Position numbers and translations under genes: made by a program. Below, one piece after another: positions 1 through 64,000 of a stretch of 64,000 nucleotides of DNA. The stretch lies in assembly GCA_025357915.1 (NCBI GenBank), contig JANYLH010000064.1, positions 1 to 64,000 on the forward strand. The letters are read 5' to 3'. A model generated the notes under the pieces. It was given only the letters and a program-made list of their open reading frames with translations, made no database searches and was not told the DNA's origin. The stretch is from Gammaproteobacteria bacterium (GTDB taxonomy: Bacteria; Pseudomonadota; Gammaproteobacteria; Steroidobacterales; Steroidobacteraceae). The stretch's first letter is position 1; the number at the start of each line of letters is the position of its first letter.

Positions 1-1850
1 GCCGTGTCGATGTGGATCTCGGGAGCGAGAGGCGCCTCGTAGGGACTGTCGATGCCGGTGAAGTTCTTCAGCCGGCCGGCGCGGGCCTTCTTGTAGAGAC
101 CCTTGACGTCGCGCGCCTCGGCGGCGGCCAGCGTCGTGTCGATGTGGATCTCGAAGAATTCCCCTGGCGTGATCATCTTCCGCACCATCTCGCGCTCGGC
201 GCGGAATGGCGAGATGAACGCCGTGATCACGATCAGCCCCGCATCGGTCATCATCTTCGCCACTTCACCGACGCGGCGGATGTTCTCGACCCGGTCGGCG
301 TCCGAGAACCCGAGGTCGCGATTCAGGCCATGGCGCACGTTGTCGCCGTCGAGCAGGAAACTGTGGCGATTCATCCGCACCAGCTGCTTCTCGACCAGGT
401 TGGCAATCGTCGACTTGCCGGCGCCCGAAAGGCCCGTGAACCACAGCACCGCCGGGCGCTGGTTCTTCAGCTTCGCGTGCACTGCGCGGGTGACATCGAG
501 TTGTTGCCAGTGGATATTGCCGGCGCGCCGCAGCGCGAAGTGCAGCATGCCGGCGGCGACCGTGGCGTTGCTGAGCTTGTCGATGAGAATAAACCCGCCC
601 AGGTCGCGGCTGTGCTCGTAGGGTTCGAACACGATGGGCTGGTCGGTCGACAGGTTGGCGACGCCGATGGCGTTGAGCTCGAGCGTGCGGGCCGCGAGGT
701 GTTCGAGCGTGTTGACGTTCACCTGGTATTTTGGCGCCTGGATCTGCACGGTGACCGTCTGCGCGCCGAGCTTGAGCCAGTAGGGGCGGCCGGGCAGCAT
801 TTCCTCGTCCGCCATCCACACGATCGTGGCTTCGAACTGATCGGCCGCCTCGGGCGGCTGATCGGCCTGCGCGATGACGCAGCCGCGCGAGCAGTCGATT
901 TCGTCCCTGAAACACAACGTCACCGACTGGCCGGCGACGGCTTCGGCGAGCTCGCCGTCCAGGGTGACGATGCGGCTGATCGTGGTGGTCTTGCCTGCGG
1001 GCAACACCCGTACGGCTTCGCCGGCGCGAATATGGCCGCCGCTGATCAGTCCGGCGTAGCCGCGGAAATCGAGGTTCGGGCGGTTGACCCACTGGACGCT
1101 CATGCGAAAGGGTCGTGCCCGGTCGGCATCGCCCTCGAGCGTCACGGTCTCCAGGTGTTCGATCAGCGTCGGGCCGCGATACCACGGAAGGTTGGCCGAG
1201 CGGCTGGCGATGTTGTCGCCGACCAGCCCGGAGATGGGCAGCGCGAGGACCTCCTCGATGCCGATGCTGGTCGCGAAGGCGCGGTAATCGCTGACGATGG
1301 CCTCGAACCGCGCCTGCCCATAGCCGATGAGATCCATCTTGTTGACGGCGAGCACGATGTTGCGGATGCCCAGCAGGTGCACCAGGTAGCTGTGCCGGCG
1401 CGTCTGCGTCAGGACGCCGAGCCGGGCGTCGACCAGTATCACCGCGAGCTCGGCGGTCGAGGCGCCCGTGACCATGTTGCGGGTGTATTGCTCATGGCCC
1501 GGCGTATCGGCGACGATGAACTTGCGCTTGTCGGTGGCGAAGAAGCGGTACGCGACATCGATGGTGATGCCCTGCTCGCGTTCGGCAGCCAGGCCATCGA
1601 CCAGCAGCGCAAAGTCGAGGTTCTGTCCCTGGGTGCCGATGCGCTTGCTGTCGGCCTCGAGCGCGGCGAGCTGGTCTTCGAAGATCATCTTCGAGTCGTA
1701 AAGGAGCCGCCCGATCAACGTCGACTTGCCGTCATCGACACTGCCGCAGGTGATGAAGCGCAGCAGCGACTTGTGCTGGTGCGCCTTGAGGTAGGCGTCG
1801 ATGTCCGTGGCCGCAAGCGCTGACGCCTGGTAACCGGCGCGGGAGCTCAA
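1..1850 (-). CDS. cysNC: CysNC: sulfate adenylyltransferase large subunit fused to APS kinase (C-terminus cut by window edge)
   Basis: The N-terminal part (about residues 20-440) is the GTPase subunit of ATP sulfurylase. It shows the P-loop [14 protein letters not shown], the DTPGHEQY switch and the NKMD guanine motif. A second P-loop, [15 protein letters not shown], begins the APS kinase domain (about residue 450 onward), which makes PAPS from APS. The reading frame is still open at base 1, so roughly the last 20-30 residues are missing. No ATG fits; the best start is TTG at 1850-1848, overlapping the cysD stop, which implies translational coupling. With CysD it activates sulfate in the cytoplasm. 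The fusion is common in proteobacteria. Confidence 0.93.
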
Positions 1851-2743
1851 AAGTAGCCCTCCCGTTTCTTCTTCTCCATGCTCGCCGCCTGATCATGATC
1901 GATGGCGCGTCCCTGGCGCTCGGAAGTCGTGGTCAGCAGCATTTCCCGGATGATTTCCGGAAGCGTGGTGGCCGTGCTCTCGACCGCGCCGCTGAGCGGA
2001 TAACAGCCGAGCGTGCGGAAACGGATCGAGCGTGTGACCGGCTGCTCGCCCGCCGCGAGCGGAAAGCGTTCGTCGTCCACCATCAGCAGCAGGCCGTCGC
2101 GCTTCACCGTGGGGCGCGGCGCCGCAAAATACAGCGGCACGACGGGAATCTTCTCCAGGTGGATGTACTGCCATACGTCAAGCTCGGTCCAGTTGGAGAG
2201 CGGGAAGACCCGCAGGCTCTCGCCGCGTGCCTTGCGCGCGTTATAAAGGTGCCACAGCTCGGGCCGCTGGCGCTTGGGATCCCAACGGTGGTTCGCGGAA
2301 CGGAAGCTGAAGATGCGCTCCTTGGCGCGGCTGGCTTCCTCGTCGCGCCGCGCGCCGCCGAAGGCCGCATCGAACCCGTACTGGTCGAGCGCCTGCTTCA
2401 GGCCCTCGGTCTTCCACAGGTCCGTGTGCAGCGTGCCATGATCGAAAGGGTTGATGCCGCGCTGCTTCGCTTCCGGGTTCTGGTGCACGAGCAGCTGTAT
2501 GCCGGGGAGCGCTGCGACCTGCGCGCGCATGGCGTACATGTCGCGGAATTTCCAGGTGGTATCGATGTGCAGCAGCGGGAAGGGCGGTGGCGCGGGATAA
2601 AAAGCCTTGCGCGCCAGCTGCAGCAACACCGCCGAATCCTTGCCGATCGAATACAGCAGCACCGGCTTGTCGGCCTCGGCCACCACCTCGCGGAAAATAT
2701 GGATGCTTTCGGCTTCGAGCCGTTGCAGGTGCGTGAGTGGCAT
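1847..2743 (-). CDS. cysD: CysD: sulfate adenylyltransferase small subunit
   Basis: This 298-residue PP-loop ATP pyrophosphatase subunit forms APS from ATP and sulfate together with CysN. The start [20 protein letters not shown] and the ATP-binding [10 protein letters not shown] segment are typical, as is the [13 protein letters not shown] stretch. The ATG at 2743 overlaps the TAA of cysH (TAATG), so an open extension further upstream, which has no CysD similarity, was not used. The family's usual length is about 300. It is the middle gene of cysH-cysD-cysNC. Confidence 0.96.
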
Positions 2744-3480
2744 TACAAATCGCTGATGGAACCCGGTAGTTGTCGAGGTTGCAGCCCGCATTCGCGCGAT
2801 TCGGGACTTTCCCACCACCAGCGGCCCGCCCGGCTGTCCTGGCCGGGCTCGATTGCGCGGCTGCAGGGGGCACAACCGATGCTGGGGTAGCCCGCATCGT
2901 GCAGCGGATTGTAGGGTAATTTTTCCGCGCGGATGTAATTCCAGATGTCGCCGTGGGTCCAGGGCAGGAGCGGATTGATCTTCTGCAACCGGTAGCGCGC
3001 GTCGAACTCGAGGGTTGGCGTGGCGGCGCGCTCGGCCGACTGTTCATGGCGCACCCCGGTCACCCAGGCGTGGTAGCCGAAAATCGCGCGCTGGAAGGGC
3101 TCGACCTTGCGGATGTGGCAGCAGGCGTGCCGTTGCGCGAGTCCCCGGTAAAAACCGTTCACGCCGTGATCCGCCACGTAGTTCTGGACGCGCTGCGCCT
3201 CCGGGAAGACCACGCGGATCCGGCGACCGTAGCGCCTTTCTATCCGCTCCAGCAGTTCCAGCGTCGCTTCCGGGAGCCGGCCGGTATCCACGGTAAAGAT
3301 GTCGATCTGCGGCGCATGCGCGAAGATCAGGTCCGTCAGCACCGCGGCCTCCGGGCCCAGGCTGCTCGCGTAGACCACCCGGCCATGCTCGCGCACCGCG
3401 CCCTGCAGCAGGCGGACGGATTCAGCCACTTTTCCGGCCAGTTCGGCGGCCGGAGCGGTCAGCACGGGTGCAATAGTCAT
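2743..3480 (-). CDS. cysH: CysH: adenylylsulfate reductase, [4Fe-4S] (APS reductase) type
   Basis: This reductase converts activated sulfate to sulfite with thioredoxin as electron donor. The paired-cysteine motifs CCHIRK and CAPCSRAI, followed by AGRWWWE, are those of the iron-sulfur APS reductase class, not of the E. coli-type PAPS reductase without a cluster. The C-terminal catalytic cysteine lies in RECGLQ, whereas ECGLH is the usual form. ATG at 3480 is preferred over an in-frame TTG at 3495. A possible -10 element TATAGT (3507-3502) sits just upstream and overlaps a -10-like TATAAC on the other strand. It is the first gene of the sulfate assimilation operon. Confidence 0.93.
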
Positions 3481-3560
3481 GTAAGGATTGTCCAACGAAG
3501 AACTATAACAATGTTGGTATGAGCAGTAGGGTGCCGCCCGCGCAGCGTATTCTGCGCCCC

Positions 3561-4643
3561 ATGTTCCGGCCTCCCTCCCTCCCGACCCTGACCGCCGAGG
3601 GCGAGGGCTTCCTCACCCCTGAACCACGGCTCCACTACCTCGCCGGGCCGACTCCCGGGCCCGGGGAAACAGTGGCGATTGCGCCCGGACTCCACTGGCT
3701 GCGCATGCCGATGCCGCTCGACCTCAACCACATCAACCTCTGGCTGATCGAAGACGGCGACGGCTGCACGCTCATCGACACCGGTCTCGCGGCCACGATG
3801 TGCACGGCCGTGTGGGAAAGGCTCGAGGCCTCGTTCCTGCGCGAGCGGCCGCTGCGGCGGATTCTGCTCACGCATTTCCATCCCGATCACATTGGCTGCG
3901 CCGCCTGGCTACAGCGCCGCCACCAGGTTCCGGTGCGGATGGCCGCGCGCGCCCTGCCCGCCGCACGGTTCCTGATGGAAGATCCGACCCAGGCTGAGCG
4001 CGCGGCGATGGCCGCCTATTTCACGGCACACGGCATGGAGGCAGCGGACGCGTTTGTCGAGGAGCTGTGGTCGCTCCGTCCCGGCGCGCAGATCCGCGGC
4101 CTGCCGCGCATCGACGCGCCGCTGGCCGCGGGCGAGATCGTAACGGTCGGCGCCTGGCGTTTCGAAGTCATCGAGACCGACGGCCATGCGATCGCCCATC
4201 AGGGCTTCTACAGTCGCGAGCCGCAACTGCTGATCGCTGGCGACCAGCTGCTGCCGGCCATCTCGCCCAACATCTCCCTGTCGGCCGCCGATTGGGGCCA
4301 GGATCCGCTGGGCGATTACCTGCAATCGCTCGAGGTGCTGGGCCGGTTGCCGCAGGAGACGCTGGTCCTGCCATCGCACGGCCGGCCCTATCGCGGCCTG
4401 CACGCACGCGCCAGCGACCTGCGCGCGCACCACCAGGAGCATCTCGAACTGCTGCGCGGCCAGCTGGCCACGCCGCACAGCGCCTGCGCGCTGGTGCCGG
4501 TGATGTTCGGCCGGCAGCTCAAGGGCCTGCACCAGATGTTCGGGCTCTACGAATGCGTGGCTCACCTCGAGCACCTGGTGGGGCGAGGGGAAGCCGTGCG
4601 CGAATCCACGGCGCAGGGCGCTTACCGGTACCGGCGCGCCTGA
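3561..4643 (+). CDS. MBL-fold metallo-hydrolase
   Basis: A metallo-beta-lactamase fold protein of about 360 residues. The metal-binding motif HFHPDHIG is in the N-terminal half; further ligands are probably the D in IAGDQLL and the H in LPSHGRP. A C-terminal helical extension after about residue 270 resembles the winged-helix tail of hydrolases that act on thioesters or hydroperoxides. The substrate cannot be read from sequence. An alternative ATG at 3519 would add 14 residues. It was not chosen because a TATAAC -10-like element at 3504-3509 would leave almost no leader. It is divergent from cysH and followed by fatty-acid/CoA genes. Confidence 0.85.
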   Translation: MFRPPSLPTLTAEGEGFLTPEPRLHYLAGPTPGPGETVAIAPGLHWLRMPMPLDLNHINLWLIEDGDGCTLIDTGLAATMCTAVWERLEASFLRERPLRRILLTHFHPDHIGCAAWLQRRHQVPVRMAARALPAARFLMEDPTQAERAAMAAYFTAHGMEAADAFVEELWSLRPGAQIRGLPRIDAPLAAGEIVTVGAWRFEVIETDGHAIAHQGFYSREPQLLIAGDQLLPAISPNISLSAADWGQDPLGDYLQSLEVLGRLPQETLVLPSHGRPYRGLHARASDLRAHHQEHLELLRGQLATPHSACALVPVMFGRQLKGLHQMFGLYECVAHLEHLVGRGEAVRESTAQGAYRYRRA

Positions 4644-4698
4644 GGTCGCGCGCCGGGGCCTGTAGTACCATGCGGCCGAACCCGGGAGGAGCTGCACG

Positions 4699-5157
4699 GT
4701 GGCCGGACTGTATTTCGAAGAGTTTCACGTCGGACAGACTTTCAGGCACGCGCTGCGGCGCACTGTCACCGAAGCCGACAACGTGTTCTTCTCGGCGTTG
4801 ACGCACAACCCGGCGGCGCTCCATCTCGACGCGGAATACTGCCGCACGCAGACCGAATTCGGCCAGCGCATTGTCAACAGCGCGTTCACGCTGGGCCTGA
4901 TGGTGGGTATTTCGGTCGGCGATACGACGCTCGGCACGACGGTGGCGAACCTGGGCTGGGATGAAGTGCGCTTTCCCAAGCCCCTGTTCCACGGCGACAC
5001 CGTCAGCTGCGACACCGAAGTGCTGGAACTGCGCGACAGCAAATCACGGCCCGAAAACGGCATCGTCATCTTCGCGCACCGCGCCCTTAACCAGCACGGG
5101 GTGCTGGTGGCGAGCTGCAAGCGCTCGGCGCTGATGCTGCGGAAGCCGCGCGCGTGA
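4699..5157 (+). CDS. MaoC-family dehydratase (acyl-CoA hydratase-like)
   Basis: A 152-residue hot-dog-fold protein starting at GTG 4699 behind the strong Shine-Dalgarno GGGAGGAG. The N-terminal [13 protein letters not shown] and the hydratase-type segment around [19 protein letters not shown] match the MaoC group. The catalytic Asp/His pair of R-specific hydratases (D-x4-N-x2-H) is only approximate (T-HNPAALH). The family includes mesaconyl- and enoyl-CoA hydratases; the substrate is not assignable. Its stop overlaps the next gene by 4 bases, and the pairing with a CitE-like lyase suggests a hydratase-lyase step on a short branched CoA ester. Confidence 0.85.
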
Positions 5158-6035
5158 CTGCGCGCTCCTGGCTGTTCGTACCCGGCGACAGCGAGCGGAA
5201 ACTGGCGAAGGCGGAAAGCTGCGGGGCGGACGTCGTCATTCTCGATCTGGAGGATTCGGTTGCGCCGGAAGCGAAGGCCGCGGCGCGTGTCCGGGTCGGC
5301 GAGTTTCTCGCGGCGCATGCCAGAGGCAGGGCGACGCAGTACTGGGTGCGGATCAATCCGCTCGAGAGCGCGGCGGCGGCGGCCGATCTGGCCGCGGTCG
5401 CCGCCGGCCGGCCCGGTGGCATCGTGCAGCCCAAGACGCGTTCAGCCGCCGACGTGATCCGCCTCGGGCAGCACCTGGATGGCCTCGAGCGCCAGCACGG
5501 GCTGGCGGCGGGCGGCATCGCCATCCTGCCGATCGCGACCGAGACGCCCGCAGCGCTGTTTGCGATGGGCGGCTACGGGCAATGCGGCACGCGGCTCGCG
5601 GGCCTCACCTGGGGCGCGGAAGACCTCAGCGCTGCGCTCGGCGCCAGCGCCAACCAGGAGGCGGATGGCGCGTGGACCGCCCCGTACCAGCTGGCGCGCT
5701 CGCTGTGCCTGTTCGGCGCCGCGGCCGCGGGCGTCGCCGCCATCGACACGCTCCATATCAACTACCGTGACGAGGCGGGCCTGCGGGCCGCTTGCGCCGT
5801 CGCGCGGCGCGACGGATTCACGGGCAAGCTCGCGATCCATCCGGACCAGGTCGCAGTGATCAACGCCTGCTTCGTGCCCAGCGCCGCGGAGCTGGCGCAC
5901 GCGCAGCGCGTGGTGGCGCTGTTCGCCGCGCATCCTGGCTCCGCCGCGTTGTCGCTGGAGGGCCGCATGGTCGATCTTCCGCACCTGCGCCAGGCCGAGA
6001 AGACCCTGGCGCGCGCCGCTGGCGTGCAGGCCTGA
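5154..6035 (+). CDS. HpcH/HpaI (CitE-like) CoA ester lyase
   Basis: A 293-residue TIM-barrel lyase of the citrate-lyase beta / malyl-CoA lyase superfamily. [16 protein letters not shown] at the N-terminus, the metal-site region [10 protein letters not shown] and the later [13 protein letters not shown] are characteristic. It probably cleaves or condenses a 3-hydroxyacyl-CoA such as citramalyl- or malyl-CoA; which one is inference. The GTG start at 5154 overlaps the maoC stop, so the two genes are translationally coupled. The context suggests organic-acid or acyl-CoA breakdown, not citrate fermentation, because no CitF or CitD is present. Confidence 0.9.
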
Positions 6036-6042
6036 ACCACGC

Positions 6043-7068
6043 ATGATGCCGGTCAATCGACGCATCGTGCTGGCCGTGCGGCCGGAAGGGTCGCCAGGCC
6101 CCGTAAATTTCCGGCGCGACGACCAGACGGTACCGGCGCTGGCCGACGGACAGTTCCTGGTGCGCAATCACTATCTGTCGATCGATCCAGCGCAACGTGG
6201 CTGGATCGCCACGGGTGCCAACTACGCCGACCCCGTGGCCATTGGTGGCGTCATGCGCGCGCTTGCCGTAGGCATCGTCACCGCCTCGCGCAGCGCCAGG
6301 TATGCCGTGGGCGAGTATCTCTACGGCTGGTTTGGCTGGCAGGATTACTGCGCGGCAGTTGAGCAGCTGGTCATCTCGCGTGTGCAGCCCGCACAGGGAC
6401 CGGTTAGCACTGGCCTCGGGCTGTTCGGCATTTCCGGCGTCTCGGCCTACCTGGCGCTGACCGAGCTGGGCCGGCCGCGCGCGGGCGAGACGGTGCTGGT
6501 GTCGACCGCGGCCGGCGCCGTCGGCAGCGTGGTAGGCCAGATCGCGCGGCGCCTGGGTTGCCGCGTTGTCGGGCTGTGCGGTAGCGATGAAAAAGTCCAG
6601 CAGTGTGTCGCGGAATTTGGCTACCACGCGGCGCTCAACTATCGCGCCGGCCTCGAACATGAGCGCCTGCAGGCGCTGTGTCCGCAGGGTGTCGATGTCT
6701 TTTTCGACAACACCTCGGGCGAGATCGCCGACGCGGTCTGGCCGTTCATGAACCTGCGGGGACGTATCGTGCAATGCGGCACCGCCGCCGTCGCGGGCTG
6801 GGACCCGCTGCCCACCGCACCCCGGCGCGAGCGCGCGGTGCTGACCAGGCGGCTGCGCCACGAGGGGTTCATCATCTTCGATCACCTCGAGCGCTTTCCC
6901 GCCGTGATCGCGCAGCTGGCGCGCTGGCACCAGGAAGGTGCGCTCGTGTTTCACGAAGATGTCGAACAGGGGCTGGAGCGCGCGCCCGCGGCGCTGGCCG
7001 CGATCTTCCGCGGTGAGAACCGCGGCAAGAAGATGATCCGCATCACCGACGGCGAGCGGGCACTGTAA
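6043..7068 (+). CDS. Zinc-independent NADP-dependent oxidoreductase (MDR superfamily, CurA-like)
   Basis: A 341-residue medium-chain reductase of the leukotriene B4 dehydrogenase / curcumin reductase group. The N-terminus runs RRIVLAVRPEGSP, and LSIDPAQRGWI matches the family signature (usually LSxDPYMRGRM). The nucleotide-binding AAGAVGSVVGQIAR is at about residue 160 and FFDNTSGEI lies in the cofactor domain. The catalytic zinc ligands of alcohol dehydrogenases are absent, as expected. It reduces enone or enal double bonds using NADPH. The gap to the CitE-like gene is 7 bases, so it is probably in the same operon. Confidence 0.9.
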   Translation: MMPVNRRIVLAVRPEGSPGPVNFRRDDQTVPALADGQFLVRNHYLSIDPAQRGWIATGANYADPVAIGGVMRALAVGIVTASRSARYAVGEYLYGWFGWQDYCAAVEQLVISRVQPAQGPVSTGLGLFGISGVSAYLALTELGRPRAGETVLVSTAAGAVGSVVGQIARRLGCRVVGLCGSDEKVQQCVAEFGYHAALNYRAGLEHERLQALCPQGVDVFFDNTSGEIADAVWPFMNLRGRIVQCGTAAVAGWDPLPTAPRRERAVLTRRLRHEGFIIFDHLERFPAVIAQLARWHQEGALVFHEDVEQGLERAPAALAAIFRGENRGKKMIRITDGERAL

Positions 7069-7103
7069 GCTGCGCGGCGTGCCGGCGCCGACTGGAGACT
7101 GCC

Positions 7104-7406
7104 ATGACCGATGAACCGCTGACGCCCCTGCCCTATGTCGATCGCCCCGAGCTCCAGGAGATCTACGCCGACCAGATCCGCCTGATCCATTTCGACGGTT
7201 ATACGGTGCGCCTCGAGTTCGCCGTGGTCCGTCCGCATCTGGCCGGCCCGGATCGCGCCGAGTCGGCGATCTATCCGGCCGCGCGCCTGACGCTCTCGCC
7301 GCACGCGGCAATCAGCCTGAAGGACCAGCTGGTGCAGCTGGTGGCCATGCTCGAACAGCAGGGCGTGCTCCGCCGCATCACGCCGGCGAGCACGGCCAGG
7401 CAGTAG
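7104..7406 (+). CDS. Small protein, DUF3467-like (uncertain)
   Basis: A 100-residue protein starting at ATG 7104 with a plausible GGAGACTGCC ribosome site. It has no signal peptide or membrane segment. The pattern EIYADQIRLIHFDGYTVRLEF followed by LTLSPHAAISLKDQLVQL resembles the two-strand plus helix layout of DUF3467 proteins, but the match is from memory of the fold pattern. No function is known. It lies between the MDR reductase and a glycosyltransferase on the same strand. Confidence 0.65.
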   Translation: MTDEPLTPLPYVDRPELQEIYADQIRLIHFDGYTVRLEFAVVRPHLAGPDRAESAIYPAARLTLSPHAAISLKDQLVQLVAMLEQQGVLRRITPASTARQ

Positions 7407-7423
7407 CGCTGCGCCGTTTCGCC

Positions 7424-8188
7424 ATGGACTCGCCCAGACTCGCGGCGTGCATCATCACGCACAACGAGGCGGACCGGATCGGCCCGTGCATCGAGGCGCT
7501 GAAGTTCTGCGACGAGATCATCGTGGTCGATTCGCACTCGGGTGATGCGACGCGCGAGATCGCCGCGCGGCTCGGAGCGCGCGTCATTGAGCGCGACTGG
7601 CCCGGGTACCGTTCACAGAAGCAGTTCGCCACCGACGCTGCGGGGTGCGACTGGGTGCTGTCGGTCGACGCCGACGAGCGCGTGACACCCGCGCTGCGCG
7701 CCGAGATCGAGGCGCTGCGCGGCGGCGGCTTCGCCGGCGCGCGCGGCTGGACGATTCCGCGCCTGACCGACTACTTCGGCCGCTTCCTCCGCCACGGCAA
7801 TGCCTGGCCCGATCGGCAGATACGCCTTTATGACCGGCGCGCGGCGCGCTGGATCGGCTACCAAGTACACGAGAAGATCGCCGTCGACGGCGCGGTCGGC
7901 GCGCTCGCCGCACCGCTCGAGCACCACGCCTACCGCAGTCTTGACGATCAGCTGGCGCGGCTCGATCGCTACGCCAGCCTGATGGCGGCGCAGATGCATG
8001 CCGCCGGACGCCGCGCCGGGCTGGCGCAGGTGCTGCTAAATCCGGCGTGGCGGCTGTTTCGCGGGCTTGTCATCAAGCGTGGCGTGCTCGACGGCTGGCG
8101 CGGCTGCATGTTCCACATCGCCGAAGCCGGGTACGTGCGACGCAAGTACCTGCGGCTGTGGGCGCTGACGCGAGGCCTGAAATCCTGA
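7424..8188 (+). CDS. Family 2 glycosyltransferase, WaaE/KdtX-like (LPS core)
   Basis: A 254-residue GT-A glycosyltransferase. The nucleotide-sugar site starts ACIITHNEADRI; the DxD-type motif is in VLSVDADERV. The region after residue 110 (FLRHGNAWPDRQIRLYDR) and the C-terminal block near IKRGVLDGWRG are typical of beta-1,4-glucosyltransferases that add to the inner core of lipopolysaccharide. It acts at the cytoplasmic face of the inner membrane. No other LPS gene is nearby, so the assignment depends only on the protein family. Confidence 0.85.
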   Translation: MDSPRLAACIITHNEADRIGPCIEALKFCDEIIVVDSHSGDATREIAARLGARVIERDWPGYRSQKQFATDAAGCDWVLSVDADERVTPALRAEIEALRGGGFAGARGWTIPRLTDYFGRFLRHGNAWPDRQIRLYDRRAARWIGYQVHEKIAVDGAVGALAAPLEHHAYRSLDDQLARLDRYASLMAAQMHAAGRRAGLAQVLLNPAWRLFRGLVIKRGVLDGWRGCMFHIAEAGYVRRKYLRLWALTRGLKS

Positions 8189-8202
8189 GGTGAGGTCACG
8201 GC

Positions 8203-9222
8203 ATGGCTAAGGCGAAACTCAAGGCAAAGGACCCGGGCAAGGCAAAGCGCAAGCCGGTGAATTCGCGCCGCCGCCTCAAGCCCGCGGCGAGCGAGCGGGG
8301 CCTCGCAGGCGCCGAAATCACGTTGCCGCGCGAGCGCGCGGACCTCGGCGGACTCGTGGCGCTGGTCGACGCCGCGGGTGGCGCCGTGATCGGCGCCTAC
8401 CGTGATCCACTGGGTGGCAAGGCCTTGCTGTTGGCCACCTTGCCGTTGAAGGCCGTGCAGCCGACGCCGTTCCAGCGCGACCTGTCGCCCACGCATACCA
8501 AACGGCTCGCGGAGAAGATTGATCAGGCGGGCGCCTTTCTCGACCCGCTGATCGTCGTGCGCGGCGAGGACGGGCAGTTGTGGACGCCGAACGGACGACA
8601 CCGGCTCGCGGCCGCCAAGGTGCTGGGGCTGAAGCAGATCACGGCGCTGATCTGCCCCGACGCGACGCTGGCCTACCGGATCCTCGCGCTCAATACCGAG
8701 AAGGCGCACAACCTCAAGGATCGGAGTCTCGAGGTGATCCGCATGGCACGCAACCTCGCCAGGCGCGAGAGCGGCGCGCGCGAGAGGCAGTACGCGCACC
8801 AGTTCGAAGCCGCGGAATTGCTGACGCTCGGGATCCTGTACGAGCAGAACCCGCGCTTCGCGGGCGGCGCCTACAGCTCGTTCCTGCGCAAGATCGACCG
8901 TTTCAGTGACCGCACAATCGGCGCGTCGTTGCGTGAACGCGACGGTTACGCGGCGCGCCTCCTCGCGATCGACACCGAGGTCAAGCGCATCGTCGCCGCG
9001 CTCGCGGCTCGCGGCTTCAAGTCGCCGTACCTGCGCAACTACGTGGTCGCCCGGATAAATCCTGTGCGGTTCATCAAACAGGCGCGCGGCGTGGCGAAAC
9101 CCGCGATGCCGATCGGCCAGGCACTCACGCGCATGACCGCCGCGGCCAGGGGCTTCAAGCTGGATTCGGTGTCGAGCGCGGACCTGGCTTGGGTGGCGGT
9201 GGGCGCTGGCGCGCAGGACTGA
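8203..9222 (+). CDS. Solitary ParB/Sulfiredoxin-fold domain protein
   Basis: A 339-residue protein with a very basic, Lys/Arg-rich N-terminus (residues 1-30) likely to bind nucleic acid. A ParB-like nuclease/CTPase-fold domain follows at about residues 85-160, with QPTPFQRDLS, IDQAGAFLDPLIV and NGRHRLAAAKVLG. Canonical ParB carries GERRxRA at the last position; here it is GRHRLAA. The C-terminal half is helical with no recognised domain. There is no parA partner or visible parS, so a chromosome-segregation role should not be assumed. Its stop is 3 bases from the convergent namZ stop. Confidence 0.75.
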   Translation: MAKAKLKAKDPGKAKRKPVNSRRRLKPAASERGLAGAEITLPRERADLGGLVALVDAAGGAVIGAYRDPLGGKALLLATLPLKAVQPTPFQRDLSPTHTKRLAEKIDQAGAFLDPLIVVRGEDGQLWTPNGRHRLAAAKVLGLKQITALICPDATLAYRILALNTEKAHNLKDRSLEVIRMARNLARRESGARERQYAHQFEAAELLTLGILYEQNPRFAGGAYSSFLRKIDRFSDRTIGASLRERDGYAARLLAIDTEVKRIVAALAARGFKSPYLRNYVVARINPVRFIKQARGVAKPAMPIGQALTRMTAAARGFKLDSVSSADLAWVAVGAGAQD

Positions 9223-9225
9223 CGC

Positions 9226-10434
9226 TCAGTCGCGATAGATCAGTGCGCTGTCGCGCAGCTCGCTCCAAACCCGTTCTTCCGCTGCTGCCATGGCATCCAG
9301 GTCGGCCGCCGTGACCTGCGGGTCGTCGATCCATTGCCGCAGTCGCGCTCCACCGCTGATCACATCAAACGCCAGACGTGAGTGCTCGTATTCATAGGGG
9401 AAGTCGCGCCACAGCAGCGTTTCGGGTTGCAAGATGCGCTGCGCCTTGAGGATCGCGGCAACCAGTCGCCAGGGGCGGAATGAGGCATGAGCGTAATCGG
9501 GCGCGTCGACATGAATCTGCATGCCGTTGCACAGTTTCCCCATGTGCTTGTGAAACGTCGGCTCGAACCAGCATTCGCGCAACGTACAATCCGGCAGCCA
9601 GTGCGGCGCGAATCCATGCAGCCACCGCAGGGTCGCGTGCGCATCGAACTGCGGTGCGCCGACGAGTTCGAGCGGCCGGGTCGTGACGCGGCCCTCCGAC
9701 AGCGTCGTACCCTCGATCATCACCGTGCCCGCATAGCAGCGCACCATCGACAGGTTGGGCGCGTTGGGACTCGGGTTGACCCAGGAACGCTCGTGCAGCG
9801 GCCAGCCGTAGCCGGGCGCCGAGTGCGGCTGCCAGCCCTGCATTTCCACGACCTGCAGCTCCACGTCGAGCTTTAGCGTCGCAACGAACCAGCGCGCCAG
9901 TTCGCCCATCGTCAGGCCGTGACGCATCGGCATCGCGCCGGCGCCGACGAAACTTTCCCAGCCCGGCTCCAGCAACAGACCTTCGATGGGGCGACCGGCG
10001 GGATTCGGACGATCGAGTACCCACACCGGTTTGCGATGCACGGCGCAGGCCTCGAGCAGATACCGGAGCGTGGTGATGAACGTGTACACGCGGCAGCCGA
10101 TGTCCTGCAGGTCGATGAGCAGCACGTCAAAACTGTCCATCATCGCGGCCGTCGGCCGGCGCACGGCGCCATACAGACTGTAGATGGGCACGCCCAGCAC
10201 CCGATCGTTGAAGTCCGGCGACTCGACCATGTTGTCCTGCTTGTCGCCGCGCAGGCCGTGCTGCGGGCCGAAGGCCGCTGTAAGGCGCAGCTCCGGCAGG
10301 GCCGCGAGCGCATCCAGTGAGTGCGTCAGCGTCGCGGTCACCGACGCCGGGTGCGCGACCAGTGCCAGACGCCGCCCGGCCAGGGGCTTGCGCAACGCGG
10401 GCTCGGCGAGCAGGCGGTCGATGCCGAATTTCAC
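9226..10434 (-). CDS. namZ: NamZ-like exo-beta-N-acetylmuramidase (DUF1343)
   Basis: A 402-residue DUF1343 protein. Known members release N-acetylmuramic acid from the non-reducing end of peptidoglycan fragments. LVAHPASV near residue 30, FGPQHGLRGDKQDNM, and DLQDIGCRVYTF are family signatures, and VLDRPNPAGR marks the C-terminal half of the core. No signal peptide is seen from the GTG start at 10434, which suggests cytoplasmic recycling of imported muropeptides. The start overlaps the stop of the DOMON-like gene (GTGA), so this is the last gene of a three-gene wall operon after dacB. Confidence 0.88.
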   Translation of the reverse strand: MKFGIDRLLAEPALRKPLAGRRLALVAHPASVTATLTHSLDALAALPELRLTAAFGPQHGLRGDKQDNMVESPDFNDRVLGVPIYSLYGAVRRPTAAMMDSFDVLLIDLQDIGCRVYTFITTLRYLLEACAVHRKPVWVLDRPNPAGRPIEGLLLEPGWESFVGAGAMPMRHGLTMGELARWFVATLKLDVELQVVEMQGWQPHSAPGYGWPLHERSWVNPSPNAPNLSMVRCYAGTVMIEGTTLSEGRVTTRPLELVGAPQFDAHATLRWLHGFAPHWLPDCTLRECWFEPTFHKHMGKLCNGMQIHVDAPDYAHASFRPWRLVAAILKAQRILQPETLLWRDFPYEYEHSRLAFDVISGGARLRQWIDDPQVTAADLDAMAAAEERVWSELRDSALIYRD

Positions 10435-11027
10435 GGCGCAGCCGCCGTGGCGCGCGCTGCCCGGGCCGGACTGGAGAGTGCGACGGTGAATCCCGCGGCG
10501 GCATGAAAGTCGGGTTGCGCACTGGCGTGGCGGGTCGCCCAGTAGCTGAGTGAACCATCGCATGATTCGATCACCGCGGCCGGACCGAGCCGCCAACCGG
10601 CCGTCGCGCCAGCAGGCAGCTGTGCCTGCGCCTGAATCAGCAAGTGCGCGCCGCCGGGCGGAAGCAGGGCGACGCTGACCGGCTGCTGGAGCCACGGCTT
10701 CTGGCCCTGGCGACAGGCGTCGAAGCGATATGCCGCCCAGTCGCCGGAGGGCGAGAAATTGAACTCCAGATAGGATTGTTCGTCGTCGCGGCGTGCGAAC
10801 AATTCGAGGCAGGTGTGGCGCCACAGCTCATCGCGTCGGTGCGGGCTGGGTGAAACAGGCGGCAGGCGCATTCCCTGCAGGTCGCCGTGCAGCAGGTAGT
10901 CGAGCTTCAACAGGCCCTCGACGCTCAGGGTCCCCGACACGGACAGCGCATGCAGCGGGCTCGCGGCGCAGGCCGGGTGCGGCAGCAGGGGCAGGTCGCG
11001 AAACTCGGCGATGGCGGCGGTGGTCAC
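10431..11027 (-). CDS. DOMON-like domain protein
   Basis: A 198-residue protein whose body matches the DOMON-like carbohydrate/heme-binding beta-sandwich family: LWRHTCLELFARRDDEQSYL, then EFNFSPSGDWAAYRFDACR. No signal peptide is visible. The GTG at 11027 overlaps the dacB stop and the TGA overlaps the namZ start, so the three genes are tightly coupled. A longer open frame upstream lies inside dacB and was not used. A role in handling cell-wall sugars is inferred from context only. Confidence 0.8.
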   Translation of the reverse strand: MTTAAIAEFRDLPLLPHPACAASPLHALSVSGTLSVEGLLKLDYLLHGDLQGMRLPPVSPSPHRRDELWRHTCLELFARRDDEQSYLEFNFSPSGDWAAYRFDACRQGQKPWLQQPVSVALLPPGGAHLLIQAQAQLPAGATAGWRLGPAAVIESCDGSLSYWATRHASAQPDFHAAAGFTVALSSPARAARATAAAP

Positions 11028-12250
11028 GGCGCTGGTGCACCCGCAAGCGCCAACTGCGCCCGGGCGACAGCCGGGCGCGCGTCGTGCTGGTACGCCCAAG
11101 GCAGGGCGTGGAGCCGGGAGAGCAGCGCGCTCACGAAGCGGTCCTGCTGTCGCCGGGCCACGCGCACCGGGACGCCATGGTCGAGGATCGCAAAATAGAC
11201 CGTGCCGAAATCACCGGTGGAGATGGCGCCGATGAGCGCGCTCGCGCCGTAGTCGCCAAAGGTGCCGGTCTTGCCCACCACACGACCGGACTCATCCGGC
11301 GCGCTGAGCCGGTCGTGCAGCGTGCCCTCATCGACACCCGCTACCGGCAGGATATCGACCAGCCGGTGGCCGCTGTGCGCGAGCTCCTGCTCCAGCGCCC
11401 GCAGCAGCTTCACAGCCGCGCGCGGACTGAGCCGATTGCGCGGGTCGGTGCCAGCGCCGTCGCCCAGCGTGATCTCGGTGCGCATCGCCGCGGGCACCAG
11501 GCTGCGCGCCAGCGCTTCGACGGCGCCTGCGCCGCCCGCCGCGTCAGCCAGGGGCTTGAACACATTGTTCGAGTAATCGTTCAGGTGCTTGGCGAGTTCC
11601 ACCAGGGTCTGTGAGCGGTGGACCAGCAGGGGCTGGACGGCGAGCGCATCAGCCGCAACGCCGGGCGGGCCCGCGGCGCCGCCAAATTGCAGCGCCGGCG
11701 GCGGCGCGCCGGTGGGCGCAAGCGATCGCACGGCTTCCCAGGCGGCCGGCGGCGTGTTTCCCGATAGCACCTGCCGCAGGTGCGCGGCCTCGCTGTCGCT
11801 CTGCCAGTCGAAGGTGAGCGGTCCGCTGGCACGCAGTGCGCCCGTGACATGTCGCAGGCCCAGGTCGTTGAGTTGTCGCGCGACCAGCAGCGCGTTTTCG
11901 TCCACCAGGTAAGGGTCGTTGTCCCCGGTAACCAGCAAATCGCCCTCGAGCGTGCCACCCTGGATGCGGCCGCGCGCGGCAAAAGTCGTGGTGAAGCGGA
12001 AATCCGGGCCCAGCTTGCGCAGCAGTGCCAGGGTCGTCGGTACCTTGGAAACCGACGCCGGATGCACCGCCCGGTCCGCGGCCTGTGCGAGCAGGATCGT
12101 GCCATCCGCGGCCTCGACGTACACGCCCTGGCCGGCGCCGAGGGTTGAGCGGGCGAGGGCCGCCAGCGAGGTCGGTTCGCGCGCGTCCGCCGCGCCGGCA
12201 GCCAGCAGGACCGCAGCCAGCAGCCGCGGGTACAATGGGCCATTGAACAT
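11024..12250 (-). CDS. dacB: D-alanyl-D-alanine carboxypeptidase/endopeptidase (PBP4, DacB)
   Basis: A 408-residue penicillin-binding protein 4 homologue. The signal peptide is PRLLAAVLLAAGAADA. The three active-site motifs are present: SVSK (SxxK, about residue 70), SNN within HLNDYSNNVFKPL, and KTG within VVGKTGTFGDYG. It trims D-Ala or cross-links of peptidoglycan in the periplasm. ATG 12250 was chosen to begin at the signal peptide; no good ribosome site is visible. It is divergent from dcp, with only 14 bases between the starts. Confidence 0.92.
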   Translation of the reverse strand: MFNGPLYPRLLAAVLLAAGAADAREPTSLAALARSTLGAGQGVYVEAADGTILLAQAADRAVHPASVSKVPTTLALLRKLGPDFRFTTTFAARGRIQGGTLEGDLLVTGDNDPYLVDENALLVARQLNDLGLRHVTGALRASGPLTFDWQSDSEAAHLRQVLSGNTPPAAWEAVRSLAPTGAPPPALQFGGAAGPPGVAADALAVQPLLVHRSQTLVELAKHLNDYSNNVFKPLADAAGGAGAVEALARSLVPAAMRTEITLGDGAGTDPRNRLSPRAAVKLLRALEQELAHSGHRLVDILPVAGVDEGTLHDRLSAPDESGRVVGKTGTFGDYGASALIGAISTGDFGTVYFAILDHGVPVRVARRQQDRFVSALLSRLHALPWAYQHDARPAVARAQLALAGAPAP

Positions 12251-12264
12251 GGGGGGAGTATCGC

Positions 12265-14457
12265 ATGCGAACCGCCATCGCGGCCTGGGCCGCAATCACA
12301 TTCGGTGTGTCCGGAGTGGCAGCCGCCGCGGGAACAGCCGACCAGCCGCCGGCGTCACTCGCTGCCGACAACCCGTTCGCCGCGCCGAGCAAGTTGCCCT
12401 ACGGCATGCCGGCCTTCGATCGCATCAAGGACGGTGATTTCCTGCCGGCATTCGAGGCCGGGATGGCCGAGCAGCTGCGTGAGGTGCGGGCGATCACGGC
12501 CAACCCGGCGGCGCCGAACTTCGGGAATACTTCGCTGGCGCTGGAGCGTTCCGGCCAGCTGCTGATCCGCGTGCGCGAAACCTTCACCAACCTGAACGCC
12601 TCGAACAGCGACGACGCCCTGGACAAGCTCGACGGCGAGATCCAGCCGCGCCTCGCGGCCCACAACGATGCGATCAATCTGGATCCGGCGCTGTTCGCGC
12701 GCATCGATGCCCTGTACCGCAATCGCAAACACCTGCTGCTGGATTCCGAGTCCTACCAGCTGCTGATGCGCCAGCACCACATCATGGTGAGCGCGGGGGC
12801 GCAGCTGCCGGAGGCCGCCAAGGTGCGCCTGCGTGCGTGCAACACGGAAATTGCGGGGCTCATGGCGCGCTTCCGCCTGAGCCTCCTGAAAGCAAACAAC
12901 GACAGCGCGGTGGTGGTCGACAGCGAGGCGGAGCTCGACGGGCTGCCACCCGCGGAAATTGCCGCCGCGGCCGAGGCCGCGACAGCCCGCGGCCTCAAGG
13001 GCAAGTGGCTCCTGATCCTGGTCAACACCACGACGCAGCCGATGCTGGCCGAGCTTGGCAATCGCGCGCTGCGCGAGCGCTTGTATCGCGCCTCGGTGAA
13101 CCGCGGCATCGGTGGCGTCAACGACACCACCGCAACGATTGCGCGCCTGTTGCGGGTACGCGCGGAACGTGCACGGATCCTTGGCTTCAAGAGTCACGCC
13201 GCGGCGATGCTCGACGACGAAACCGCGGGCACGCCCGCCGCAGTGGACGCGATGCTGCGCCAGCTGACGCCGGCCGTGCGCGCCGGCGCCGGGCGCGAGG
13301 CCGTGGTGCTGCAGCAGTTCATCGACCGGCAGGCCGCGGCGGCGGGCTGCAAACCCGAGCGACTCCAGCCCTGGGACTGGGATTTCTACACCGCGCAGGT
13401 GCGCAAGGCCTCGTATGACTATGACCTGGCGGAGGTCAGGCCGTATTTCGAACTCAACCGCGTGCTGCAGGACGGCGTCTTCTATGCCGCGCACGAACTC
13501 TACGGCATCAGCTTTCACGAACGCACAGAACTGCCGGTCTATCATCCGGATGTACGGGTGTTCGAAGTGTTTGACGCGGACGACAAGCCGCTCGCGCTGT
13601 TTGTCGCCGATTACTTCGCGCGCAGCAACAAGCAGGGCGGCGCCTGGATGGATAATCTGGTTGATCAGTCGCACCTGTTTGGGCAGCTCCCCGTCATCAC
13701 CAACAACCTCAACATCCCCAAGCCGCCGGCCGGCGAACCGGTGCTGCTGAGTTTCGATGACGTCAACAGCCTGTTTCATGAGATGGGCCACGCGCTCCAC
13801 GGCATGCTCTCGAACGTGCAGTACCGGAGCCTTTCCGGGACGCTGACGCCCAACGACTTCGTCGAGTACCCCTCGCAGTTCAACGAAATGTGGCAGCGCG
13901 AGCCCGCAGTGCTGGCGCACTATGCCCGTCACTACCAGACCGGCGCACCGATTCCCGACGCGCTGCTGCGCAAGGTCATCGCGGCGCAGAATTTCAACCA
14001 GGGCTACGTCTATACCGAGAGACTGGCGGCCGCCGTCATCGACCTGGCTTTGCATGAAGTCACGCCGGCCCAGGCGCCGGCCGCGAAGGATATCGGCGAA
14101 TTCGAGCGCGCGGCGCTGCGCAAGGCGGGGCTGGCGCTGCCGAACGTGCCGCCGCGCTATCACGCCGGTTATTTTCGCCACATTTTTGGCGATGACTATT
14201 CCGCGCGGTACTACGCTTATACCTGGAGCGAGGTGCTGGCGCGCGATACCGGTGAGTGGATGCACCGGCACGGCGGGCTGACCCGTGCCAACGGCGAAGT
14301 GTTGCGCGAGCAGATCCTCGCGCGCGGCCGGACGCAGGAACCCGGCATGCTGTTCCGGAATTTCTACGGACGCGAGCCGGAGGTCGGGCCGCTCCTTGAC
14401 TACTACGGCCTCAAACCAGCGCAGGAACCGGCGAAGAAACTCAAGAGCGCGGACTAG
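12265..14457 (+). CDS. dcp: Peptidyl-dipeptidase Dcp-like M3 metallopeptidase, secreted
   Basis: A 730-residue M3 (thimet oligopeptidase family) zinc peptidase. The N-terminal signal peptide (about residues 1-22, ending VAAAAG) predicts a periplasmic location. The zinc motif HEMGHALH (HExxH) lies at about residue 510 and FVEYPSQFNEMW carries the third zinc ligand region. It removes C-terminal dipeptides from oligopeptides. The Shine-Dalgarno GGGGGGAG is just before ATG 12265. The final 4 bases overlap the convergent Cys-rich gene. Confidence 0.93.
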   Translation: MRTAIAAWAAITFGVSGVAAAAGTADQPPASLAADNPFAAPSKLPYGMPAFDRIKDGDFLPAFEAGMAEQLREVRAITANPAAPNFGNTSLALERSGQLLIRVRETFTNLNASNSDDALDKLDGEIQPRLAAHNDAINLDPALFARIDALYRNRKHLLLDSESYQLLMRQHHIMVSAGAQLPEAAKVRLRACNTEIAGLMARFRLSLLKANNDSAVVVDSEAELDGLPPAEIAAAAEAATARGLKGKWLLILVNTTTQPMLAELGNRALRERLYRASVNRGIGGVNDTTATIARLLRVRAERARILGFKSHAAAMLDDETAGTPAAVDAMLRQLTPAVRAGAGREAVVLQQFIDRQAAAAGCKPERLQPWDWDFYTAQVRKASYDYDLAEVRPYFELNRVLQDGVFYAAHELYGISFHERTELPVYHPDVRVFEVFDADDKPLALFVADYFARSNKQGGAWMDNLVDQSHLFGQLPVITNNLNIPKPPAGEPVLLSFDDVNSLFHEMGHALHGMLSNVQYRSLSGTLTPNDFVEYPSQFNEMWQREPAVLAHYARHYQTGAPIPDALLRKVIAAQNFNQGYVYTERLAAAVIDLALHEVTPAQAPAAKDIGEFERAALRKAGLALPNVPPRYHAGYFRHIFGDDYSARYYAYTWSEVLARDTGEWMHRHGGLTRANGEVLREQILARGRTQEPGMLFRNFYGREPEVGPLLDYYGLKPAQEPAKKLKSAD

Positions 14458-14738
14458 CGGCGTTCGCGCCGTTCGCCAGGACGGCGCCGCTCGCTGACGC
14501 GCGGCTTGACCACCGTCGTTGCGCCTTCATCGTCCACGCGGCGCGCATCGCCGCGCCGGTCGGCGTAGTGCTGGTACTTGCAGCCGCACTGACCCTGGTT
14601 GTTGCACTCGGCGAGCGGGAGCCGGGGCGCCTTGCCCGTCAGGAAGCGCTGACCGCGCAGTCGCTGCGCCGCTTCACAAGCGGTGGGCCCGGGTACGACG
14701 CCAACGGCACGCCAGGGGCTCTTCGGCGCGGTAGCCAC
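14454..14738 (-). CDS. Conserved small cysteine-containing protein
   Basis: A 94-residue basic protein starting at GTG 14738 with GAGGAA about 10 bases upstream. The core reads ACEAAQRLRGQRFLTGKAP, then LPLAECNNQGQCGCKYQHYADRR. The spaced cysteines (C, C, CxC) and YxHYxDRR end are a pattern I recognise from unnamed gammaproteobacterial proteins. No function is known; the cysteines could bind a metal. The Arg-rich tail is disordered. It is convergent with dcp and downstream of yceH on the same strand. Confidence 0.7.
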   Translation of the reverse strand: MATAPKSPWRAVGVVPGPTACEAAQRLRGQRFLTGKAPRLPLAECNNQGQCGCKYQHYADRRGDARRVDDEGATTVVKPRVSERRRPGERRERR

Positions 14739-14773
14739 TTTGGCCGTTCCTCAGTAACCCGCGTGCGCCGCGC

Positions 14774-15460
14774 TCACAGGGGCGGCTCGCGCTGCGCGCG
14801 CAGTGCGTCGAATTCGGCGCGCAACGCGCGCATTTCCGCTTCGAGGCGCTCGAGCCGCGCCTCGGCCGCCGCGCCCGGTTGCGCGGCCGTGGCGGCAGCC
14901 GCGGCCTGGGGCGCCGCGACCTCCGTGGTCAGCTCGGCGGACAGCTCGCCGGTGAGCAGCTGGGCGTAGCGTGACTCGCGTCGCCCGCTCTGGCGCGGCA
15001 GGCGCTGGACGACCGCGCCTTCAGGGCGGTTGGCCAGCGCCTCGAGCGCCTGCTCGACCTGTCCGCTGTCGGCAATGCTCGCCATGCGCGCGGCACGGCT
15101 GCGCAGTTCTCCGGGAGTCTGCGGTCCGCGCAGCAGCAGCTCGCAGACGATGGCAAGTTCCTGCGGCGTGAACCGGAGTCCGGAGAACTCCGTATTGCAG
15201 TAACAATGCTGGTACTTCGGAACGCGGCTGCCGAAACCGCTGCGCTCCATGACCACGTGCTTGCGTACCAGCACGTCGACGAGCTGCTGCACCTCGGTCT
15301 CGGCCAGCGCCATCACCGGGTCGCGGTTGCTCTTCTGGTTGCAGGCGTTGGTGAGCGCGTTGAGCGACAGCGGGTACTGGTCGGGCGTGGTGATCTGCTT
15401 CTCGATCAGGCAGCCGATCACCCGCGCTTCCGCGGCAGTCAGGATGATCTTGATGCTCAT
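14774..15460 (-). CDS. yceH: YceH family protein (DUF480)
   Basis: A 228-residue YceH homologue with tandem winged-helix-like folds. The signature segments are EARVIGCLIEKQITTPDQYP, PLSLNALTNACNQKSNRDPV and RGPQTPGELRSRA. The C-terminal 50 residues are Ala/Glu-rich and predicted as coiled coil. The role is unknown; a nucleic-acid-binding function is inferred from the fold. The ATG at 15460 overlaps the TAA of gloA (TAATG), so the pair is co-translated. Confidence 0.9.
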   Translation of the reverse strand: MSIKIILTAAEARVIGCLIEKQITTPDQYPLSLNALTNACNQKSNRDPVMALAETEVQQLVDVLVRKHVVMERSGFGSRVPKYQHCYCNTEFSGLRFTPQELAIVCELLLRGPQTPGELRSRAARMASIADSGQVEQALEALANRPEGAVVQRLPRQSGRRESRYAQLLTGELSAELTTEVAAPQAAAAATAAQPGAAAEARLERLEAEMRALRAEFDALRAQREPPL

Positions 15461-15879
15461 TACCAGCTGCCCACATTGGGCATCGATGCCCAGGGTTCCT
15501 GCGGCGCCCGTGCGCTGCCATGCTGCAGGAGCTCGAAGGAAATGCCGTCGGGCGAGCGCACGAAGGCCATGCGCCCGTCGTGCGGTGGCCGGTTGATGAT
15601 CACGCCATGGTCTTGGAGCCGCTGGCAGGTCGCGTAGATGTCGTCCACCTCGTAGGCGAGATGGCCGAAGTTGCGGCCACCCGTGTAGGCCTCCGGGTCC
15701 CAGTTATAGGTCAGCTCGACCTGGGCCGACTCGTCGCCGGGAGCGCTGAGGAACACCAAAGTGAAGCGGCCTTTCTCGTAGTCCGTCCGCTTCAGTTCGA
15801 CCAGACCCAGCGCATCACAGTAAAAGCGGCGCGCGGCCTCGAGGTCGGCCACGCGCACCATGGTGTGCAGGTACTTCAT
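15460..15879 (-). CDS. gloA: Lactoylglutathione lyase (glyoxalase I)
   Basis: A 139-residue glyoxalase I that isomerises the methylglyoxal-glutathione hemithioacetal. MKYLHTMVRVADLEAARRFY opens the first beta-alpha-beta-beta-beta unit (His metal ligand), ELTYNWDPEAYTGG and HLAYEVDDIY hold further ligands, and SFELLQ ends the active-site strand. Compared with E. coli GloA the C-terminus is slightly extended. It is a cytoplasmic detoxification enzyme, cotranscribed with yceH and perhaps with the FKBP gene 4 bases downstream on the window map. Confidence 0.93.
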   Translation of the reverse strand: MKYLHTMVRVADLEAARRFYCDALGLVELKRTDYEKGRFTLVFLSAPGDESAQVELTYNWDPEAYTGGRNFGHLAYEVDDIYATCQRLQDHGVIINRPPHDGRMAFVRSPDGISFELLQHGSARAPQEPWASMPNVGSW

Positions 15880-15883
15880 GCGC

Positions 15884-16690
15884 CTATTGCGGGTTTGCCG
15901 GCGTGGCAGGGGTCGCTGGCGCGGCAGGCGCCGCGGGCGTGGCCGGCGTCGCGGGCGTGGCCGGCATCGCGGGCGTGGCCGGCGCTGCGGCAGCGGGCGG
16001 CGGCGCCTTCACGATATCCAGCAACTCGACCTGGAAAATAAGGGTTGAACCACCCGGGATCGACGGCGGAGCGCCGCGGTCGCCGTAGGCGAGTTCCGGC
16101 GGGCAGACCACCCGGGCCTTGCCGCCGACGCTCATGTGCTGGAGCGCCTCGGTCCAGCAGGGCACGACGCCGTTGAGCTTGAACGTGGCCGGCTGGCCGC
16201 GCTTGAAGGAACTGTCGAACACGGTGCCGTCGGTCAGCGTGCCTTCATAGTTCACCTTGACCTCGTCCTCGGCCGAGGGGCTCGCGCCCGTCCCGGCCTT
16301 CGTCGTGGTCATGACGATGCCGCTGGTCGTAGTGGTGGCGCCCTTGGCGGCGGCGGCCGTGTCACGATAGGCCTTGCCGGCGGCCTTGGTTTTGGCCATG
16401 CCGGCGGTGGTGCGGCTCGTGAGCAGCGCCTGGATCTTGGGGCGATACGCTTCGACGTCGATGCCGGTCTTCTTGCCGCGCATGCCGGCGCCAAAGCCCG
16501 CCTGGACCAGCTTCATCTCAGGCTCGGTCAGGGCGAAGGGCTTGACGCTGCCGCTGAGGATTTCGCCGATCGCAAACATGAGTTTGTCGTCGTCGCTTTG
16601 CGGCGCGCCCGCGGGGGAGGCAGGTGCGGCGGCCGCGTAGGCCCCGACCGGCAGGGCACACAGCAGCAGCAAGGCAAGGATCCGGGTCAT
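15884..16690 (-). CDS. Secreted FKBP-type peptidyl-prolyl isomerase (FkpA/Mip-like) with Ala-Pro-Thr tail
   Basis: A 268-residue protein. A signal peptide (ILALLLLCALPVGAYAAA) is followed by an FkpA-type helical dimerisation domain (about residues 35-125). The FKBP domain runs about residues 140-225, with VKVNYEGTLTDGTVFDSS and PPELAYGDRG. It assists folding in the periplasm. The last 35 residues are a low-complexity run of APATPATPA units encoded by an 18-base tandem repeat. ATG 16690 gives the signal peptide directly; a longer upstream frame is not supported. Confidence 0.92.
   Translation of the reverse strand: MTRILALLLLCALPVGAYAAAAPASPAGAPQSDDDKLMFAIGEILSGSVKPFALTEPEMKLVQAGFGAGMRGKKTGIDVEAYRPKIQALLTSRTTAGMAKTKAAGKAYRDTAAAAKGATTTTSGIVMTTTKAGTGASPSAEDEVKVNYEGTLTDGTVFDSSFKRGQPATFKLNGVVPCWTEALQHMSVGGKARVVCPPELAYGDRGAPPSIPGGSTLIFQVELLDIVKAPPPAAAAPATPAMPATPATPATPAAPAAPATPATPANPQ
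15933..15985. repeat. 18-bp tandem repeat inside the FKBP gene tail
   Basis: About three units of an 18-base repeat (plus-strand unit GCGGGCGTGGCCGGCRTC), starting at 15933, 15951 and 15969. It encodes the Ala-Pro-Thr tail of the FKBP protein on the minus strand. As the unit is a multiple of three, copy-number change would keep the frame. Confidence 0.8.
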
Positions 16691-16731
16691 GAATGCTCTC
16701 CTGGTTGAATCAGGCGCGTATTCTATCGCGC

Positions 16732-17328
16732 ATGAGCGCGGCAGTTTCGAACAACGCTCCGCTGGGCGCATCCGGCACGCCGGCCAGCCGGCCGCTGCGG
16801 TTCGCGCCCGCCGCAGCCCTGGCCGGGGGCCTGGAAGCGGCCATTGCCGGGGGTGACGGCGCGGCCGGCGCGCACTGTATCCACGAGCTGTGGATGCGCG
16901 GGGAACTCGCGGTGAATATCGAAACCGCCCTCGAGCGGCTGTGGCGGGGCGCTGCGGCATCGATACCCGACTGGCTGCCGATGCGGCATATCGAATGGCT
17001 CCCCCTGGCTTACGATGTGGCCGGGCGCTTCCAGCCGCGGCGGCGCGGCCGCTCCAACATCTACATGGTGCTGCTCGACTACCGTGACTGCCGCGCGGAT
17101 TCCTACGGAATCTACGTGGGAGAGACCCGCTACCCGATCGCCGACCGGTTCGATCAGCACAAGGCGGGAATCCGCGCCGCCGGCAGCGTGCTGCGCCGCG
17201 GGCTGGAGGTGCTGGTGGGCCTGAGCACGCACCTGCAGGGCATTTCCCGCGCGGACGCCCTCGATATCGAGGAGCGCCTTGCCGTAGCACTGGGCGCCGA
17301 AGGGCTGCTGGTGCAGGGGGGGCACTAG
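16732..17328 (+). CDS. GIY-YIG-like domain protein (tentative)
   Basis: A 198-residue protein. After an Ala-rich N-terminus, residues about 105-160 read IYMVLLDYRD, YGIYVGETRY and IADRFDQHKAG. This is the strand-strand-helix order of GIY-YIG-type folds (here YMV...YVGET...RFxxH). The full nuclease active site (GIY...YIG...R...E) is not complete, so catalysis is doubtful. ATG 16732 is chosen with a -10-like TATTCT close upstream. An earlier ATG at 16693 would lie directly against the divergent FKBP start. No partner gene is evident. Confidence 0.6.
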   Translation: MSAAVSNNAPLGASGTPASRPLRFAPAAALAGGLEAAIAGGDGAAGAHCIHELWMRGELAVNIETALERLWRGAAASIPDWLPMRHIEWLPLAYDVAGRFQPRRRGRSNIYMVLLDYRDCRADSYGIYVGETRYPIADRFDQHKAGIRAAGSVLRRGLEVLVGLSTHLQGISRADALDIEERLAVALGAEGLLVQGGH

Positions 17329-17456
17329 AGTTTTTGACATAAGTCCGGGCAGAGTGCCCGGCTTCGCACAGAATCCGCCAACGCCCCGGCGGACGGGTCA
17401 AGGTTTCACGCTCCGCCGACGATACATATCGCGAGTACTGTTACCCGGGCGGGAGC

Positions 17457-18548
17457 GTGGCGATGCGATACCAGGAATCGGCGGTCGAGAGCGCAGAACT
17501 GCTGCGCCTGATCCTGCCCCGCATTGCCAAGCACGGTGGGGCCTATGTGCCCACCACTTATGCCCTGTGGTACGAGTACCTGGCTGGCGTCAATCCAAAA
17601 CTCACCGCGGCCGTTGACCAGCGCCTGCAGGACCCCGCACAACTGACCCAGCCTGAAATCGAGGGGTTCTACGCCAAATACATCGACACGCGCGAAGCCG
17701 GCACGCTCGAGGCCTACCAGGCGGGATTGAGCGAACTGATGCGCCGGATGGGCGAGATCGCCGCGAGTTCCGGCGCCGGCGCCGCCGAATTCGCGCAGAC
17801 CCTTGCCCAGTGCGAGCAGGAACTGGGCGGCATCAGCGACTCGGCCGGCGTGAATCGCGTCATCCAGTCGCTGGTGAGTTCCACCAATGCCGTGCGGCAG
17901 TCGACGGAGACGCTGCACAAGGAAGTCATGGCGACACGCGATGAAATGCAGCAGCTGCGCGGGCAGATGGGCGCGCTGCAGAACCTGGCGCAAACTGATC
18001 CGCTCACGCGGCTGCGCAACCGGCGCGGCTTCGAGCAGGCGGCCGCGGAATACGTGCAGGGGAGCGAGGCGGACCTCGGCGGCTGCACCGTGATGATCGC
18101 CGACATCGACCACTTCAAGCGCGTCAACGACCGTTACGGGCACCTGGTCGGCGACCAGGTGATCAAGGCACTCGCCCAGGTCCTGCAGCACAACGTCAAG
18201 GGCCGCGATATCGCCGCGCGCTGGGGCGGCGAAGAATTCATCGTGTTCCTCCCGGAGACTCCCGCCGAAGGCGCCGTGCGGCTCGCCGAGCAATTGCGCC
18301 TGGCCTTCAGCAAGACGCGCATCAAGCGCGGCGGCAAGCAGGAAGTGAGCGACCCGGTCACGGTTTCGATCGGCGTCGCGCAGATCGCTCCGGGTCAGGC
18401 GCTGGAAGCGGCCGTCGACCGGGCCGATGGCGCTCTCTACCAGGCCAAGAACGACGGCCGCAACTGCGTGCGCGTCGCTCCGTCGGAAAACACAGTCGCG
18501 GCCGAAGCGCCGGGGCCGGGAGCGGAGCCGGTCGCCGCGACCGGCTAG
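17457..18548 (+). CDS. Diguanylate cyclase (soluble GGDEF protein)
   Basis: A 363-residue cytoplasmic diguanylate cyclase making c-di-GMP from two GTP. The N-terminal 160 residues are helical, beginning YQESAVESAELLRLILP, and end in a coiled coil (ETLHKEVMATRDEMQQLRGQ) typical of a dimerising linker. The GGDEF domain follows at DPLTRLRNRRG, with the active-site loop WGGEEF and ADIDHFKRVND. An inhibitory RxxD site is not obvious before GGEEF. GTG 17457 or ATG 17463 may start it; GGGAG is at a better distance for the ATG. No transmembrane segment is present. Confidence 0.92.
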   Translation: MAMRYQESAVESAELLRLILPRIAKHGGAYVPTTYALWYEYLAGVNPKLTAAVDQRLQDPAQLTQPEIEGFYAKYIDTREAGTLEAYQAGLSELMRRMGEIAASSGAGAAEFAQTLAQCEQELGGISDSAGVNRVIQSLVSSTNAVRQSTETLHKEVMATRDEMQQLRGQMGALQNLAQTDPLTRLRNRRGFEQAAAEYVQGSEADLGGCTVMIADIDHFKRVNDRYGHLVGDQVIKALAQVLQHNVKGRDIAARWGGEEFIVFLPETPAEGAVRLAEQLRLAFSKTRIKRGGKQEVSDPVTVSIGVAQIAPGQALEAAVDRADGALYQAKNDGRNCVRVAPSENTVAAEAPGPGAEPVAATG

Positions 18549-18567
18549 ATCCGGATATCATTCCGCT

Positions 18568-18599
<32 letters not shown>

Positions 18600-18624
18600 C
18601 CGTGCACCACCAGGGGACAAGCAC

Positions 18625-19119
18625 TTGGTACAGCAATACGCCGCGGCCGCAGGCGCCGGCACGAGCGCCGAACGCTACGCCGACCTGCATCGCGCGCTCG
18701 CCGGGCTCCTCGCGGGCGAACGTGACCTCATCGCCAACACGGCGAATTTCGCGGCGCTGGTCTACACGACGCTGCCGGAGCTGAACTGGGCGGGATGCTA
18801 TTTCCTGCGCGGCAATGAACTGGTGCTCGGACCCTTCCAGGGGCGTCCCGCCTGCGTGCGCATCGCCATGGGCCGTGGCGTGTGCGGCACCGCGGCGGCG
18901 CGGCGCGCAAGCGTGCTGGTGCCGGACGTGCACGCCTTTGACGGCCACATCGTCTGCGATCCGCTGTCGCGCTCGGAACTGGTCGTGCCGCTCCTCAAGG
19001 GCGACACGCTCATCGGGGTGTTTGACATGGACAGCCCGCTGCCGGGCCGTTTCGAGGCGGCTGACCAGGCCGGCATCGAAAGCGCGGTCGCGCTGCTGAT
19101 GAGCGCCTGCCGCAGCTAG
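18625..19119 (+). CDS. msrC: Free methionine-(R)-sulfoxide reductase (GAF domain)
   Basis: A 164-residue single-GAF protein of the fRMsr family, which reduces free Met-(R)-sulfoxide. Characteristic segments are LPELNWAGCYFLRGNELVLG, FQGRPACVRIAMGRGVCGTA and HIVCDPLSRSELVVPL. The cysteines in PACVRI, GVCGTA and IVCDP are the expected catalytic/resolving set. The start is TTG 18625 behind AGGGGAC; no suitable ATG exists, and longer frames run into the diguanylate cyclase gene. It follows that gene by 76 bases containing the hexamer repeat. Confidence 0.85.
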   Translation: MVQQYAAAAGAGTSAERYADLHRALAGLLAGERDLIANTANFAALVYTTLPELNWAGCYFLRGNELVLGPFQGRPACVRIAMGRGVCGTAAARRASVLVPDVHAFDGHIVCDPLSRSELVVPLLKGDTLIGVFDMDSPLPGRFEAADQAGIESAVALLMSACRS

Positions 19120-19125
19120 CCGGGT

Positions 19126-19758
19126 TCAGAAGCTCTTCTTCAAGCCCACGTAGACCCCGTGCGGCATGACGCTGAGCACCACGGGCGTGCGCGTCCGCCG
19201 CGCCAGGAAATACCCCGCAGCGGTGCCGAGCGCGTAGCCGGCCAGCACATCGGATTGCCAGTGGCCTTGCACCTTGACGCGGGCGATGGCGTCGTACAGC
19301 GGGAGCAGCTCCAGAAGATAGACGGCCGGATGGTCGTGGCGGTATTCGAGCACCACGGGCGTGACCATGGCGCTGACCACGGTGACCTCGCCGCTCGGGA
19401 AACTGGCGTGTCCGTTGCCCTGGAACCACTGGTCCGGATCGCCCCCTTCGCTCGGGCGCGCGCGCGAAAACACCAGTTTCATGCCCGCGGCCGCGACGCC
19501 GCCGACGACCGTGGCATCGATCGACTTCCACAACGTGCGTCCCCAGCGCGATTCGCCGCCTTCCCAGAGCGCCGCCGTGGTCCCGCCGACCAGCAGCGCG
19601 TCAAGGAGCAGCAGCTGGTTGTGGCGCGCCCAGATGCCGTGGTCGTCTTTCGTCACCAGATGATCGAGCCCCAGCAGGCCGCCGCCGGCGTTTGCGGCTG
19701 GCGCCACCAGCCAGGGCACGGACAGGGCGACCCACAGTGCGCGGCGCAGGAACTTCAT
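19126..19758 (-). CDS. PAP2-family phosphatase, membrane/secreted
   Basis: A 210-residue phosphatidic acid phosphatase type 2 protein with an N-terminal signal peptide (ALWVALSVPWLVAPAANA). The three phosphatase motifs are visible: KLVFSRARP (KxxxxxxRP), GHASFPSGE (PSGH-like, His replaced by Glu at the last place) and ARVKVQGHWQSDV (SRxxxxxHxxxD-like). It probably dephosphorylates a lipid or isoprenoid phosphate at the envelope. The GE for GH change in motif 2 is worth noting because that His is usually catalytic. It is convergent with the fRMsr gene and divergent from dgkA, a lipid kinase. Confidence 0.85.
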   Translation of the reverse strand: MKFLRRALWVALSVPWLVAPAANAGGGLLGLDHLVTKDDHGIWARHNQLLLLDALLVGGTTAALWEGGESRWGRTLWKSIDATVVGGVAAAGMKLVFSRARPSEGGDPDQWFQGNGHASFPSGEVTVVSAMVTPVVLEYRHDHPAVYLLELLPLYDAIARVKVQGHWQSDVLAGYALGTAAGYFLARRTRTPVVLSVMPHGVYVGLKKSF

Positions 19759-19844
19759 GGTTGATCCTTGGCGAGCGGTGACGACTGCGGCCGATGCTAC
19801 TATTGGTCCGCGCTCTTAGCCTATGGCATTGCGCAGGGGATAGC

Positions 19845-20213
19845 ATGAGCGATTTCAAGAACCAGCCCTTCGCGGCGCGCGTGCGCCACGCTTTCGCGGG
19901 GGTCCGTCACGCGGTGGGCGCGGAGCGGAACCTGCGCCTGCAGCTGCTGGCCCTGGCAGCAATGCTCGTGCTGCTGGGGTACCTGCGGCCGGCTCCGGTG
20001 TGGTGGGCGCTGGTGCTGCTGGCCGCGAGCGGCGTGCTTGCAGCGGAACTGTTCAACACCGCCATTGAACGCCTTGCCGATCACCTCCACCCGCAGGCGC
20101 ACGCACAGATCCGCATCGTCAAGGATTGCGCGGCGGCGGCGGTGCTGCTGCTGGCCGTCGGCGCGCTGTGCGTGGCCGGCGCGCTGGCATTGAGCCTGTG
20201 GCCGGCGCGCTGA
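19845..20213 (+). CDS. dgkA: Diacylglycerol kinase (DgkA family)
   Basis: A 122-residue integral membrane kinase with three predicted helices. The family signature appears as AAELFNTAIERLADHL (E..NTAIE..VD), with KDCAAAAVLL in the third helix. The N-terminal FKNQPFAARVRHAFAGVRHA amphipathic part is typical. It phosphorylates diacylglycerol or undecaprenol at the inner membrane. ATG 19845 has GGGGATAGC upstream. An earlier in-frame ATG has no ribosome site. EamA follows 10 bases later. Confidence 0.92.
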   Translation: MSDFKNQPFAARVRHAFAGVRHAVGAERNLRLQLLALAAMLVLLGYLRPAPVWWALVLLAASGVLAAELFNTAIERLADHLHPQAHAQIRIVKDCAAAAVLLLAVGALCVAGALALSLWPAR

Positions 20214-20223
20214 ACGGCGGCGC

Positions 20224-21129
20224 ATGACGGAAGAGCCCGCAAATCGCGCCGGCGTGACCCTGGCGCTCGCAGCGATCTACCTCATCTGGGGCACGACCTA
20301 CCTGGCGGTCGTGATCGTGCTGCGCTCGATCCCGCCGTTCGCCGCTTCGGCGATGCGCTATATTTCCGGCGGCGGCCTGCTGTTGATATGGCTGCTATTG
20401 TTCAGGCGGCAGGCGTTTCACGGGCTGCCGCTGCGGCGCCTGATTGTGGCCGGCGTGCTGCTGGTTGCCGGTGGCAACGGCTTTGCCGTGTGGGCGCAAC
20501 AGGGCGTGCCCTCCGGTATCGCCGCGTTGCTGATTTCCTCGGTGCCGGTGTTCGTGCTGGTGCTCAACTGGTTGTTCTTTGCACGCCGCGCGCCCGATAC
20601 GCGCTCGCTGATCGGCGTCCTCGTGGGCCTCGGCGGCGTGGCGGTGATCGTGGCGCACATGCATACCGCGGCGGGCGCGGTACGGGTACCGTACGTTGTG
20701 GCGCTGCTCGGCGCCGTTTTGTGCTGGAGCAGCGGTACGCTGGTTTCGCGTGGCGTGGTGACCGCGGCGCAGGTCGGTGCCGGCACCTGTGTGCAGATGC
20801 TGGTGGGCGCGGTGCTGCTGTCGCTGATGGCGCTGGTGCACGGCGATTGGCAGCGCCTGCACCCCTCACACGTGCAGCTGGGCTCATGGATCGCGCTCGC
20901 TTACCTGAGTGTGTTCGGCACCCTGGTGGCGCTGAGCTGTTTCCTGTGGCTCCTGACACAGGTCTCGGCGCAGAAGGCGACCACCTATGCGCTGGTCAAC
21001 CCGGTGGTCGCATTGCTCCTCGGGGCGGTGTTTCTGGGCGAGAAGATCACGGCCAATGTGCTGCTGGCGGTCGTACTGATTCTCGCCGGCGTCGCGCTGG
21101 TGCTGTTCCAGGGCAAGCCGCGGTCATAA
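20224..21129 (+). CDS. EamA-family (DMT) transporter
   Basis: A 301-residue inner-membrane protein with about ten hydrophobic segments in two EamA repeats. The opening ALAAIYLIWGTTYLAVVIVL and PPFAASAMRYISGG are typical, and the second repeat ends KITANVLLAVVLILAGVALV. It belongs to the drug/metabolite transporter superfamily (YedA/RhaT-like group); the exported metabolite is not predictable. ATG 20224 lies 10 bases after dgkA, so the two are probably cotranscribed. Confidence 0.9.
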   Translation: MTEEPANRAGVTLALAAIYLIWGTTYLAVVIVLRSIPPFAASAMRYISGGGLLLIWLLLFRRQAFHGLPLRRLIVAGVLLVAGGNGFAVWAQQGVPSGIAALLISSVPVFVLVLNWLFFARRAPDTRSLIGVLVGLGGVAVIVAHMHTAAGAVRVPYVVALLGAVLCWSSGTLVSRGVVTAAQVGAGTCVQMLVGAVLLSLMALVHGDWQRLHPSHVQLGSWIALAYLSVFGTLVALSCFLWLLTQVSAQKATTYALVNPVVALLLGAVFLGEKITANVLLAVVLILAGVALVLFQGKPRS

Positions 21130-21243
21130 TCGGCCGCGACCTTTTCATAACGTCGTGGCGGCGCAGTAGTTGCCGCAGCGAACGCGATTATCGTGAGCAC
21201 GTTCAAGGAATCCGGTGCCTGCGACCCGGCATGCTGGACCCCT

Positions 21244-21336
21244 ATGGAAACCAAAGACACCTTCATGCGCTTCGTGGTCATCGGCTCGATTGTTGCGGTT
21301 GGCGCCCTCGCGCTGATCGTCCGCTTGCATGCCTAG
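21244..21336 (+). CDS. Possible 30-residue single-span membrane protein
   Basis: An open frame METKDTFMRFVVIGSIVAVG... ending in RLHA with a short polar head and one 20-residue hydrophobic helix. It sits in an otherwise empty 309-base gap between the EamA gene and the DUF4136 gene. The ribosome site is weak (GGACCCCT). Support is the clean membrane-peptide layout in a gap; conservation is unknown. Confidence 0.4.
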   Translation: METKDTFMRFVVIGSIVAVGALALIVRLHA

Positions 21337-21438
21337 GCACGGCGCAACGCCGATATAGAACTTTCCCTCCCCGGGCACGCTCTTATACTAGAGTGGTGTT
21401 CCGGTTCGCGCCGCGGGGCGACCCGCGCGGAGGGATTC

Positions 21439-22059
21439 ATGTCGATGCGCAACAGTATTTCGGGGTTGACCGCAGGTGCGGTGCTGGTCCTGCTGTCCGG
21501 TTGTGCGCTGCAGGCGCGAACCGACTCCGACCCCAGGGTTTCCCTCGCCGTTTGCCACAGTTACGCCTTTGCGGACGCGCAGGATGTCCGGCCGGAAGCG
21601 GCTTCGGCGTTCGGCAACCCCCTGAACGAAAAGCGACTCCGTGAAGCCATTGCCGGGAGCCTCGCTGCACGCGGCATGGCGGTGGCCGCCGAGGGCGCGC
21701 CAGCCGATTGCCTGGTGGGCTACGCCATAGGCTCGCGCCTCGCCCCGGATCCCGCTGCGCCGCGGTTCAGCTGGGGCCTGGGCATGGGCTGGGGAGGCTG
21801 GGGCCATCACGGACTTGGCGGTTCGGTAGCCTGGCAGGCGCCGTATGACTATCGCGAGGGCAGGGTGACCGTCAATCTTTACGACGCCCGTTCCCACCAG
21901 GCCCTGTGGCACGCCTATGTCGACGCCGATGTCACCGAACTCACCGGCGCGAATGCCGAGCAGCGCATCAAGGCGGTGGTGGCGGCGATTTTCGAGAAAT
22001 TCCCGGTTCCGGCGGCCGTCGCGGCGCCGGCCGGAAAATCCTCAAATACCAGCGGCTAA
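21439..22059 (+). CDS. DUF4136 family lipoprotein
   Basis: A 206-residue outer-membrane-type lipoprotein. The lipobox is LLSGC (Cys about residue 22) after a hydrophobic signal. CHSYAFADA, LREAIAGSLAARGM and the C-terminal AEQRIKAVVAAIFEKFP match DUF4136; a Gly/Trp/His-rich stretch (LGMGWGGWGHHGLGG) is internal. Function is unknown. ATG 21439 has GGAGGGATTC. A -10-like TATACT at about 21394 may be its promoter. After the stop the gap to the next gene has no clear hairpin. Confidence 0.85.
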   Translation: MSMRNSISGLTAGAVLVLLSGCALQARTDSDPRVSLAVCHSYAFADAQDVRPEAASAFGNPLNEKRLREAIAGSLAARGMAVAAEGAPADCLVGYAIGSRLAPDPAAPRFSWGLGMGWGGWGHHGLGGSVAWQAPYDYREGRVTVNLYDARSHQALWHAYVDADVTELTGANAEQRIKAVVAAIFEKFPVPAAVAAPAGKSSNTSG

Positions 22060-22173
22060 CGACAACTTAATTTTCTCCGGCCGCATTACGCGCAATTCAC
22101 TGTAGCGCGCAGCGGGCCCGGCAATACTTGCTCCACCCCTGCCCAAGGGGGCACACATCAACCAGGAGCATTT

Positions 22174-22434
22174 ATGAAGTCCCAGATCGTTCTCGTTGCG
22201 GCCGCCATGGCTGCCCTGTCCATCGCCCCGATGTTCGCCAGCGCGACCGAAGCGCCGGCCGCGGCTGCCCCGGCTGCCAAGCCTGCCGTCGCCGCTCCCG
22301 CTGTCGCCGCCAAGCCTGCTGCTGCGGCTGCCCCGGCTGCCGCGCCGGCTGCTGAGGCAAAGGAAGCGAAGCCGATGAAGAAGAAGCACCACCACAAGAT
22401 GACGAAGACCGACGACGCGACTGCTGCCAAGTAA
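22174..22434 (+). CDS. Small secreted Ala/Pro-rich protein with Lys/His tail
   Basis: An 86-residue precursor with a clear signal peptide (QIVLVAAAMAALSIAPMFASA) after a good CAGGAG ribosome site. The mature part is almost all Ala, Pro and Val (residues 25-62) and then basic, with KPMKKKHHHKMTK. The His/Lys tail could bind metal or an anionic polymer, but this is inference. I do not recognise a family. It is followed by two hairpins, so it is a single-gene unit. Confidence 0.75.
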   Translation: MKSQIVLVAAAMAALSIAPMFASATEAPAAAAPAAKPAVAAPAVAAKPAAAAAPAAAPAAEAKEAKPMKKKHHHKMTKTDDATAAK

Positions 22435-22452
22435 GTTTTCCAGCATCGCAAG

Positions 22453-22503
22453 GCGAATTCACGGGAATTCGCGACAGGGCGCCACGGGGCGCCCTGTTTC
22501 GTT
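22453..22503 (+). terminator. Rho-independent terminator after the Ala-rich gene
   Basis: The main hairpin has perfect 10-base arms ACAGGGCGCC / GGCGCCCTGT at 22474-22497 with a 4-base loop, followed by TTCGTTCT. A second perfect hairpin (GCGAATTC / GAATTCGC) lies immediately upstream at 22453-22472. Confidence 0.8.
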
Positions 22504-22659
22504 CTGCGCTCCGGCACTGCATTGCATAACCGTTGCTGTAGCGCCGCACGCCAGAGCGAATGTGACGCAGTTCCGCCTGTTTTTCCATCCAGAGCATCAT
22601 TTTGGCCGCCGCGTACCGATAACCCGAGTCTCACTCGCATTGCTGCGGAGGCATTGCAC

Positions 22660-24534
22660 ATGGGCGGGTTCGTGCAGGCTGTACGGCTTCAGGGGTGGTC
22701 GGTCGGCGCAAGATTGCTGTTGATCAATGGCCTGCTGGCCGTGGCGCTCGTGTTCGTCGGCACAATTGCCTGGCGGGCGCTGAGCGCGCAGAACCGGGCC
22801 ATGTCCGAACTGGCGCTGATCAGCAAGGCGGCGCGCTACCACCAGGATGCAGGCACGCTCCAGGCCGATCTGCGCGCCGACGTGAATGCCGCGCTCGCTG
22901 GCCGCGCCCGCACCAGCGAGGAGCGCGCGGAGCTGCTCGATTCGCTGGATGAGAATTCCAAGCAACTGCGCCGCGACCTGCTGACCCTGGAAAAACTCGA
23001 CCTGCCCGCCGATCTGGTCGATACCGAGGCCAAGGTGCAGACGCTGGCCGACCTGTATCTGGTCCGCGCAACCGAGCTGGGGCGGATGGCGGTGCGCGAC
23101 CCGGCGGCGGCGGAGCCGCTGGTGCGGCAGTTCAGCGATTCACTGGCCGCGCTCGATGCGGCCATGCTGAAGCAGACGCTGGCCTTTTCCACGCACATCG
23201 TACAGGCCAACGAAGATGCCGCCTATGCCGAGGCCAACGCCAAGAAGTGGCTGATAACCGCAGGCATTCTCACCAACCTCGTGGTGGGACTCCTGGTGGA
23301 GTGGCTGTCGCGCTCGATCCGCCGTTCGTTGCGCGCGGTGCGTGACGTCGCCCAGGCGCTGGCCGAGGGTGATCTCACGGCACGCAATACCACCACCGGC
23401 CCGGACGAGCTCGGCGAGCTCGGTGGCGCGATCAACGGCATGGCCGACAACCTGCGGGATGTGATCGGCAAGCTCCGGGCCGAGGCTGACCGCGATGCCT
23501 TCGGCACGCAGTTGGTCGAAGCGCTGGAAATGGCGGATACCGAGGAAGAAGCCTATGGCGTGCTGGGGCGTGCCATGACGCTCATTTCTCCGGAGCTGCC
23601 GACCGAGCTGTTGCTGGCCGATTCCAGCCGCGCGCATCTCGAGCGCGCCACGGCCCACCCGCTCGCGGGCGCCGCCGGCTGCACGGTGGATTCGCCCTTC
23701 AGCTGCATGGCGGTGCGGCGCGGGAGCGCGGTCACCTTTCCCGACAGCGAAGGGCTCAATGCCTGCACCCGCCTGCGCGGTCGGCCCTGTGGTCCGGTAG
23801 CTGCCGTTTGCGTGCCCATCAGCTTCATGGGGCGTGCGCTTGGCGTGCTGCACGCGGCGACCGCCATCGCCAAACTCCCCACCGCGCGCCAGATCGCGCA
23901 GCTCACGACGCTCGGACTCCAGGCTGGCGCCCGCATCGGCACCGTGCGGGCATTCCACAGCACCCAGCACAAGGCGTCGACCGACAGCCTGACCGGACTC
24001 CACAACCGACGCTCCGCGGAGGAACGTGCGCGCGAGCTGATGACCGCCCGCAAGCCATTTTCCGTGGTGCTGGCCGACCTCGATCACTTCAAGCAGCTCA
24101 ACGATTCCCGCGGCCATGAAGCCGGCGACCAGGCCCTGCGCCTGTTTGCCGAGACGCTGCGACACCATATGCGCGAGCACGACATGGCGGCCCGCTGGGG
24201 TGGCGAGGAATTTGTGCTGATCCTGCCCCATGCCAGCGCTCACCAGGCGCTCGAGGCGGTCGAGCGGATCCGCGTGGGCCTGGCTACCATGCTCCTCACC
24301 GGCGGTTCGCCGGCGTTCACATCCAGCTTCGGAATCGCCGACAGCACCATGAGTTCGCGCTTCGAGAAGCTCCTCAAGATCGCCGATGAGGCGCTGTATC
24401 GCGCCAAGGATGCCGGCCGTGATCGCGCGGTGATCGGCAGCGCGAAGGCGGCCAGCAGCGCAGATACCCAGACCCGGCGCGCCTACGAGCATCCGGCGTC
24501 GCCCAACATGAAGAAAATGTCGGCCGACCGCTAG
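22660..24534 (+). CDS. Membrane diguanylate cyclase: periplasmic sensor, HAMP, GAF, GGDEF
   Basis: A protein of 624 residues from ATG 22660 (Shine-Dalgarno GGAGG). A first membrane helix (LLLINGLLAVALVFVGTIAW) precedes a helical periplasmic domain of about 150 residues, and a second helix (ITAGILTNLVVGLLV) leads into a HAMP linker (RDVAQALAEGDLTAR). A GAF-like domain (about residues 290-430, with CTRLRGRPCGPVAAVCVPI) and a C-terminal GGDEF domain (DSLTGLHNRRS, ADLDHFKQLND, WGGEEF) follow. It makes c-di-GMP in response to an unknown signal. A longer upstream frame from 22522 is unlikely because it runs through the preceding terminator region. Confidence 0.92.
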   Translation: MGGFVQAVRLQGWSVGARLLLINGLLAVALVFVGTIAWRALSAQNRAMSELALISKAARYHQDAGTLQADLRADVNAALAGRARTSEERAELLDSLDENSKQLRRDLLTLEKLDLPADLVDTEAKVQTLADLYLVRATELGRMAVRDPAAAEPLVRQFSDSLAALDAAMLKQTLAFSTHIVQANEDAAYAEANAKKWLITAGILTNLVVGLLVEWLSRSIRRSLRAVRDVAQALAEGDLTARNTTTGPDELGELGGAINGMADNLRDVIGKLRAEADRDAFGTQLVEALEMADTEEEAYGVLGRAMTLISPELPTELLLADSSRAHLERATAHPLAGAAGCTVDSPFSCMAVRRGSAVTFPDSEGLNACTRLRGRPCGPVAAVCVPISFMGRALGVLHAATAIAKLPTARQIAQLTTLGLQAGARIGTVRAFHSTQHKASTDSLTGLHNRRSAEERARELMTARKPFSVVLADLDHFKQLNDSRGHEAGDQALRLFAETLRHHMREHDMAARWGGEEFVLILPHASAHQALEAVERIRVGLATMLLTGGSPAFTSSFGIADSTMSSRFEKLLKIADEALYRAKDAGRDRAVIGSAKAASSADTQTRRAYEHPASPNMKKMSADR

Positions 24535-24575
24535 GGGCTGTGCACCTCAAGCCGAGCCGCGGCGAAAGCCGGGTT

Positions 24576-25028
24576 CTAGAACTTGCCTACCACGTTGACG
24601 CCCGCCGGCGGCGCGGTCTGCACGTAGCTGCAGGCTCCGGGGGTCTGCCGGACGTAGGCGATGGTCTCGGCATCGCTGGCCTTGAGGGGCGGCGGATTGG
24701 CGCCGTCGCGGAAGGATTTCTTGGTCCACAGGCTGGTGTACTTGTCGGCGCTGACCCTTACCACCCTCGCCAGGAACGAGGCCTGCGCCGCCAGGTTGTC
24801 AGCCGGTGTCAGTCGCGCGCTGCCGGAAAAACTCTTCTCGCCGATGAACACGTCGCGCACGTCGCTGGCCTGCAGGGTCACGTTGACGTTGCAGACCACG
24901 TACAGATCGCTGGTCACGGCGACGGCGCTGCCGGCGGCCAGCAAGGCGCCGAGCAGCCAGGCCTGCCCCTGGCGCCCCTGGCGCCCGCGTCCAGCGCCGC
25001 GCAGGCCCGGATCAGAAGCGGATCGCAT
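24576..25028 (-). CDS. Short PstS-like periplasmic substrate-binding-fold protein
   Basis: A 150-residue secreted protein with a basic N-terminus, a hydrophobic signal (AWLLGALLAAGSAVA) and a mature part of about 110 residues. ASDVRDVFIGEKSFSG, VSADKYTSLWTKKSFRDG and VRQTPGACSYV resemble one lobe of PstS-type phosphate-binding proteins. Being half-sized, it may bind a ligand without being an ABC receptor; no permease or ATPase is nearby. It overlaps the upstream porin by 17 bases, so an operon with porin and SCO is likely. Confidence 0.8.
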   Translation of the reverse strand: MRSASDPGLRGAGRGRQGRQGQAWLLGALLAAGSAVAVTSDLYVVCNVNVTLQASDVRDVFIGEKSFSGSARLTPADNLAAQASFLARVVRVSADKYTSLWTKKSFRDGANPPPLKASDAETIAYVRQTPGACSYVQTAPPAGVNVVGKF

Positions 25029-26364
25029 ATTGCACCAGCCCTTCGCCGTACTGATCGCGGCCGCGATCGGTCAGGCGCGTATTGGCGAGTTCCAGCTTGA
25101 TGGCGGTTTTCAGGTCCAGGTCGAACCGCGCCCCGAGCGCGACGCGGTGATAGGAAACACCGGCGACCTGCGCCGCGAAATACGGATCAACCTGTGAGAG
25201 CGCCGCGCGCTCGTAGCGCGCATAGGGTGTGCCCCACGGCGCGCGGTAGCCCAGTTGCAGGAAGCCGGCGTTGCTGCGATGAGTGCCGCTGCCGCCGTTC
25301 AGGTCCTTGTTGTCGAACAGGTAGATCTCGGCGATGTGCTCCCACCGGTCGGTGTCGTAGACCGCGTAGCCGCCGTAGACCAGCACGCGCGTCGCGTTTG
25401 GCGCCAACGCATCATCGACGATGTGCGCGCTGAAGGCGTGGACGCCTAGCGTCAGCCCTTCGGTCGCTCCCTCGTTGAACTGGAAGCCCACACGCCCGCC
25501 GATGATCAGCTTGCCGTCGGTGTTGCCGGCATTGCGCATATCGAGCACGCCGTTGACGAGTGCCTGGCTGTTGCCGAGGTACGCGTCGTACAGCATCTTG
25601 CCGGCGCCGCCGCGCGTCGAGCCGGTGACCCACAAGCCAACCGTGTGCGCCGGGACGATGCCGCCGTTGTCCTCGAACTGCAGGAAGTTCGGGCGGCGCA
25701 GCGAATTGTTGATCCAGCTGCCGTGGTGCAGCGCAGTGTTCACGTAGCCGTAGGGCGTGTGGTAGCGGCCCATCCACACGGTGGCCTGGTCGCTGAACTG
25801 GTAGCCGATCTGGGCACGTTCCAGATCGACGTCCACGGAGCCCTCGGAGCTCACTTCGGTATTCAGCTCGAACAGTGCCCGGGTACGATCGCCCAGGCGT
25901 GGAGTCATGTAGAAATCGAGATTGCCGACGTAGAAGCCCTTGAGATTCGTGTTGATCGGGTTGCGCGTACCGGCGCCGACATCCGCGAAGCCATGGAGCG
26001 GAAGCCCGGTGTCGTCGGCGTTGCGGCTGGCATTTCCCTTTTCCAGCTGCTCAAGTCGCTGTTCGTTGGCTTCGAGCCGGGCATTGTCCATCGTGGGCGC
26101 CGGCACCGGCGACGCGGTTGCGGCGACTGCCGGCGCCGGCGTAGCCGCGGTCGCCGCGGTCGCCTGCTTCGCTTCCAGTTCGCGCACCCGCTCGCCGAGC
26201 GCCTGGATCATCTGCAGGCTTGCATCGAGCTTCTTCCGCATTTCCGCCAGCGCCTGGCTTTCCGGGGCGGCGCTCACCGCAGGGGAAGGCAGTGCGGCGA
26301 TGGCTGCCACCAGCAGCGCGAGGGCGCACAGACGATGCCGCGTGGAGTTCATGGGGCGTCGCAT
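25012..26364 (-). CDS. Outer-membrane porin-like beta-barrel with N-terminal coiled coil
   Basis: A 450-residue outer-membrane protein. A signal peptide precedes a coiled-coil region (MRKKLDASLQMIQALGERVR) and an Ala/Pro linker; the barrel starts near PLHGFADVGAGT. The C-terminus ends YAIRF, with the terminal aromatic used for barrel insertion. Similar layouts are seen in DcaP-like trimeric channels. The start ATG 26364 has GGAG 8 bases upstream; an alternative GTG at 26385 overlaps the SCO stop. Substrate is unknown. Confidence 0.82.
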   Translation of the reverse strand: MRRPMNSTRHRLCALALLVAAIAALPSPAVSAAPESQALAEMRKKLDASLQMIQALGERVRELEAKQATAATAATPAPAVAATASPVPAPTMDNARLEANEQRLEQLEKGNASRNADDTGLPLHGFADVGAGTRNPINTNLKGFYVGNLDFYMTPRLGDRTRALFELNTEVSSEGSVDVDLERAQIGYQFSDQATVWMGRYHTPYGYVNTALHHGSWINNSLRRPNFLQFEDNGGIVPAHTVGLWVTGSTRGGAGKMLYDAYLGNSQALVNGVLDMRNAGNTDGKLIIGGRVGFQFNEGATEGLTLGVHAFSAHIVDDALAPNATRVLVYGGYAVYDTDRWEHIAEIYLFDNKDLNGGSGTHRSNAGFLQLGYRAPWGTPYARYERAALSQVDPYFAAQVAGVSYHRVALGARFDLDLKTAIKLELANTRLTDRGRDQYGEGLVQYAIRF

Positions 26365-26381
26365 TGGGTCATCTCCGGTGA

Positions 26382-26936
26382 TCACAGCAGGCCAGACCAG
26401 TCGCCGGTGGCGGGAGCAACGGCACCGCTCAACAGGCCCTGGCTGTCGAAGAAGACGATACGCGAGTCGTGCATCACGTGCGTGTCGTAGTTCCAGTATT
26501 TGAAGCCCAGTTGCCGCGCCAGCTGCCGCACCGCCTGCGGTGTGCCGCTGAGAAAATGCCAGTTGCCGCGGGCGAGGTGGCGGTTGGCCCGGTACTGGCG
26601 CCAGCTCGCCGGGTCATCGTCCTGCGTATCGTAGCCGACAATGACGAAGCTGGCCCGTTCGCCGCGCGCGTCCAGCAACTCCTGCATGCGCCGCAGCTGG
26701 GCGAACGTTGCCGGACAGGTGTTGTGGCAGCGGGTGTAGGCCATCGACACAATGACGCGCTGGCCAATGAGGTCGGTGAACGCCAGGGGGTGCCCGAGTT
26801 CGTCACGCCAGGTCTGCGGCAACTGATCGAGTCGCGTGACACCGGCGTCGCTCGCATCGGCCATGGCGGGCGCGAGCAGGACGGCGCAGGCAATGGCCGC
26901 CCGCCACAGATTCACTGCCGCGTGCCGGACAAACAT
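26382..26936 (-). CDS. SCO1/SenC-family copper/redox protein
   Basis: A 184-residue thioredoxin-fold protein with a signal peptide. The CxxxC metal motif is in TRCHNTCPAT and the third copper ligand His is in YDTHVMHD. SCO proteins deliver copper to cytochrome oxidase or act as thiol reductants in the periplasm. No oxidase genes are adjacent; instead a porin and a PstS-like gene follow on the same strand. ATG 26936 is chosen to begin near the signal peptide; an earlier start at 27002 has no signal sense. Confidence 0.88.
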   Translation of the reverse strand: MFVRHAAVNLWRAAIACAVLLAPAMADASDAGVTRLDQLPQTWRDELGHPLAFTDLIGQRVIVSMAYTRCHNTCPATFAQLRRMQELLDARGERASFVIVGYDTQDDDPASWRQYRANRHLARGNWHFLSGTPQAVRQLARQLGFKYWNYDTHVMHDSRIVFFDSQGLLSGAVAPATGDWSGLL

Positions 26937-27149
26937 CAGGGACGATTGTGACGCACCCGGGGCACCATGACTAGGGTGGTTCGCGATCGCTGCCGGTTGC
27001 ACCGGCCTGGCTGAACAGTGGCTTAACCGGGGTGCCGGCGCGGAATTTCATCCGGAGAGGCATGGGAACGCCATTTTGCGGCACTATTGCCCGCGCCAGG
27101 GGTCACACTCTTTGTATTGTTCACTCGACGGGATCAGGGAGTGGCCATC

Positions 27150-28994
27150 ATGCGCAATACCTCGCGTTTCTCACTGGCCGGTTCACGGCTGCTGGCCGTT
27201 GCCGGGCTCTGTGCCGTACTGGCGGCCACGGCGGCGATCGCGGCGGAAGACGATCCGCCGGGCCGGGTCGCCCGCGTCAATCTCCTCGACGGGCGCGGCG
27301 CGATGGAGCCTGCCGGCACCGACGAGTGGGTCGATGACCTGCTGAACCGGCCGCTGACCGGCGGCGACAAGATCTGGATCGAATCCGGGTCGCGCGCTGA
27401 GATGCATATCGGCTCCGCAGCGCTGCGTCTTGGCGCCAGCACGGCGCTGCAGATCATCACAATCGACGATCGCCGCGTGCGCCTGCGGCTCACGGGCGGG
27501 TCGTTGAGCGTGCGGATCCGCTTGCTCGACCCCGACGAGCGTTTTGAAATCGAAACGCCAGCCGGCGAAATTTCACTGCTGCGGCCCGGCGGCTACCGGC
27601 TCGATGTCGAAGACCGTGAGGCGCGCGCGCAATTGGCGGTGTGGAGCGGGCGCGCCGAGGTGCGTGGCGCATCCGGCAGCCGCATCCTGCACAGCGATGA
27701 GGCCGTCTCGCTGATCGGCGGGGATGATCCGGCACTGGAGCTCGCCGCCGCCGGCAGCACCGACAGCCTGGACCTCTGGGCTGAAGATCGCGATCGGCGC
27801 GAAGATGAGTCGCGGACCGCGCGCTATGTGTCCCGCGATGTTGTCGGCTACGAAGAGCTCGACGGCTACGGCGACTGGGTTGTCGATCCGTCCTACGGTT
27901 CCGTGTGGTTCCCGCAGGTCGTGGTGGTGGACTGGGCGCCGTACCGCTTTGGCCACTGGGCCTGGATTGGCCCGTGGGGCTGGACCTGGATCGACGATGC
28001 ACCCTGGGGGTTTGCGCCTTGCCACTACGGCCGCTGGGTGCACGCGAATCGCGGCTGGGGCTGGGTACCGGGTGAGCGGGAAGGTCACCGGCCGGTGTTT
28101 GCTCCGGCGCTGGTTGCCTGGCGGGGCGACCGTTACCCCAGGCACCAGTCCCGGGACGAACGTGCGCCGCGCGTCGGCTGGGTGCCGCTTGGGTTCAACG
28201 AAATCTATGAGCCGCCGTTCCGCGCCAGCCACAACTACCTGCGCGCAGTAAACCTGTCCAACACGCGCCTGCGGCATGCGGACCTCGATCGCTACATCGA
28301 TGAGCGTCAGCGCGCCGGCGACCAGCGTCCGCAGCGGCGCTACCTCAACGAGAGCGTGCCGGGTGCCGCCACCGCGGTGTCGCGCGATACTTTCATCTCC
28401 GCCAGGCCGGTGGGCCGCAATCGCCTGCAGGGGGAGCCGGATGAAGCGCGCCAGGCGCCTTTTTCAGCTCGCGGCCCGGACGTTCGCCCGGATCCGCGCA
28501 GCGTCGGGCGGATCCTGCCGGCCGATCGACCCGGGGTGCGGCCGGATCGCTCCGTGTTCGAGCGGCCCGTGATGTCGGCGCCGGCGGCCCCCGCCAGCGG
28601 CACACGGATGCGTGAGCGGCCGCCCATGACCGGGCGCGCTGCCGAGCGCCAAGCCGATTCCGCGCCCGCAGTGCGGATGCCGGACAACGCCCCGCCTGAG
28701 CGGGCGTTACCGCAGCAGCGTCAGCCGTTGCCCGTGGATCGTCCGCAGCCGTCGCGCGAAGATCGGCCCGTCGCCGCGCCGCCGCCCTCAGTCGAACGGC
28801 AAGCGCAGCCGCGCTACTCGCCGCCGCCGGCCGCCGAACGGCAAGCGCAGCCGCGCTACTCACCGCCGCCGGTGTACCGGGAGGTGCAGCGCGCGGCGCC
28901 GGCCGCCGAATCGCGTCCGTCACCGCCTGCCGCGCCCAGTGCGCCGCCACCGGCGCGTGAGCATGAAGACCGTCGGGACCGCGGCAATCGCTGA
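27150..28994 (+). CDS. FecR-domain protein with DUF6600 region, secreted
   Basis: A 614-residue secreted protein with a signal peptide (LLAVAGLCAVLAATAAIAAE). A FecR-like beta domain occupies about residues 75-190 (IESGSRAEMHIGSAALRLG, FEIETPAGEISLL). A Trp/Gly-rich segment (YGDWVVDPSYGSVWFP, WAWIGPWGWTWIDDAPWG) then matches DUF6600. The last 200 residues are Pro/Arg/Gln-rich and disordered. No FecI sigma factor or TonB receptor is adjacent, so it is not a classic FecR regulator. ATG 27150 follows GGGAGTGGCC. Confidence 0.88.
   Translation: MRNTSRFSLAGSRLLAVAGLCAVLAATAAIAAEDDPPGRVARVNLLDGRGAMEPAGTDEWVDDLLNRPLTGGDKIWIESGSRAEMHIGSAALRLGASTALQIITIDDRRVRLRLTGGSLSVRIRLLDPDERFEIETPAGEISLLRPGGYRLDVEDREARAQLAVWSGRAEVRGASGSRILHSDEAVSLIGGDDPALELAAAGSTDSLDLWAEDRDRREDESRTARYVSRDVVGYEELDGYGDWVVDPSYGSVWFPQVVVVDWAPYRFGHWAWIGPWGWTWIDDAPWGFAPCHYGRWVHANRGWGWVPGEREGHRPVFAPALVAWRGDRYPRHQSRDERAPRVGWVPLGFNEIYEPPFRASHNYLRAVNLSNTRLRHADLDRYIDERQRAGDQRPQRRYLNESVPGAATAVSRDTFISARPVGRNRLQGEPDEARQAPFSARGPDVRPDPRSVGRILPADRPGVRPDRSVFERPVMSAPAAPASGTRMRERPPMTGRAAERQADSAPAVRMPDNAPPERALPQQRQPLPVDRPQPSREDRPVAAPPPSVERQAQPRYSPPPAAERQAQPRYSPPPVYREVQRAAPAAESRPSPPAAPSAPPPAREHEDRRDRGNR
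28794..28873. repeat. 42-bp tandem repeat in the FecR/DUF6600 gene
   Basis: Two copies of a 42-base unit starting at 28794 and 28836 encode ERQAQPRYSPPPAA and a nearly identical second unit. They lie in the proline-rich disordered tail and keep frame. Confidence 0.8.
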
Positions 28995-29015
28995 GGTGGG
29001 GTGGCGCGCGGCTGG

Positions 29016-29828
29016 CTAGTGTTTGGCGGCAGCTGCGTAGAGCGGCTGCACGCGCGGCAGGAGTGAGCGCAGGTCCGCGAGGCGCCTGCTGTCGCTTGGA
29101 TGCGTACTCAGGAACGCCGGCGTGCCGTTCTGGCTGGCCTGCCCCATCTTTTGCCACAGCGACAGTGCCGCTTGCGGGTCGTAGCCGGCGCGCGCCATCA
29201 GCTCGAGGCCGATGCGATCAGCCTCCGATTCCTGCACGCGGCTGTGCGGCAGGTTAAAAGTGATCTGGGTAAGTGCCCCGGCAATATTCGCCGAAGTGTT
29301 GCTCAGGCCGGCGATCTGGGCCAGGGCACCGAGGCCCAGTTGCTCGGCGTAGGCGCGTGACACGGCCTCGCGGCTGTGCTCGCGCAGGGCGTGCGCCATT
29401 TCGTGGCCGATTACCGTGGCCAGTTCGGCATCGCTGAGCTGCAGCTTGTCGATCAGGCCGGAGTACACCATGATCTTGCCGCCCGGCATGCAGTAGGCAT
29501 TGAGCTGATCACTCTTCTGCACGTTGACGTTCCAGGCCCACTGCGCGGCATCCGGTCGGAACACCGGCGTTTGCTTGATCAGCCGCTCCGAGATCGTGCG
29601 CACCCGCGCCGTCTGCGCCGCATCGGCGTTGAGCTGTCCCTTTTGCCTGGCCTGGTCCAGCTCGGTCGCGTAAGCCTGCGTGGCGCCTTGTTCGACTTCG
29701 GCCTCCGAGACCAGCATTGCCTGCTTGCGATCGACCCCCACGGCGCCGGGCGCGGTGGTACTCACGGTCTGGCAGCCGGCGAGCAGCAGCAGGCCGCAGC
29801 AGATTACGATCAGTCCGGGGTGTTTCAT
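29016..29828 (-). CDS. M48-family metallopeptidase lipoprotein (LoiP/YggG-like)
   Basis: A 270-residue lipoprotein with lipobox LLAGC and a zinc HExxH motif (VIGHEMAHALREH) at about residue 140. VQESEADRIGLELMARAGYD provides the third zinc ligand Glu. LNAYCMPGGKIMVYSGLI is typical of the LoiP/BepA group, peptidases of outer-membrane quality control. It is monocistronic by the look of the spacing. It is convergent with the FecR-domain gene and divergent from sseA. Confidence 0.93.
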   Translation of the reverse strand: MKHPGLIVICCGLLLLAGCQTVSTTAPGAVGVDRKQAMLVSEAEVEQGATQAYATELDQARQKGQLNADAAQTARVRTISERLIKQTPVFRPDAAQWAWNVNVQKSDQLNAYCMPGGKIMVYSGLIDKLQLSDAELATVIGHEMAHALREHSREAVSRAYAEQLGLGALAQIAGLSNTSANIAGALTQITFNLPHSRVQESEADRIGLELMARAGYDPQAALSLWQKMGQASQNGTPAFLSTHPSDSRRLADLRSLLPRVQPLYAAAAKH

Positions 29829-29889
29829 GGGTCTATTCTAGCTGCTTGCTCCAGTTGCAGCACCTGCCCGAGTGCGCGGAATATAGGCC

Positions 29890-30726
29890 ATGGATCAACT
29901 GGTCACCACCGACTGGCTCGCGGCGGAGCTGGCGAGCGCGGATCTCGTGGTGCTGGACGCCACGTGGTATCTGCCCGCCGACCCGCGGAATGCGCGCGCG
30001 CTGTATTCCAGCGCGCGCATTCCCGGGGCACGTTTCTTCGACATCGACCTGATCGCCGATCGCGAGAGCGCGCTCCCGCACATGGTGCCCACGCCGGATG
30101 AATTCGCACGGCGCGTGGGCGAGCTGGGCGTGGCGAATGCCAGCCGTGTCGTCTGCTATGACCAGCACGGCATATTTTCGGCGCCGCGCGCGCGCTGGAT
30201 GCTGCGTCTGTTCGGGCACGACCAGGTCGCCGTGCTCGACGGCGGCTTGCCCAAGTGGCGCGCCGAGGCGCGCGCGCTCCAGAGCGGCCCGCCGCAACCC
30301 GTCGCGCCAGCGCGGTTCCGGAGCGCTTTGCGCGCCGGGCTGCTGCGCGGCCTCGGCGACGTGCGCGACAACCTGCAAACACGCCGCGAGCTTGTGATCG
30401 ACGCGCGGTCGACAGACCGGTTTCATGCGCGCGTTCCCGAGCCACGCGCGGGATTGCGCGGCGGCCATGTGCCGCTCGCGCGCAATCTGCCGTTCGGAGA
30501 ATTGCTGACACCGCGGCAGACCTTCCGGCCGGCGGCCGCGCTGCGCGTGCGTTTCGCCGCGCTTGGTGTGGACGAAAGCAGCGCGGTCATTACAAGTTGC
30601 GGCTCGGGCCTGACCGCTGCGATCCTGAACCTGGGGCTCGCGCTCGCGGGACTTCCTGAAGGCGCGCTGTACGATGGTTCCTGGACAGAATGGGCTGGGC
30701 GCGACGACACGCCCGTGGAGACCTGA
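29890..30726 (+). CDS. sseA: 3-mercaptopyruvate sulfurtransferase (rhodanese family)
   Basis: A 278-residue two-domain rhodanese. The active-site loop is CGSGLTA, matching the CGSGVTA of mercaptopyruvate sulfurtransferases, not the CRKGVT of thiosulfate sulfurtransferases. The inactive N-terminal domain includes VVLDATWYLPADPRNA and ARIPGARFFDID. It transfers sulfur from 3-mercaptopyruvate to thiols or cyanide in the cytoplasm. The GST gene begins 1 base after its stop, so they are coupled. Confidence 0.92.
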   Translation: MDQLVTTDWLAAELASADLVVLDATWYLPADPRNARALYSSARIPGARFFDIDLIADRESALPHMVPTPDEFARRVGELGVANASRVVCYDQHGIFSAPRARWMLRLFGHDQVAVLDGGLPKWRAEARALQSGPPQPVAPARFRSALRAGLLRGLGDVRDNLQTRRELVIDARSTDRFHARVPEPRAGLRGGHVPLARNLPFGELLTPRQTFRPAAALRVRFAALGVDESSAVITSCGSGLTAAILNLGLALAGLPEGALYDGSWTEWAGRDDTPVET

Positions 30727-30727
30727 A

Positions 30728-31345
30728 GTGATTACGCTTTATGACTATCTCGATTCCGGCAACGGCTACAAGGTGCGGTTGTTGCTCGCGCAGCTGGGAA
30801 TGCCCTACCGTTACGTGGAACTCGATATCATGCGCGGCGCGACCCGCACGCCGCAGTTCCTGGCGATAAATCCCGACGGGCGCATCCCCACACTCGAGCT
30901 TGAAGACGGCCGACACCTGGCGCAGTCGGACGCGATCCTCTGGTACCTGGCGGATGGCACGGCATTCGTGCCCACTGAAAAATTTGCGCGCGCGCAGGTC
31001 TTGCAGTGGATGTTCTTCGAACAGTACAGCCATGAGCCGAATGTCGCGACGCCGCGCTTCATCGTGCGGCATCTGCCCGCCGACAGTCCGCGCCGCGCGG
31101 AACTGCTGCAGCGCCTGGCGCGCGGGCGCGAGGCGCTCGCGGTAATGGAAAGGCACCTGCAGTCCCGCAGCTACTTTGTCGGCGAGCGCTACAGCATCGC
31201 CGACATCGCCCTGTACGCGTACACGCACGTGGCCGAGGATGGCGGGCTCGAGCTTGCGCCATTCCCGCAGCTGCGCGCCTGGCTGGCGCGGGTCGCCGGC
31301 CAGCCGCGCCATGTGCGCCTGCTCGATCGCCCCACCCAGGGCTGA
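30728..31345 (+). CDS. Glutathione S-transferase family protein
   Basis: A 205-residue GST. The thioredoxin-like N-terminal domain opens ITLYDYLDSGNGYKVRLLLA, where Ser in the DSGNGYK segment is the probable activating residue. PDGRIPTLELEDG and LAQSDAILWYLA form the glutathione site. The helical C-terminal domain contains VGERYSIADIALYAYTHVAE. The start is GTG 30728 just after the sseA stop; an ATG upstream lies inside sseA. The substrate is unknown. Confidence 0.9.
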   Translation: MITLYDYLDSGNGYKVRLLLAQLGMPYRYVELDIMRGATRTPQFLAINPDGRIPTLELEDGRHLAQSDAILWYLADGTAFVPTEKFARAQVLQWMFFEQYSHEPNVATPRFIVRHLPADSPRRAELLQRLARGREALAVMERHLQSRSYFVGERYSIADIALYAYTHVAEDGGLELAPFPQLRAWLARVAGQPRHVRLLDRPTQG

Positions 31346-31389
31346 GCAAATGGCTGGCCACGCGTAGCCTGGGCGGGTAGATTAGGGCG

Positions 31390-31713
31390 ATGCGATCCCG
31401 GCGGCATGCGGGTTTTTCTCTGGTCCTGGCGCTGATCATCCTGATCGCGCAACTGGGCGCGCAGGCCCATGCCTACTCCCACCTCGCGAAGTCGCCCGAC
31501 CCCGCGCAGCGTCATGCGCATCCGGCGCCCTGTGTCGAGTGCAGCGCTTTCGCGCCGCTCCTGGCGGCGGTCAGCGGTGTGTCCTATCCGGTCGTCGCCG
31601 CTGCCATCGAACCGCCGACGCTTGGCGGCATTTTCACGGCCGGGCTTCACCGCACCGCCGCCCATCCCGCCTATCGTTCCCGCGCGCCACCCTTCAGTCC
31701 CCGCTCCGGTTAA
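31390..31713 (+). CDS. Small membrane/secreted protein, DUF2946-like
   Basis: A 107-residue protein with an N-terminal hydrophobic helix (FSLVLALIILIAQLGAQAHA). A His/Cys pattern follows: AHAYSH, RHAHPAPC and CVECSAF, then a second hydrophobic patch and a Pro/Arg tail. The HxH...CxxC arrangement resembles DUF2946-type proteins often found beside metal-transport genes. It is probably the first gene of the metal-uptake locus that follows. Metal binding is inferred from residues and context. Confidence 0.7.
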   Translation: MRSRRHAGFSLVLALIILIAQLGAQAHAYSHLAKSPDPAQRHAHPAPCVECSAFAPLLAAVSGVSYPVVAAAIEPPTLGGIFTAGLHRTAAHPAYRSRAPPFSPRSG

Positions 31714-31766
31714 GGACCGGGCGCCACGGCGCCTGGCCTCCTCGAGACGACTGATGAGGTGCTGTC

Positions 31767-33173
31767 ATGTTTCCGTTCCTTCGTGCAAACACTTTGTGTG
31801 GTGTCGCGTTCATTGCGCTGCTGGCCATGGCGCCGGCGCATGCTTCCGAGGTGAGCGAGCTGCGCGCGCAGCTTGACGCGCTCAAGTCCGACTACCAGGC
31901 GAAAATCCAGGCGCTCGAATCGCGGCTGGCGCAACTGGAGAGGCAGGTGGCGGCGACGCCACCGGCAGCGGCGGCCGCTGAGCCGCCCCCATTCGCGCCG
32001 GCGCCATCGCCGCCGGCAGGCGGTGGTGGCGCCAATGCCTTCAACCCAGCGATCTCGGTGATACTCGGCGGGCGTTTTGCGCAGCTCGACGCGGATCCGG
32101 CGAGCTATCGCATCGCCGGCTTCATGCCTGCCGGCGATGGGGTTGGGCCGGGGCGCCGCGGTTTCGATCTGGGCGAGTCCGAACTCACGCTGGCGGCGAA
32201 CGTCGATCCGTATTTCTTCGCCAATCTCACCGCCTCGCTCAGCGGCGAGGACACGCTCAGCGTGGAAGAGGCCTACCTCAAGACGCTGGCGCTCCCTTCC
32301 GGGCTGTCGCTCAAGGCCGGCCGTTTCTTCTCGGGGCTCGGCTACCTGAACGAAGTGCACAGTCACGCCTGGGACTTCGTCGATCAGCCGCTGGTGTACC
32401 AGGCCCTGTTCGGCGGCCAGCTGGCGCAAAACGGCGCACAGCTCAAATGGCTGGCACCCACCGATCTGTTCATCGAGCTGGCGGCCGAAACCGGCAACGG
32501 TGAGCGTTTTCCGGGAACGCACCTGGCACACAACGGTCTCAACGGTGCTGCGCTGCTGGCGCACGTGGGCGATGATGCCGGTGATTCGGTCAGCTGGCGT
32601 GCCGGACTTTCCTGGCTCTCGCAACGCGCCGAGAACCGCGCCTTTGCCGACGTCACCGACACGGGTGGCGCGGTGCTCGACGCCTTCACCGGCCAGTCGC
32701 GCACCTGGGTGGCGGATGCGATCCTCAAGTGGTCGCCGCACGGCAATGCCAACCTGCGCTCGTTCAAGCTGCAGGCGGAATACCTGCAGCGCACCGAGGA
32801 TGGACAGCTGGCGTTCGCCAGCACGCAGCAGGCGCTGTCGGACAGTTACCGCGCACGCCAGTCCGGCTGGTATCTGCAGGGTGTCTATCAGTTTCTGCCG
32901 CGCTGGCGCTTCGGCGCACGTTACGACTCGCTCGACTCCGGCGACCCGGCCATCGGCCTGGTGCAGCACGCCGTGCTGCCGCTCGCCGACTTTGGTGCGC
33001 TGGCGCCGGCGACGCCGAGTCGTGTCAGCGCCATGTTCGACTGGAACCCGAGCGAGTTCTCGCGGCTGCGCCTGCAGTACGTCTGGGACGACGCGCGCAT
33101 GGACGTGCGCGACCGGCAGTTGATGCTGCAATATCTTTTTAGTATCGGCGCCCACGGCGCCCATAAGTTCTAG
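31767..33173 (+). CDS. Outer-membrane beta-barrel protein of a metal-uptake locus
   Basis: A 468-residue outer-membrane protein. After the signal peptide (ending MAPAHASE) a coiled coil (ELRAQLDALKSDYQAKIQAL) and Pro-rich linker precede the barrel (AISVILGGRFAQLDADP onward). The last strand ends LMLQYLFSIGAHGAHKF. There is no TonB box or plug domain, so it is more channel-like than a classical TonB receptor. A possible His-rich end (GAHGAHKF) is present. It is followed 8 bases later by a periplasmic metal-binding protein, hence a role in metal passage is inferred. Confidence 0.78.
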   Translation: MFPFLRANTLCGVAFIALLAMAPAHASEVSELRAQLDALKSDYQAKIQALESRLAQLERQVAATPPAAAAAEPPPFAPAPSPPAGGGGANAFNPAISVILGGRFAQLDADPASYRIAGFMPAGDGVGPGRRGFDLGESELTLAANVDPYFFANLTASLSGEDTLSVEEAYLKTLALPSGLSLKAGRFFSGLGYLNEVHSHAWDFVDQPLVYQALFGGQLAQNGAQLKWLAPTDLFIELAAETGNGERFPGTHLAHNGLNGAALLAHVGDDAGDSVSWRAGLSWLSQRAENRAFADVTDTGGAVLDAFTGQSRTWVADAILKWSPHGNANLRSFKLQAEYLQRTEDGQLAFASTQQALSDSYRARQSGWYLQGVYQFLPRWRFGARYDSLDSGDPAIGLVQHAVLPLADFGALAPATPSRVSAMFDWNPSEFSRLRLQYVWDDARMDVRDRQLMLQYLFSIGAHGAHKF

Positions 33174-33181
33174 GAGTGAAC

Positions 33182-34093
33182 ATGAACCGATCAGCCTGCG
33201 CAGCGATGGCGATCCTGATATCCATGGTCGCGGCAGCGACGCCAGCGCAGGCCGCGCTGCGCGTGCTGGCCACGACCCCTGAGTGGGCGGCGCTCACGCG
33301 CGAACTGGGCGGCGACAAAGTCGATGTGTACGCCGCAACCAGCGCCTTCCAGGACGTACACCGCGTCGATGCCAAGCCGAGCCTGGTGGCGCGCGCGCGC
33401 AATGCCGACATGGTGGTCGCCGCGGGCGCGGATCTGGAGGTGGGGTGGTTGCCGATCCTGTTGCGCGAATCCGGCAATGCGCGTATCCAGCCGGGCAACC
33501 CCGGTTACTTCGAGGCCGACGCGAGCCTGCGCCTGCTGGAAATTCCGACGGCCGTCGATCGCTCAATGGGCGACGTGCATCCGCAGGGCAACCCGCACGC
33601 ACACCTCGATGCACGCAATGTCGCGATCGTGGCGGCCGCGCTGACGGCGCGCCTGAAGGCGGTCGATGGCGCCGATGCGCCGTACTACGAGGCGCGCGGA
33701 AGTGATTTCCAGGCGCGCTGGAAAGCCGCGCTGGCGCGCTGGGAGGCGCAGGCCGCGCCGCTCAAGGGCATGCCGGTGGTGGTGATACACCGCGACCAGG
33801 TGTACCTGTGCCGCTGGCTGGGGCTCATCGAGGTTGCCGCCATCGAGCCCAAGCCGGGCGTACCACCCAGCAGCAGCTACCTGGCGGAGCTCGTGACCCG
33901 TCTCACGGCGACGCCGCCGAAGCTGATCCTGCGCAACGCCTACAACGATTCGAAAGCCGTGGACTGGCTGTCGGCGCGCATCCACGTGCCCGTGGTCCTG
34001 CTGCCGTATTCGGTGGGCGGCACGCCAGGTGCAAAAGACCTGTTCGGGCTCTTCGATGACACGATCAACCGGCTGACGGGAGTCACCAAATGA
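33182..34093 (+). CDS. ZnuA-like metal ABC transporter substrate-binding protein
   Basis: A 303-residue cluster A-I (zinc/manganese) binding protein. A signal peptide (ending TPAQAALR) leads to ATTPEWAALTRELGGDKV. Candidate metal ligands are His in DVHRVDAKPS, His residues in GDVHPQGNPHAHLD and His in VVVIHRDQVY. It binds Zn or Mn in the periplasm for the permease that follows. ATG 33182 has AGGAG 5 bases before; a GTG 6 bases earlier is possible. The stop overlaps the permease ATG. Confidence 0.9.
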   Translation: MNRSACAAMAILISMVAAATPAQAALRVLATTPEWAALTRELGGDKVDVYAATSAFQDVHRVDAKPSLVARARNADMVVAAGADLEVGWLPILLRESGNARIQPGNPGYFEADASLRLLEIPTAVDRSMGDVHPQGNPHAHLDARNVAIVAAALTARLKAVDGADAPYYEARGSDFQARWKAALARWEAQAAPLKGMPVVVIHRDQVYLCRWLGLIEVAAIEPKPGVPPSSSYLAELVTRLTATPPKLILRNAYNDSKAVDWLSARIHVPVVLLPYSVGGTPGAKDLFGLFDDTINRLTGVTK

Positions 34094-34866
34094 ACGCGTT
34101 GGCCGAGAATTTCAGCATCCTGTGGCCGGCGCTCCTGGCCGGTGTGATCGTGCTCGCAACGCACGTGCCGCTCGGCCAGCAGGTGCTGGCGCGTGGCATC
34201 GTGTTCATCGATCTCGCCATCGCGCAAGTCGCCGGCGTGGGGGTGATCGCCGCGCATTACTTCGGGCTGGAAGTGCAAGGCTGGGTGACGCAGGTCGCGG
34301 CGGTGAGTGCGGCGCTGCTGGCGGCGCTGCTCCTGACCTGGACCGAGCGCAAGCGCCCGGAAGTGCAGGAAGCGCTGATCGGTGTGCTGTTCGTACTGGC
34401 CTCGACCGCGCAGATCCTGCTGCTGGCCAATGATCCGCATGGTGGCGAGGACCTCAAGGACCTGCTGGCGGGCCAGATTCTCTGGGTCACGCCGGCGCAA
34501 CTGCTGCGCGCAGCGATACTGACGGCACTGGTGCTGCTGGCCTGGTTTGGATGGCGCGAGCGTCTGGGCCGCACCGGCTTCTACGTGCTGTTCGCGGTGA
34601 CGGTGACCGTCTCGGTGCAACTGGTTGGGGTCTACCTCGTATTCACCACCCTGATCGTTCCAGCCATCGCGACTTATCGCTATCCGGTGGCGCGGCAACT
34701 CGTGATCGGCTATGCGCTGGCGGCGGTCAGCTATGTGGCGGGGCTGGTGATCTCGGCGCTGAGCGATCTGCCCTCGAGTCCGGTGATCGTCTGGGCAATG
34801 GCCGCGATCGGCGTACTGGTGCTGCTCGCGCAGCGCTCCGACGCCAATCGGGCCGGCAGGTCCTAG
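34090..34866 (+). CDS. ZnuB-like metal ABC transporter permease
   Basis: A 258-residue polytopic inner-membrane permease of the ABC-3 family, with about eight hydrophobic segments. LARGIVFIDLAIAQVAGVGV and VSVQLVGVYLVFTTLIVPAI are conserved parts. It starts at ATGA overlapping the binding-protein stop. No ATPase (ZnuC) is found in the window: the next gene is a convergent nitroreductase. The pair therefore depends on an ATPase encoded elsewhere or is diverged. Its end overlaps the nitroreductase end by 4 bases. Confidence 0.88.
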   Translation: MNALAENFSILWPALLAGVIVLATHVPLGQQVLARGIVFIDLAIAQVAGVGVIAAHYFGLEVQGWVTQVAAVSAALLAALLLTWTERKRPEVQEALIGVLFVLASTAQILLLANDPHGGEDLKDLLAGQILWVTPAQLLRAAILTALVLLAWFGWRERLGRTGFYVLFAVTVTVSVQLVGVYLVFTTLIVPAIATYRYPVARQLVIGYALAAVSYVAGLVISALSDLPSSPVIVWAMAAIGVLVLLAQRSDANRAGRS

Positions 34867-35450
34867 AGACTGAACGGCCCTTCGCACACGCTCTGCGCCA
34901 GCGGCCGCCGATCGCTCGGCACCTCGCGCTTGCGCAGGGATTCGCTCAGTCCGGCCGCGTCGCCTCGTTTGCCGATCACGATCATGGCCTCCACCGCGTA
35001 GCCGGCCGGAACACGCAGCACGCGCCGCGCGCGTTCGTAGTCGAAGCCGCCGATGCCGTGCGCGACGAAACCGCTCAGCGATGCCTGCAGGGCCAGGTTC
35101 TGCCAGGCGGCGCCGGCGTCATAGGAGTGCGTCGTGCACGCACGTCCGTCGCCGTCGTAGTGCGTGCGCGATATGACCAGCAGCAGGGCCCCGGCGTGTT
35201 CCGCCCAGATCCGGTTGCCGGGATTGAGCAGATCGAGAAACGCCGGCCAGAAATCCGTGTCGCGCCGGGCGTAGAGAAAGCGCCACGGCTGGAAATTTCC
35301 GGAAGAGGGCGCCCAGCGCGCGGCCTCGAGCAGCGTCATCAACTCCGCCTCGTTGAGAGCTTCGCCCGACATCGCCCGGGACGACCAGCGGTCGAGGAAC
35401 AACGGAGCAATCGGGTGTTCGGCCCGTCTGTGGTCGCTGCCCTTCAACAT
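34863..35450 (-). CDS. Nitroreductase family protein
   Basis: A 195-residue FMN-dependent nitroreductase-fold protein. RWSSRAMSGEALN starts the family core (RRS-type FMN motif), followed by EAARWAPSSGNFQPWRF and, near the C-terminus, VAHGIGGFDYERAR. It probably reduces quinones or nitro compounds with NAD(P)H. There is no signal peptide. It is convergent with the permease and divergent from dodecin. Confidence 0.9.
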   Translation of the reverse strand: MLKGSDHRRAEHPIAPLFLDRWSSRAMSGEALNEAELMTLLEAARWAPSSGNFQPWRFLYARRDTDFWPAFLDLLNPGNRIWAEHAGALLLVISRTHYDGDGRACTTHSYDAGAAWQNLALQASLSGFVAHGIGGFDYERARRVLRVPAGYAVEAMIVIGKRGDAAGLSESLRKREVPSDRRPLAQSVCEGPFSL

Positions 35451-35507
35451 GAAGTATCCTCGGAGGCGTTGGTATCACATTCTAGCCTGTGTAACCGGGA
35501 GGAAATC

Positions 35508-35711
35508 ATGTCTGTAGCCAGAGTGACCGAACTGACCGCCTCGTCCAGCAAGAGTTTCGACGACGCCATTGCGAGCGGACTGAAGCGGGCGACCAAGACG
35601 CTCAAGAACGTGGCCTCGGCCTGGATCGCCAGCCAGGAGGTCGTGCTGAAGAATGACAAAATCGTCGAATACCGCGTGCGCATGAAGGTGACCTTCGTAC
35701 TGGCGAAGTAA
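35508..35711 (+). CDS. Dodecin family flavin-binding protein
   Basis: A 67-residue dodecin. SVARVTELTASSSKSFDDAI and LKRATKTLKNVASAWI, then EYRVRMKVTFVL, match the beta-alpha-beta-beta fold that forms a dodecamer binding flavins. The Trp in ASAWI is the flavin-stacking residue. A strong GGGAGGAAATC ribosome site precedes the ATG. Role: flavin storage or buffering. Confidence 0.93.
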   Translation: MSVARVTELTASSSKSFDDAIASGLKRATKTLKNVASAWIASQEVVLKNDKIVEYRVRMKVTFVLAK

Positions 35712-35727
35712 GCCGTTGCCAGCACAA

Positions 35728-35752
35728 GCTGGCCGCCGCGGGAGCGGCCAGC
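35728..35752 (+). terminator. Hairpin after dodecin gene, possible terminator
   Basis: Perfect 9-base arms GCTGGCCGC / GCGGCCAGC with a 7-base loop, 17 bases after the dodecin stop. The following bases (AGTTCTGG) are not T-rich, so termination is uncertain. Confidence 0.45.
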
Positions 35753-35828
35753 AGTTCTGGCAGTTTGAGGTTGATAGTCCAGGGTCTGCTCACGATAATC
35801 CGCGCGCGTTTTTTTACCTGGAGCAGAC

Positions 35829-36533
35829 ATGAAGCTTAGTCGACAGATCGTTGCCGGCGTCGCGCTGGCGCTCATTGCCGTTTCGGCGCAGGCCGCCTGG
35901 AAGGGCAAGGGTGAGGCGGGCATCGTCTTCGCGCGCGGCAATACCGATGCCGATACCGTGAATTTCAAACTCGACATGAGCGAAGAAGTCGATCGCTGGA
36001 AGCACGCGCTGGAAATGGCGGCCCTGCGGGCCACCAGTGGCGGTGTCAAGAGCGCCGATCGCTACATGGCCGGCTGGCAATCCGATTACAAGATCAACGA
36101 CCGGACCTTCGCCTTTGGCGGCCTGCGCTATGAGCGCGACAAGTTCAGTGGCTTCGACTACCAGGCCACCGCAAGCACGGGTGTCGGCTACAAGTTTTAC
36201 GATACGCAGAAGATGAAGCTGTCGGGCCAGGCGGGCGTCGGTTATCGGCGCATCAAGGACGGCGTGACCGGCCAGTCCTCCGGCAACGCGGTATTCGTCG
36301 CCGGCTTCGACTACGAGAACGTGCTGACCGCAACTACCAGGGTGGTCGACAAGTTTCACCTCGAGTCGGGCTCTGACAATACCCTGCTGAGCAATTTTGT
36401 CGGTCTCGAAGTGAAGATGAACACCTCGCTGGCCTTGTCGGTCGGGCTCGACGCGCGGCAGAACACCAAGCCGCCCGCGCCCCGAAAGAAGACCGATACG
36501 GTGACGACGGTCAATCTCGTCTACGCGTTCTGA
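35829..36533 (+). CDS. DUF481 family outer-membrane protein (YdiY-like)
   Basis: A 234-residue protein with a signal peptide (VAGVALALIAVSAQAA) and the DUF481 salt-stress-type outer-membrane barrel domain. GEAGIVFARGNTDADTVNFK, the YERDKFSGFDYQATASTGVG segment and the terminal VTTVNLVYAF are typical. The terminal Phe fits a beta-barrel. Function is unknown. It stands as a single gene: promoter region upstream, perfect terminator downstream. Confidence 0.9.
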   Translation: MKLSRQIVAGVALALIAVSAQAAWKGKGEAGIVFARGNTDADTVNFKLDMSEEVDRWKHALEMAALRATSGGVKSADRYMAGWQSDYKINDRTFAFGGLRYERDKFSGFDYQATASTGVGYKFYDTQKMKLSGQAGVGYRRIKDGVTGQSSGNAVFVAGFDYENVLTATTRVVDKFHLESGSDNTLLSNFVGLEVKMNTSLALSVGLDARQNTKPPAPRKKTDTVTTVNLVYAF

Positions 36534-36549
36534 GTTGCGGAATGAAACC

Positions 36550-36581
36550 AGGGCCCGCGCCTTGCGGCGCGGGCCCTTTTT
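36550..36581 (+). terminator. Rho-independent terminator after DUF481 gene
   Basis: Perfect 12-base arms AGGGCCCGCGCC / GGCGCGGGCCCT around loop TTGC, followed by five T residues (36577-36581). It lies between convergent genes and could serve both directions. Confidence 0.92.
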
Positions 36582-36603
36582 GCAGACCTTGTGCTGCAGC
36601 TCC

Positions 36604-38487
36604 CTAGTCGTTCAGCAGCACCGCCACATGGTTGGCCATGAAGGTGTTGCCCGCGGCGGCATACTTGCCGTTCGCGGCGAGGCCGAGCACGCCCTGCGTG
36701 CCGCCAAGATCGGTGGCCAACGCGGCGATGAAGTCGGCGAAGCCCTGGTAGTTTTCGGCACGGTGCGAGCGGGCGTGGCCGATCACGTATGCCGTTTCGC
36801 TCGCCATTGCGTCGCCAGTGATTTGCGGCGCGGCGGGGAGGGACAGCAGGTTCAGCCGCACCGGCCCCAGCTGCAGCAGGTGCAGGGCGCCGACGCCCGT
36901 CAGATCCAGCTCGAGTGCGGTGCTGGTGGCGCTCAAGCCGGGGAACGCCCCACTCGCGCCGCCGTTGATCCAGTTGACCACCATCTGGTTGCGCACCTCG
37001 CTATAGGACACCAGCGTTTCCGCACGGAAATCAACGCCCGTCGCGGAGCCGAACGGCACCGGGAAGCCGAATACGCGTGCCGGGGCGGCAACCGCCAGGG
37101 CCGACAGAGCCAGCGTGCCGGTGTCGACCAGATAGGCTGCAGGGCTCGCGTCGCTCGCCGGGCTGGCGCCCGTTCCCGCGAAGTTGAAGATGACCGGATC
37201 GCGACCGTCGATGGCGCGTAGATCGAGCGTCAGAGGATTGGCAACCGAGCCGCTGACCATGCCCCACATCGGCGTGATCTCAAGTCGCACATGGCCGGCG
37301 CTCGCATCGAGCGTCGCGGTGCCGGCGGCGGCGTCGATGTTGGCGGTGCCGGTGGCCCAGATGCGCTGCCCGACCGAGATGTCAGTGATGCCGAAAGCGC
37401 CAGTGCGGCCTTCTTCGGTTACCCGCGTGGCGTCGGCAATATTGACGGTCACGTCGCCGCGCACGAACTCGAAGCCGCCGTCGCGTCGATCCAGCGTAGC
37501 GCCGCGCACGGTGAGCGCATTGCCGCTGCGTGCGGTCACGACTCCGCGCACACGGTCGGTGGTACTGCTCTCGACGCTGGTTCCGGCGAGTACGCGCTTC
37601 GCGGTGAAACTGAAGTCGTTGGTCGCGAGCGTCCCGAATGCCGCCGTGATGGTGCCGGCTGGCTCCGCGGCCAGGGCCGCGAGGCCGGCGGCGCCGCTGT
37701 AGCTGGTGCCGTCGATTTCAAAATGCGTCGTGTCCGTGGTGTGCACCACGACCTGGCCAGCGGCGCCCGAACCCAGATGGAAGGGGCGCACGTTGATCGT
37801 ATAGCTGCCGGAGGCCGTATCGGTCGTGGCGAGCGTCCCACGGACGCGAATGGCGAGGTCGGCTGGTGGCACGATGCTCGCCTGGATCAGCGGCGATACG
37901 CTGACCGTCGCCGTCGACAGGTCCACCGCATTGGAAGCAGCCAGGTTGAAGTCGAAGGCCAGGCGCGCGGTGCGGCCCGGGGTGATGACCAGGTGATGGC
38001 GGTTGTCGAGCTGCACCGTCAGGTCGATCGGACCGGTGAGCGGATTGCCGCTGGCGTCCTGCGGCGTGAGCGCGAGGCTGGCGCCTGTGGCGTCTTCGGC
38101 GGTAATGCTGGCGTTGCTGTAGTCGAGCGTCAGCGTCGCGCCGACATAGTCGCCAGCCGGGATCTGCCCGGCGCTGATCAATTCGGACAGGTCGACCAGT
38201 TGCGCGAAATCCACACGTGCGGTTGCCGGAAGCGTCTCGACCACGGCGCCACTCGCCTTGGTGAGCTTGAGTGACACGACGGCGACGGTGTAGCTCTGGA
38301 AGTCGCCCGCGGCATCCTGCAGCGTGACGATGGCCGCGCCGTTGCCCGCGGCAGGCGGCGGCGCGCTGGTGCCCGAGCCGCCGCAGGCCGTGAGCAACGC
38401 AGCCGTTACGACGGTGGCGAGCGCCATCAGGCGCGGGCGCCAGCCGGATGAAAGGTTGAACTTAATGCTGTCGCTGATCGGGGACAT
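36604..38487 (-). CDS. Large secreted lipoprotein with DUF4382/DUF5666-like repeats
   Basis: A 627-residue predicted lipoprotein: signal with lipobox LLTAC, then a Gly/Ser/Pro linker. The N-terminal part (AIVTLQDAAGDFQSYTVAVV) resembles DUF4382, and the middle holds beta-rich DUF5666-like units (VRGVVTARSGNALTVRGATL, VRGTLATTDTASGSYTINVR). The C-terminal part has no recognised fold. It is probably surface- or periplasm-exposed; function is unknown. ATG 38487 has GGAGTCACAC; an upstream frame is not supported. It is flanked by uppP upstream on the same strand with an 82-base gap. Confidence 0.82.
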   Translation of the reverse strand: MSPISDSIKFNLSSGWRPRLMALATVVTAALLTACGGSGTSAPPPAAGNGAAIVTLQDAAGDFQSYTVAVVSLKLTKASGAVVETLPATARVDFAQLVDLSELISAGQIPAGDYVGATLTLDYSNASITAEDATGASLALTPQDASGNPLTGPIDLTVQLDNRHHLVITPGRTARLAFDFNLAASNAVDLSTATVSVSPLIQASIVPPADLAIRVRGTLATTDTASGSYTINVRPFHLGSGAAGQVVVHTTDTTHFEIDGTSYSGAAGLAALAAEPAGTITAAFGTLATNDFSFTAKRVLAGTSVESSTTDRVRGVVTARSGNALTVRGATLDRRDGGFEFVRGDVTVNIADATRVTEEGRTGAFGITDISVGQRIWATGTANIDAAAGTATLDASAGHVRLEITPMWGMVSGSVANPLTLDLRAIDGRDPVIFNFAGTGASPASDASPAAYLVDTGTLALSALAVAAPARVFGFPVPFGSATGVDFRAETLVSYSEVRNQMVVNWINGGASGAFPGLSATSTALELDLTGVGALHLLQLGPVRLNLLSLPAAPQITGDAMASETAYVIGHARSHRAENYQGFADFIAALATDLGGTQGVLGLAANGKYAAAGNTFMANHVAVLLND

Positions 38488-38569
38488 GTGTGACTCCATC
38501 TGGCAGTGGCAGATGGATTGGACAACGGCGCAGCGCGCCGCTGGTTGACAGGGTGGGCAGATCCGCAAA

Positions 38570-39358
38570 CTAACGCACGAAAGCGAGCAGGGCGATGCCG
38601 GCGCCGATGCGATACCAGGCGAAAGCCGTGAAGCGATGGGTCTGCACATAACGCAGCAGCCACTTCACTGCGGCGAACGCGACCAGTGCGGAAATCAGGA
38701 ATGCCACTGCGAATGCCGACCAGTCTTCAGGCACGGCCGTCGGCGTGCTGCTCCGGAGTTTCAGGAATTCATACGCGGTCGCCGCGAACATCGTTGGTAT
38801 GCCTACCAGGAACGCGAACTCGGTCGCGGCGGGGCGGGAAGTCAGCCCCGCAAGCATGGCGGCGAAGATCGTCGCGGCGGAGCGCGAGGTGCCTGGGAAC
38901 ACCGCGGCCAGCACCTGGCTGCTGCCCACCCAGAAGGCCACCGACCAGGTGAGCTCGGCAAGCACCGCGCGGTGCGCCACCACGCGTTCGATCAGCAGCA
39001 TCAGCATGCCACCGACGATCAGGGCCCCGGCCACCGGTGCGACCGTCTGCGGCAGTTCAACCCCCAGCTTCCTGGCGACGAGGCCGCCCGCCACCGTGAT
39101 CGCGAAGGCAAAGGCGAGCTTCGCCAGGTAGTCGCGGTTCTCGCGCAGGCCAAGTCCCAGCAACAATTGCTGCAGCCGCGGGCGAAAGACCGCAACAGAG
39201 GCGAGTATCGCGCCCGCCTGGATGGCCACGTTGAACAGTTCCGAGCGCGCGCCCAGCCAATGCTCGGCAATCAGCAGATGGCCGGTGCTGGAGACCGGGA
39301 GAAATTCAGTGAGCCCTTCGATGATGCCGAGCAGTGCGGCATGAAGCAGATCGGTCAC
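38570..39358 (-). CDS. uppP: Undecaprenyl-diphosphatase UppP (BacA)
   Basis: A 262-residue multi-span phosphatase that recycles undecaprenyl pyrophosphate for cell-wall synthesis. The catalytic-region motifs are EGLTEFLPVSSTGHLLI at the N-terminus and PGTSRSAATIFAAML (PGxSRS) near residue 160. The start is GTG 39358 behind AGGTT. It lies 68 bases after flgN on the same strand, but is functionally unrelated to flagella. Confidence 0.94.
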   Translation of the reverse strand: MTDLLHAALLGIIEGLTEFLPVSSTGHLLIAEHWLGARSELFNVAIQAGAILASVAVFRPRLQQLLLGLGLRENRDYLAKLAFAFAITVAGGLVARKLGVELPQTVAPVAGALIVGGMLMLLIERVVAHRAVLAELTWSVAFWVGSSQVLAAVFPGTSRSAATIFAAMLAGLTSRPAATEFAFLVGIPTMFAATAYEFLKLRSSTPTAVPEDWSAFAVAFLISALVAFAAVKWLLRYVQTHRFTAFAWYRIGAGIALLAFVR

Positions 39359-39426
39359 CGCGCAACCTCACATTGATCGACACGGCGCGCATCTTAGCCC
39401 ACATAGGCTGCGGGCAGAGCCTGGAT

Positions 39427-39912
39427 CTAGGCCTGGCCGAGGTCCCTGGTCGCGAAGCCGTCGAACCGTGCGCCCTGGCGGCCATAAACCGGCGCCGCCG
39501 CGCCGCCGCGGAGTGCCGTGAGGAGTTGCTGCACCTGGCCGAGCTTGAGCGAGACCACGGCGCCGTTGCGGTCGTTCATCTGCTTGCAGCGGCGGGCGAT
39601 CCCGAGGTTGTCCTGCCAGCGCTCCCGGAGCGAGCGGCCCGGGTCGCACCATGCGAGGAGTTTCTCGAAGCCGTCGCGTCCGGCGCCGAAGGACAACATG
39701 CGGCAGGCCGCAGTTCGCTCGGCGTCAAGTCTCGTCAGCAGGTCGATACAGCGATGGCGGGAGCCGCCGATAGTCTCGATGGCCGCAGGGTCATCGCCGC
39801 GCACGACGTCGGCTTCGCGCTGCAGGAGCTGTTCGAGTTCGGCCAGTAGTTGCGCTTCATCGCGCAGCACCCGCGCGATGTGCTGCCGGATGTCGGCAGG
39901 CTGGATGCTCAT
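39427..39912 (-). CDS. flgN: FlgN-type flagellar export chaperone
   Basis: A 161-residue helical protein whose position after flgM and coiled-coil opening (HIARVLRDEAQLLAELEQLL) identify FlgN, the chaperone for FlgK and FlgL. ETIGGSRHRCIDLLTRLDAE and KQMNDRNGAVVSLKL are family-like segments. ATG 39912 follows the flgM stop by 16 bases; a longer frame overlaps flgM and was rejected. It is transcribed with flgM from the sigma-28 promoter. Confidence 0.88.
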   Translation of the reverse strand: MSIQPADIRQHIARVLRDEAQLLAELEQLLQREADVVRGDDPAAIETIGGSRHRCIDLLTRLDAERTAACRMLSFGAGRDGFEKLLAWCDPGRSLRERWQDNLGIARRCKQMNDRNGAVVSLKLGQVQQLLTALRGGAAAPVYGRQGARFDGFATRDLGQA

Positions 39913-39928
39913 GCCCCGATCTTCAGGA

Positions 39929-40258
39929 TCACTGGTGCTTGCCGGCCGCGGCCAGGTCGCGTTCGAGCTGCAGCAGGCGGTCGGCGATCTTGCGCGGGTC
40001 GGCGGCGTATTGTCCCTGTTCGATGGCCTGGCTGAGCGCGGCAACGCGTCCGGCATCGATCTCGGGCATGCCGGCCACGACTTCCTGGAGCGCCGCCAGG
40101 CGGCGCGCCGTATCCGTGATGCTCACGCTGTCGGCCTGCCTGGCGACGGGCGCGGCTGTCGTGGAACCGACAGGCGCAGTGGGGCGCAGGCGCTCGACGG
40201 TACGGCTGGTACCGGTGTCGACGGCGCTGGCGTCACCTCGCTCAATACGGTTGGGCAT
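39929..40258 (-). CDS. flgM: FlgM anti-sigma-28 factor
   Basis: A 109-residue FlgM. The N-terminal disordered part and C-terminal helices (SITDTARRLAALQEV, EIDAGRVAALSQAIEQGQY, IADRLLQLERDL) match FlgM, which holds FliA until the hook is complete and is then exported. A strong AGGAG precedes ATG 40258. Its own sigma-28 promoter lies 27-53 bases upstream. It also follows flgA. Confidence 0.93.
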   Translation of the reverse strand: MPNRIERGDASAVDTGTSRTVERLRPTAPVGSTTAAPVARQADSVSITDTARRLAALQEVVAGMPEIDAGRVAALSQAIEQGQYAADPRKIADRLLQLERDLAAAGKHQ

Positions 40259-40284
40259 GAAACATCTCCTGCTGTCAGGGCCCT

Positions 40285-40311
40285 ATAACGGCACGCTTGG
40301 GTAAGACTTTA
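40285..40311 (-). promoter_or_regulatory. Sigma-28 (FliA) promoter of flgM
   Basis: On the minus strand TAAAGTCT, an 11-base spacer, then GCCGTTAT, close to the consensus TAAAGTTT-N11-GCCGATAA. It lies 27 bases upstream of the flgM ATG. Confidence 0.82.
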
Positions 40312-40323
40312 GGCCAAGACTTG

Positions 40324-41037
40324 TCATAAGGGTACTTCAACGAGCTGTGCGCTGCGCACGGTTGCCTCGACGATCCGCTGCGAGCCCGGGTTCTGGACGC
40401 GGATCCGCTCGTCCGGGCGGCCGTCGCTCATGGCGATGACCGTGACCCGCACGTCCATGCCGCCGGCGCGCGCCAGCAACGTGACTTCCTGGCCGCGGTG
40501 CACGACCGGCGCGATCGCCACCGCGTCGGCGTTCAGCGCCTCGCCCAGCGCCACGGGGCGGCGCAGACGCTGGCCGGCCAGTTGCGCCGGATCGCTCAGG
40601 TAGTGACTGGACAGCCCCGGGAGCCTGCGCGTCACGACCGTGAAGGCGTTGGCCTCGGGCACCGCTCCGGCGGGCAGCGCGCGTTGCGCCACCAGGACCG
40701 GTATTTCGCAGCTCACCGCCACACTCATATAGAGAGACCACCTGCTATCGCTGTTGCAGCGGACGGCGACGGTGGTGCGCTCGCGCAGTTGCCCGTCGCC
40801 GGCGATAAAGGCCTGGAGTGGCGTGGCGCAATGCGCCAGCCGCAGGCGCGGATCAAGTGTATCGGCGTTGACAGTCAGGCCGGCCAGCGCTGTTCCCGCC
40901 GCCACGCGCACGGACTGCTCGGCGGCGGCGCGGATCGCACCCGGATCGGTGAGCCCGGCGTCGGCGGCATGAATTGGGCGCAACAGGAGCATGGCCACAG
41001 CGGTCGCGCCGAAGCGGTAGAAAATGCGCTGGTTCAT
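40324..41037 (-). CDS. flgA: FlgA: P-ring assembly chaperone
   Basis: A 237-residue secreted protein with signal peptide (VAMLLLRPIHA). The C-terminal SAF-like domain includes VAQRALPAGAVPEANAFTVV, PAQLAGQRLRRPVALGEALN and HRGQEVTLLARAGGMDV. It helps FlgI form the P ring in the periplasm. A sigma-54 promoter sits about 40 bases upstream. It is divergent from flgB and upstream of flgM. Confidence 0.92.
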   Translation of the reverse strand: MNQRIFYRFGATAVAMLLLRPIHAADAGLTDPGAIRAAAEQSVRVAAGTALAGLTVNADTLDPRLRLAHCATPLQAFIAGDGQLRERTTVAVRCNSDSRWSLYMSVAVSCEIPVLVAQRALPAGAVPEANAFTVVTRRLPGLSSHYLSDPAQLAGQRLRRPVALGEALNADAVAIAPVVHRGQEVTLLARAGGMDVRVTVIAMSDGRPDERIRVQNPGSQRIVEATVRSAQLVEVPL

Positions 41038-41075
41038 GTCGATCGCCTCGCCTGGCTGGTAGTGCCCGGGAGCGG

Positions 41076-41091
41076 AGCAAGCCTCGTGCCA
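41076..41091 (-). promoter_or_regulatory. Sigma-54 promoter of flgA
   Basis: On the minus strand TGGCACGAGGCTTGCT, a full match to TGGCACG-N4-TTGCW. The expected transcript start is near 41065, about 28 bases before the flgA ATG. Confidence 0.88.
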
Positions 41092-41108
41092 GCGACAGCG
41101 TCGGAAAA

Positions 41109-41215
41109 TTGCCGCTCAAGATCTGTTGCCGGCTGCCGTTCAAGACTATGGCGGCCGCACCAGCTGCGGCGCGGCTGCATCCTGCCGGCAGGCGGCAGCA
41201 TCTTGCCGCTCAAGA
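41109..41215. repeat. Three TTGCCGCTCAAGA-type elements, candidate enhancer sites
   Basis: Copies: TTGCCGCTCAAGA at 41109-41121, CTGCCGTTCAAGA at 41133-41145 and TTGCCGCTCAAGA at 41203-41215. They lie between the two divergent sigma-54 promoters, where enhancer-binding proteins usually bind. A related TTGCTGCTCAAGC is at 51626-51638 upstream of fliC. Confidence 0.6.
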
Positions 41216-41284
41216 CCGCCGCCAGCGCCGCCAAGCGCGAACTGCATCACGCTGCGCTGCGCCCGCCGCGCCGTTGCGCTCATA

Positions 41285-41300
41285 TGGCACAGGGTTTGCT
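41285..41300 (+). promoter_or_regulatory. Sigma-54 promoter of flgB operon
   Basis: TGGCACAGGGTTTGCT matches TGGCACG-N4-TTGCW in all but the seventh base. Predicted start near 41311, about 27 bases before the flgB ATG at 41338. Confidence 0.88.
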
Positions 41301-41337
41301 CCGTCACAGCCGACTTGTTCGGAAATGCGGAGACCCC

Positions 41338-41745
41338 ATGGCCAGCAGCATCGACAATTTTCTCGGCATCCACGCCCAGGCACTCGGCATTGAGTCGCGT
41401 CGCGCGCAGCTGCTCGCGGCCAATCTCGCCAATTCCGACACGCCGAATTTCAAGGCCCGCGACCTGGATTTCAAGGCGGCGCTGGCGCAGGCCGGCGCGC
41501 CGGCAAGCGGCGCGTTGCCGCTGACTGCCACGCACGGCACGCATCAGAGTACTGCAGCTGCCGGCGCCGACAACGATCCCGCGCTCCTTTATCGAGTGCC
41601 GCTGGCGCCATCGCTCGACGGCAATACCGTGGACACGCAGCTCGAACAGGCCTCGTTCGCCGAGAACGCGGTGCGCTATCAGGCGACGCTGACGCTCCTC
41701 AACGCCCGGCTGCGCGGCCTCATGACCGCGATCACCGGCCAGTAA
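41338..41745 (+). CDS. flgB: FlgB: flagellar proximal rod protein
   Basis: A 135-residue rod protein. FLGIHAQALGIESRRAQLLA and NLANSDTPNFKARDLDFK are the FlgB/rod N-terminal signature, and the end NTVDTQLEQASFAENAVRYQ is typical. ATG 41338 follows TGCGGAG. It is the first gene of the flgBCDEFGHIJ series. Confidence 0.94.
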   Translation: MASSIDNFLGIHAQALGIESRRAQLLAANLANSDTPNFKARDLDFKAALAQAGAPASGALPLTATHGTHQSTAAAGADNDPALLYRVPLAPSLDGNTVDTQLEQASFAENAVRYQATLTLLNARLRGLMTAITGQ

Positions 41746-41764
41746 CCACATCGGGACAGTTATC

Positions 41765-42178
41765 ATGTCGAGCTTCAGGATCTTCGATATTGCCGGCGCC
41801 GGGATGAGCGCGCAGTCCGTGCGGCTCAACACGGTGGCCAGCAATCTTGCCAACGCCGAGAGCGTCAGCGGTGATCCCGCTACCGTCTATCGCGCGCGGC
41901 ACCCCGTGTTCCAGGCGACCGCGGCCACCGAGGCTGACGGGAGCGGTGCCGGCGTCCAGGTGCGCGGCATCGTCGAGAGCCAGGCCACGCCGGAGCGTCG
42001 CTACGACCCGGCCAATCCGCTCGCTGACAGCAACGGCTACGTCTACGCGCCCAACGTCAATACCGTCGAGGAAATGGTCGACATGATCTCGGCCTCGCGC
42101 TCGTACCAGAACAACGTCGAAGTCATGAACACCGCCCGCAACATGATGCTGGCCACACTCAAGCTCGGTCAGGGCTGA
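41765..42178 (+). CDS. flgC: FlgC: flagellar proximal rod protein
   Basis: A 137-residue rod protein. FDIAGAGMSAQSVRLNTVAS and the NLANAES motif mark the N-terminus; YAPNVNTVEEMVDMISASRS and YQNNVEVMNTARNMMLATLK the C-terminus. It is 19 bases after flgB. Confidence 0.95.
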   Translation: MSSFRIFDIAGAGMSAQSVRLNTVASNLANAESVSGDPATVYRARHPVFQATAATEADGSGAGVQVRGIVESQATPERRYDPANPLADSNGYVYAPNVNTVEEMVDMISASRSYQNNVEVMNTARNMMLATLKLGQG

Positions 42179-42204
42179 GTGCGGCAGCCGGAGCAATTAC
42201 CCAT

Positions 42205-42879
42205 ATGAGCACCACCAGCCCGATCACCCAGAACAATGCGGCCAATGCCGCGACGGCAGCCGGCGCGGCGGCCCACAAGAGCGCCAGTTCACTGGGCGTC
42301 AGTGACTTCCTGACGCTCATGACCACGCAGCTCAAGAACCAGGACCCATTCAAGCCGCTCGACGGCACGGAGATGGTGTCGCAGCTCGCACAGTTCGGCA
42401 CCGTGTCGGGCGTGCAGCAGATGAACGTGACGCTGGGCGCGCTGTCCGCTTCGCTCCGCTCCTCACAGGCCCTGTCCGGCGCGAACATGGTCGGGCACGA
42501 GATCCTGGCGCCCGCGACCGGCGCCAATTACTACGGCCAGCAACTCGGCGGCGCCGTGCAGGTCGCCGATGGCGCCAGCAGCGTGTCGCTGACGATCACG
42601 GATTCCAGTGGGCAGGTCGTGCGGCACCTGAAGCTGGCAACCGCCAGCGGCCAGCAGCCCTTCGGCTGGGATGGCCTTACCGATGCCGGCAGCCAGGCGG
42701 CTACCGGCCATTACAAGATAGAGGCGGTCGCCAATGTCGGCGGCGCCAGCGTGGCGCTGCCGATTGCAGTCGCCGCGCGTGTCGGCAGCGTGAGCCTGGA
42801 CAAGGCCGGCACCGGCCTGACGCTCAACACCGCGGAGCTGGGCGCAGTTGCGCTCGGCGACGTCCAGCAGATCATCTGA
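42205..42879 (+). CDS. flgD: FlgD: hook-cap/assembly protein
   Basis: A 224-residue hook scaffolding protein. The N-terminal FlgD signature SDFLTLMTTQLKNQDPFKPL and GTEMVSQLAQFGTVSGVQQM is followed by the FlgD Ig-like domain with SSGQVVRHLKLA and FGWDGLTDAG. It caps the growing hook and is exported. Confidence 0.95.
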   Translation: MSTTSPITQNNAANAATAAGAAAHKSASSLGVSDFLTLMTTQLKNQDPFKPLDGTEMVSQLAQFGTVSGVQQMNVTLGALSASLRSSQALSGANMVGHEILAPATGANYYGQQLGGAVQVADGASSVSLTITDSSGQVVRHLKLATASGQQPFGWDGLTDAGSQAATGHYKIEAVANVGGASVALPIAVAARVGSVSLDKAGTGLTLNTAELGAVALGDVQQII

Positions 42880-42901
42880 ACCCCAAGATCAGGAGCAACC
42901 C

Positions 42902-44119
42902 ATGTCATTCGGTATCGCCCTCAGCGGCATCAACGCGGCGCAAAGTGACCTGAACGTCACCGCCAACAACATTGCCAACTCCAACACCACCGGCTTCAAG
43001 CAGTCGCGCTCGGAATTCGCCGAGTTGTTTGCGGTCTCGCCGCAGGGCGTGAGCCAGACCCAGAATGGAGCGGGCGTGAAGATTTCCAGCGTCGCACAGC
43101 AGTTCACACAGGGCAACATCGAGGCGACCAACAACAGCCTCGACCTGGCCATCAGCGGGCAGGGCTTCTTTATTCTCAGCGACGCGGGAGATTCCGCCTA
43201 CACACGCGCCGGCTCCTTCCAGACCGATGGCGCCGGCTACGTGGTAAACCCCGAGGGTCAGCGGCTGCAGGTGTATCCAGCCACGACGGGGGGTGCGTTC
43301 AACACGACCTCGCTGGCCGACCTGAGACTGGTGACTGGCGACAGCGCGCCGTCGGCGACCACCACGGCGGACATCACTTTCAACCTGCCGTCGAACATCT
43401 CGCCGCCTTCGGTGGCGGTGTTCGATCCGGCCAATGCCAACAGCTACAACAATTCCACCTCGATGACGGTCTACGACTCGCTCGGCGCGGTGCACACCGC
43501 CAGCATGTACTTCGTCAAGACCGCGACCGCCAATACCTGGGACACGCGCCTGTATATCGACGGCACGGCTGTCGGCGGCGCGCAGACCCTGCAGTACTCG
43601 AGCAGCGGCGCGATCGTCGTGCCCGTGAGCGGCCGCATTACCTTCCCGACCTACACGCCAACGACCGGCGCCACGGGCCTGGACCTGACCGTGAACTACA
43701 GCACCACCACGCAGTACGGCGACGCCTTCGGCGTCAGCGCCGTGTCGCAGGACGGGTTCACCACCGGACGACTGATTGGCATCAGCGTCGACGCCACCGG
43801 CGTCGTGCAGGCGCGCTTCACCAACGGTCGCTCGCTCTCGCTCGGCCAGGTAGCGATCGCGAACTTTGCCAATCCGCAGGGCCTGCAGTCGCTCGGCAAC
43901 ACCAACTGGTCCGAGACCTTCGGTTCCGGGCAGGCCTTGCATGGTCAGGCGGGAAACTCCGGGTTCGGGTTGATCCAGGCCGGTTCGCTCGAGCAGTCGA
44001 ACGTGAACATCACGGCACAGCTCGTCAACATGATCACCGCGCAGCGCAATTTTCAGGCCAACGCGCAGATGATCTCGACGGAAAACCAGATCACGCAGAC
44101 GATCATCAACATCCGCTGA
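42902..44119 (+). CDS. flgE: FlgE: flagellar hook protein
   Basis: A 405-residue hook protein. SFGIALSGINAAQSDLNVTA and NNIANSNTTGFKQSRSEFAE form the N-terminal rod-type signature; the C-terminus has NITAQLVNMITAQRNFQANA. ATG 42902 is behind AGGAGCAACC. The usual length is about 400. Small hook variants place the insertion in the middle domain. Confidence 0.96.
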   Translation: MSFGIALSGINAAQSDLNVTANNIANSNTTGFKQSRSEFAELFAVSPQGVSQTQNGAGVKISSVAQQFTQGNIEATNNSLDLAISGQGFFILSDAGDSAYTRAGSFQTDGAGYVVNPEGQRLQVYPATTGGAFNTTSLADLRLVTGDSAPSATTTADITFNLPSNISPPSVAVFDPANANSYNNSTSMTVYDSLGAVHTASMYFVKTATANTWDTRLYIDGTAVGGAQTLQYSSSGAIVVPVSGRITFPTYTPTTGATGLDLTVNYSTTTQYGDAFGVSAVSQDGFTTGRLIGISVDATGVVQARFTNGRSLSLGQVAIANFANPQGLQSLGNTNWSETFGSGQALHGQAGNSGFGLIQAGSLEQSNVNITAQLVNMITAQRNFQANAQMISTENQITQTIINIR

Positions 44120-44141
44120 TGCCCGGAGATAACTGAACGCC

Positions 44142-44882
44142 ATGGATCGTCTCGTTTATGTGGCCATGTCGGGTGCGAAGGAAACGCTGCGCGCCCAGAC
44201 CGCCAACAACCACAACCTGGCCAACGCCAGCACCACCGGGTTCCGCGCCGACCTGTCGGCGTTCCAGAGCCAGGCGGTCGAGGGAGCAGGGCTCCCGACT
44301 CGCGTCTACGCCACCGACAGCAGCGTCGGCTGGGATTCGAGCAGCGGCCAGCTGCAGCAGACCGGACGCGATCTCGACGTCGCCATCAACGGCCAGGGCT
44401 GGATTACCGTGCAGGGCGCGGACGGCCGTGAAGCCTACACGCGCGCCGGCGACCTGCGCGTGGACGTCAACGGAGCGCTGGTCACGGCCTCGGGCCGCGC
44501 TGTGCTGGGCGATGGCGGGCCGATCTCGGTGCCGCCGCATTCTTCCATCAGCGTGGCCCGTGACGGCTCGGTGTCGATCGTGCCGCTCGGCCAGGGAGCG
44601 ACCACTGTGGCCACGGTCGGGCGCATCAAGCTGGTCAATCCGCCGGCCGCCGGCCTTGATCGCGGGCAGGACGGCCTGTTCCGCATGCATGACGGTACCG
44701 ATGCGCCGGGTGAGGCCGCCGTGCAACTCGTGGCCGGCGCCCTCGAGACCAGCAATGTCAGCATCGCCGAGACCATGACGCAGATGGTCGAGCTCGCGCG
44801 CCGCTTCGACCTGCAGGTCAAGGCGCTGCGTACCGCGGAAGAAGACGCTGCCGCCGCTACGCGGTTGCTGCAGGCCGGCTGA
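44142..44882 (+). CDS. flgF: FlgF: flagellar distal rod protein
   Basis: A 246-residue rod protein. [20 protein letters not shown] and the [20 protein letters not shown] stretch are FlgF-type; [20 protein letters not shown] is the C-terminal signature. It lies 22 bases after flgE. Confidence 0.95.
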
Positions 44883-44911
44883 TCGCCGCGCATTTTCAAA
44901 CAGGAGCAGTC

Positions 44912-45697
44912 ATGAATTCAGCATTGTGGGCCGCCAAGACCGGACTCGACGCCCAGCAGACCCGGATGGCGGTGGTTTCGAACAACCTCGCCAACGTCAA
45001 CACCACCGGCTTCAAGAAGAGCCGCGCGGTGTTCGAAGACCTGCTCTATCAGAACGTGAAGCAGGTGGGCGGCGCGACCTCGCAGGACACGCAGTCACCG
45101 AGCGGGCTCTCGCTCGGCACGGGCGTGCGCGTGGTCGCGACCGAGAAGACCTACACGCAGGGGAATCTGAGCCAGACCGGCAATTCGCTCGATCTGGCCA
45201 TCAACGGTCGCGGCTTCTTCCAGGTGCTGCTGCCCGACGGCACGCTTGGCTATACGCGGGCCGGTGATTTTCAGCTCAACAACCAGGGCCAGCTCGTGAC
45301 CTCGAGCGGCTACGTGGTGCAGCCGGGCATCAACATTCCGCAGGGCGCGCAGAGCGTGACGATCAGCGCCGACGGCGTGGTCGCGGTGCTGCTCGCGGGC
45401 CAGGCTTCGCCGCAGCAGGTGGGGACGCTGCAGCTTGCTGATTTCGTCAATCCCGCCGGGCTCCAGCCGCGCGGCGAGAACCTGCTGGTCGAATCGGCCG
45501 CGAGCGGCTCGGCGCAGTCCGGGAACCCCGGGCAGACGGGCCTCGGCACGCTGCAGCAGGGCGCCATCGAGAGCTCGAACGTCAACGTGGTCGAGGAAAT
45601 GGTCAACATGATCGAGACACAGCGGGCTTATGAAATGAACACCAAGGCAATTCAGACGACCGATCAGATGCTCCAGTACCTCAGTAACAACGTCTAA
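44912..45697 (+). CDS. flgG: FlgG: flagellar distal rod protein
   Basis: A 261-residue rod protein. [20 protein letters not shown] and [20 protein letters not shown] identify FlgG; the C-terminus ends with [20 protein letters not shown]. Length and motifs are normal. AGGAGCAGTC precedes ATG 44912. Confidence 0.96.
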
Positions 45698-45711
45698 GAC
45701 GGAGCAAACAC

Positions 45712-46383
45712 GTGTACGCATTGCGATCGATTGTGCTGTTGTTCGCCCTCGCGCTGGCCGCCTGCCGGACGGCGCCGCCGCGCATCGACAGCTTCACGGC
45801 CAGCGACCCGCAGGAATCAGTGCAGCCGGTGGCGCACAACGGTGCGATCTACCAGGAAGGCCGCGACGTGCCGTTGTTCGAGAACTCGGTCGCGCATCGC
45901 GTGGGCGACGTGCTGACCATCGTGCTCGAGGAGAAGACCGACGCCAGCAAGAGCGCCAGCACCACTACGGCGAAGAAAACCAAGGCGACGCTGCCCGGTC
46001 CGACGTTGTTCGGCGCGCCGGTCACGGTGCACGGCACCGAGGTGCTCGCCGGCAACATGAACAACGCCACCAGTTTCGATGGCACCGGCGACAGCAAGCA
46101 GAGCAATGTGCTCACCGGCAGCATCTCCGTGACGATTGCGCGGCGCCTCGCCAACGGCAATCTGCTGGTGCGTGGCCAGAAATGGATCGCAATCAACCAG
46201 GGGCGCGAGTTCGTGCAGATTCAGGGCCTCGTGCGGCCGATCGACATCGCGCCCGACAACACCGTGTCGTCCTCGCGCGTCGCGGACGCAAACATCTCCT
46301 ACGGTTCGCAGGGCGTGCTGGCCGCGGCGAATTCCAAGTCATGGCTGGCCCGTTTCTTCGACTCCAAGTGGCTGCCGTTCTGA
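45712..46383 (+). CDS. flgH: FlgH: flagellar L-ring lipoprotein
   Basis: A 223-residue outer-membrane lipoprotein with lipobox LAAC (about residue 15). [40 protein letters not shown] and [16 protein letters not shown] are the L-ring signatures. The start is GTG 45712, 14 bases after flgG. Confidence 0.95.
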
Positions 46384-46394
46384 GGTTCACGACA

Positions 46395-47525
46395 ATGCTG
46401 CACGTACGCCGCCGAATTTCCCCACCGCTGGCCTGGATGATGCTGGCCGTGGCGGCGCTGCTGCTGCCCGGCATGGTGTTCGCCGAGCGCGTCAAGGACC
46501 TGGCCGGCGTCGCGGGCGTGCGCAGCAACCAGCTGGTCGGCTACGGCCTGGTGGTGGGGCTCGATGGCACCGGCGACCAGACCAGCCAGGCGCCCTTCAC
46601 CGTGCAGAGCATCATCAACATGCTGGCGAAGTTTGGCGTCACCATTCCCGCCAACGTCAAGCCACAACTCAAGAACGTCGCGGCGGTGACCGTCACCGCC
46701 AATCTGCCGCCTTTCGCAAAGGCCGGCCAGACGCTCGATGTGACCGTCGCTTCCATTGGCAACGCCAGCAGCCTGCGCGGCGGTGCGTTGCTGATGGCGC
46801 CGCTGCGCGGCGCCGATGGCGAGGTCTACGCAATGGCGCAAGGAAGCGTGATGGTTGCAGGGTTTGGAGTAAGTGGCAAGGATGGCTCGCGCGTCAGCGT
46901 CAATGTGCCGAGCGGCGGCCGCGTGCCCAATGGTGCAACCGTGGAACGCGAAGTGCACAGCGACTTTGGCAGCTCGCCATATGTCGTGCTCAACCTCAAC
47001 ACGCCGGATTTCACCACCGCCTCGCGCATGACCTCCGGCATCAACGCGCTGCTCGGTCCAGGTACCGCGCAGGCGCTCGACGCCGTGTCGGTGCGTGTCG
47101 CGGCGCCGGCCGACGAAGCCGGGCGCATCAGCTTCATATCCGCGCTCCAGGAGCTGGAGGTGGAGCCGGGCGATGCTCCCGCGCGGGTGATCATCAATTC
47201 GCGTACCGGCACGGTCGTCATTGGCTCGCACGTGCGTGTCATGCCCGCGGCGGTCGCGCATGGTTCGCTGTCGGTCACGATCCGCGAGCGCGAGGAGGTC
47301 AGCCAGCCCAACGCCTTTGCGCACGGCACCACGGTGACCACGCCGCGCAGCGACATTGCCATTGACCAGCCGCCGGCACGCATGTTCGTGTTCAGCGCCG
47401 GGGTCGATCTCAACGAGATCGTCCGCGCCGTCAACCAGGTGGGTGCCGCGCCGGGCGACCTGGTGGCGATACTCGAGGCCCTCAAGGAAGCCGGCGCGCT
47501 GCGTGCCGAGCTGGTCGTCATCTAG
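46395..47525 (+). CDS. flgI: FlgI: flagellar P-ring protein
   Basis: A 376-residue periplasmic ring protein with a signal peptide ([14 protein letters not shown]). [38 protein letters not shown] and [20 protein letters not shown] are conserved. ATG 46395 lies 11 bases after flgH. A longer frame from 46182 runs through flgH and was rejected. Confidence 0.95.
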
Positions 47526-47563
47526 ACGGCCAGCGACGCAACTTCTGCCGGCAATCCAGCACC

Positions 47564-48484
47564 ATGAGCGCGAACCCTGTCGCCCCTGCCTACTACGCCG
47601 ACTTCAACGGCATGGAGGCCCTGAAGCGGACGGCACAGCACAACCAGCCGGGCGCGGTGCGCGAGGCGGCCCGGCAGTTCGAGAGCCTGTTCACCAACAT
47701 GCTGCTCAAGAGCATGCGCCAGGCCAGCATGGGCGAGGGCCTGGGCGACAGCGAGCAGACGCAGTTCTACCAGGACATGTTTGACCAGCAGCTGGCGTTG
47801 CAGATGTCGCGCGGCAAAGGACTCGGGCTCGCCGACCATCTGGTGCGACAACTGCAGCGCGCCGACGTCGCGCCGGCGGCGCCATCCGCGGCTGCCGCAA
47901 CGATGGCGCCCGCGCACGCGGCCGCAAGCGCACCAACGGAGTCAGCCACCACGGGCGGCAGCCTGGCGAGGCACGCCCAGTTCATCAACAGCATCCAGCC
48001 CTACGCCGCCGAGGCCGCGCGCCGGCTCGGCGTGGCGCCGGAGGCCATCATCGCGCACGCGGCGCTCGAAACCGGCTGGGGTCGGCATCTGCCCGTCGGC
48101 GCAGCCGGATCCAGCCACAACCTGTTTGGCATCAAGGCCGGCGGCCACTGGCAAGGTGCGGTGGCCGACTCACTCACCACTGAATTCGAGGGCGGCGCGG
48201 CAACCAGCCAACGCGCGCCATTCCGCGCCTATGACTCGGTCGGCGCGAGCATGCGCGACTACGTCGGGCTGCTCAGCGGCAATCCGCGCTTCGCGGGCGC
48301 ACTCAATTGCGGCGGCGACGTCGCCGCGTTCGCGACCGGCCTGCAGCGCGGCGGCTACGCCACCGATCCGGCTTATGTGCAAAAGCTGCTCGCGACCTGC
48401 GCGACGGTACGCGAACTGGCCGCGCAGGCGGCGCTCAAGGGCAAGCAAACCGTGCCGATAACTCCGGTCGGCGGGACCACCTGA
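47564..48484 (+). CDS. flgJ: FlgJ: rod-binding protein with glucosaminidase domain
   Basis: A 306-residue two-domain protein. The N-terminal rod-binding domain contains REAARQFESLFTNMLLKSMR, and the C-terminal glucosaminidase (about residues 150-295) has HAALETGWGRHLPVG, with the likely catalytic Glu. It locally opens peptidoglycan for the rod. The sigma-28 promoter of flgK lies inside its last codons. Confidence 0.94.
   Translation: MSANPVAPAYYADFNGMEALKRTAQHNQPGAVREAARQFESLFTNMLLKSMRQASMGEGLGDSEQTQFYQDMFDQQLALQMSRGKGLGLADHLVRQLQRADVAPAAPSAAAATMAPAHAAASAPTESATTGGSLARHAQFINSIQPYAAEAARRLGVAPEAIIAHAALETGWGRHLPVGAAGSSHNLFGIKAGGHWQGAVADSLTTEFEGGAATSQRAPFRAYDSVGASMRDYVGLLSGNPRFAGALNCGGDVAAFATGLQRGGYATDPAYVQKLLATCATVRELAAQAALKGKQTVPITPVGGTT
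48435..48461 (+). promoter_or_regulatory. Sigma-28 promoter of flgKL, inside flgJ
   Basis: TCAAGGGC, an 11-base spacer, then a perfect GCCGATAA (48454-48461). It lies 35 bases before the flgK ATG and in the coding end of flgJ. Confidence 0.85.
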
Positions 48485-48496
48485 TGCGGAGTCACG

Positions 48497-50395
48497 ATGG
48501 CTGACATGCTGACCACCGGTGTCTCGGGCCTGCTGGCTTTCCAGCGTGCGCTCGACACAACCAGCCACAACATCGCCAACGCCAGCACCGACGGCTACAG
48601 CCGGCAGCTGGTGGACCTGGCGACGCGTCCCCCGGATGCCTTTGGCAACGGCTGGGTCGGCACAGGCGTGCAGGTGGCCACGGTGCGGCGCCAGTTCGAC
48701 GAAATCCTGGCCAGCCAGGCGCGCAGCGCCGGTAGCGGCTTCCAGCAGCTCGACACTTTCAGTACCTACGCAGCGCGCATCGACAACCTGTTCAGCGACG
48801 CCAGCACCGGACTTGCGACCACGCTGCAGGGGTTCATGAGCGCGGTGCAGGCCGTGGCGAACGCACCGGGCTCGGTGCCCTCGCGCCAGGTGCTGCTCAG
48901 CCAGGCCCAGTCACTGGTGAATCGACTGCGCAGTTATGACAACAGCCTCGCCGGCATCAGCAGCCAGATCGGCTCGCAGATGCAGAGCGAAGCGGGAACC
49001 ATCTCGACGCTGGCGGGCAATCTCGCCAGCATCAACCAGCAAATCATCGCGGCGCAGGGCGTCAATCAGCAGCCACCCAACGACCTGCTCGATCAGCGCG
49101 ACCGGCTGCTTGGCGAACTGGCCACGCACGTCAACGTCAGCACGGTGGCGCAGTCCGATGGAACGCTGAACGTCTTCATCGGCACCGGCCAGGCCCTGGT
49201 CATGGGCACAAGCGCTGCGAAGATGGTCACCGCGGGCGACCAGTTCGATCCCAGCCGCACCCGCTTGCTCCTGCAAAGCGGCGGGCCTACCACCGACGTC
49301 ACTGACACGATCGTCGGTGGAACAGTCGGCGGCCTGCTGCAATTCGGTTCGCAGATGCTCGATCCGGCCCGCAATGCCATCGGCCAGACGGCGGTCACGC
49401 TCGCCACGCTGGTCAACAGCCAGCAGGCGGCGGGTCTCGACCTGCAGGGGCAGTTGGGTACAGCGATGTTCGCCGTCGGCGCCGTCAAGGTGCTCGCCTC
49501 CTCGCTCAATGCGGGCAATGCCAGCGCCGTCGTGACGCGTGCCGACATCCCGGCGCTCACGACCGGCGACTACCAGATGCTGTACGACGGCGCCAGTTGG
49601 CAGCTTTCGCGCACCGACACCGGCGCCGGCGTCGCGCTCGCCGGCGCTGGCACCGCCGGCAGTCCGTTTACGGCTGATGGACTCGCCATCGTGATCTCGG
49701 GAACACCGCAGGCGGGCGACCGGATGTTGATCCAGCCGACACGCACTGCCGTGGCTGGAATGTCCGTGCTGCTGACTCAGCCCGAGAAGATCGCCGCCGC
49801 CGCGCCGCTGCTCACGAGTGTCGCGACCGCCAACGCCGGCAACGCCAGCATCGACGCCGGGCAGCTCAGCAACGGCGCGGCCTGGGTCCGTGGCAACTAC
49901 ACGCTGAGTTTTACGACAGCCGCGACCTGGCAGGTGACCGACGCGAGCAACGCGGTCGTCGCCAGCGGCGCATACAGCTCGGGCACGCCGATCGCCTTCA
50001 ATGGCGTGCAGGTGGCGGTGAGCGGCACGCCCGCTACCGGCGACAGCTTCCAGATCAAGGACAACATCAACGGGAGCGGTGACAACCGCAACGCGCTGCA
50101 GATCGCAGCCCTGCTCGGCAAGCCGGTCCTGAACGGCGGCACGGTGTCGCTCAGCGACAGTGTCGGCCGCATGGTGAGCAACATCGGCGTGCAGACCAGC
50201 CAGGCACAGAGCGGGCGCGATGCCCAGCAGATCGTCATGAACGATGCGAACAGCGCGATCACCAGCGTCGCCGGCGTCAATCTCGACGAGGAAGCAGCCA
50301 ACCTGATCCGCTTCCAGCAGGCCTACCAGGCTGCGGCCAAGGTCATCGGCGTTGCCAACAGCCTGTTTCAATCACTACTGGATGCCACCCGCTAA
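48497..50395 (+). CDS. flgK: FlgK: hook-filament junction protein 1
   Basis: A 632-residue hook-associated protein. DMLTTGVSGLLAFQRALDTT, SHNIANASTDGYSRQLVDLA and the C-terminal VNLDEEAANLIRFQQAYQAA are the family ends. The central part holds two copies of a WxVT/GDSF-type beta unit also found in FlgL. Length is at the longer side of the family. It has its own sigma-28 promoter. Confidence 0.95.
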   Translation: MADMLTTGVSGLLAFQRALDTTSHNIANASTDGYSRQLVDLATRPPDAFGNGWVGTGVQVATVRRQFDEILASQARSAGSGFQQLDTFSTYAARIDNLFSDASTGLATTLQGFMSAVQAVANAPGSVPSRQVLLSQAQSLVNRLRSYDNSLAGISSQIGSQMQSEAGTISTLAGNLASINQQIIAAQGVNQQPPNDLLDQRDRLLGELATHVNVSTVAQSDGTLNVFIGTGQALVMGTSAAKMVTAGDQFDPSRTRLLLQSGGPTTDVTDTIVGGTVGGLLQFGSQMLDPARNAIGQTAVTLATLVNSQQAAGLDLQGQLGTAMFAVGAVKVLASSLNAGNASAVVTRADIPALTTGDYQMLYDGASWQLSRTDTGAGVALAGAGTAGSPFTADGLAIVISGTPQAGDRMLIQPTRTAVAGMSVLLTQPEKIAAAAPLLTSVATANAGNASIDAGQLSNGAAWVRGNYTLSFTTAATWQVTDASNAVVASGAYSSGTPIAFNGVQVAVSGTPATGDSFQIKDNINGSGDNRNALQIAALLGKPVLNGGTVSLSDSVGRMVSNIGVQTSQAQSGRDAQQIVMNDANSAITSVAGVNLDEEAANLIRFQQAYQAAAKVIGVANSLFQSLLDATR

Positions 50396-50398
50396 GCC

Positions 50399-51595
50399 AT
50401 GCGCATCGCCACCTCAGCCATCTACCAGATGAAAGTGCAGGCCCTGCTTGACCAGCAGGCGGCGCTCGCCAAGACCCAGAGCCAGATCGCCACGGGGCTG
50501 CGCGTGCAGACGCCCGCGGACGATCCGGTAGCGGCCGCGCAGCTGCAGGAGCTGGCACGGGCGCGGGCCCAGGAAGAGCAGTTCGCCAAGAACAGCACTG
50601 CGGTCACCGGGCGGCTCCAGACCGAGGAACAGGCGCTGGCGGATGCCTCGGGCCTGATCCAGCGCGCGCGCGAACTGGTGCTGCAGGCCAACACCGCCAC
50701 GCTCAGCGACGGCGATCGCAGCTCCATCGCCACTGAACTCAAGGCGCGCCTCGATGAACTGCTGAGCATCGCCAATCGCCGCGACAGCAACGGCGAATAC
50801 CTGTTTGCCGGCTATTCCGGCGGTACCAAGCCGTTTGCGCGTGGCGCCAGCGGCGCCGTGAGCTACTCCGGCGACAGCGGCGCGCGCGCAGTCCAGGTTG
50901 GCAGTGGTCTGTTCGTACAGGACAGCGACACCGGCAGCCGCGTGTTCATGGATATCGCCGCGGGCAACGGCCTGTTCACTGCAGGCGCCAGCGGCGCCAA
51001 CACCGGGAGCGGTGTCATCGACGGCGGCACGATCACCAGCCGCGCCGCATGGGTTCCCGGCAGCTACGCGCTGACCTTTACGACTGGCACGACCTGGCAA
51101 GTGACCGACAGTAGCACTGCCGTCGTGGCCAGCGGCAACTACACCAGCGGCGGCGCCATTGCCTTCAATGGCGCGCAGTTCACCATCACCGGTGTGCCCG
51201 CCGCCGGCGACTCCTTCAATATCGCCAGCGCAGGCACCCGCGACATGTTCAGCACGCTGGACAGCGTCGTTGCGGCGCTCCAGGGCGGGGGCAGCAACGA
51301 CGCGCTGCGTGCGCAACTCAACTCTTCACTCAATGGCTCGCTGCAACAACTCGACCAGGCGTCTGAGCAGCTGCTCACGGTGCGTTCGCAGGTCGGCGCA
51401 CGCCTCGCGACGCTCGATGACGCCGAGGGCACTCGCCAGAGCGAATTGACGAATCTGCAGACCAGCGCGGGTCAGCTCGGGGGCCTCGACTATGCCGCGG
51501 CCGTCTCGAAGATGAGCCAGCAGACCGTGGCGCTGCAAGCGGCGCAGCAGTCGTTCGCCTCGATCGCGAAACTGTCGCTGTTCAACTACCTGTAA
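50399..51595 (+). CDS. flgL: FlgL: hook-filament junction protein 3
   Basis: A 398-residue flagellin-like junction protein. RIATSAIYQMKVQALLDQQA and TGLRVQTPADDPVAAAQLQE match the FlgL N-terminus, and QQTVALQAAQQSFASIAKLS the C-terminus. The middle carries an inserted unit (AWVPGSYALTFTTGTTWQVT) nearly the same as one in FlgK. ATG 50399 follows the flgK stop by 3 bases. Confidence 0.93.
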   Translation: MRIATSAIYQMKVQALLDQQAALAKTQSQIATGLRVQTPADDPVAAAQLQELARARAQEEQFAKNSTAVTGRLQTEEQALADASGLIQRARELVLQANTATLSDGDRSSIATELKARLDELLSIANRRDSNGEYLFAGYSGGTKPFARGASGAVSYSGDSGARAVQVGSGLFVQDSDTGSRVFMDIAAGNGLFTAGASGANTGSGVIDGGTITSRAAWVPGSYALTFTTGTTWQVTDSSTAVVASGNYTSGGAIAFNGAQFTITGVPAAGDSFNIASAGTRDMFSTLDSVVAALQGGGSNDALRAQLNSSLNGSLQQLDQASEQLLTVRSQVGARLATLDDAEGTRQSELTNLQTSAGQLGGLDYAAAVSKMSQQTVALQAAQQSFASIAKLSLFNYL

Positions 51596-51641
51596 TTTGT
51601 GACGCAGTCGACGAAAAGCGTGGTTTTGCTGCTCAAGCGAC

Positions 51642-51669
51642 TCAAGTTTGCCGCCGGTCGATCCGATAC
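51642..51669 (+). promoter_or_regulatory. Sigma-28 promoter of fliC
   Basis: TCAAGTTT, a 12-base gap and TCCGATAC. The -10 contains the core CCGATA, but the spacer is one base longer than in flgM and flgK promoters. It is about 100 bases before the fliC ATG. A TTGCTGCTCAAGC element is immediately upstream. Confidence 0.65.
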
Positions 51670-51768
51670 CGCACACGAACGGGCAGACGATCGGGTGATC
51701 GGCGGCTCAATTGACAAGCGCTATGGGCAGCGGTCCGGGCGCCAGAGTTACCAACAGGAGAAGTTTCA

Positions 51769-53298
51769 ATGGCACTCATGATCAACACCAACGCGATGTC
51801 GCTGAATGCCCAGCGCAACCTGACGACCTCGCAGAGCAGCCTGGCCCAATCGCTGCAGCGCCTGTCTTCGGGTCTGCGCATCAACAGCGCCAAGGACGAC
51901 GCTGCCGGTCTCGCGATCGCCTCGCGCATGACCACGCAGATCAACGGCCTCGACCAGGCCCAGCGCAATGCCAATGACGGCATCTCGCTGTCACAGACCA
52001 CGGAAGGCGCCCTTCAGGAAGTGACCAACAACCTGCAGCGCATCCGCGAGCTGGCCGTGCAGTCGGCCAACGCGACGAACTCCACCTCGGACCGGCAGGC
52101 GCTCGACCAGGAAGTACAGCAGCGGCTGGCGGAAATCGACCGCATCGCCCTGCAGACTTCTTTCAATGGCCAGAAGGTGCTCGACGGCTCCTTCGGCAAC
52201 GCCACCTTCCAGATCGGCGCCAACGTCGGCGAGTCGATCGGCGTGAACCTCTCGACCAGCGTGCGCACCAGCGCCATCGGTCGTACCGCTGACTACGTCG
52301 GCAACGGCACCGTGTATGATTCAACACTCGCCGTGGGTCAGCAGGGCGCGGGCGTGGCTACGGGCACGAACCTCACCTCGGGCTCGCTGAAGATTGCGAT
52401 CGGCACGGGCGCCGCGACTTCGGTTGGTGCCTCGGCCGCAGGGTCCGGTGCGGGCCAGGCTGCGGGCAGCGCTTACGCAAAGGCTGCGGCGATCAACTCA
52501 GCCGGCATCCCCAACCTGACGGCGACGGCGCAGTCCAACCTGCAGGTCGCCTGGGCCGATGTGACCACGGCCGGCTACAGCATGTCGATCAACGGCGTGG
52601 CGATCGAGTCGAACTACAACGGTGCGACCACGACCCTGACCGGTGACTCGGCGGCCGCAGCGATCAATGCCAACACGGGCGCCACGGGTGTGACGGCCAG
52701 CTTCGATACCGGCGTGCTCACGCTGTCGGCGAATGACGGCCGCAACATCATCGTCGATCAGACGCTCGGCGCCGGCACGGCCAACCTCGGTCTGCACGGC
52801 GCGGGTGCCGGCACCAACAACACCGTCAATGCGGCGCTGAACTTCGACACAGCGGCCGGCGCGGCCCTGGCGCAGAAGACTGCGGTGGGTTCCATCCACC
52901 TGGTCGCGCTCGATACGGTCACGCTGAGCGGCGCGGGCGCCGTGGCGATCGGCTACACCGCCAACACGCTGTCACTGGGCAATGCGGCCCTCAACAGCGC
53001 CTCGGTGGGTTCGGTGGCCAAGGCCAACGCGACGATCAACGCGATCGACGCGGCGCTGACCTCGGTCAGTTCCCTGCGCAGCACCCTGGGCGCCATCCAG
53101 GGGCGGTTCGAGTCGGTGGTCAGCAGCCTGCAGACGGCTTCTGAGAACCTCTCGTCCTCGCGCAGCCGTATCCAGGATGCGGATTTTGCGTCCGAGACGG
53201 CCAAGCTGACGCGCGCCCAGATCCTCTCGCAGGCTGGCACGGCCATTCTCGCGCAGGCCAATGCGGCCCCGCAGAGTGTGCTCAAGCTCCTGCAGTAA
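51769..53298 (+). CDS. fliC: Flagellin FliC
   Basis: A 509-residue flagellin. The conserved N-terminal D0/D1 helices ([40 protein letters not shown]) and C-terminal ones ([20 protein letters not shown], ending QSVLKLLQ) flank a variable middle of about 280 residues that is Ala/Gly/Thr-rich. Only one flagellin gene is in the window. A CAGGAGAAG ribosome site precedes the ATG, and a perfect terminator follows. Confidence 0.96.
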
Positions 53299-53355
53299 TG
53301 GGCTGACGGCAAGACAAGGAGACCCATGAACCGACTCGCAGGAGTCAGGTTGGGC

Positions 53356-53385
53356 GGAGACCGGCGCAAGCCGGTCTCCGTCTTT
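53356..53385 (+). terminator. Rho-independent terminator after fliC
   Basis: Perfect 10-base arms GGAGACCGGC / GCCGGTCTCC around loop GCAA, followed by GTCTTT. It lies 57 bases after the fliC stop and separates fliC from flaG. Confidence 0.88.
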
Positions 53386-53426
53386 GTGGGCCCCGTGGGA
53401 AGTTCGGGTCACGGCAGGGCATAGCC

Positions 53427-53780
53427 ATGAACAGTGAATTTCGCACAGTAGGTGCAGCAGGCACGGGTCCGGGAGGTGCGCCAACCGGGCCCACACCCGG
53501 GCAGCAGGTGCCATCCCCGCCGCTCCCCGGCTCCAGGCCAAGTGCGCCGGCGGCGGGCGATGTGCTGCAGCAGGCGGCACAACGCGTGGTCGCCGCGATG
53601 CAGAATGGCGGCATCAGCTTCAATTTCACGATCGACAAGCAGAGCGGCATGACGATCGTGCGCATTTTCAACAAGTCTACCGGCGAGCTCGTGCGCCAGA
53701 TACCCAGCGAAGAGGCCGTGCACGTCGCCCAGCTGCTGCGCCAGGACGAGCAGCATCTGCTGCTTGACCTCAGGGCCTGA
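53427..53780 (+). CDS. flaG: FlaG family protein
   Basis: A 117-residue FlaG protein, a regulator of filament length. Residues 1-45 are Pro/Gly-rich; the FlaG domain has ISFNFTIDKQSGMTIVRIF and GELVRQIPSEEAVHVAQLL. It lies between fliC and fliD as in many polar flagellar clusters. Confidence 0.92.
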   Translation: MNSEFRTVGAAGTGPGGAPTGPTPGQQVPSPPLPGSRPSAPAAGDVLQQAAQRVVAAMQNGGISFNFTIDKQSGMTIVRIFNKSTGELVRQIPSEEAVHVAQLLRQDEQHLLLDLRA

Positions 53781-53803
53781 CGGCAGCGGGGCACAGCAGC
53801 ATC

Positions 53804-55222
53804 ATGGCAACCAACAGCACCACCGGCACGGGCCTCATCCAGTCGCTCGGCGTCGGTTCCGGACTGAACATCCAGTCGCTGGTGACGCAGCTGGTCGGCG
53901 CCGATCGCGCGCCCATCGAGGCGCGCATTACGCGGCAGTCGCAGGGCATTGCCACGCAGCTGTCGGCGATGGGCGCGCTCAAGGGCGCGTTGTCGGCATT
54001 CCAGTCGGCGCTGGCGCCGCTGGCCACGACCGCGAAATTCCAGGTCATGGCGGCGAGCTCGGCGGATGAGACGGTTTTCACGGCCAGCGCCGCCAGCGGC
54101 GCCGTCGCCGGCAGCTACGGCATCGAAGTACGGCAGCTGGCCCAGCCTGAGCAGCTGTTGTCCAAGGTCTTTGCCGGAGGCGCGAAGGGCGTGGTGGGCA
54201 GCGGCACGCTGCATATCACGCTCGGCAGTGCCGGGTTCGATGTAGCCATCGCCGCGGGCGCCAACACGCTGGGCGATGTCCGCGATGCGATCAATGGCGC
54301 CGCCAGTAACGCCGGCGTGCACGCGACGCTGGTCTACGGAGTGGGTGGCGCGCAGCTGGTGCTCACTTCGGCACAGACCGGCGCCGCCAACACCATCCGG
54401 GTGAGCGCCAGCGGCGGTGACGGCGGCCTGGCGCCGCTGGCCTACGACGGCACTGCCGGCGTCAATTACACCGAGGCACAGCGGCCGCAGGACGCGATCG
54501 CCGTGATCTCCGGCGTCGAACATCACAGCGCCAGCAACGTACTCGACCAGGCCATTGATGGCGTTACCCTGAATCTCAAGGCCGCCAAGCCGGGCACTGC
54601 GGTGAACCTGGCCGTAAGTGACGACCAGGCGGCGGTGATCGATAACGTGCAGAAGCTGGTCGCCGCCTTCAACACCATGCGGGGCCAGTTTCACGCGCTC
54701 GGCGACTACAACGCTGCAACCAAGAAGGGTGGCCCGCTGCTGGGCGACTGGCTGCTCAATGGCGCCCAGTTCCAGCTCACGCGCGGCATGACCGACCGGG
54801 TCACGGGGTTGGGCAATGGCCCGTCGTCGCTGGCTGCCGTGGGCATCACGACCGCAGCGGACGGTTCGCTGAGCGTCGATTCGGGCAAGCTCCAGGCTGC
54901 TCTCAAGGCAGACAGCGGCAGCGTGGCGAGCTTGTTCAGTGGTGACAACGGTATCGCCAGGCGTCTGGGTAAGGCCCTCGATGGCATGCTGTCCACCACG
55001 GGAGCCATTGCCGCACGTGACGCGAATCTCGCCACCGCCCAGAAGGACGTCACCGCACAGACCACGCGGTTGAACGCGCAGATGGCGCTGGTGCAGCAGC
55101 GCTACCTGACCCAGTTCAATGCGCTGGATGCCTTGATGTCGCAGTTGCAGTCGACCTCGAACTATCTGACGCAGCAGCTTGGCAGCATTGCCAAGATCGG
55201 CAATGGTTCCGGCAACGGCTAG
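53804..55222 (+). CDS. fliD: FliD: flagellar filament cap
   Basis: A 472-residue capping protein. GLIQSLGVGSGLNIQSLVTQ and LVGADRAPIEARITRQSQGI open the N-terminal domain; the C-terminal MALVQQRYLTQFNALDALMS matches. Length is normal. It is 23 bases after flaG. It guides flagellin folding at the filament tip. Confidence 0.95.
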   Translation: MATNSTTGTGLIQSLGVGSGLNIQSLVTQLVGADRAPIEARITRQSQGIATQLSAMGALKGALSAFQSALAPLATTAKFQVMAASSADETVFTASAASGAVAGSYGIEVRQLAQPEQLLSKVFAGGAKGVVGSGTLHITLGSAGFDVAIAAGANTLGDVRDAINGAASNAGVHATLVYGVGGAQLVLTSAQTGAANTIRVSASGGDGGLAPLAYDGTAGVNYTEAQRPQDAIAVISGVEHHSASNVLDQAIDGVTLNLKAAKPGTAVNLAVSDDQAAVIDNVQKLVAAFNTMRGQFHALGDYNAATKKGGPLLGDWLLNGAQFQLTRGMTDRVTGLGNGPSSLAAVGITTAADGSLSVDSGKLQAALKADSGSVASLFSGDNGIARRLGKALDGMLSTTGAIAARDANLATAQKDVTAQTTRLNAQMALVQQRYLTQFNALDALMSQLQSTSNYLTQQLGSIAKIGNGSGNG

Positions 55223-55285
55223 GCCGGCGCGGCTCAAGTGATCACGGCGCCGGCCGTTACCAATTCCAGCATCGCTGGAGTATCC

Positions 55286-55696
55286 ATGGCCGCCCACAAC
55301 AGCAAGCTCGCTGCCTACCAGAGCGTAGCCGTCCACGGCGGCATCGCCGCCGATGATCCGCATCACCTGATCCTCATGCTGATGGACGGCGCCATTCACC
55401 GCATCGCCGCCGCGCGCGGCTGCCTCGAGCGGCGCGACCTGGCGCAGAAGGCTCAGCTTCTGCAGCGCACGGTTGCCATCATCGCCGAGCTGCGCGGCAG
55501 CCTGGACCACCAGCACGGCGGTACGCTGGCGCACAACCTGGCGGAGCTCTACGAGTACATGACGCGCCAGCTGCTGCGCGCCAACGCGGAAAACAAAGTG
55601 GAGTTCCTCGACGAAGTGACCGGGCTCCTCGGTGAAGTGCGCGCCGCCTGGGTCGCCGTGCCGATGGCATTGAAGAGCGCCGGCGCCGGCGGCTAG
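55286..55696 (+). CDS. fliS: FliS: flagellin export chaperone
   Basis: A 136-residue helical chaperone that keeps flagellin unfolded. LAAYQSVAVHGGIAADDPHH and LILMLMDGAIHRIAAARGCL are typical; the C-terminal helix includes FLDEVTGLLGEVRAAWVAV. ATG 55286 with GGAG upstream is preferred over GTG 55238. It follows fliD by 63 bases. Confidence 0.93.
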   Translation: MAAHNSKLAAYQSVAVHGGIAADDPHHLILMLMDGAIHRIAAARGCLERRDLAQKAQLLQRTVAIIAELRGSLDHQHGGTLAHNLAELYEYMTRQLLRANAENKVEFLDEVTGLLGEVRAAWVAVPMALKSAGAGG

Positions 55697-55773
55697 AGCG
55701 CGTGGACCATTGGTACTAGAATGCATCGTGATCACAGCGGGCGCGGCCGGTCGCCGCGCGAGGAAGGTGCAGC

Positions 55774-56337
55774 ATGTTTGAGGGCGTCGATACCGTAGTC
55801 CTGCGCAACGAGCTTGCCTACCAGGACACGCTGCCGGTGAGCTGGGAGCCGCTGGCGCGGCCGCTCGACGCGTTCCGGCTTGGCACGCTCGAGGAGGCGA
55901 ATATACTGCTGCTGCAGGCTTGCGTGGCCGTGGAGGAACATCCGCTGCGCGACAAGAACGAAGACCTGCACCCGCTCTCGAATGAGCTGGCGCGCCTCGA
56001 TTTCAAACTCAATCTGCTGCTGCAGATGGTGGGCACTCTGGTCAACAAGGCCCCGGTGGCCGATGCGGTGCCGGTGCAGTTCAACGCGCTCGGCGCGTCC
56101 TGGCAGGCGCGCGGCGCGGCACCCGCGGTGGGCTCGCAGGGACTCCTGCACATCCGCCTGCGCGGCGCGCTGGTGCAGACGCTCGACCTGTACGCGGAAA
56201 TAACCGACAGCGAGGGCGGGGCGGTGAGCGCAAAATTCCTTAAGATGCCGCCCGCCGCCGGCGAGCTTATGCAGCAGCTGTGCTTCCTCCGGCACCGCAA
56301 ACAGGTGGCCGGGTCGCGTAAATCCCGCAACAAGTAG
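55774..56337 (+). CDS. Atypical PilZ-like (tPilZ) protein next to fleQ
   Basis: A 187-residue protein with a helical centre (SNELARLDFKLNLLLQMVGT) and a beta-rich C-terminal half (VQFNALGASWQARG, VGSQGLLHIRLRGALVQTLD) resembling the tetrameric, atypical PilZ proteins of Xanthomonas. The canonical RxxxR and DxSxxG c-di-GMP residues are not present. It lies between fliS and fleQ, as such PilZ genes do in related clusters. A role in linking c-di-GMP to flagella is inference. Confidence 0.75.
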   Translation: MFEGVDTVVLRNELAYQDTLPVSWEPLARPLDAFRLGTLEEANILLLQACVAVEEHPLRDKNEDLHPLSNELARLDFKLNLLLQMVGTLVNKAPVADAVPVQFNALGASWQARGAAPAVGSQGLLHIRLRGALVQTLDLYAEITDSEGGAVSAKFLKMPPAAGELMQQLCFLRHRKQVAGSRKSRNK

Positions 56338-56447
56338 CGGAACTGTGACCCACGGCTCGCTCCCGACGTGACGTAATCCGCAGTGCTTTCCATAATGCCG
56401 GAATAATCTCTCTGCACGCCCGGTTTCCGGGTGGCCAGGGAGTGCAG

Positions 56448-57584
<1,137 letters not shown>

Positions 57585-57649
57585 CGGCCAACTCTCGCCT
57601 GAGCGACGGCAAGGCCCTGCCGCTGAGACGCGGCTCACACTAATCGGCC

Positions 57650-57665
57650 CGGCACGCAAATTGCT
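57650..57665 (+). promoter_or_regulatory. Sigma-54 promoter of fleR-fliEFGHIJ
   Basis: CGGCACGCAAATTGCT matches TGGCACG-N4-TTGCW with one change (C for T at the first base). It is about 43 bases before the fleR ATG, inside the 123-base fleQ-fleR gap. Confidence 0.85.
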
Positions 57666-57707
57666 CTTTCCTCTGCAGGACGGATCAACCAGGCGACCGA
57701 GGCATCG

Positions 57708-58790
57708 ATGCAGACCCAGACACACACTCCCACCGGACTGGTCAGCAACGCTGTTCGCTGCAGCGACGCCGCAGACCCGGTTGCCTGCGACGCGGCCTCA
57801 GTGCAGCTGCTCGGGCTCGCGCGCCGCGTCGCGCAGAGCGAATGCACGGTGCTCATCACCGGCGAATCGGGCACTGGCAAGGAAGTCATCGCGCGCTACA
57901 TGCACCGACATTCGCTGCGCCGCACCGGCGACTTCATTGCCGTCAATTGCGCGGCGATTCCCGAACACATGCTCGAGGCGATCCTGTTCGGCTGGGAGCG
58001 CGGCGCGTTCACCGGTGCGCACGCGGCGCACGCCGGCAAGTTCGAACAGGCGCAAGGCGGCACGCTGCTGCTCGACGAAGTTTCGGAGATGCCGCTCGCC
58101 CTGCAGGCGAAGCTCCTGCGCGTACTGCAGGAGCACGAGGTCGAGCGCCTCGGCGCACGGCTGCCGCTGGCCCTCGACGTGCGGGTGCTGGCGACCACCA
58201 ACCGCAGGCTGCGCGAGGACGTCGCCGCGGGGCGCTTTCGCGAGGATCTGTATTACCGCCTCAATGTATTCCCGCTCGCGCTGACGCCGCTCCGTGGCCG
58301 GCGCGACGACGTGCTGCCGCTGGCGATGCGCCTGCTGGCCAGCCACTGCCGCGCCGGCGAACGGATACCCGCGCTGGCGGCGGATGCCGGGCAGCGCTTG
58401 CTCGCGCACGACTGGCCAGGGAATGTGCGCGAGCTCGACAACGTCATGCAGCGCGCGCTCGTGCTGTGCGAGGGCGCGCTGATCGGACCGGAACACATAT
58501 CCTTCGAACAGCTCGGTGCCGCTGAGCCTATTCGGCCGACTTCGCCAGGCACCTCGGCGTCAAGCCATGCGCTGGCAGCGCCGGTGCGCCCAGCCGCCGC
58601 CGCGGCCAACCTCGCCGGGGCGCTGGCCGCTACGGAATATGAATTGATCCTCGAAGCGCTGCGGCGCGACAGCGGCAGCCGTGAACGCATGGCCGAGCGC
58701 CTGGGCATCAGCCCGCGCACGCTCCGCTACAAGCTGGCCCGCATGCGCGCCGCGGGCGTCAATCTTCCCGCCGTCTGGAGTGCAGCATGA
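57708..58790 (+). CDS. fleR: FleR/FlrC-like sigma-54 enhancer-binding protein lacking receiver domain
   Basis: A 360-residue AAA+ activator. Walker A is GESGTGKE, the loop GAFTGA is intact, and a Walker B-like LLLDEVSEM is present. The C-terminal HTH is ERMAERLGISPRTLRYKLAR. There are only about 40 residues before the AAA+ domain, so the REC domain of FleR/FlrC is absent, and no sensor kinase (FleS) gene is adjacent. It overlaps fliE by 4 bases and lies downstream of a sigma-54 promoter, so it can activate its own operon. Confidence 0.85.
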   Translation: MQTQTHTPTGLVSNAVRCSDAADPVACDAASVQLLGLARRVAQSECTVLITGESGTGKEVIARYMHRHSLRRTGDFIAVNCAAIPEHMLEAILFGWERGAFTGAHAAHAGKFEQAQGGTLLLDEVSEMPLALQAKLLRVLQEHEVERLGARLPLALDVRVLATTNRRLREDVAAGRFREDLYYRLNVFPLALTPLRGRRDDVLPLAMRLLASHCRAGERIPALAADAGQRLLAHDWPGNVRELDNVMQRALVLCEGALIGPEHISFEQLGAAEPIRPTSPGTSASSHALAAPVRPAAAAANLAGALAATEYELILEALRRDSGSRERMAERLGISPRTLRYKLARMRAAGVNLPAVWSAA

Positions 58791-59152
58791 GCCAGATGCA
58801 GATCGACCAGGTGCTGTCGCAGATCCGCAGCTTTTCGGCCCATGGCCCGGCCATGGTCCGCCCGACCTCGGCCACGGCGCCGGGATCGGTCGGACCTGGC
58901 GGCGTGGCCGGCATCGGCGGCGCCGATCCTTCGGCCTTTGGCCAGATCCTCAAGCAGGGTATCGACGCGGTCAATCGCAGCCAACAGTCGGCCGCCACGC
59001 TCGCCGATGCCTACGAGCGCGGCGCCAGCGGCGTCGACCTCGCCCAGGTGATGCTCGAAACCCAGAAAGCGTCGGTGTCATTCCGCGCGCTGACCGAAGT
59101 CCGTAACCGCCTGGTGAACGTGTACCAGGAAATCATGAACATGCCGATCTAG
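58787..59152 (+). CDS. fliE: FliE: hook-basal body adaptor protein
   Basis: A 121-residue FliE. GQILKQGIDAVNRSQQSAAT and ASGVDLAQVMLETQKASVSF are the family signatures, ending in LVNVYQEIMNMPI. It links the MS ring to the rod. ATGA overlap with fleR shows translational coupling. Confidence 0.94.
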   Translation: MSQMQIDQVLSQIRSFSAHGPAMVRPTSATAPGSVGPGGVAGIGGADPSAFGQILKQGIDAVNRSQQSAATLADAYERGASGVDLAQVMLETQKASVSFRALTEVRNRLVNVYQEIMNMPI

Positions 59153-59165
59153 GTGGATTGCTCCC

Positions 59166-60838
59166 ATGGCCAATGAATCGTCCGTCGTTGTCGCGCGTGC
59201 CGCCGCCTTCAACCCGCGCCCCCTGTTGCTGCTGATCGGCATCGCCGGCGCGGTCGCTGCGGGCGTCGCGGTGATGCTGTGGTGGCAGGGGCCGAACTGG
59301 AGCCTGCTGTACGGCAACCTGGATACCAACGATGCAGGCCAGGTTGTGCAGGCGCTGCAGACCGCGGGCATCAAGTACAAGCTCAGCGAAGACACGGGCG
59401 CGGTCATGGTGAGCGCCGACCAGGTGCACGCCGCGCGACTCAAGCTCGCCGCGCAGGGTCTGCCCGAGGGCAGCAGCAGCGGTCTCGATCTCATCAACAA
59501 GGATTCCGGGATTGGCGTCAGCCAGTTCATGGAGAGCGCCCGCTACCAGTACGCGCTCGAGACCGAACTGGCGCGCACCATATCGAGCCTGCGCAGCGTC
59601 GCCGCAGCGCGGATCCACCTGGCGATCACGCAGCAATCGGCCTTCGTTCGCGACCGGCACCCGGTGAGCGCCTCGGTGTTCCTGCAACTGCGGCCCGGCG
59701 GCCGGCTGGAGGCCGAGCAGGTGCAGGCCATCATCCATCTCGTGGCCTCGAGCATTCCTGACCTTGCCGCCGACCAGGTGACGGTCGTCGACCAGCAAGG
59801 TCGCCTGCTCTCATCGCCGGCCTCGGCGCAGTCCGCGCTGCAGACCGAACAGTTTGCGGCGGCCCAGCGCATCGAAGACAGCTATGTGCAGCGCATCGAG
59901 CAGCTGCTGGTGCCGCTGGTCGGCGCCGGCAAGGTGCGCGCCCAGGTCACTGTTGATCTCGAGACCAACGACAACGAGGAGAGTCGCGAGGAATACAAAC
60001 CCGACAGCGCAATCGTGCGCAGCGAGCAGACTTCCTTGCAGACCGGGCCCGGCGCCACCGGCGCCGGCGGCGTGCCCGGCGCGCTGACCAACCAGCCGCC
60101 GGCCGGGGGCACCGTGCCGCCGCCACCGCCACCACCCCCGCGCCCGCCAGCGCGCTGAGCGGCAACGCCAACGCGCCGCCCGGAACGACCACGGGTGCGC
60201 CGGCCGCTGCCGCGGTTGCGGCGGCTGGCGATACGGTCAACAAGCAGGAGACGCGCAACTTCGAGATCAACCGTACGCTGAGCTACACGCGGCAGCCGGG
60301 CGGGCGCATCAAACGGGTGACTGTGGCGGTGCTGCTCGACGACGTCGCCAAGGTCAGCGCCAACGGCAAATCGAGCGCGCAGGCGCTGACTGCGGCGCAG
60401 ATCGACAACATCACCAAGCTGGTTAAAAACGCCGTGGGTTTTGATGAGACGCGCGGCGACAATGTCAGCGTCGTCAACGAGGCCTTTCACCAGGACAGCT
60501 CCGAACTCAAGCCCGAGTCGGTGCCGCTGTGGCAGCGGCCGATGGTGCAGGACATCACGCGCCTGGGCCTCGGCGCCCTGCTGCTGCTGGCGATCGCGCT
60601 GGGCGTGCTGCGCCCGATGATCCGCAATCTCACCGCGCAGACCATGACGCCTGCCCTGGCCGGGGGCGCTGGCGGACACGGCGCCGGCGGTGCGGGATCC
60701 GCGCCGGGCGAGTCCGCGGCGGTCGGCGGCGGCGCGCCCACCCTGGCCTATGAACAACAGGTGGTGCAGGCAAAAACCCTGGTCACCCAGGACCCCAAGC
60801 GTGTCGCACAGGTCGTCAAGACCTGGGTAGGTGAGTGA
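59166..60838 (+). CDS. fliF: FliF: MS-ring protein, interrupted by an apparent frameshift near 60135
   Basis: The coding region would give about 557 residues, the normal FliF length. The first part (59166-60158, one frame) has a membrane helix (LLLLIGIAGAVAAGVAVML) and FliF motifs such as GVSQFMESARYQYALETEL. The second part (from about 60135 to 60838, frame shifted by one) has RNFEINRTLSYTRQ, a second membrane helix (LGLGALLLLAIALGVLRPM) and the FliG-binding end. The break falls in a proline-rich CCACCACCCCCG tract at 60129-60140; one missing base would restore the frame. The stop overlaps fliG. Confidence 0.88.
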
Positions 60839-61848
60839 TGGCTGAAGCAGGCATGAACCGTCCCGGAGTCGAGCAGGCGGCGATCCTGCTGCTGACGCTC
60901 GGCGAACAGGACGCGGCGCAGGTGTTGAAGCACCTCGGCGCCAAGGACGTGCAGCGCGTCGGCCAGGCGATGGCGCAGTTGAGTGGCGTGTCGCGCGAGG
61001 AAGTTTCCCTCGTGCTGGGCCGGTTTGCCTCACGAGTGGAGCAGCAGACCTCGGTCGGCGTCAACTCGGACGACTACGTGCGCAGGGTGATGAACGAAGC
61101 GCTGGGTACCGAACGTGCCGGAGGTGTGATCGATCGTATATTGCGCGGCCGCAGCAGCCGCGGACTCGAGGCTGTCAAATGGATGGAACCCAAGGCCGTG
61201 GCGGGAATGTTGCGCGCCGAACACCCGCAGATCATCGCCATCGTGCTTTCCTACCTCGACGCCGAGCAGGCTGCCGAAGTACTCGGCGCGCTGCCGCAGG
61301 CTATCCAGGCCGACGTGATCGTGCGCATCGCCTCGCTCGACGGCGTGCAGCCCGCGGCGCTCAACGAACTCGACGAAGCGCTCGAGAAGCAATTTACCGG
61401 GAAGTCGCTGGGCAAGGCCTCCGGCTTCGGCGGACCGAAGGCGGCCGCGGAAATCCTCAATCTGGTCGGCGTCGCGCCCGAGGGCCGCATCATCGAAGAG
61501 ATTACCAAGAGCGATGCGGAGCTCAGCCAGAAACTGCAGGACCTGATGTTCGTGTTCGACGACCTGATCAGCATCGACGATCGCGGCATGCAGGAACTGC
61601 TGCGCGAGATCCCCGGCGACCGGCTGATCATTGCGCTCAAGGCCACGACCGAGGAGATGAAGGACAAGTTCTTCAAGAACATGTCCGAGCGCGCCTCGCA
61701 GATGCTCAAGGACGATCTCGAGGCCAAGGGCCCGGTGAAGCTCAGCGAGGTCGAGGCCGCGCAGAAGGAAATCCTGCTGACCGCGCGCCGCATGGCCGAC
61801 GAGGGCAAAGTGCAGCTCGGCGGCAAGAGCGGAGAGGAGTATGTCTGA
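60838..61848 (+). CDS. fliG: FliG: flagellar motor switch protein
   Basis: A 336-residue switch protein. GVEQAAILLLTLGEQDAAQV opens the N-terminal FliF-binding domain, AEHPQIIAIVLSYLD has the conserved EHPQ, and the C-terminal charged helix region includes LIIALKATTEEMKDKFFKNM. It contacts MotA and FliM. ATG 60838 overlaps the fliF stop (TGATG). Confidence 0.95.
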   Translation: MAEAGMNRPGVEQAAILLLTLGEQDAAQVLKHLGAKDVQRVGQAMAQLSGVSREEVSLVLGRFASRVEQQTSVGVNSDDYVRRVMNEALGTERAGGVIDRILRGRSSRGLEAVKWMEPKAVAGMLRAEHPQIIAIVLSYLDAEQAAEVLGALPQAIQADVIVRIASLDGVQPAALNELDEALEKQFTGKSLGKASGFGGPKAAAEILNLVGVAPEGRIIEEITKSDAELSQKLQDLMFVFDDLISIDDRGMQELLREIPGDRLIIALKATTEEMKDKFFKNMSERASQMLKDDLEAKGPVKLSEVEAAQKEILLTARRMADEGKVQLGGKSGEEYV

Positions 61849-62470
61849 GGCCGGCGCCGGACGCGTACTGGCGTGGACCGTGCCGCAGGTCGACGGACCC
61901 GTGGTCGGCCAGCGCCGCGTCGGGGATCTCAACCTGCTCGAGCGCGAAGCCTGGGAGCAGGGTTTCGCGGCCGGGCGGGCCGCCGGGCGTTCGGCTGCGC
62001 TCAGCGAACAACAGGGCTTCACCAACGAATTGCGCGCGCGCGTCGAGCGGCTCGATAGCGTGCTGAACCTGCAGGCGCGGCCGCTGGCCGACCTGGACGC
62101 GAGCGTGCTGCAGCAGCTGGCGACGCTGGCCGGCGCGATCGCCCGTCAGCTGGTGCGGCGTGAGTTGCGGGCGCAGCCCGAACAGATCATCGCGGTGATC
62201 CGCGAAACCGTGGCGCTCCTGCCTGCCGCGGCCCGCGACGTCAGGATCCACCTGCATCCGGAGGACGCGGCGCTGGTGCGCGAGCGACTCGCCGAGCCGG
62301 CTGCAGAGCGCGCCTGGACCCTGGTCGAGGATCCGGTGATCACCCGCGGCGGGTGTCGCATCAGCAGCGAGAATTCCAGCATCGACGCCCTGGTGGAGAC
62401 CCGCCTCGGCGCGGCCATCGTCGCCGTGCTCGGCGACGAACGCTATCAGGCCGCCGGGGCGCCGACATGA
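61841..62470 (+). CDS. fliH: FliH: flagellar export ATPase regulator
   Basis: A 209-residue FliH. The N-terminal part ([20 protein letters not shown]) is charged with a GxxxG-like feature; the C-terminal domain has [20 protein letters not shown] and [20 protein letters not shown]. It overlaps fliG by 8 bases and fliI by 4. It holds FliI inactive until docking. Confidence 0.93.
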
Positions 62471-63843
62471 GCGCCGCAGCTCTGGCAGCGCAACAGCGCT
62501 GGGTGCGGGCGCTCGAGCGCAGCACCGCACGCCTGGCCCATTTGCCGCCGCCTCCGGTCGCGGGACGGCTGACGCGGATGGTGGGCTTGACGCTCGAGGC
62601 GAGCGGCTGCCAGGCGGCCGTCGGCGACCGCTGTGAGATCGTGACCGCCGACGACATGCACATCAATGCCGAGGTCGTCGGCTTTGCCGGCGAGAACATC
62701 TATCTCATGCCGACCGGCGATATCCACGGACTCAAACCCGGCGCGCGGGTGCTGCCGCGACCGGGTACCGGCACGGTGGGCGTGGGCCCCGGGCTCCTGG
62801 GCCGCGTCGTCGACGGTGCCTGTGAGCCTCTCGACGGCCGCGGGCCAATCGCGGTGACCGCCCGTGTGCGTCTGACGGGAACACCGATCAATCCCCTGGC
62901 GCGACGACGCATCAGTGAACCACTCGATGTCGGCGTGCGCGCCATCAATGGCCTGCTGACCGTCGGCCGCGGCCAGCGCATCGGCCTGTTCGCCGGCAGC
63001 GGCGTCGGCAAGAGCGTGCTGCTTGGCATGATGGCGCGCTATACGCAGGCCGATGTCATTGTCGTCGGGCTGATCGGCGAGCGCGGCCGCGAAGTCAAGG
63101 AATTCATCGAATCGATCCTGGGCCCTGCCGGCCTGGCGCGCGCCGTGGTAGTCGCCACGCCGGCCGACCATCCGCCGCTCATGCGCCTGCACGGCGCCTG
63201 GCTCGCGACCTCGATCGCCGAGTATTTCCGCGACCAGGGCCAGAGCGTGTTGTTAATCATGGACTCGCTCACCCGCTTTGCGCAGGCGCAGCGCGAGATC
63301 GGTCTCGCCATCGGCGAGGCGCCGGCCACCAAGGGCTACCCGCCCTCGGTGTTCGCGCGGCTCCCGCAGCTGGTCGAGCGAGCCGGCAATGGCGTGAATA
63401 CCGGTGGCTCGATCACCGCGTTCTACACCGTGCTTGCCGAGGGCGATGATCACAACGACCCGATTGCCGACGCCGCGCGCGCGATACTCGATGGGCACAT
63501 CGTGCTCTCGCGCCGCATCGCCGACGGTGGACGGTATCCGGCCATCGACGTCGAGGCGTCGGTGAGCCGCGTGATGCATGACATCGTTTCGGTGGCGCAC
63601 AGCGACCTGGCGCGCCGCCTGCGGCAGCGTTCGGCCCTGTATGAACACAATCGCGACCTGATCACGATCGGCGCCTACCAGCGCGGCTCCGATCCGCGCG
63701 TCGACGAGGCCATCGCCAGCTGGCCCCAGATCGAGAGCTACCTGCGCCAGGACATGCGCCAGAGCGTGTTGCTGGCCGACAGTATTTCCCAGCTGCAGCA
63801 GGCGGTGCCTGATGCGGCGCCGCCCCGGAGCACAAGTCCGTGA
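62467..63843 (+). CDS. fliI: FliI: flagellum-specific export ATPase
   Basis: A 458-residue F1-ATPase-like enzyme. Walker [32 protein letters not shown], Walker [12 protein letters not shown] and [18 protein letters not shown] are all intact. ATG 62467 overlaps the fliH stop. A longer upstream frame lies inside fliH. Confidence 0.96.
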
Positions 63844-64000
63844 AACGAGAACAACGCCTGCGTCCGCTCCACGATCTGGCCGGCCAGAATGAGCGCAACT
63901 GCGCACTGCGCCTGGCCGACTGTGAACGGCGCATTGCCGCCGGCGAGCAGCGCTACCAGGAGCTGGTCCGCTACCGGCTGGAGTACGAACAGCTGTTTCA
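63840..64000 (+). CDS. fliJ: FliJ: flagellar export chaperone (cut by window edge)
   Basis: The first 53 residues of a coiled-coil protein ([20 protein letters not shown]) are in frame from GTG 63840, which overlaps the fliI stop (GTGA). The position right after fliI and the helical, charged content identify FliJ. The C-terminal two thirds lie beyond the window. Confidence 0.85.

Follow-up and report, generated by a model that had tools for sequence, protein, structure and literature searches.

How a metal-uptake locus could work without an ATPase gene is the question raised by four closely spaced genes in a 64,000-nucleotide stretch of DNA (hereafter the window) from a gammaproteobacterium of the family Steroidobacteraceae. 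SBP-dependent ABC importers are, to our knowledge, held to need their ATPase. As originally predicted, the four genes lie on the same (+) strand and a convergent nitroreductase gene follows directly after the permease gene (Table 1). The genes for the ZnuA-like binding protein (SBP) and the permease overlap by 4 bases, and no ABC ATPase gene is found within the 31390-34866 stretch.

Table 1 Features of the locus, with positions counted from the first letter of the window
Feature	Position	Strand	Remarks
Small secreted protein gene	31390-31713	+	His/CxxC, tail rich in R-A-P-P
Outer-membrane protein (OMP, porin-like) gene	31767-33173	+	N-terminal coiled coil, without plug
OMP C-terminal tail GAHGAHKF	33147-33170	+	H-x-x-H conserved
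SBP (ZnuA-family) gene	33182-34093	+	PF01297, E 2.4e-35
Permease gene (ABC-3, ZnuB/PsaB fold)	34090-34866	+	PF00950, E 9.8e-22
Gln46 in place of path His	34225-34227	+	Gln in 120/121 family rows
Glu94 in place of path Asp	34369-34371	+	Glu in 120/121 family rows
Junction where canonical permeases hold ~19 extra residues	34543-34578	+	Putative coupling helix
Nitroreductase gene	34863-35450		Convergent to the four-gene set

Based on Pfam profiles, the window SBP belongs to the ZnuA family (122.8 bits against PF01297, cut-off 29) and the permease is an ABC-3 subunit (78.1 bits in two pieces against PF00950, cut-off 20.1). The SBP bears His60, His139 and His203, which are found in 112 (4 gaps), 113 (3 gaps) and 118 (2 gaps) of 120 rows, respectively, and the four sequences with a residue other than His at position 60 or 139 come from the porin-less paralogues. 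The AlphaFold2 model of the permease (pLDDT 89.5) gives a VIA match to PsaB 7kyp (Z 23.6, rmsd 3.4, 244 aligned). An assignment to the AztBC zinc importer was rejected, with AztB (53.5/280 bits) and AztC (55.4/350 bits) both scoring under the NCBIfam cut-offs.

The AlphaFold2 model of the OMP (pLDDT 87.2) has about 16 strands and a helix at residues 25-63. Its best VIA match is OprP 2o4v (Z 28.7, rmsd 3.1, 317 aligned), and it shares the 16-stranded fold of OprP/OprO-like porins; the identity is only 17%, and the likeness is therefore one of fold, not of family. Neither the Pfam scan nor the AlphaFold2 secondary structure reveals a plug domain, in line with the predicted barrel that lacks a TonB plug and ends in GAHGAHKF. 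Of 111 OMPs, 110 carry an H-x-x-H no further than ten residues from the C-terminus, and the exception (L107) is a broken frame. Without a plug domain, a TonB-dependent receptor (the published name 'omr') was rejected, as was an LbtU siderophore porin (NCBIfam 25.9 bits, cut-off 90). The small secreted protein of the window is weakly DUF2946-like (E 0.011, under the family cut-off) and those of relatives weakly resemble DUF2946 or DUF2607. Counting the window, 96 sets extend far enough upstream of the porin to be scored, and 84 of them have an ORF there that is 55-260 aa long and bears R[AGS]PP close to its C-terminus, compared to 4 of 87 control stretches. This count goes by length and ending alone, and some matches (L098) may be chance. 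CxxC occurs in 72 of these 84 ORFs.

The gene order, of which a comparison across gammaproteobacteria had been proposed, is not peculiar to the window. Porin, ZnuA-like SBP and ZnuB-like permease follow each other in 120 further loci (including two pairs of identical DNA, L068/L092 and L072/L127), except at contig ends and in four loci in which no porin was recognised. The recurrence of the set in these 120 fetched loci puts it far beyond chance. An OMP was recognised in 110 of them; contig ends truncate six others (L064, L095, L120, L126, L141 and L172), and four have no recognised OMP (L173, L176, L179 and L191). Of 398 genomes sampled across the phylum, 44 hold the family, and 36 of these 44 also have a canonical ABC-3 permease. 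Carriers include the environmental hosts Limnobacter litoralis and Uliginosibacterium gangwonense. Among the relatives, 19 of 21 carriers have no canonical ABC-3, which would bring ZnuC. The single-contig genomes G023, G275, G278 and G421 carry the set without any other ABC-3 match (searched at E 1e-20 in the last three). A literature search, with most subscription papers outside its coverage, found no account of an ATPase-less ZnuB family.

A ZnuC-type ATPase gene is absent from the operon in the window, in all 20 neighbourhoods of relatives and in 100 further loci, which bears out the description of a metal-uptake locus without an ATPase gene. By comparison, all 14 strong canonical ABC-3 (ZnuB-type) loci among 60 relatives have an adjacent ATPase. 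The ATPase profile, built from 15 host sequences to which minus-strand loci did not contribute, found the ATPase in 10 of the first 10 canonical loci, nine of which were picked via ZnuC-model matches; adding the remaining strong loci gave the 14 of 14. Two ATPases near family loci were rejected as partners: the one directly behind the permease at L110 is an ABC-F protein, and the upstream same-strand one at L132 belongs to a MacB/Zrg-like set and is accompanied by a partial gene. L169 has an ABC_tran-only protein 1.2 kb downstream, and other nearby ATPases at family loci are more distant or on the opposite strand.

In the host genome, which amounts to 2.67 Mb in 87 contigs at 93% completeness, the window SBP is the sole PF01297 match and the window permease the sole PF00950 protein. 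The 45 ABC_tran matches of this genome fall into 30 loci, 27 of which were scanned with NCBIfam (all but L051-L053). The search for an orphan znuC yielded no ZnuC-type match in the list, but one possible lender on contig C66: ZnuC, AztA and MntB-type models are absent among the matches listed for 26 of the 27 scanned loci, with the reservation that the ZnuC model may miss diverged ATPases, two canonical partners scoring only 87-89 bits and 3 of 6 canonical ATPases matching no NCBIfam model at E 1e-45. The C66 ATPase (L050) is FecE/heme-type; models for F420-0, heme, corrinoid and Fe-dicitrate rank ahead of AztA, its fifth-best (143.9 bits). The same strand bears a FecCD permease 3.4 kb upstream, which is a likelier partner for this ATPase than the window permease.

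The permease itself differs from its canonical counterparts. At one cytoplasmic junction, 17-21 residues of canonical permeases are missing in 120 of the 121 family rows, the exceptional row being a broken fragment (L132). The interval W132-Q177 measures 44-48 aa in 120/121 family rows, compared to 65 aa in 11 of 12 canonical rows and 64 aa in the remaining one (8 canonical rows in the first alignments and 12 later; the permease profile missed L087 and L197). The missing segment would be the coupling helix on which the ATPase docks, an assignment that we take from general homology and not from residue numbering. The loss of this segment is new here.

The Asp-His-Asp path triad described in PMC8487065 is not kept in the family, where 120 of 121 rows have both Gln46 and Glu94; canonical permeases have His at the first of these positions in 6/8 rows and Asp at the second in 7/8. 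Permeases of an ATPase-bearing sister operon also have Gln at position 46 (Tyr in G485), and His-to-Gln is therefore no mark of ATP-free transport. The change takes away a metal ligand. The motif P-x-[LFI]-A-x3-G, present in the first 8 of 8 canonical rows, is missing in 3 of the 4 later rows and in the sister permeases, and is not universal among ATPase-linked permeases. Membrane residues are strongly conserved in the family, with 46 invariant columns in the permease alignment.

This sister operon, seen in G046 and G059 and found in 4 of 296 genomes of the host's order, has a homologous porin (ending GAHGAHTF) and a homologous SBP, but its permease comes from another branch and an ATPase is present. 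Its porin, SBP and Gln46 liken it to the window set; the ATPase sets it apart, as does a permease segment kept at full length, the interval being 65 residues in all four genomes. A linked ATPase in close relatives, regarded in the original prediction as evidence against it, is thus seen with another permease branch, but not with this permease family. In the first permease tree, a branch with support 99/92 sets all family permeases apart from the rest. Once the sister permeases are added, in a tree of 28 family rows with long branches, this grouping of the family is lost, and it is the 11 canonical rows that fall together on one side (100/100).

Support for zinc as cargo comes from Zur-type boxes at relatives, from genes that adjoin the set in two loci and from Vibrio data in the literature. 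A Zur-box search, suggested with the original prediction, gave none in the window with up to 3 mismatches and boxes only at some relatives (L132, L184, L146 and L194, the last being a V. campbellii locus with tandem boxes, and a related box at L182/L183). Upstream regions scoring at least 11/12 for a Zur-type box number 3 of 101, compared to 1 of 194 controls, in a scan made outside the window. ZigA-like and AztD-like genes adjoin two sets, and a DUF1826 gene is a neighbour too.

According to Table 1 of PMC9817125, no ATPase is listed in the V. parahaemolyticus operon omr-znuAII-znuBII (VP_RS21430-21420), whose three genes correspond in type and order to the OMP, SBP and permease genes of the window set. 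The V. parahaemolyticus papers describe this operon as zinc-induced, equate znuAII with vpa1307 (in a later paper), and report zinc phenotypes of vpa1307, a need for the histidines of Vpa1307, and no growth defect of RIMD2210633 upon znuAII deletion alone. The window family is borne by L182, L183 and V. campbellii L194, in which 79 residues separate the first two SBP His ligands, the same spacing as between H69 and H148 of Vpa1307; the third His of Vpa1307 is printed as 202, ten below the value predicted from the family's Vibrio proteins. Judged by gene types, order and His spacing, the published operon is very probably the same. However, it was named a TonB-dependent receptor with an ABC transporter, whereas the window barrel has no plug and the set no ATPase, and the Vibrio kin loci have Zur-type or related boxes whereas the window has no Zur-type box. 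No remark on a missing ATPase or permease segment was noticed in the available portions of this Vibrio literature.

As the ATPase gene is absent and the presumed motor-attachment piece is lost, zinc may enter without ATP. Judging from sequence, it is somewhat probable that the set is a zinc-starvation import module, in which a permease derived from an ABC permease and uncoupled from ATP imports metal without it. Zinc would cross the outer membrane via the porin, whose periplasmic His tail could hold it nearby, possibly helped by the small protein. The ZnuA-like SBP would take the zinc and dock on the permease, which would move it inward using the membrane potential, a co-ion or cytosolic trapping as drive. 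The permease would thus be an SBP-dependent channel or secondary transporter of ABC-importer descent. It is an even call whether such sets make up a widespread class of SBP-dependent, ATP-independent metal importers, arisen from an ABC permease minus its ATPase and docking segment and fed by their own porin.

The original prediction also saw a route from outer to inner membrane, and this stands as a conserved route with a plug-less barrel and no ATPase gene; its borrowing of an ATPase finds no support, as the permease lacks the segment presumed to dock one. Such borrowing, with the permease as a normal ABC importer subunit using an ATPase encoded elsewhere, would fit the canonical ABC-3 of most phylum carriers, where an ATPase is often present, the C66 ATPase that could lend itself in the host, and the sister operon, which shows this type of porin and SBP to be compatible with an ATPase. 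It is nevertheless unlikely, because the family lost its presumed docking segment in 120/121 rows while the ATPase-bearing sister keeps it; moreover, 19/21 carriers among relatives have no canonical ABC-3, and the C66 ATPase lies 3.4 kb from a FecCD permease.

The loss of the motor site and the changed path His and Asp are also compatible with a permease that does not transport, but serves as a sensor or docking site holding or recycling the SBP while another importer moves the metal, and many carriers do have other importers. The strong conservation of membrane residues and SBP ligands, the carriers without any other ABC-3, and the Vibrio SBP phenotype, which is reported to depend on its histidines, make this improbable. 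A cargo of copper, manganese, cobalt or a metal chelate instead of free zinc, handled by the same machine, would agree with the path His-to-Gln change, the OprP-like barrel, the CxxC small protein and the lack of a Zur-type box in the window. Given the three SBP His ligands, the Vibrio zinc phenotypes, and the Zur-type boxes and zinc-related neighbouring genes that relatives have, it is decidedly unlikely.

ZnuABC, PsaBCA and MntBCA importers have the SBP family and the permease family and fold in common with the window set, which differs from them in having no ATPase or coupling segment, changed path residues and its own porin. TRAP transporters perform SBP-dependent, ATP-free uptake. They would work alike, but their proteins are unrelated and the likeness is an analogy only; a Pfam scan of the window proteins gave no TRAP Dct-type families. 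The solitary ECF S-components BtuM and BioY are said in PMC6072759 to transport without their motor, and resemble the proposed ATP-free import in that the membrane subunit of a transporter class normally powered by ATP would act motor-less; unlike the window set, they have an unrelated fold, no SBP and vitamin cargo.

If true, ATP-free import would make testable what an SBP and a membrane subunit achieve without ATP and how ATP-driven importers become channels or secondary transporters. The rare ATPase-bearing sister operon is a matched comparison. It would also recast the published Vibrio zinc operon and put the 'TonB-dependent receptor' label of its porin in doubt. Family permeases would be annotated as ZnuB, and zinc physiology may therefore be misjudged in carriers.

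As for the surroundings of the sets, a Fur-family gene is found near one only (L075, 5.5 kb away). The nitroreductase is common to the nearest relatives only, and it was rejected as an operon partner together with the GST, sulfurtransferase and M48 genes, which show the same restriction.

The four metal-uptake genes of the original prediction were confirmed on one strand of the window: a small protein, a porin-like outer-membrane protein (OMP), a ZnuA-like binding protein (SBP) and an ABC-3 permease, the last two overlapping by 4 bases. The convergent nitroreductase gene described next to them indeed runs toward the permease stop. The host genome (2.67 Mb, 87 contigs, 93% complete) holds a single PF01297 match and a single PF00950 protein, both at this locus. 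The same strand carries sulfurtransferase-like and GST-like genes 45 bases 5' of the small gene; they may share a transcript with it, and the pair is also present in the fetched loci L062 and L063. By eye, a GC-rich inverted repeat separates the small and porin genes, with repeats alike in position and different in sequence in L062, L063 and L066; it is perhaps an attenuator or mRNA stabiliser.

Coordinates of the set, its relatives and accompanying features (Lnnn, fetched loci)
Feature	Location	Strand	Basis
3-mercaptopyruvate sulfurtransferase-like and GST-like genes	window 29890-31345	+	
Small secreted protein	window 31390-31713	+	
Inverted repeat	window 31714-31766		by eye
Outer-membrane protein (porin)	window 31767-33173	+	
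ZnuA-family binding protein	window 33182-34093	+	PF01297
ABC-3 permease	window 34090-34866	+	PF00950
FecE/heme-type ABC ATPase, no adjoining permease	L050 1240-2028, contig C66	-	NCBIfam
Sister operon: porin, SBP, short 190-aa ABC ATPase, permease	L201 2075-5747		
Sister operon, same content	L202 4854-8538	-	
Porin-less paralogous SBP and permease pair	L173 4137-5929		
Porin-less paralogous pair	L176 4257-6013		
Porin-less paralogous pair	L179 4009-5906		
Porin-less paralogous pair	L191 4917-6675	-	
His-rich protein	L136 8707-9768		
Broken porin or permease frame	L107 5778-7073		
Broken porin or permease frame	L171 3-1532		
Broken porin or permease frame	L132 8001-9342		
Apparent zinc-starvation island	L132 1989-5392		

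Sixty related genomes were compared, counting that of the window itself: 21 encode a close permease (at least 53% identity) and three have only a distant one. Porin, SBP and permease occur in the 20 fetched neighbourhoods of relatives, and none of these operons includes an ABC ATPase; the contig of L064 stops within the SBP gene. An ATPase adjoins the permease in all 14 strong canonical (ZnuB-type) ABC-3 loci of the same 60 genomes (E below 1e-30). Among 84,980 species genomes scanned, 568 loci were confirmed. The best 80 of these come from records labelled as gamma-, beta-, alpha-, zeta- and deltaproteobacteria, and keep the gene order wherever the contig extends far enough. Of twenty further phylum loci, four have no recognised porin and one is truncated at a contig end; the others agree. 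The outer-to-inner membrane metal route that had been proposed is supported; its other element, a borrowed ATPase, is unlikely. A small ORF ending R-A/G/S-P-P precedes the porin gene in 84 of 96 testable sets, versus 4 of 87 control stretches. Only in L110 does an ATPase gene immediately follow the permease, and it was rejected as a partner because it encodes an ABC-F protein. Some draft contigs carry broken porin or permease frames. A His-rich protein, which we take to be perhaps a cation-diffusion exporter, is held by four loci (L136 and three others) and follows the permease in three.

The absence of the ATPase is not an assembly gap: in four single-contig genomes (G023, G275, G278 and G421) the operon that holds porin, SBP and permease contains no nearby ABC ATPase. 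No second ABC-3 match was found in G023, and none at E 1e-20 in the other three. Their ZnuC-model scores reach at most 103.8 bits versus 347.9 in the Vibrio-like G241, a low score being compatible with a diverged ATPase, as 87-89 bits is all that two canonical partners reach. Canonical ABC-3 systems are absent from 19 of the 21 carriers among the relatives (present in G029 and G051). In the phylum sample, the family (E below 1e-28) is present in 44 of 398 genomes, and an ABC-3 match at E 1e-20 accompanies it in 36 of the 44, both counts being read off two lists; outside the relatives, the set often comes as an additional system.

The permease itself lacks a segment. PF00950 matches it in two pieces, skipping profile positions 143-169, and the same split is seen in 20 of the 21 carriers among relatives. 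The interval from W132 to Q177 measures 44-48 residues in 120 of 121 family rows, the remaining one being a fragment, and 65 residues in 12 canonical rows (64 in one); the extra segment is also present in the solved ZnuB (PDB 9oko). In the AlphaFold2 model, which matches PsaB of the manganese importer PsaBC (Z 23.6, 244 residues), helices 135-154 and 156-179 meet nearly directly at the junction. The remnant carries a net positive charge in 116 of 121 rows, so the junction is probably cytoplasmic. By homology with BtuC-type permeases, the missing segment would presumably be the coupling helix. Coupling helices join the membrane domains to the ATPase domains in PsaBC and MntBC, according to the portion of PMC11779740 consulted. 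The motif P-x-[LFI]-A-x3-G occurs in all eight canonical rows first used versus none of 121 family rows; since it is missing from three of the four canonical rows included afterwards, segment length is the better mark. The Asp-His-Asp path triad is essential in MntC (PMC8487065, in part); its His and second Asp are replaced by Gln46 and Glu94 in 120 of 121 family rows.

An ATPase-bearing sister operon was found in 4 of 296 genomes of the order, counted by its permease. G046 and G059 have homologous porin (ending GAHGAHTF), homologous SBP, ATPase and permease in that order, and in G488 and G485 SBP, ATPase and permease were seen, the fetched stretch stopping before any porin. All four sister permeases keep the 65-residue interval, and three have Gln46. 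Therefore, the segment accompanies the ATPase and the His-to-Gln change is independent of ATPase loss. In a first tree, a single branch (99/92) set the whole family apart. Once the sister permeases were included, the family was no longer set apart, whereas the 11 canonical rows still were (100/100), and branches are long; ATPase and segment were possibly lost in one lineage, or regained in the sister.

An ATPase borrowed from elsewhere in the genome had been suggested. The top ZnuC-model score in the host, 104.6 bits, belongs to a 635-codon frame. NCBIfam models were scanned against 27 of 30 fetched host ATPases, and the families listed for 26 of these include no ZnuC, AztA or MntB-type model. 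AztA ranked fifth for one ATPase on C66, a contig of the host; 3.4 kb upstream of this ATPase, on the same strand, is the single FecCD permease of the genome. With the presumed docking segment lost from the permease, borrowing is unlikely.

Zinc is the likely metal. Zur-type boxes were scored against a Zur consensus whose core recurs in a Vibrio Zur site described in the part of PMC9817125 used here. In V. campbellii (L194), boxes TGTTATGCTATAACA and TGTTATAACATAACA lie immediately 5' of the porin gene, where two Vibrio-like genomes share a related box; in L146 a box stands just 5' of the small gene. L132 has an exact palindrome with a ZigA-like GTPase gene (565.8 bits, cut-off 600) on one side; on the other side, genes for a MacB-type ATPase, a permease and DUF3299 run on to those for the small protein, porin, SBP and ABC-3 permease. 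Box, ZigA-like, MacB-type and DUF3299 genes and the set look like one zinc-starvation island. L184 also has such a palindrome, followed by genes for DUF1826, an AztD-like protein (113.8 bits, cut-off 400), porin, SBP and permease. Matches of at least 11 of 12 occur in 3 of 101 upstream regions versus 1 of 194 controls, weak as a general screen, and no Zur-type box was found in the window.

Zinc responsiveness is already known in Vibrio for what is very probably the same operon. Under zinc deficiency in V. parahaemolyticus, znuBII, znuAII and omr rise 283-, 543- and 1034-fold, with no ATPase among them in the part of PMC9817125 drawn on. According to the sections of PMC3794297 consulted, vpa1307 deletion lowers growth in TPEN by ~70% and two histidines of Vpa1307 are jointly required; the His spacing of 79 matches our Vibrio proteins, whereas the printed third His position does not. 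In V. parahaemolyticus RIMD2210633, an excerpt reports normal growth upon deletion alone, which counts against a zinc role.

The anatomy of the set, its conservation, the permease deletion and the tie between that deletion and ATPase presence are observed; that the permease transports, in which direction, by what force and, at the window, with which cargo is inferred. In the most likely mechanism, zinc would cross the outer membrane via the porin, be retained near its His tail, be picked up by the binding protein and pass through a permease to which an ATPase can no longer dock; the driving force could come from membrane potential and cytosolic binding. Motor-less transport has precedents in BtuM and solitary BioY (PMC6072759, in part). 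Within the literature searched, a large family lacking both ATPase and the permease segment for using one appears to be new.

The barrel was predicted to lack a plug, and its AlphaFold2 model (pLDDT 87.2, coiled coil 25-63, ~16 strands) bears this out. Structurally, the phosphate porin OprP matches it best (Z 28.7). An H-x-x-H tail is shared by 110 of 111 OMPs; the barrel additionally has a His-rich loop in Vibrio and L184. His60, His139 and His203 of the SBP are conserved, the exceptions, gaps aside, being four porin-less paralogues (L173, L176, L179 and L191), in which Asn60 and Tyr139 replace the metal histidines. These paralogues might serve carbon fixation, not metals. In L176, CbbQ (PF08406) and vWA genes lie in divergent orientation to the pair, and L173 and L179 look similar by eye.
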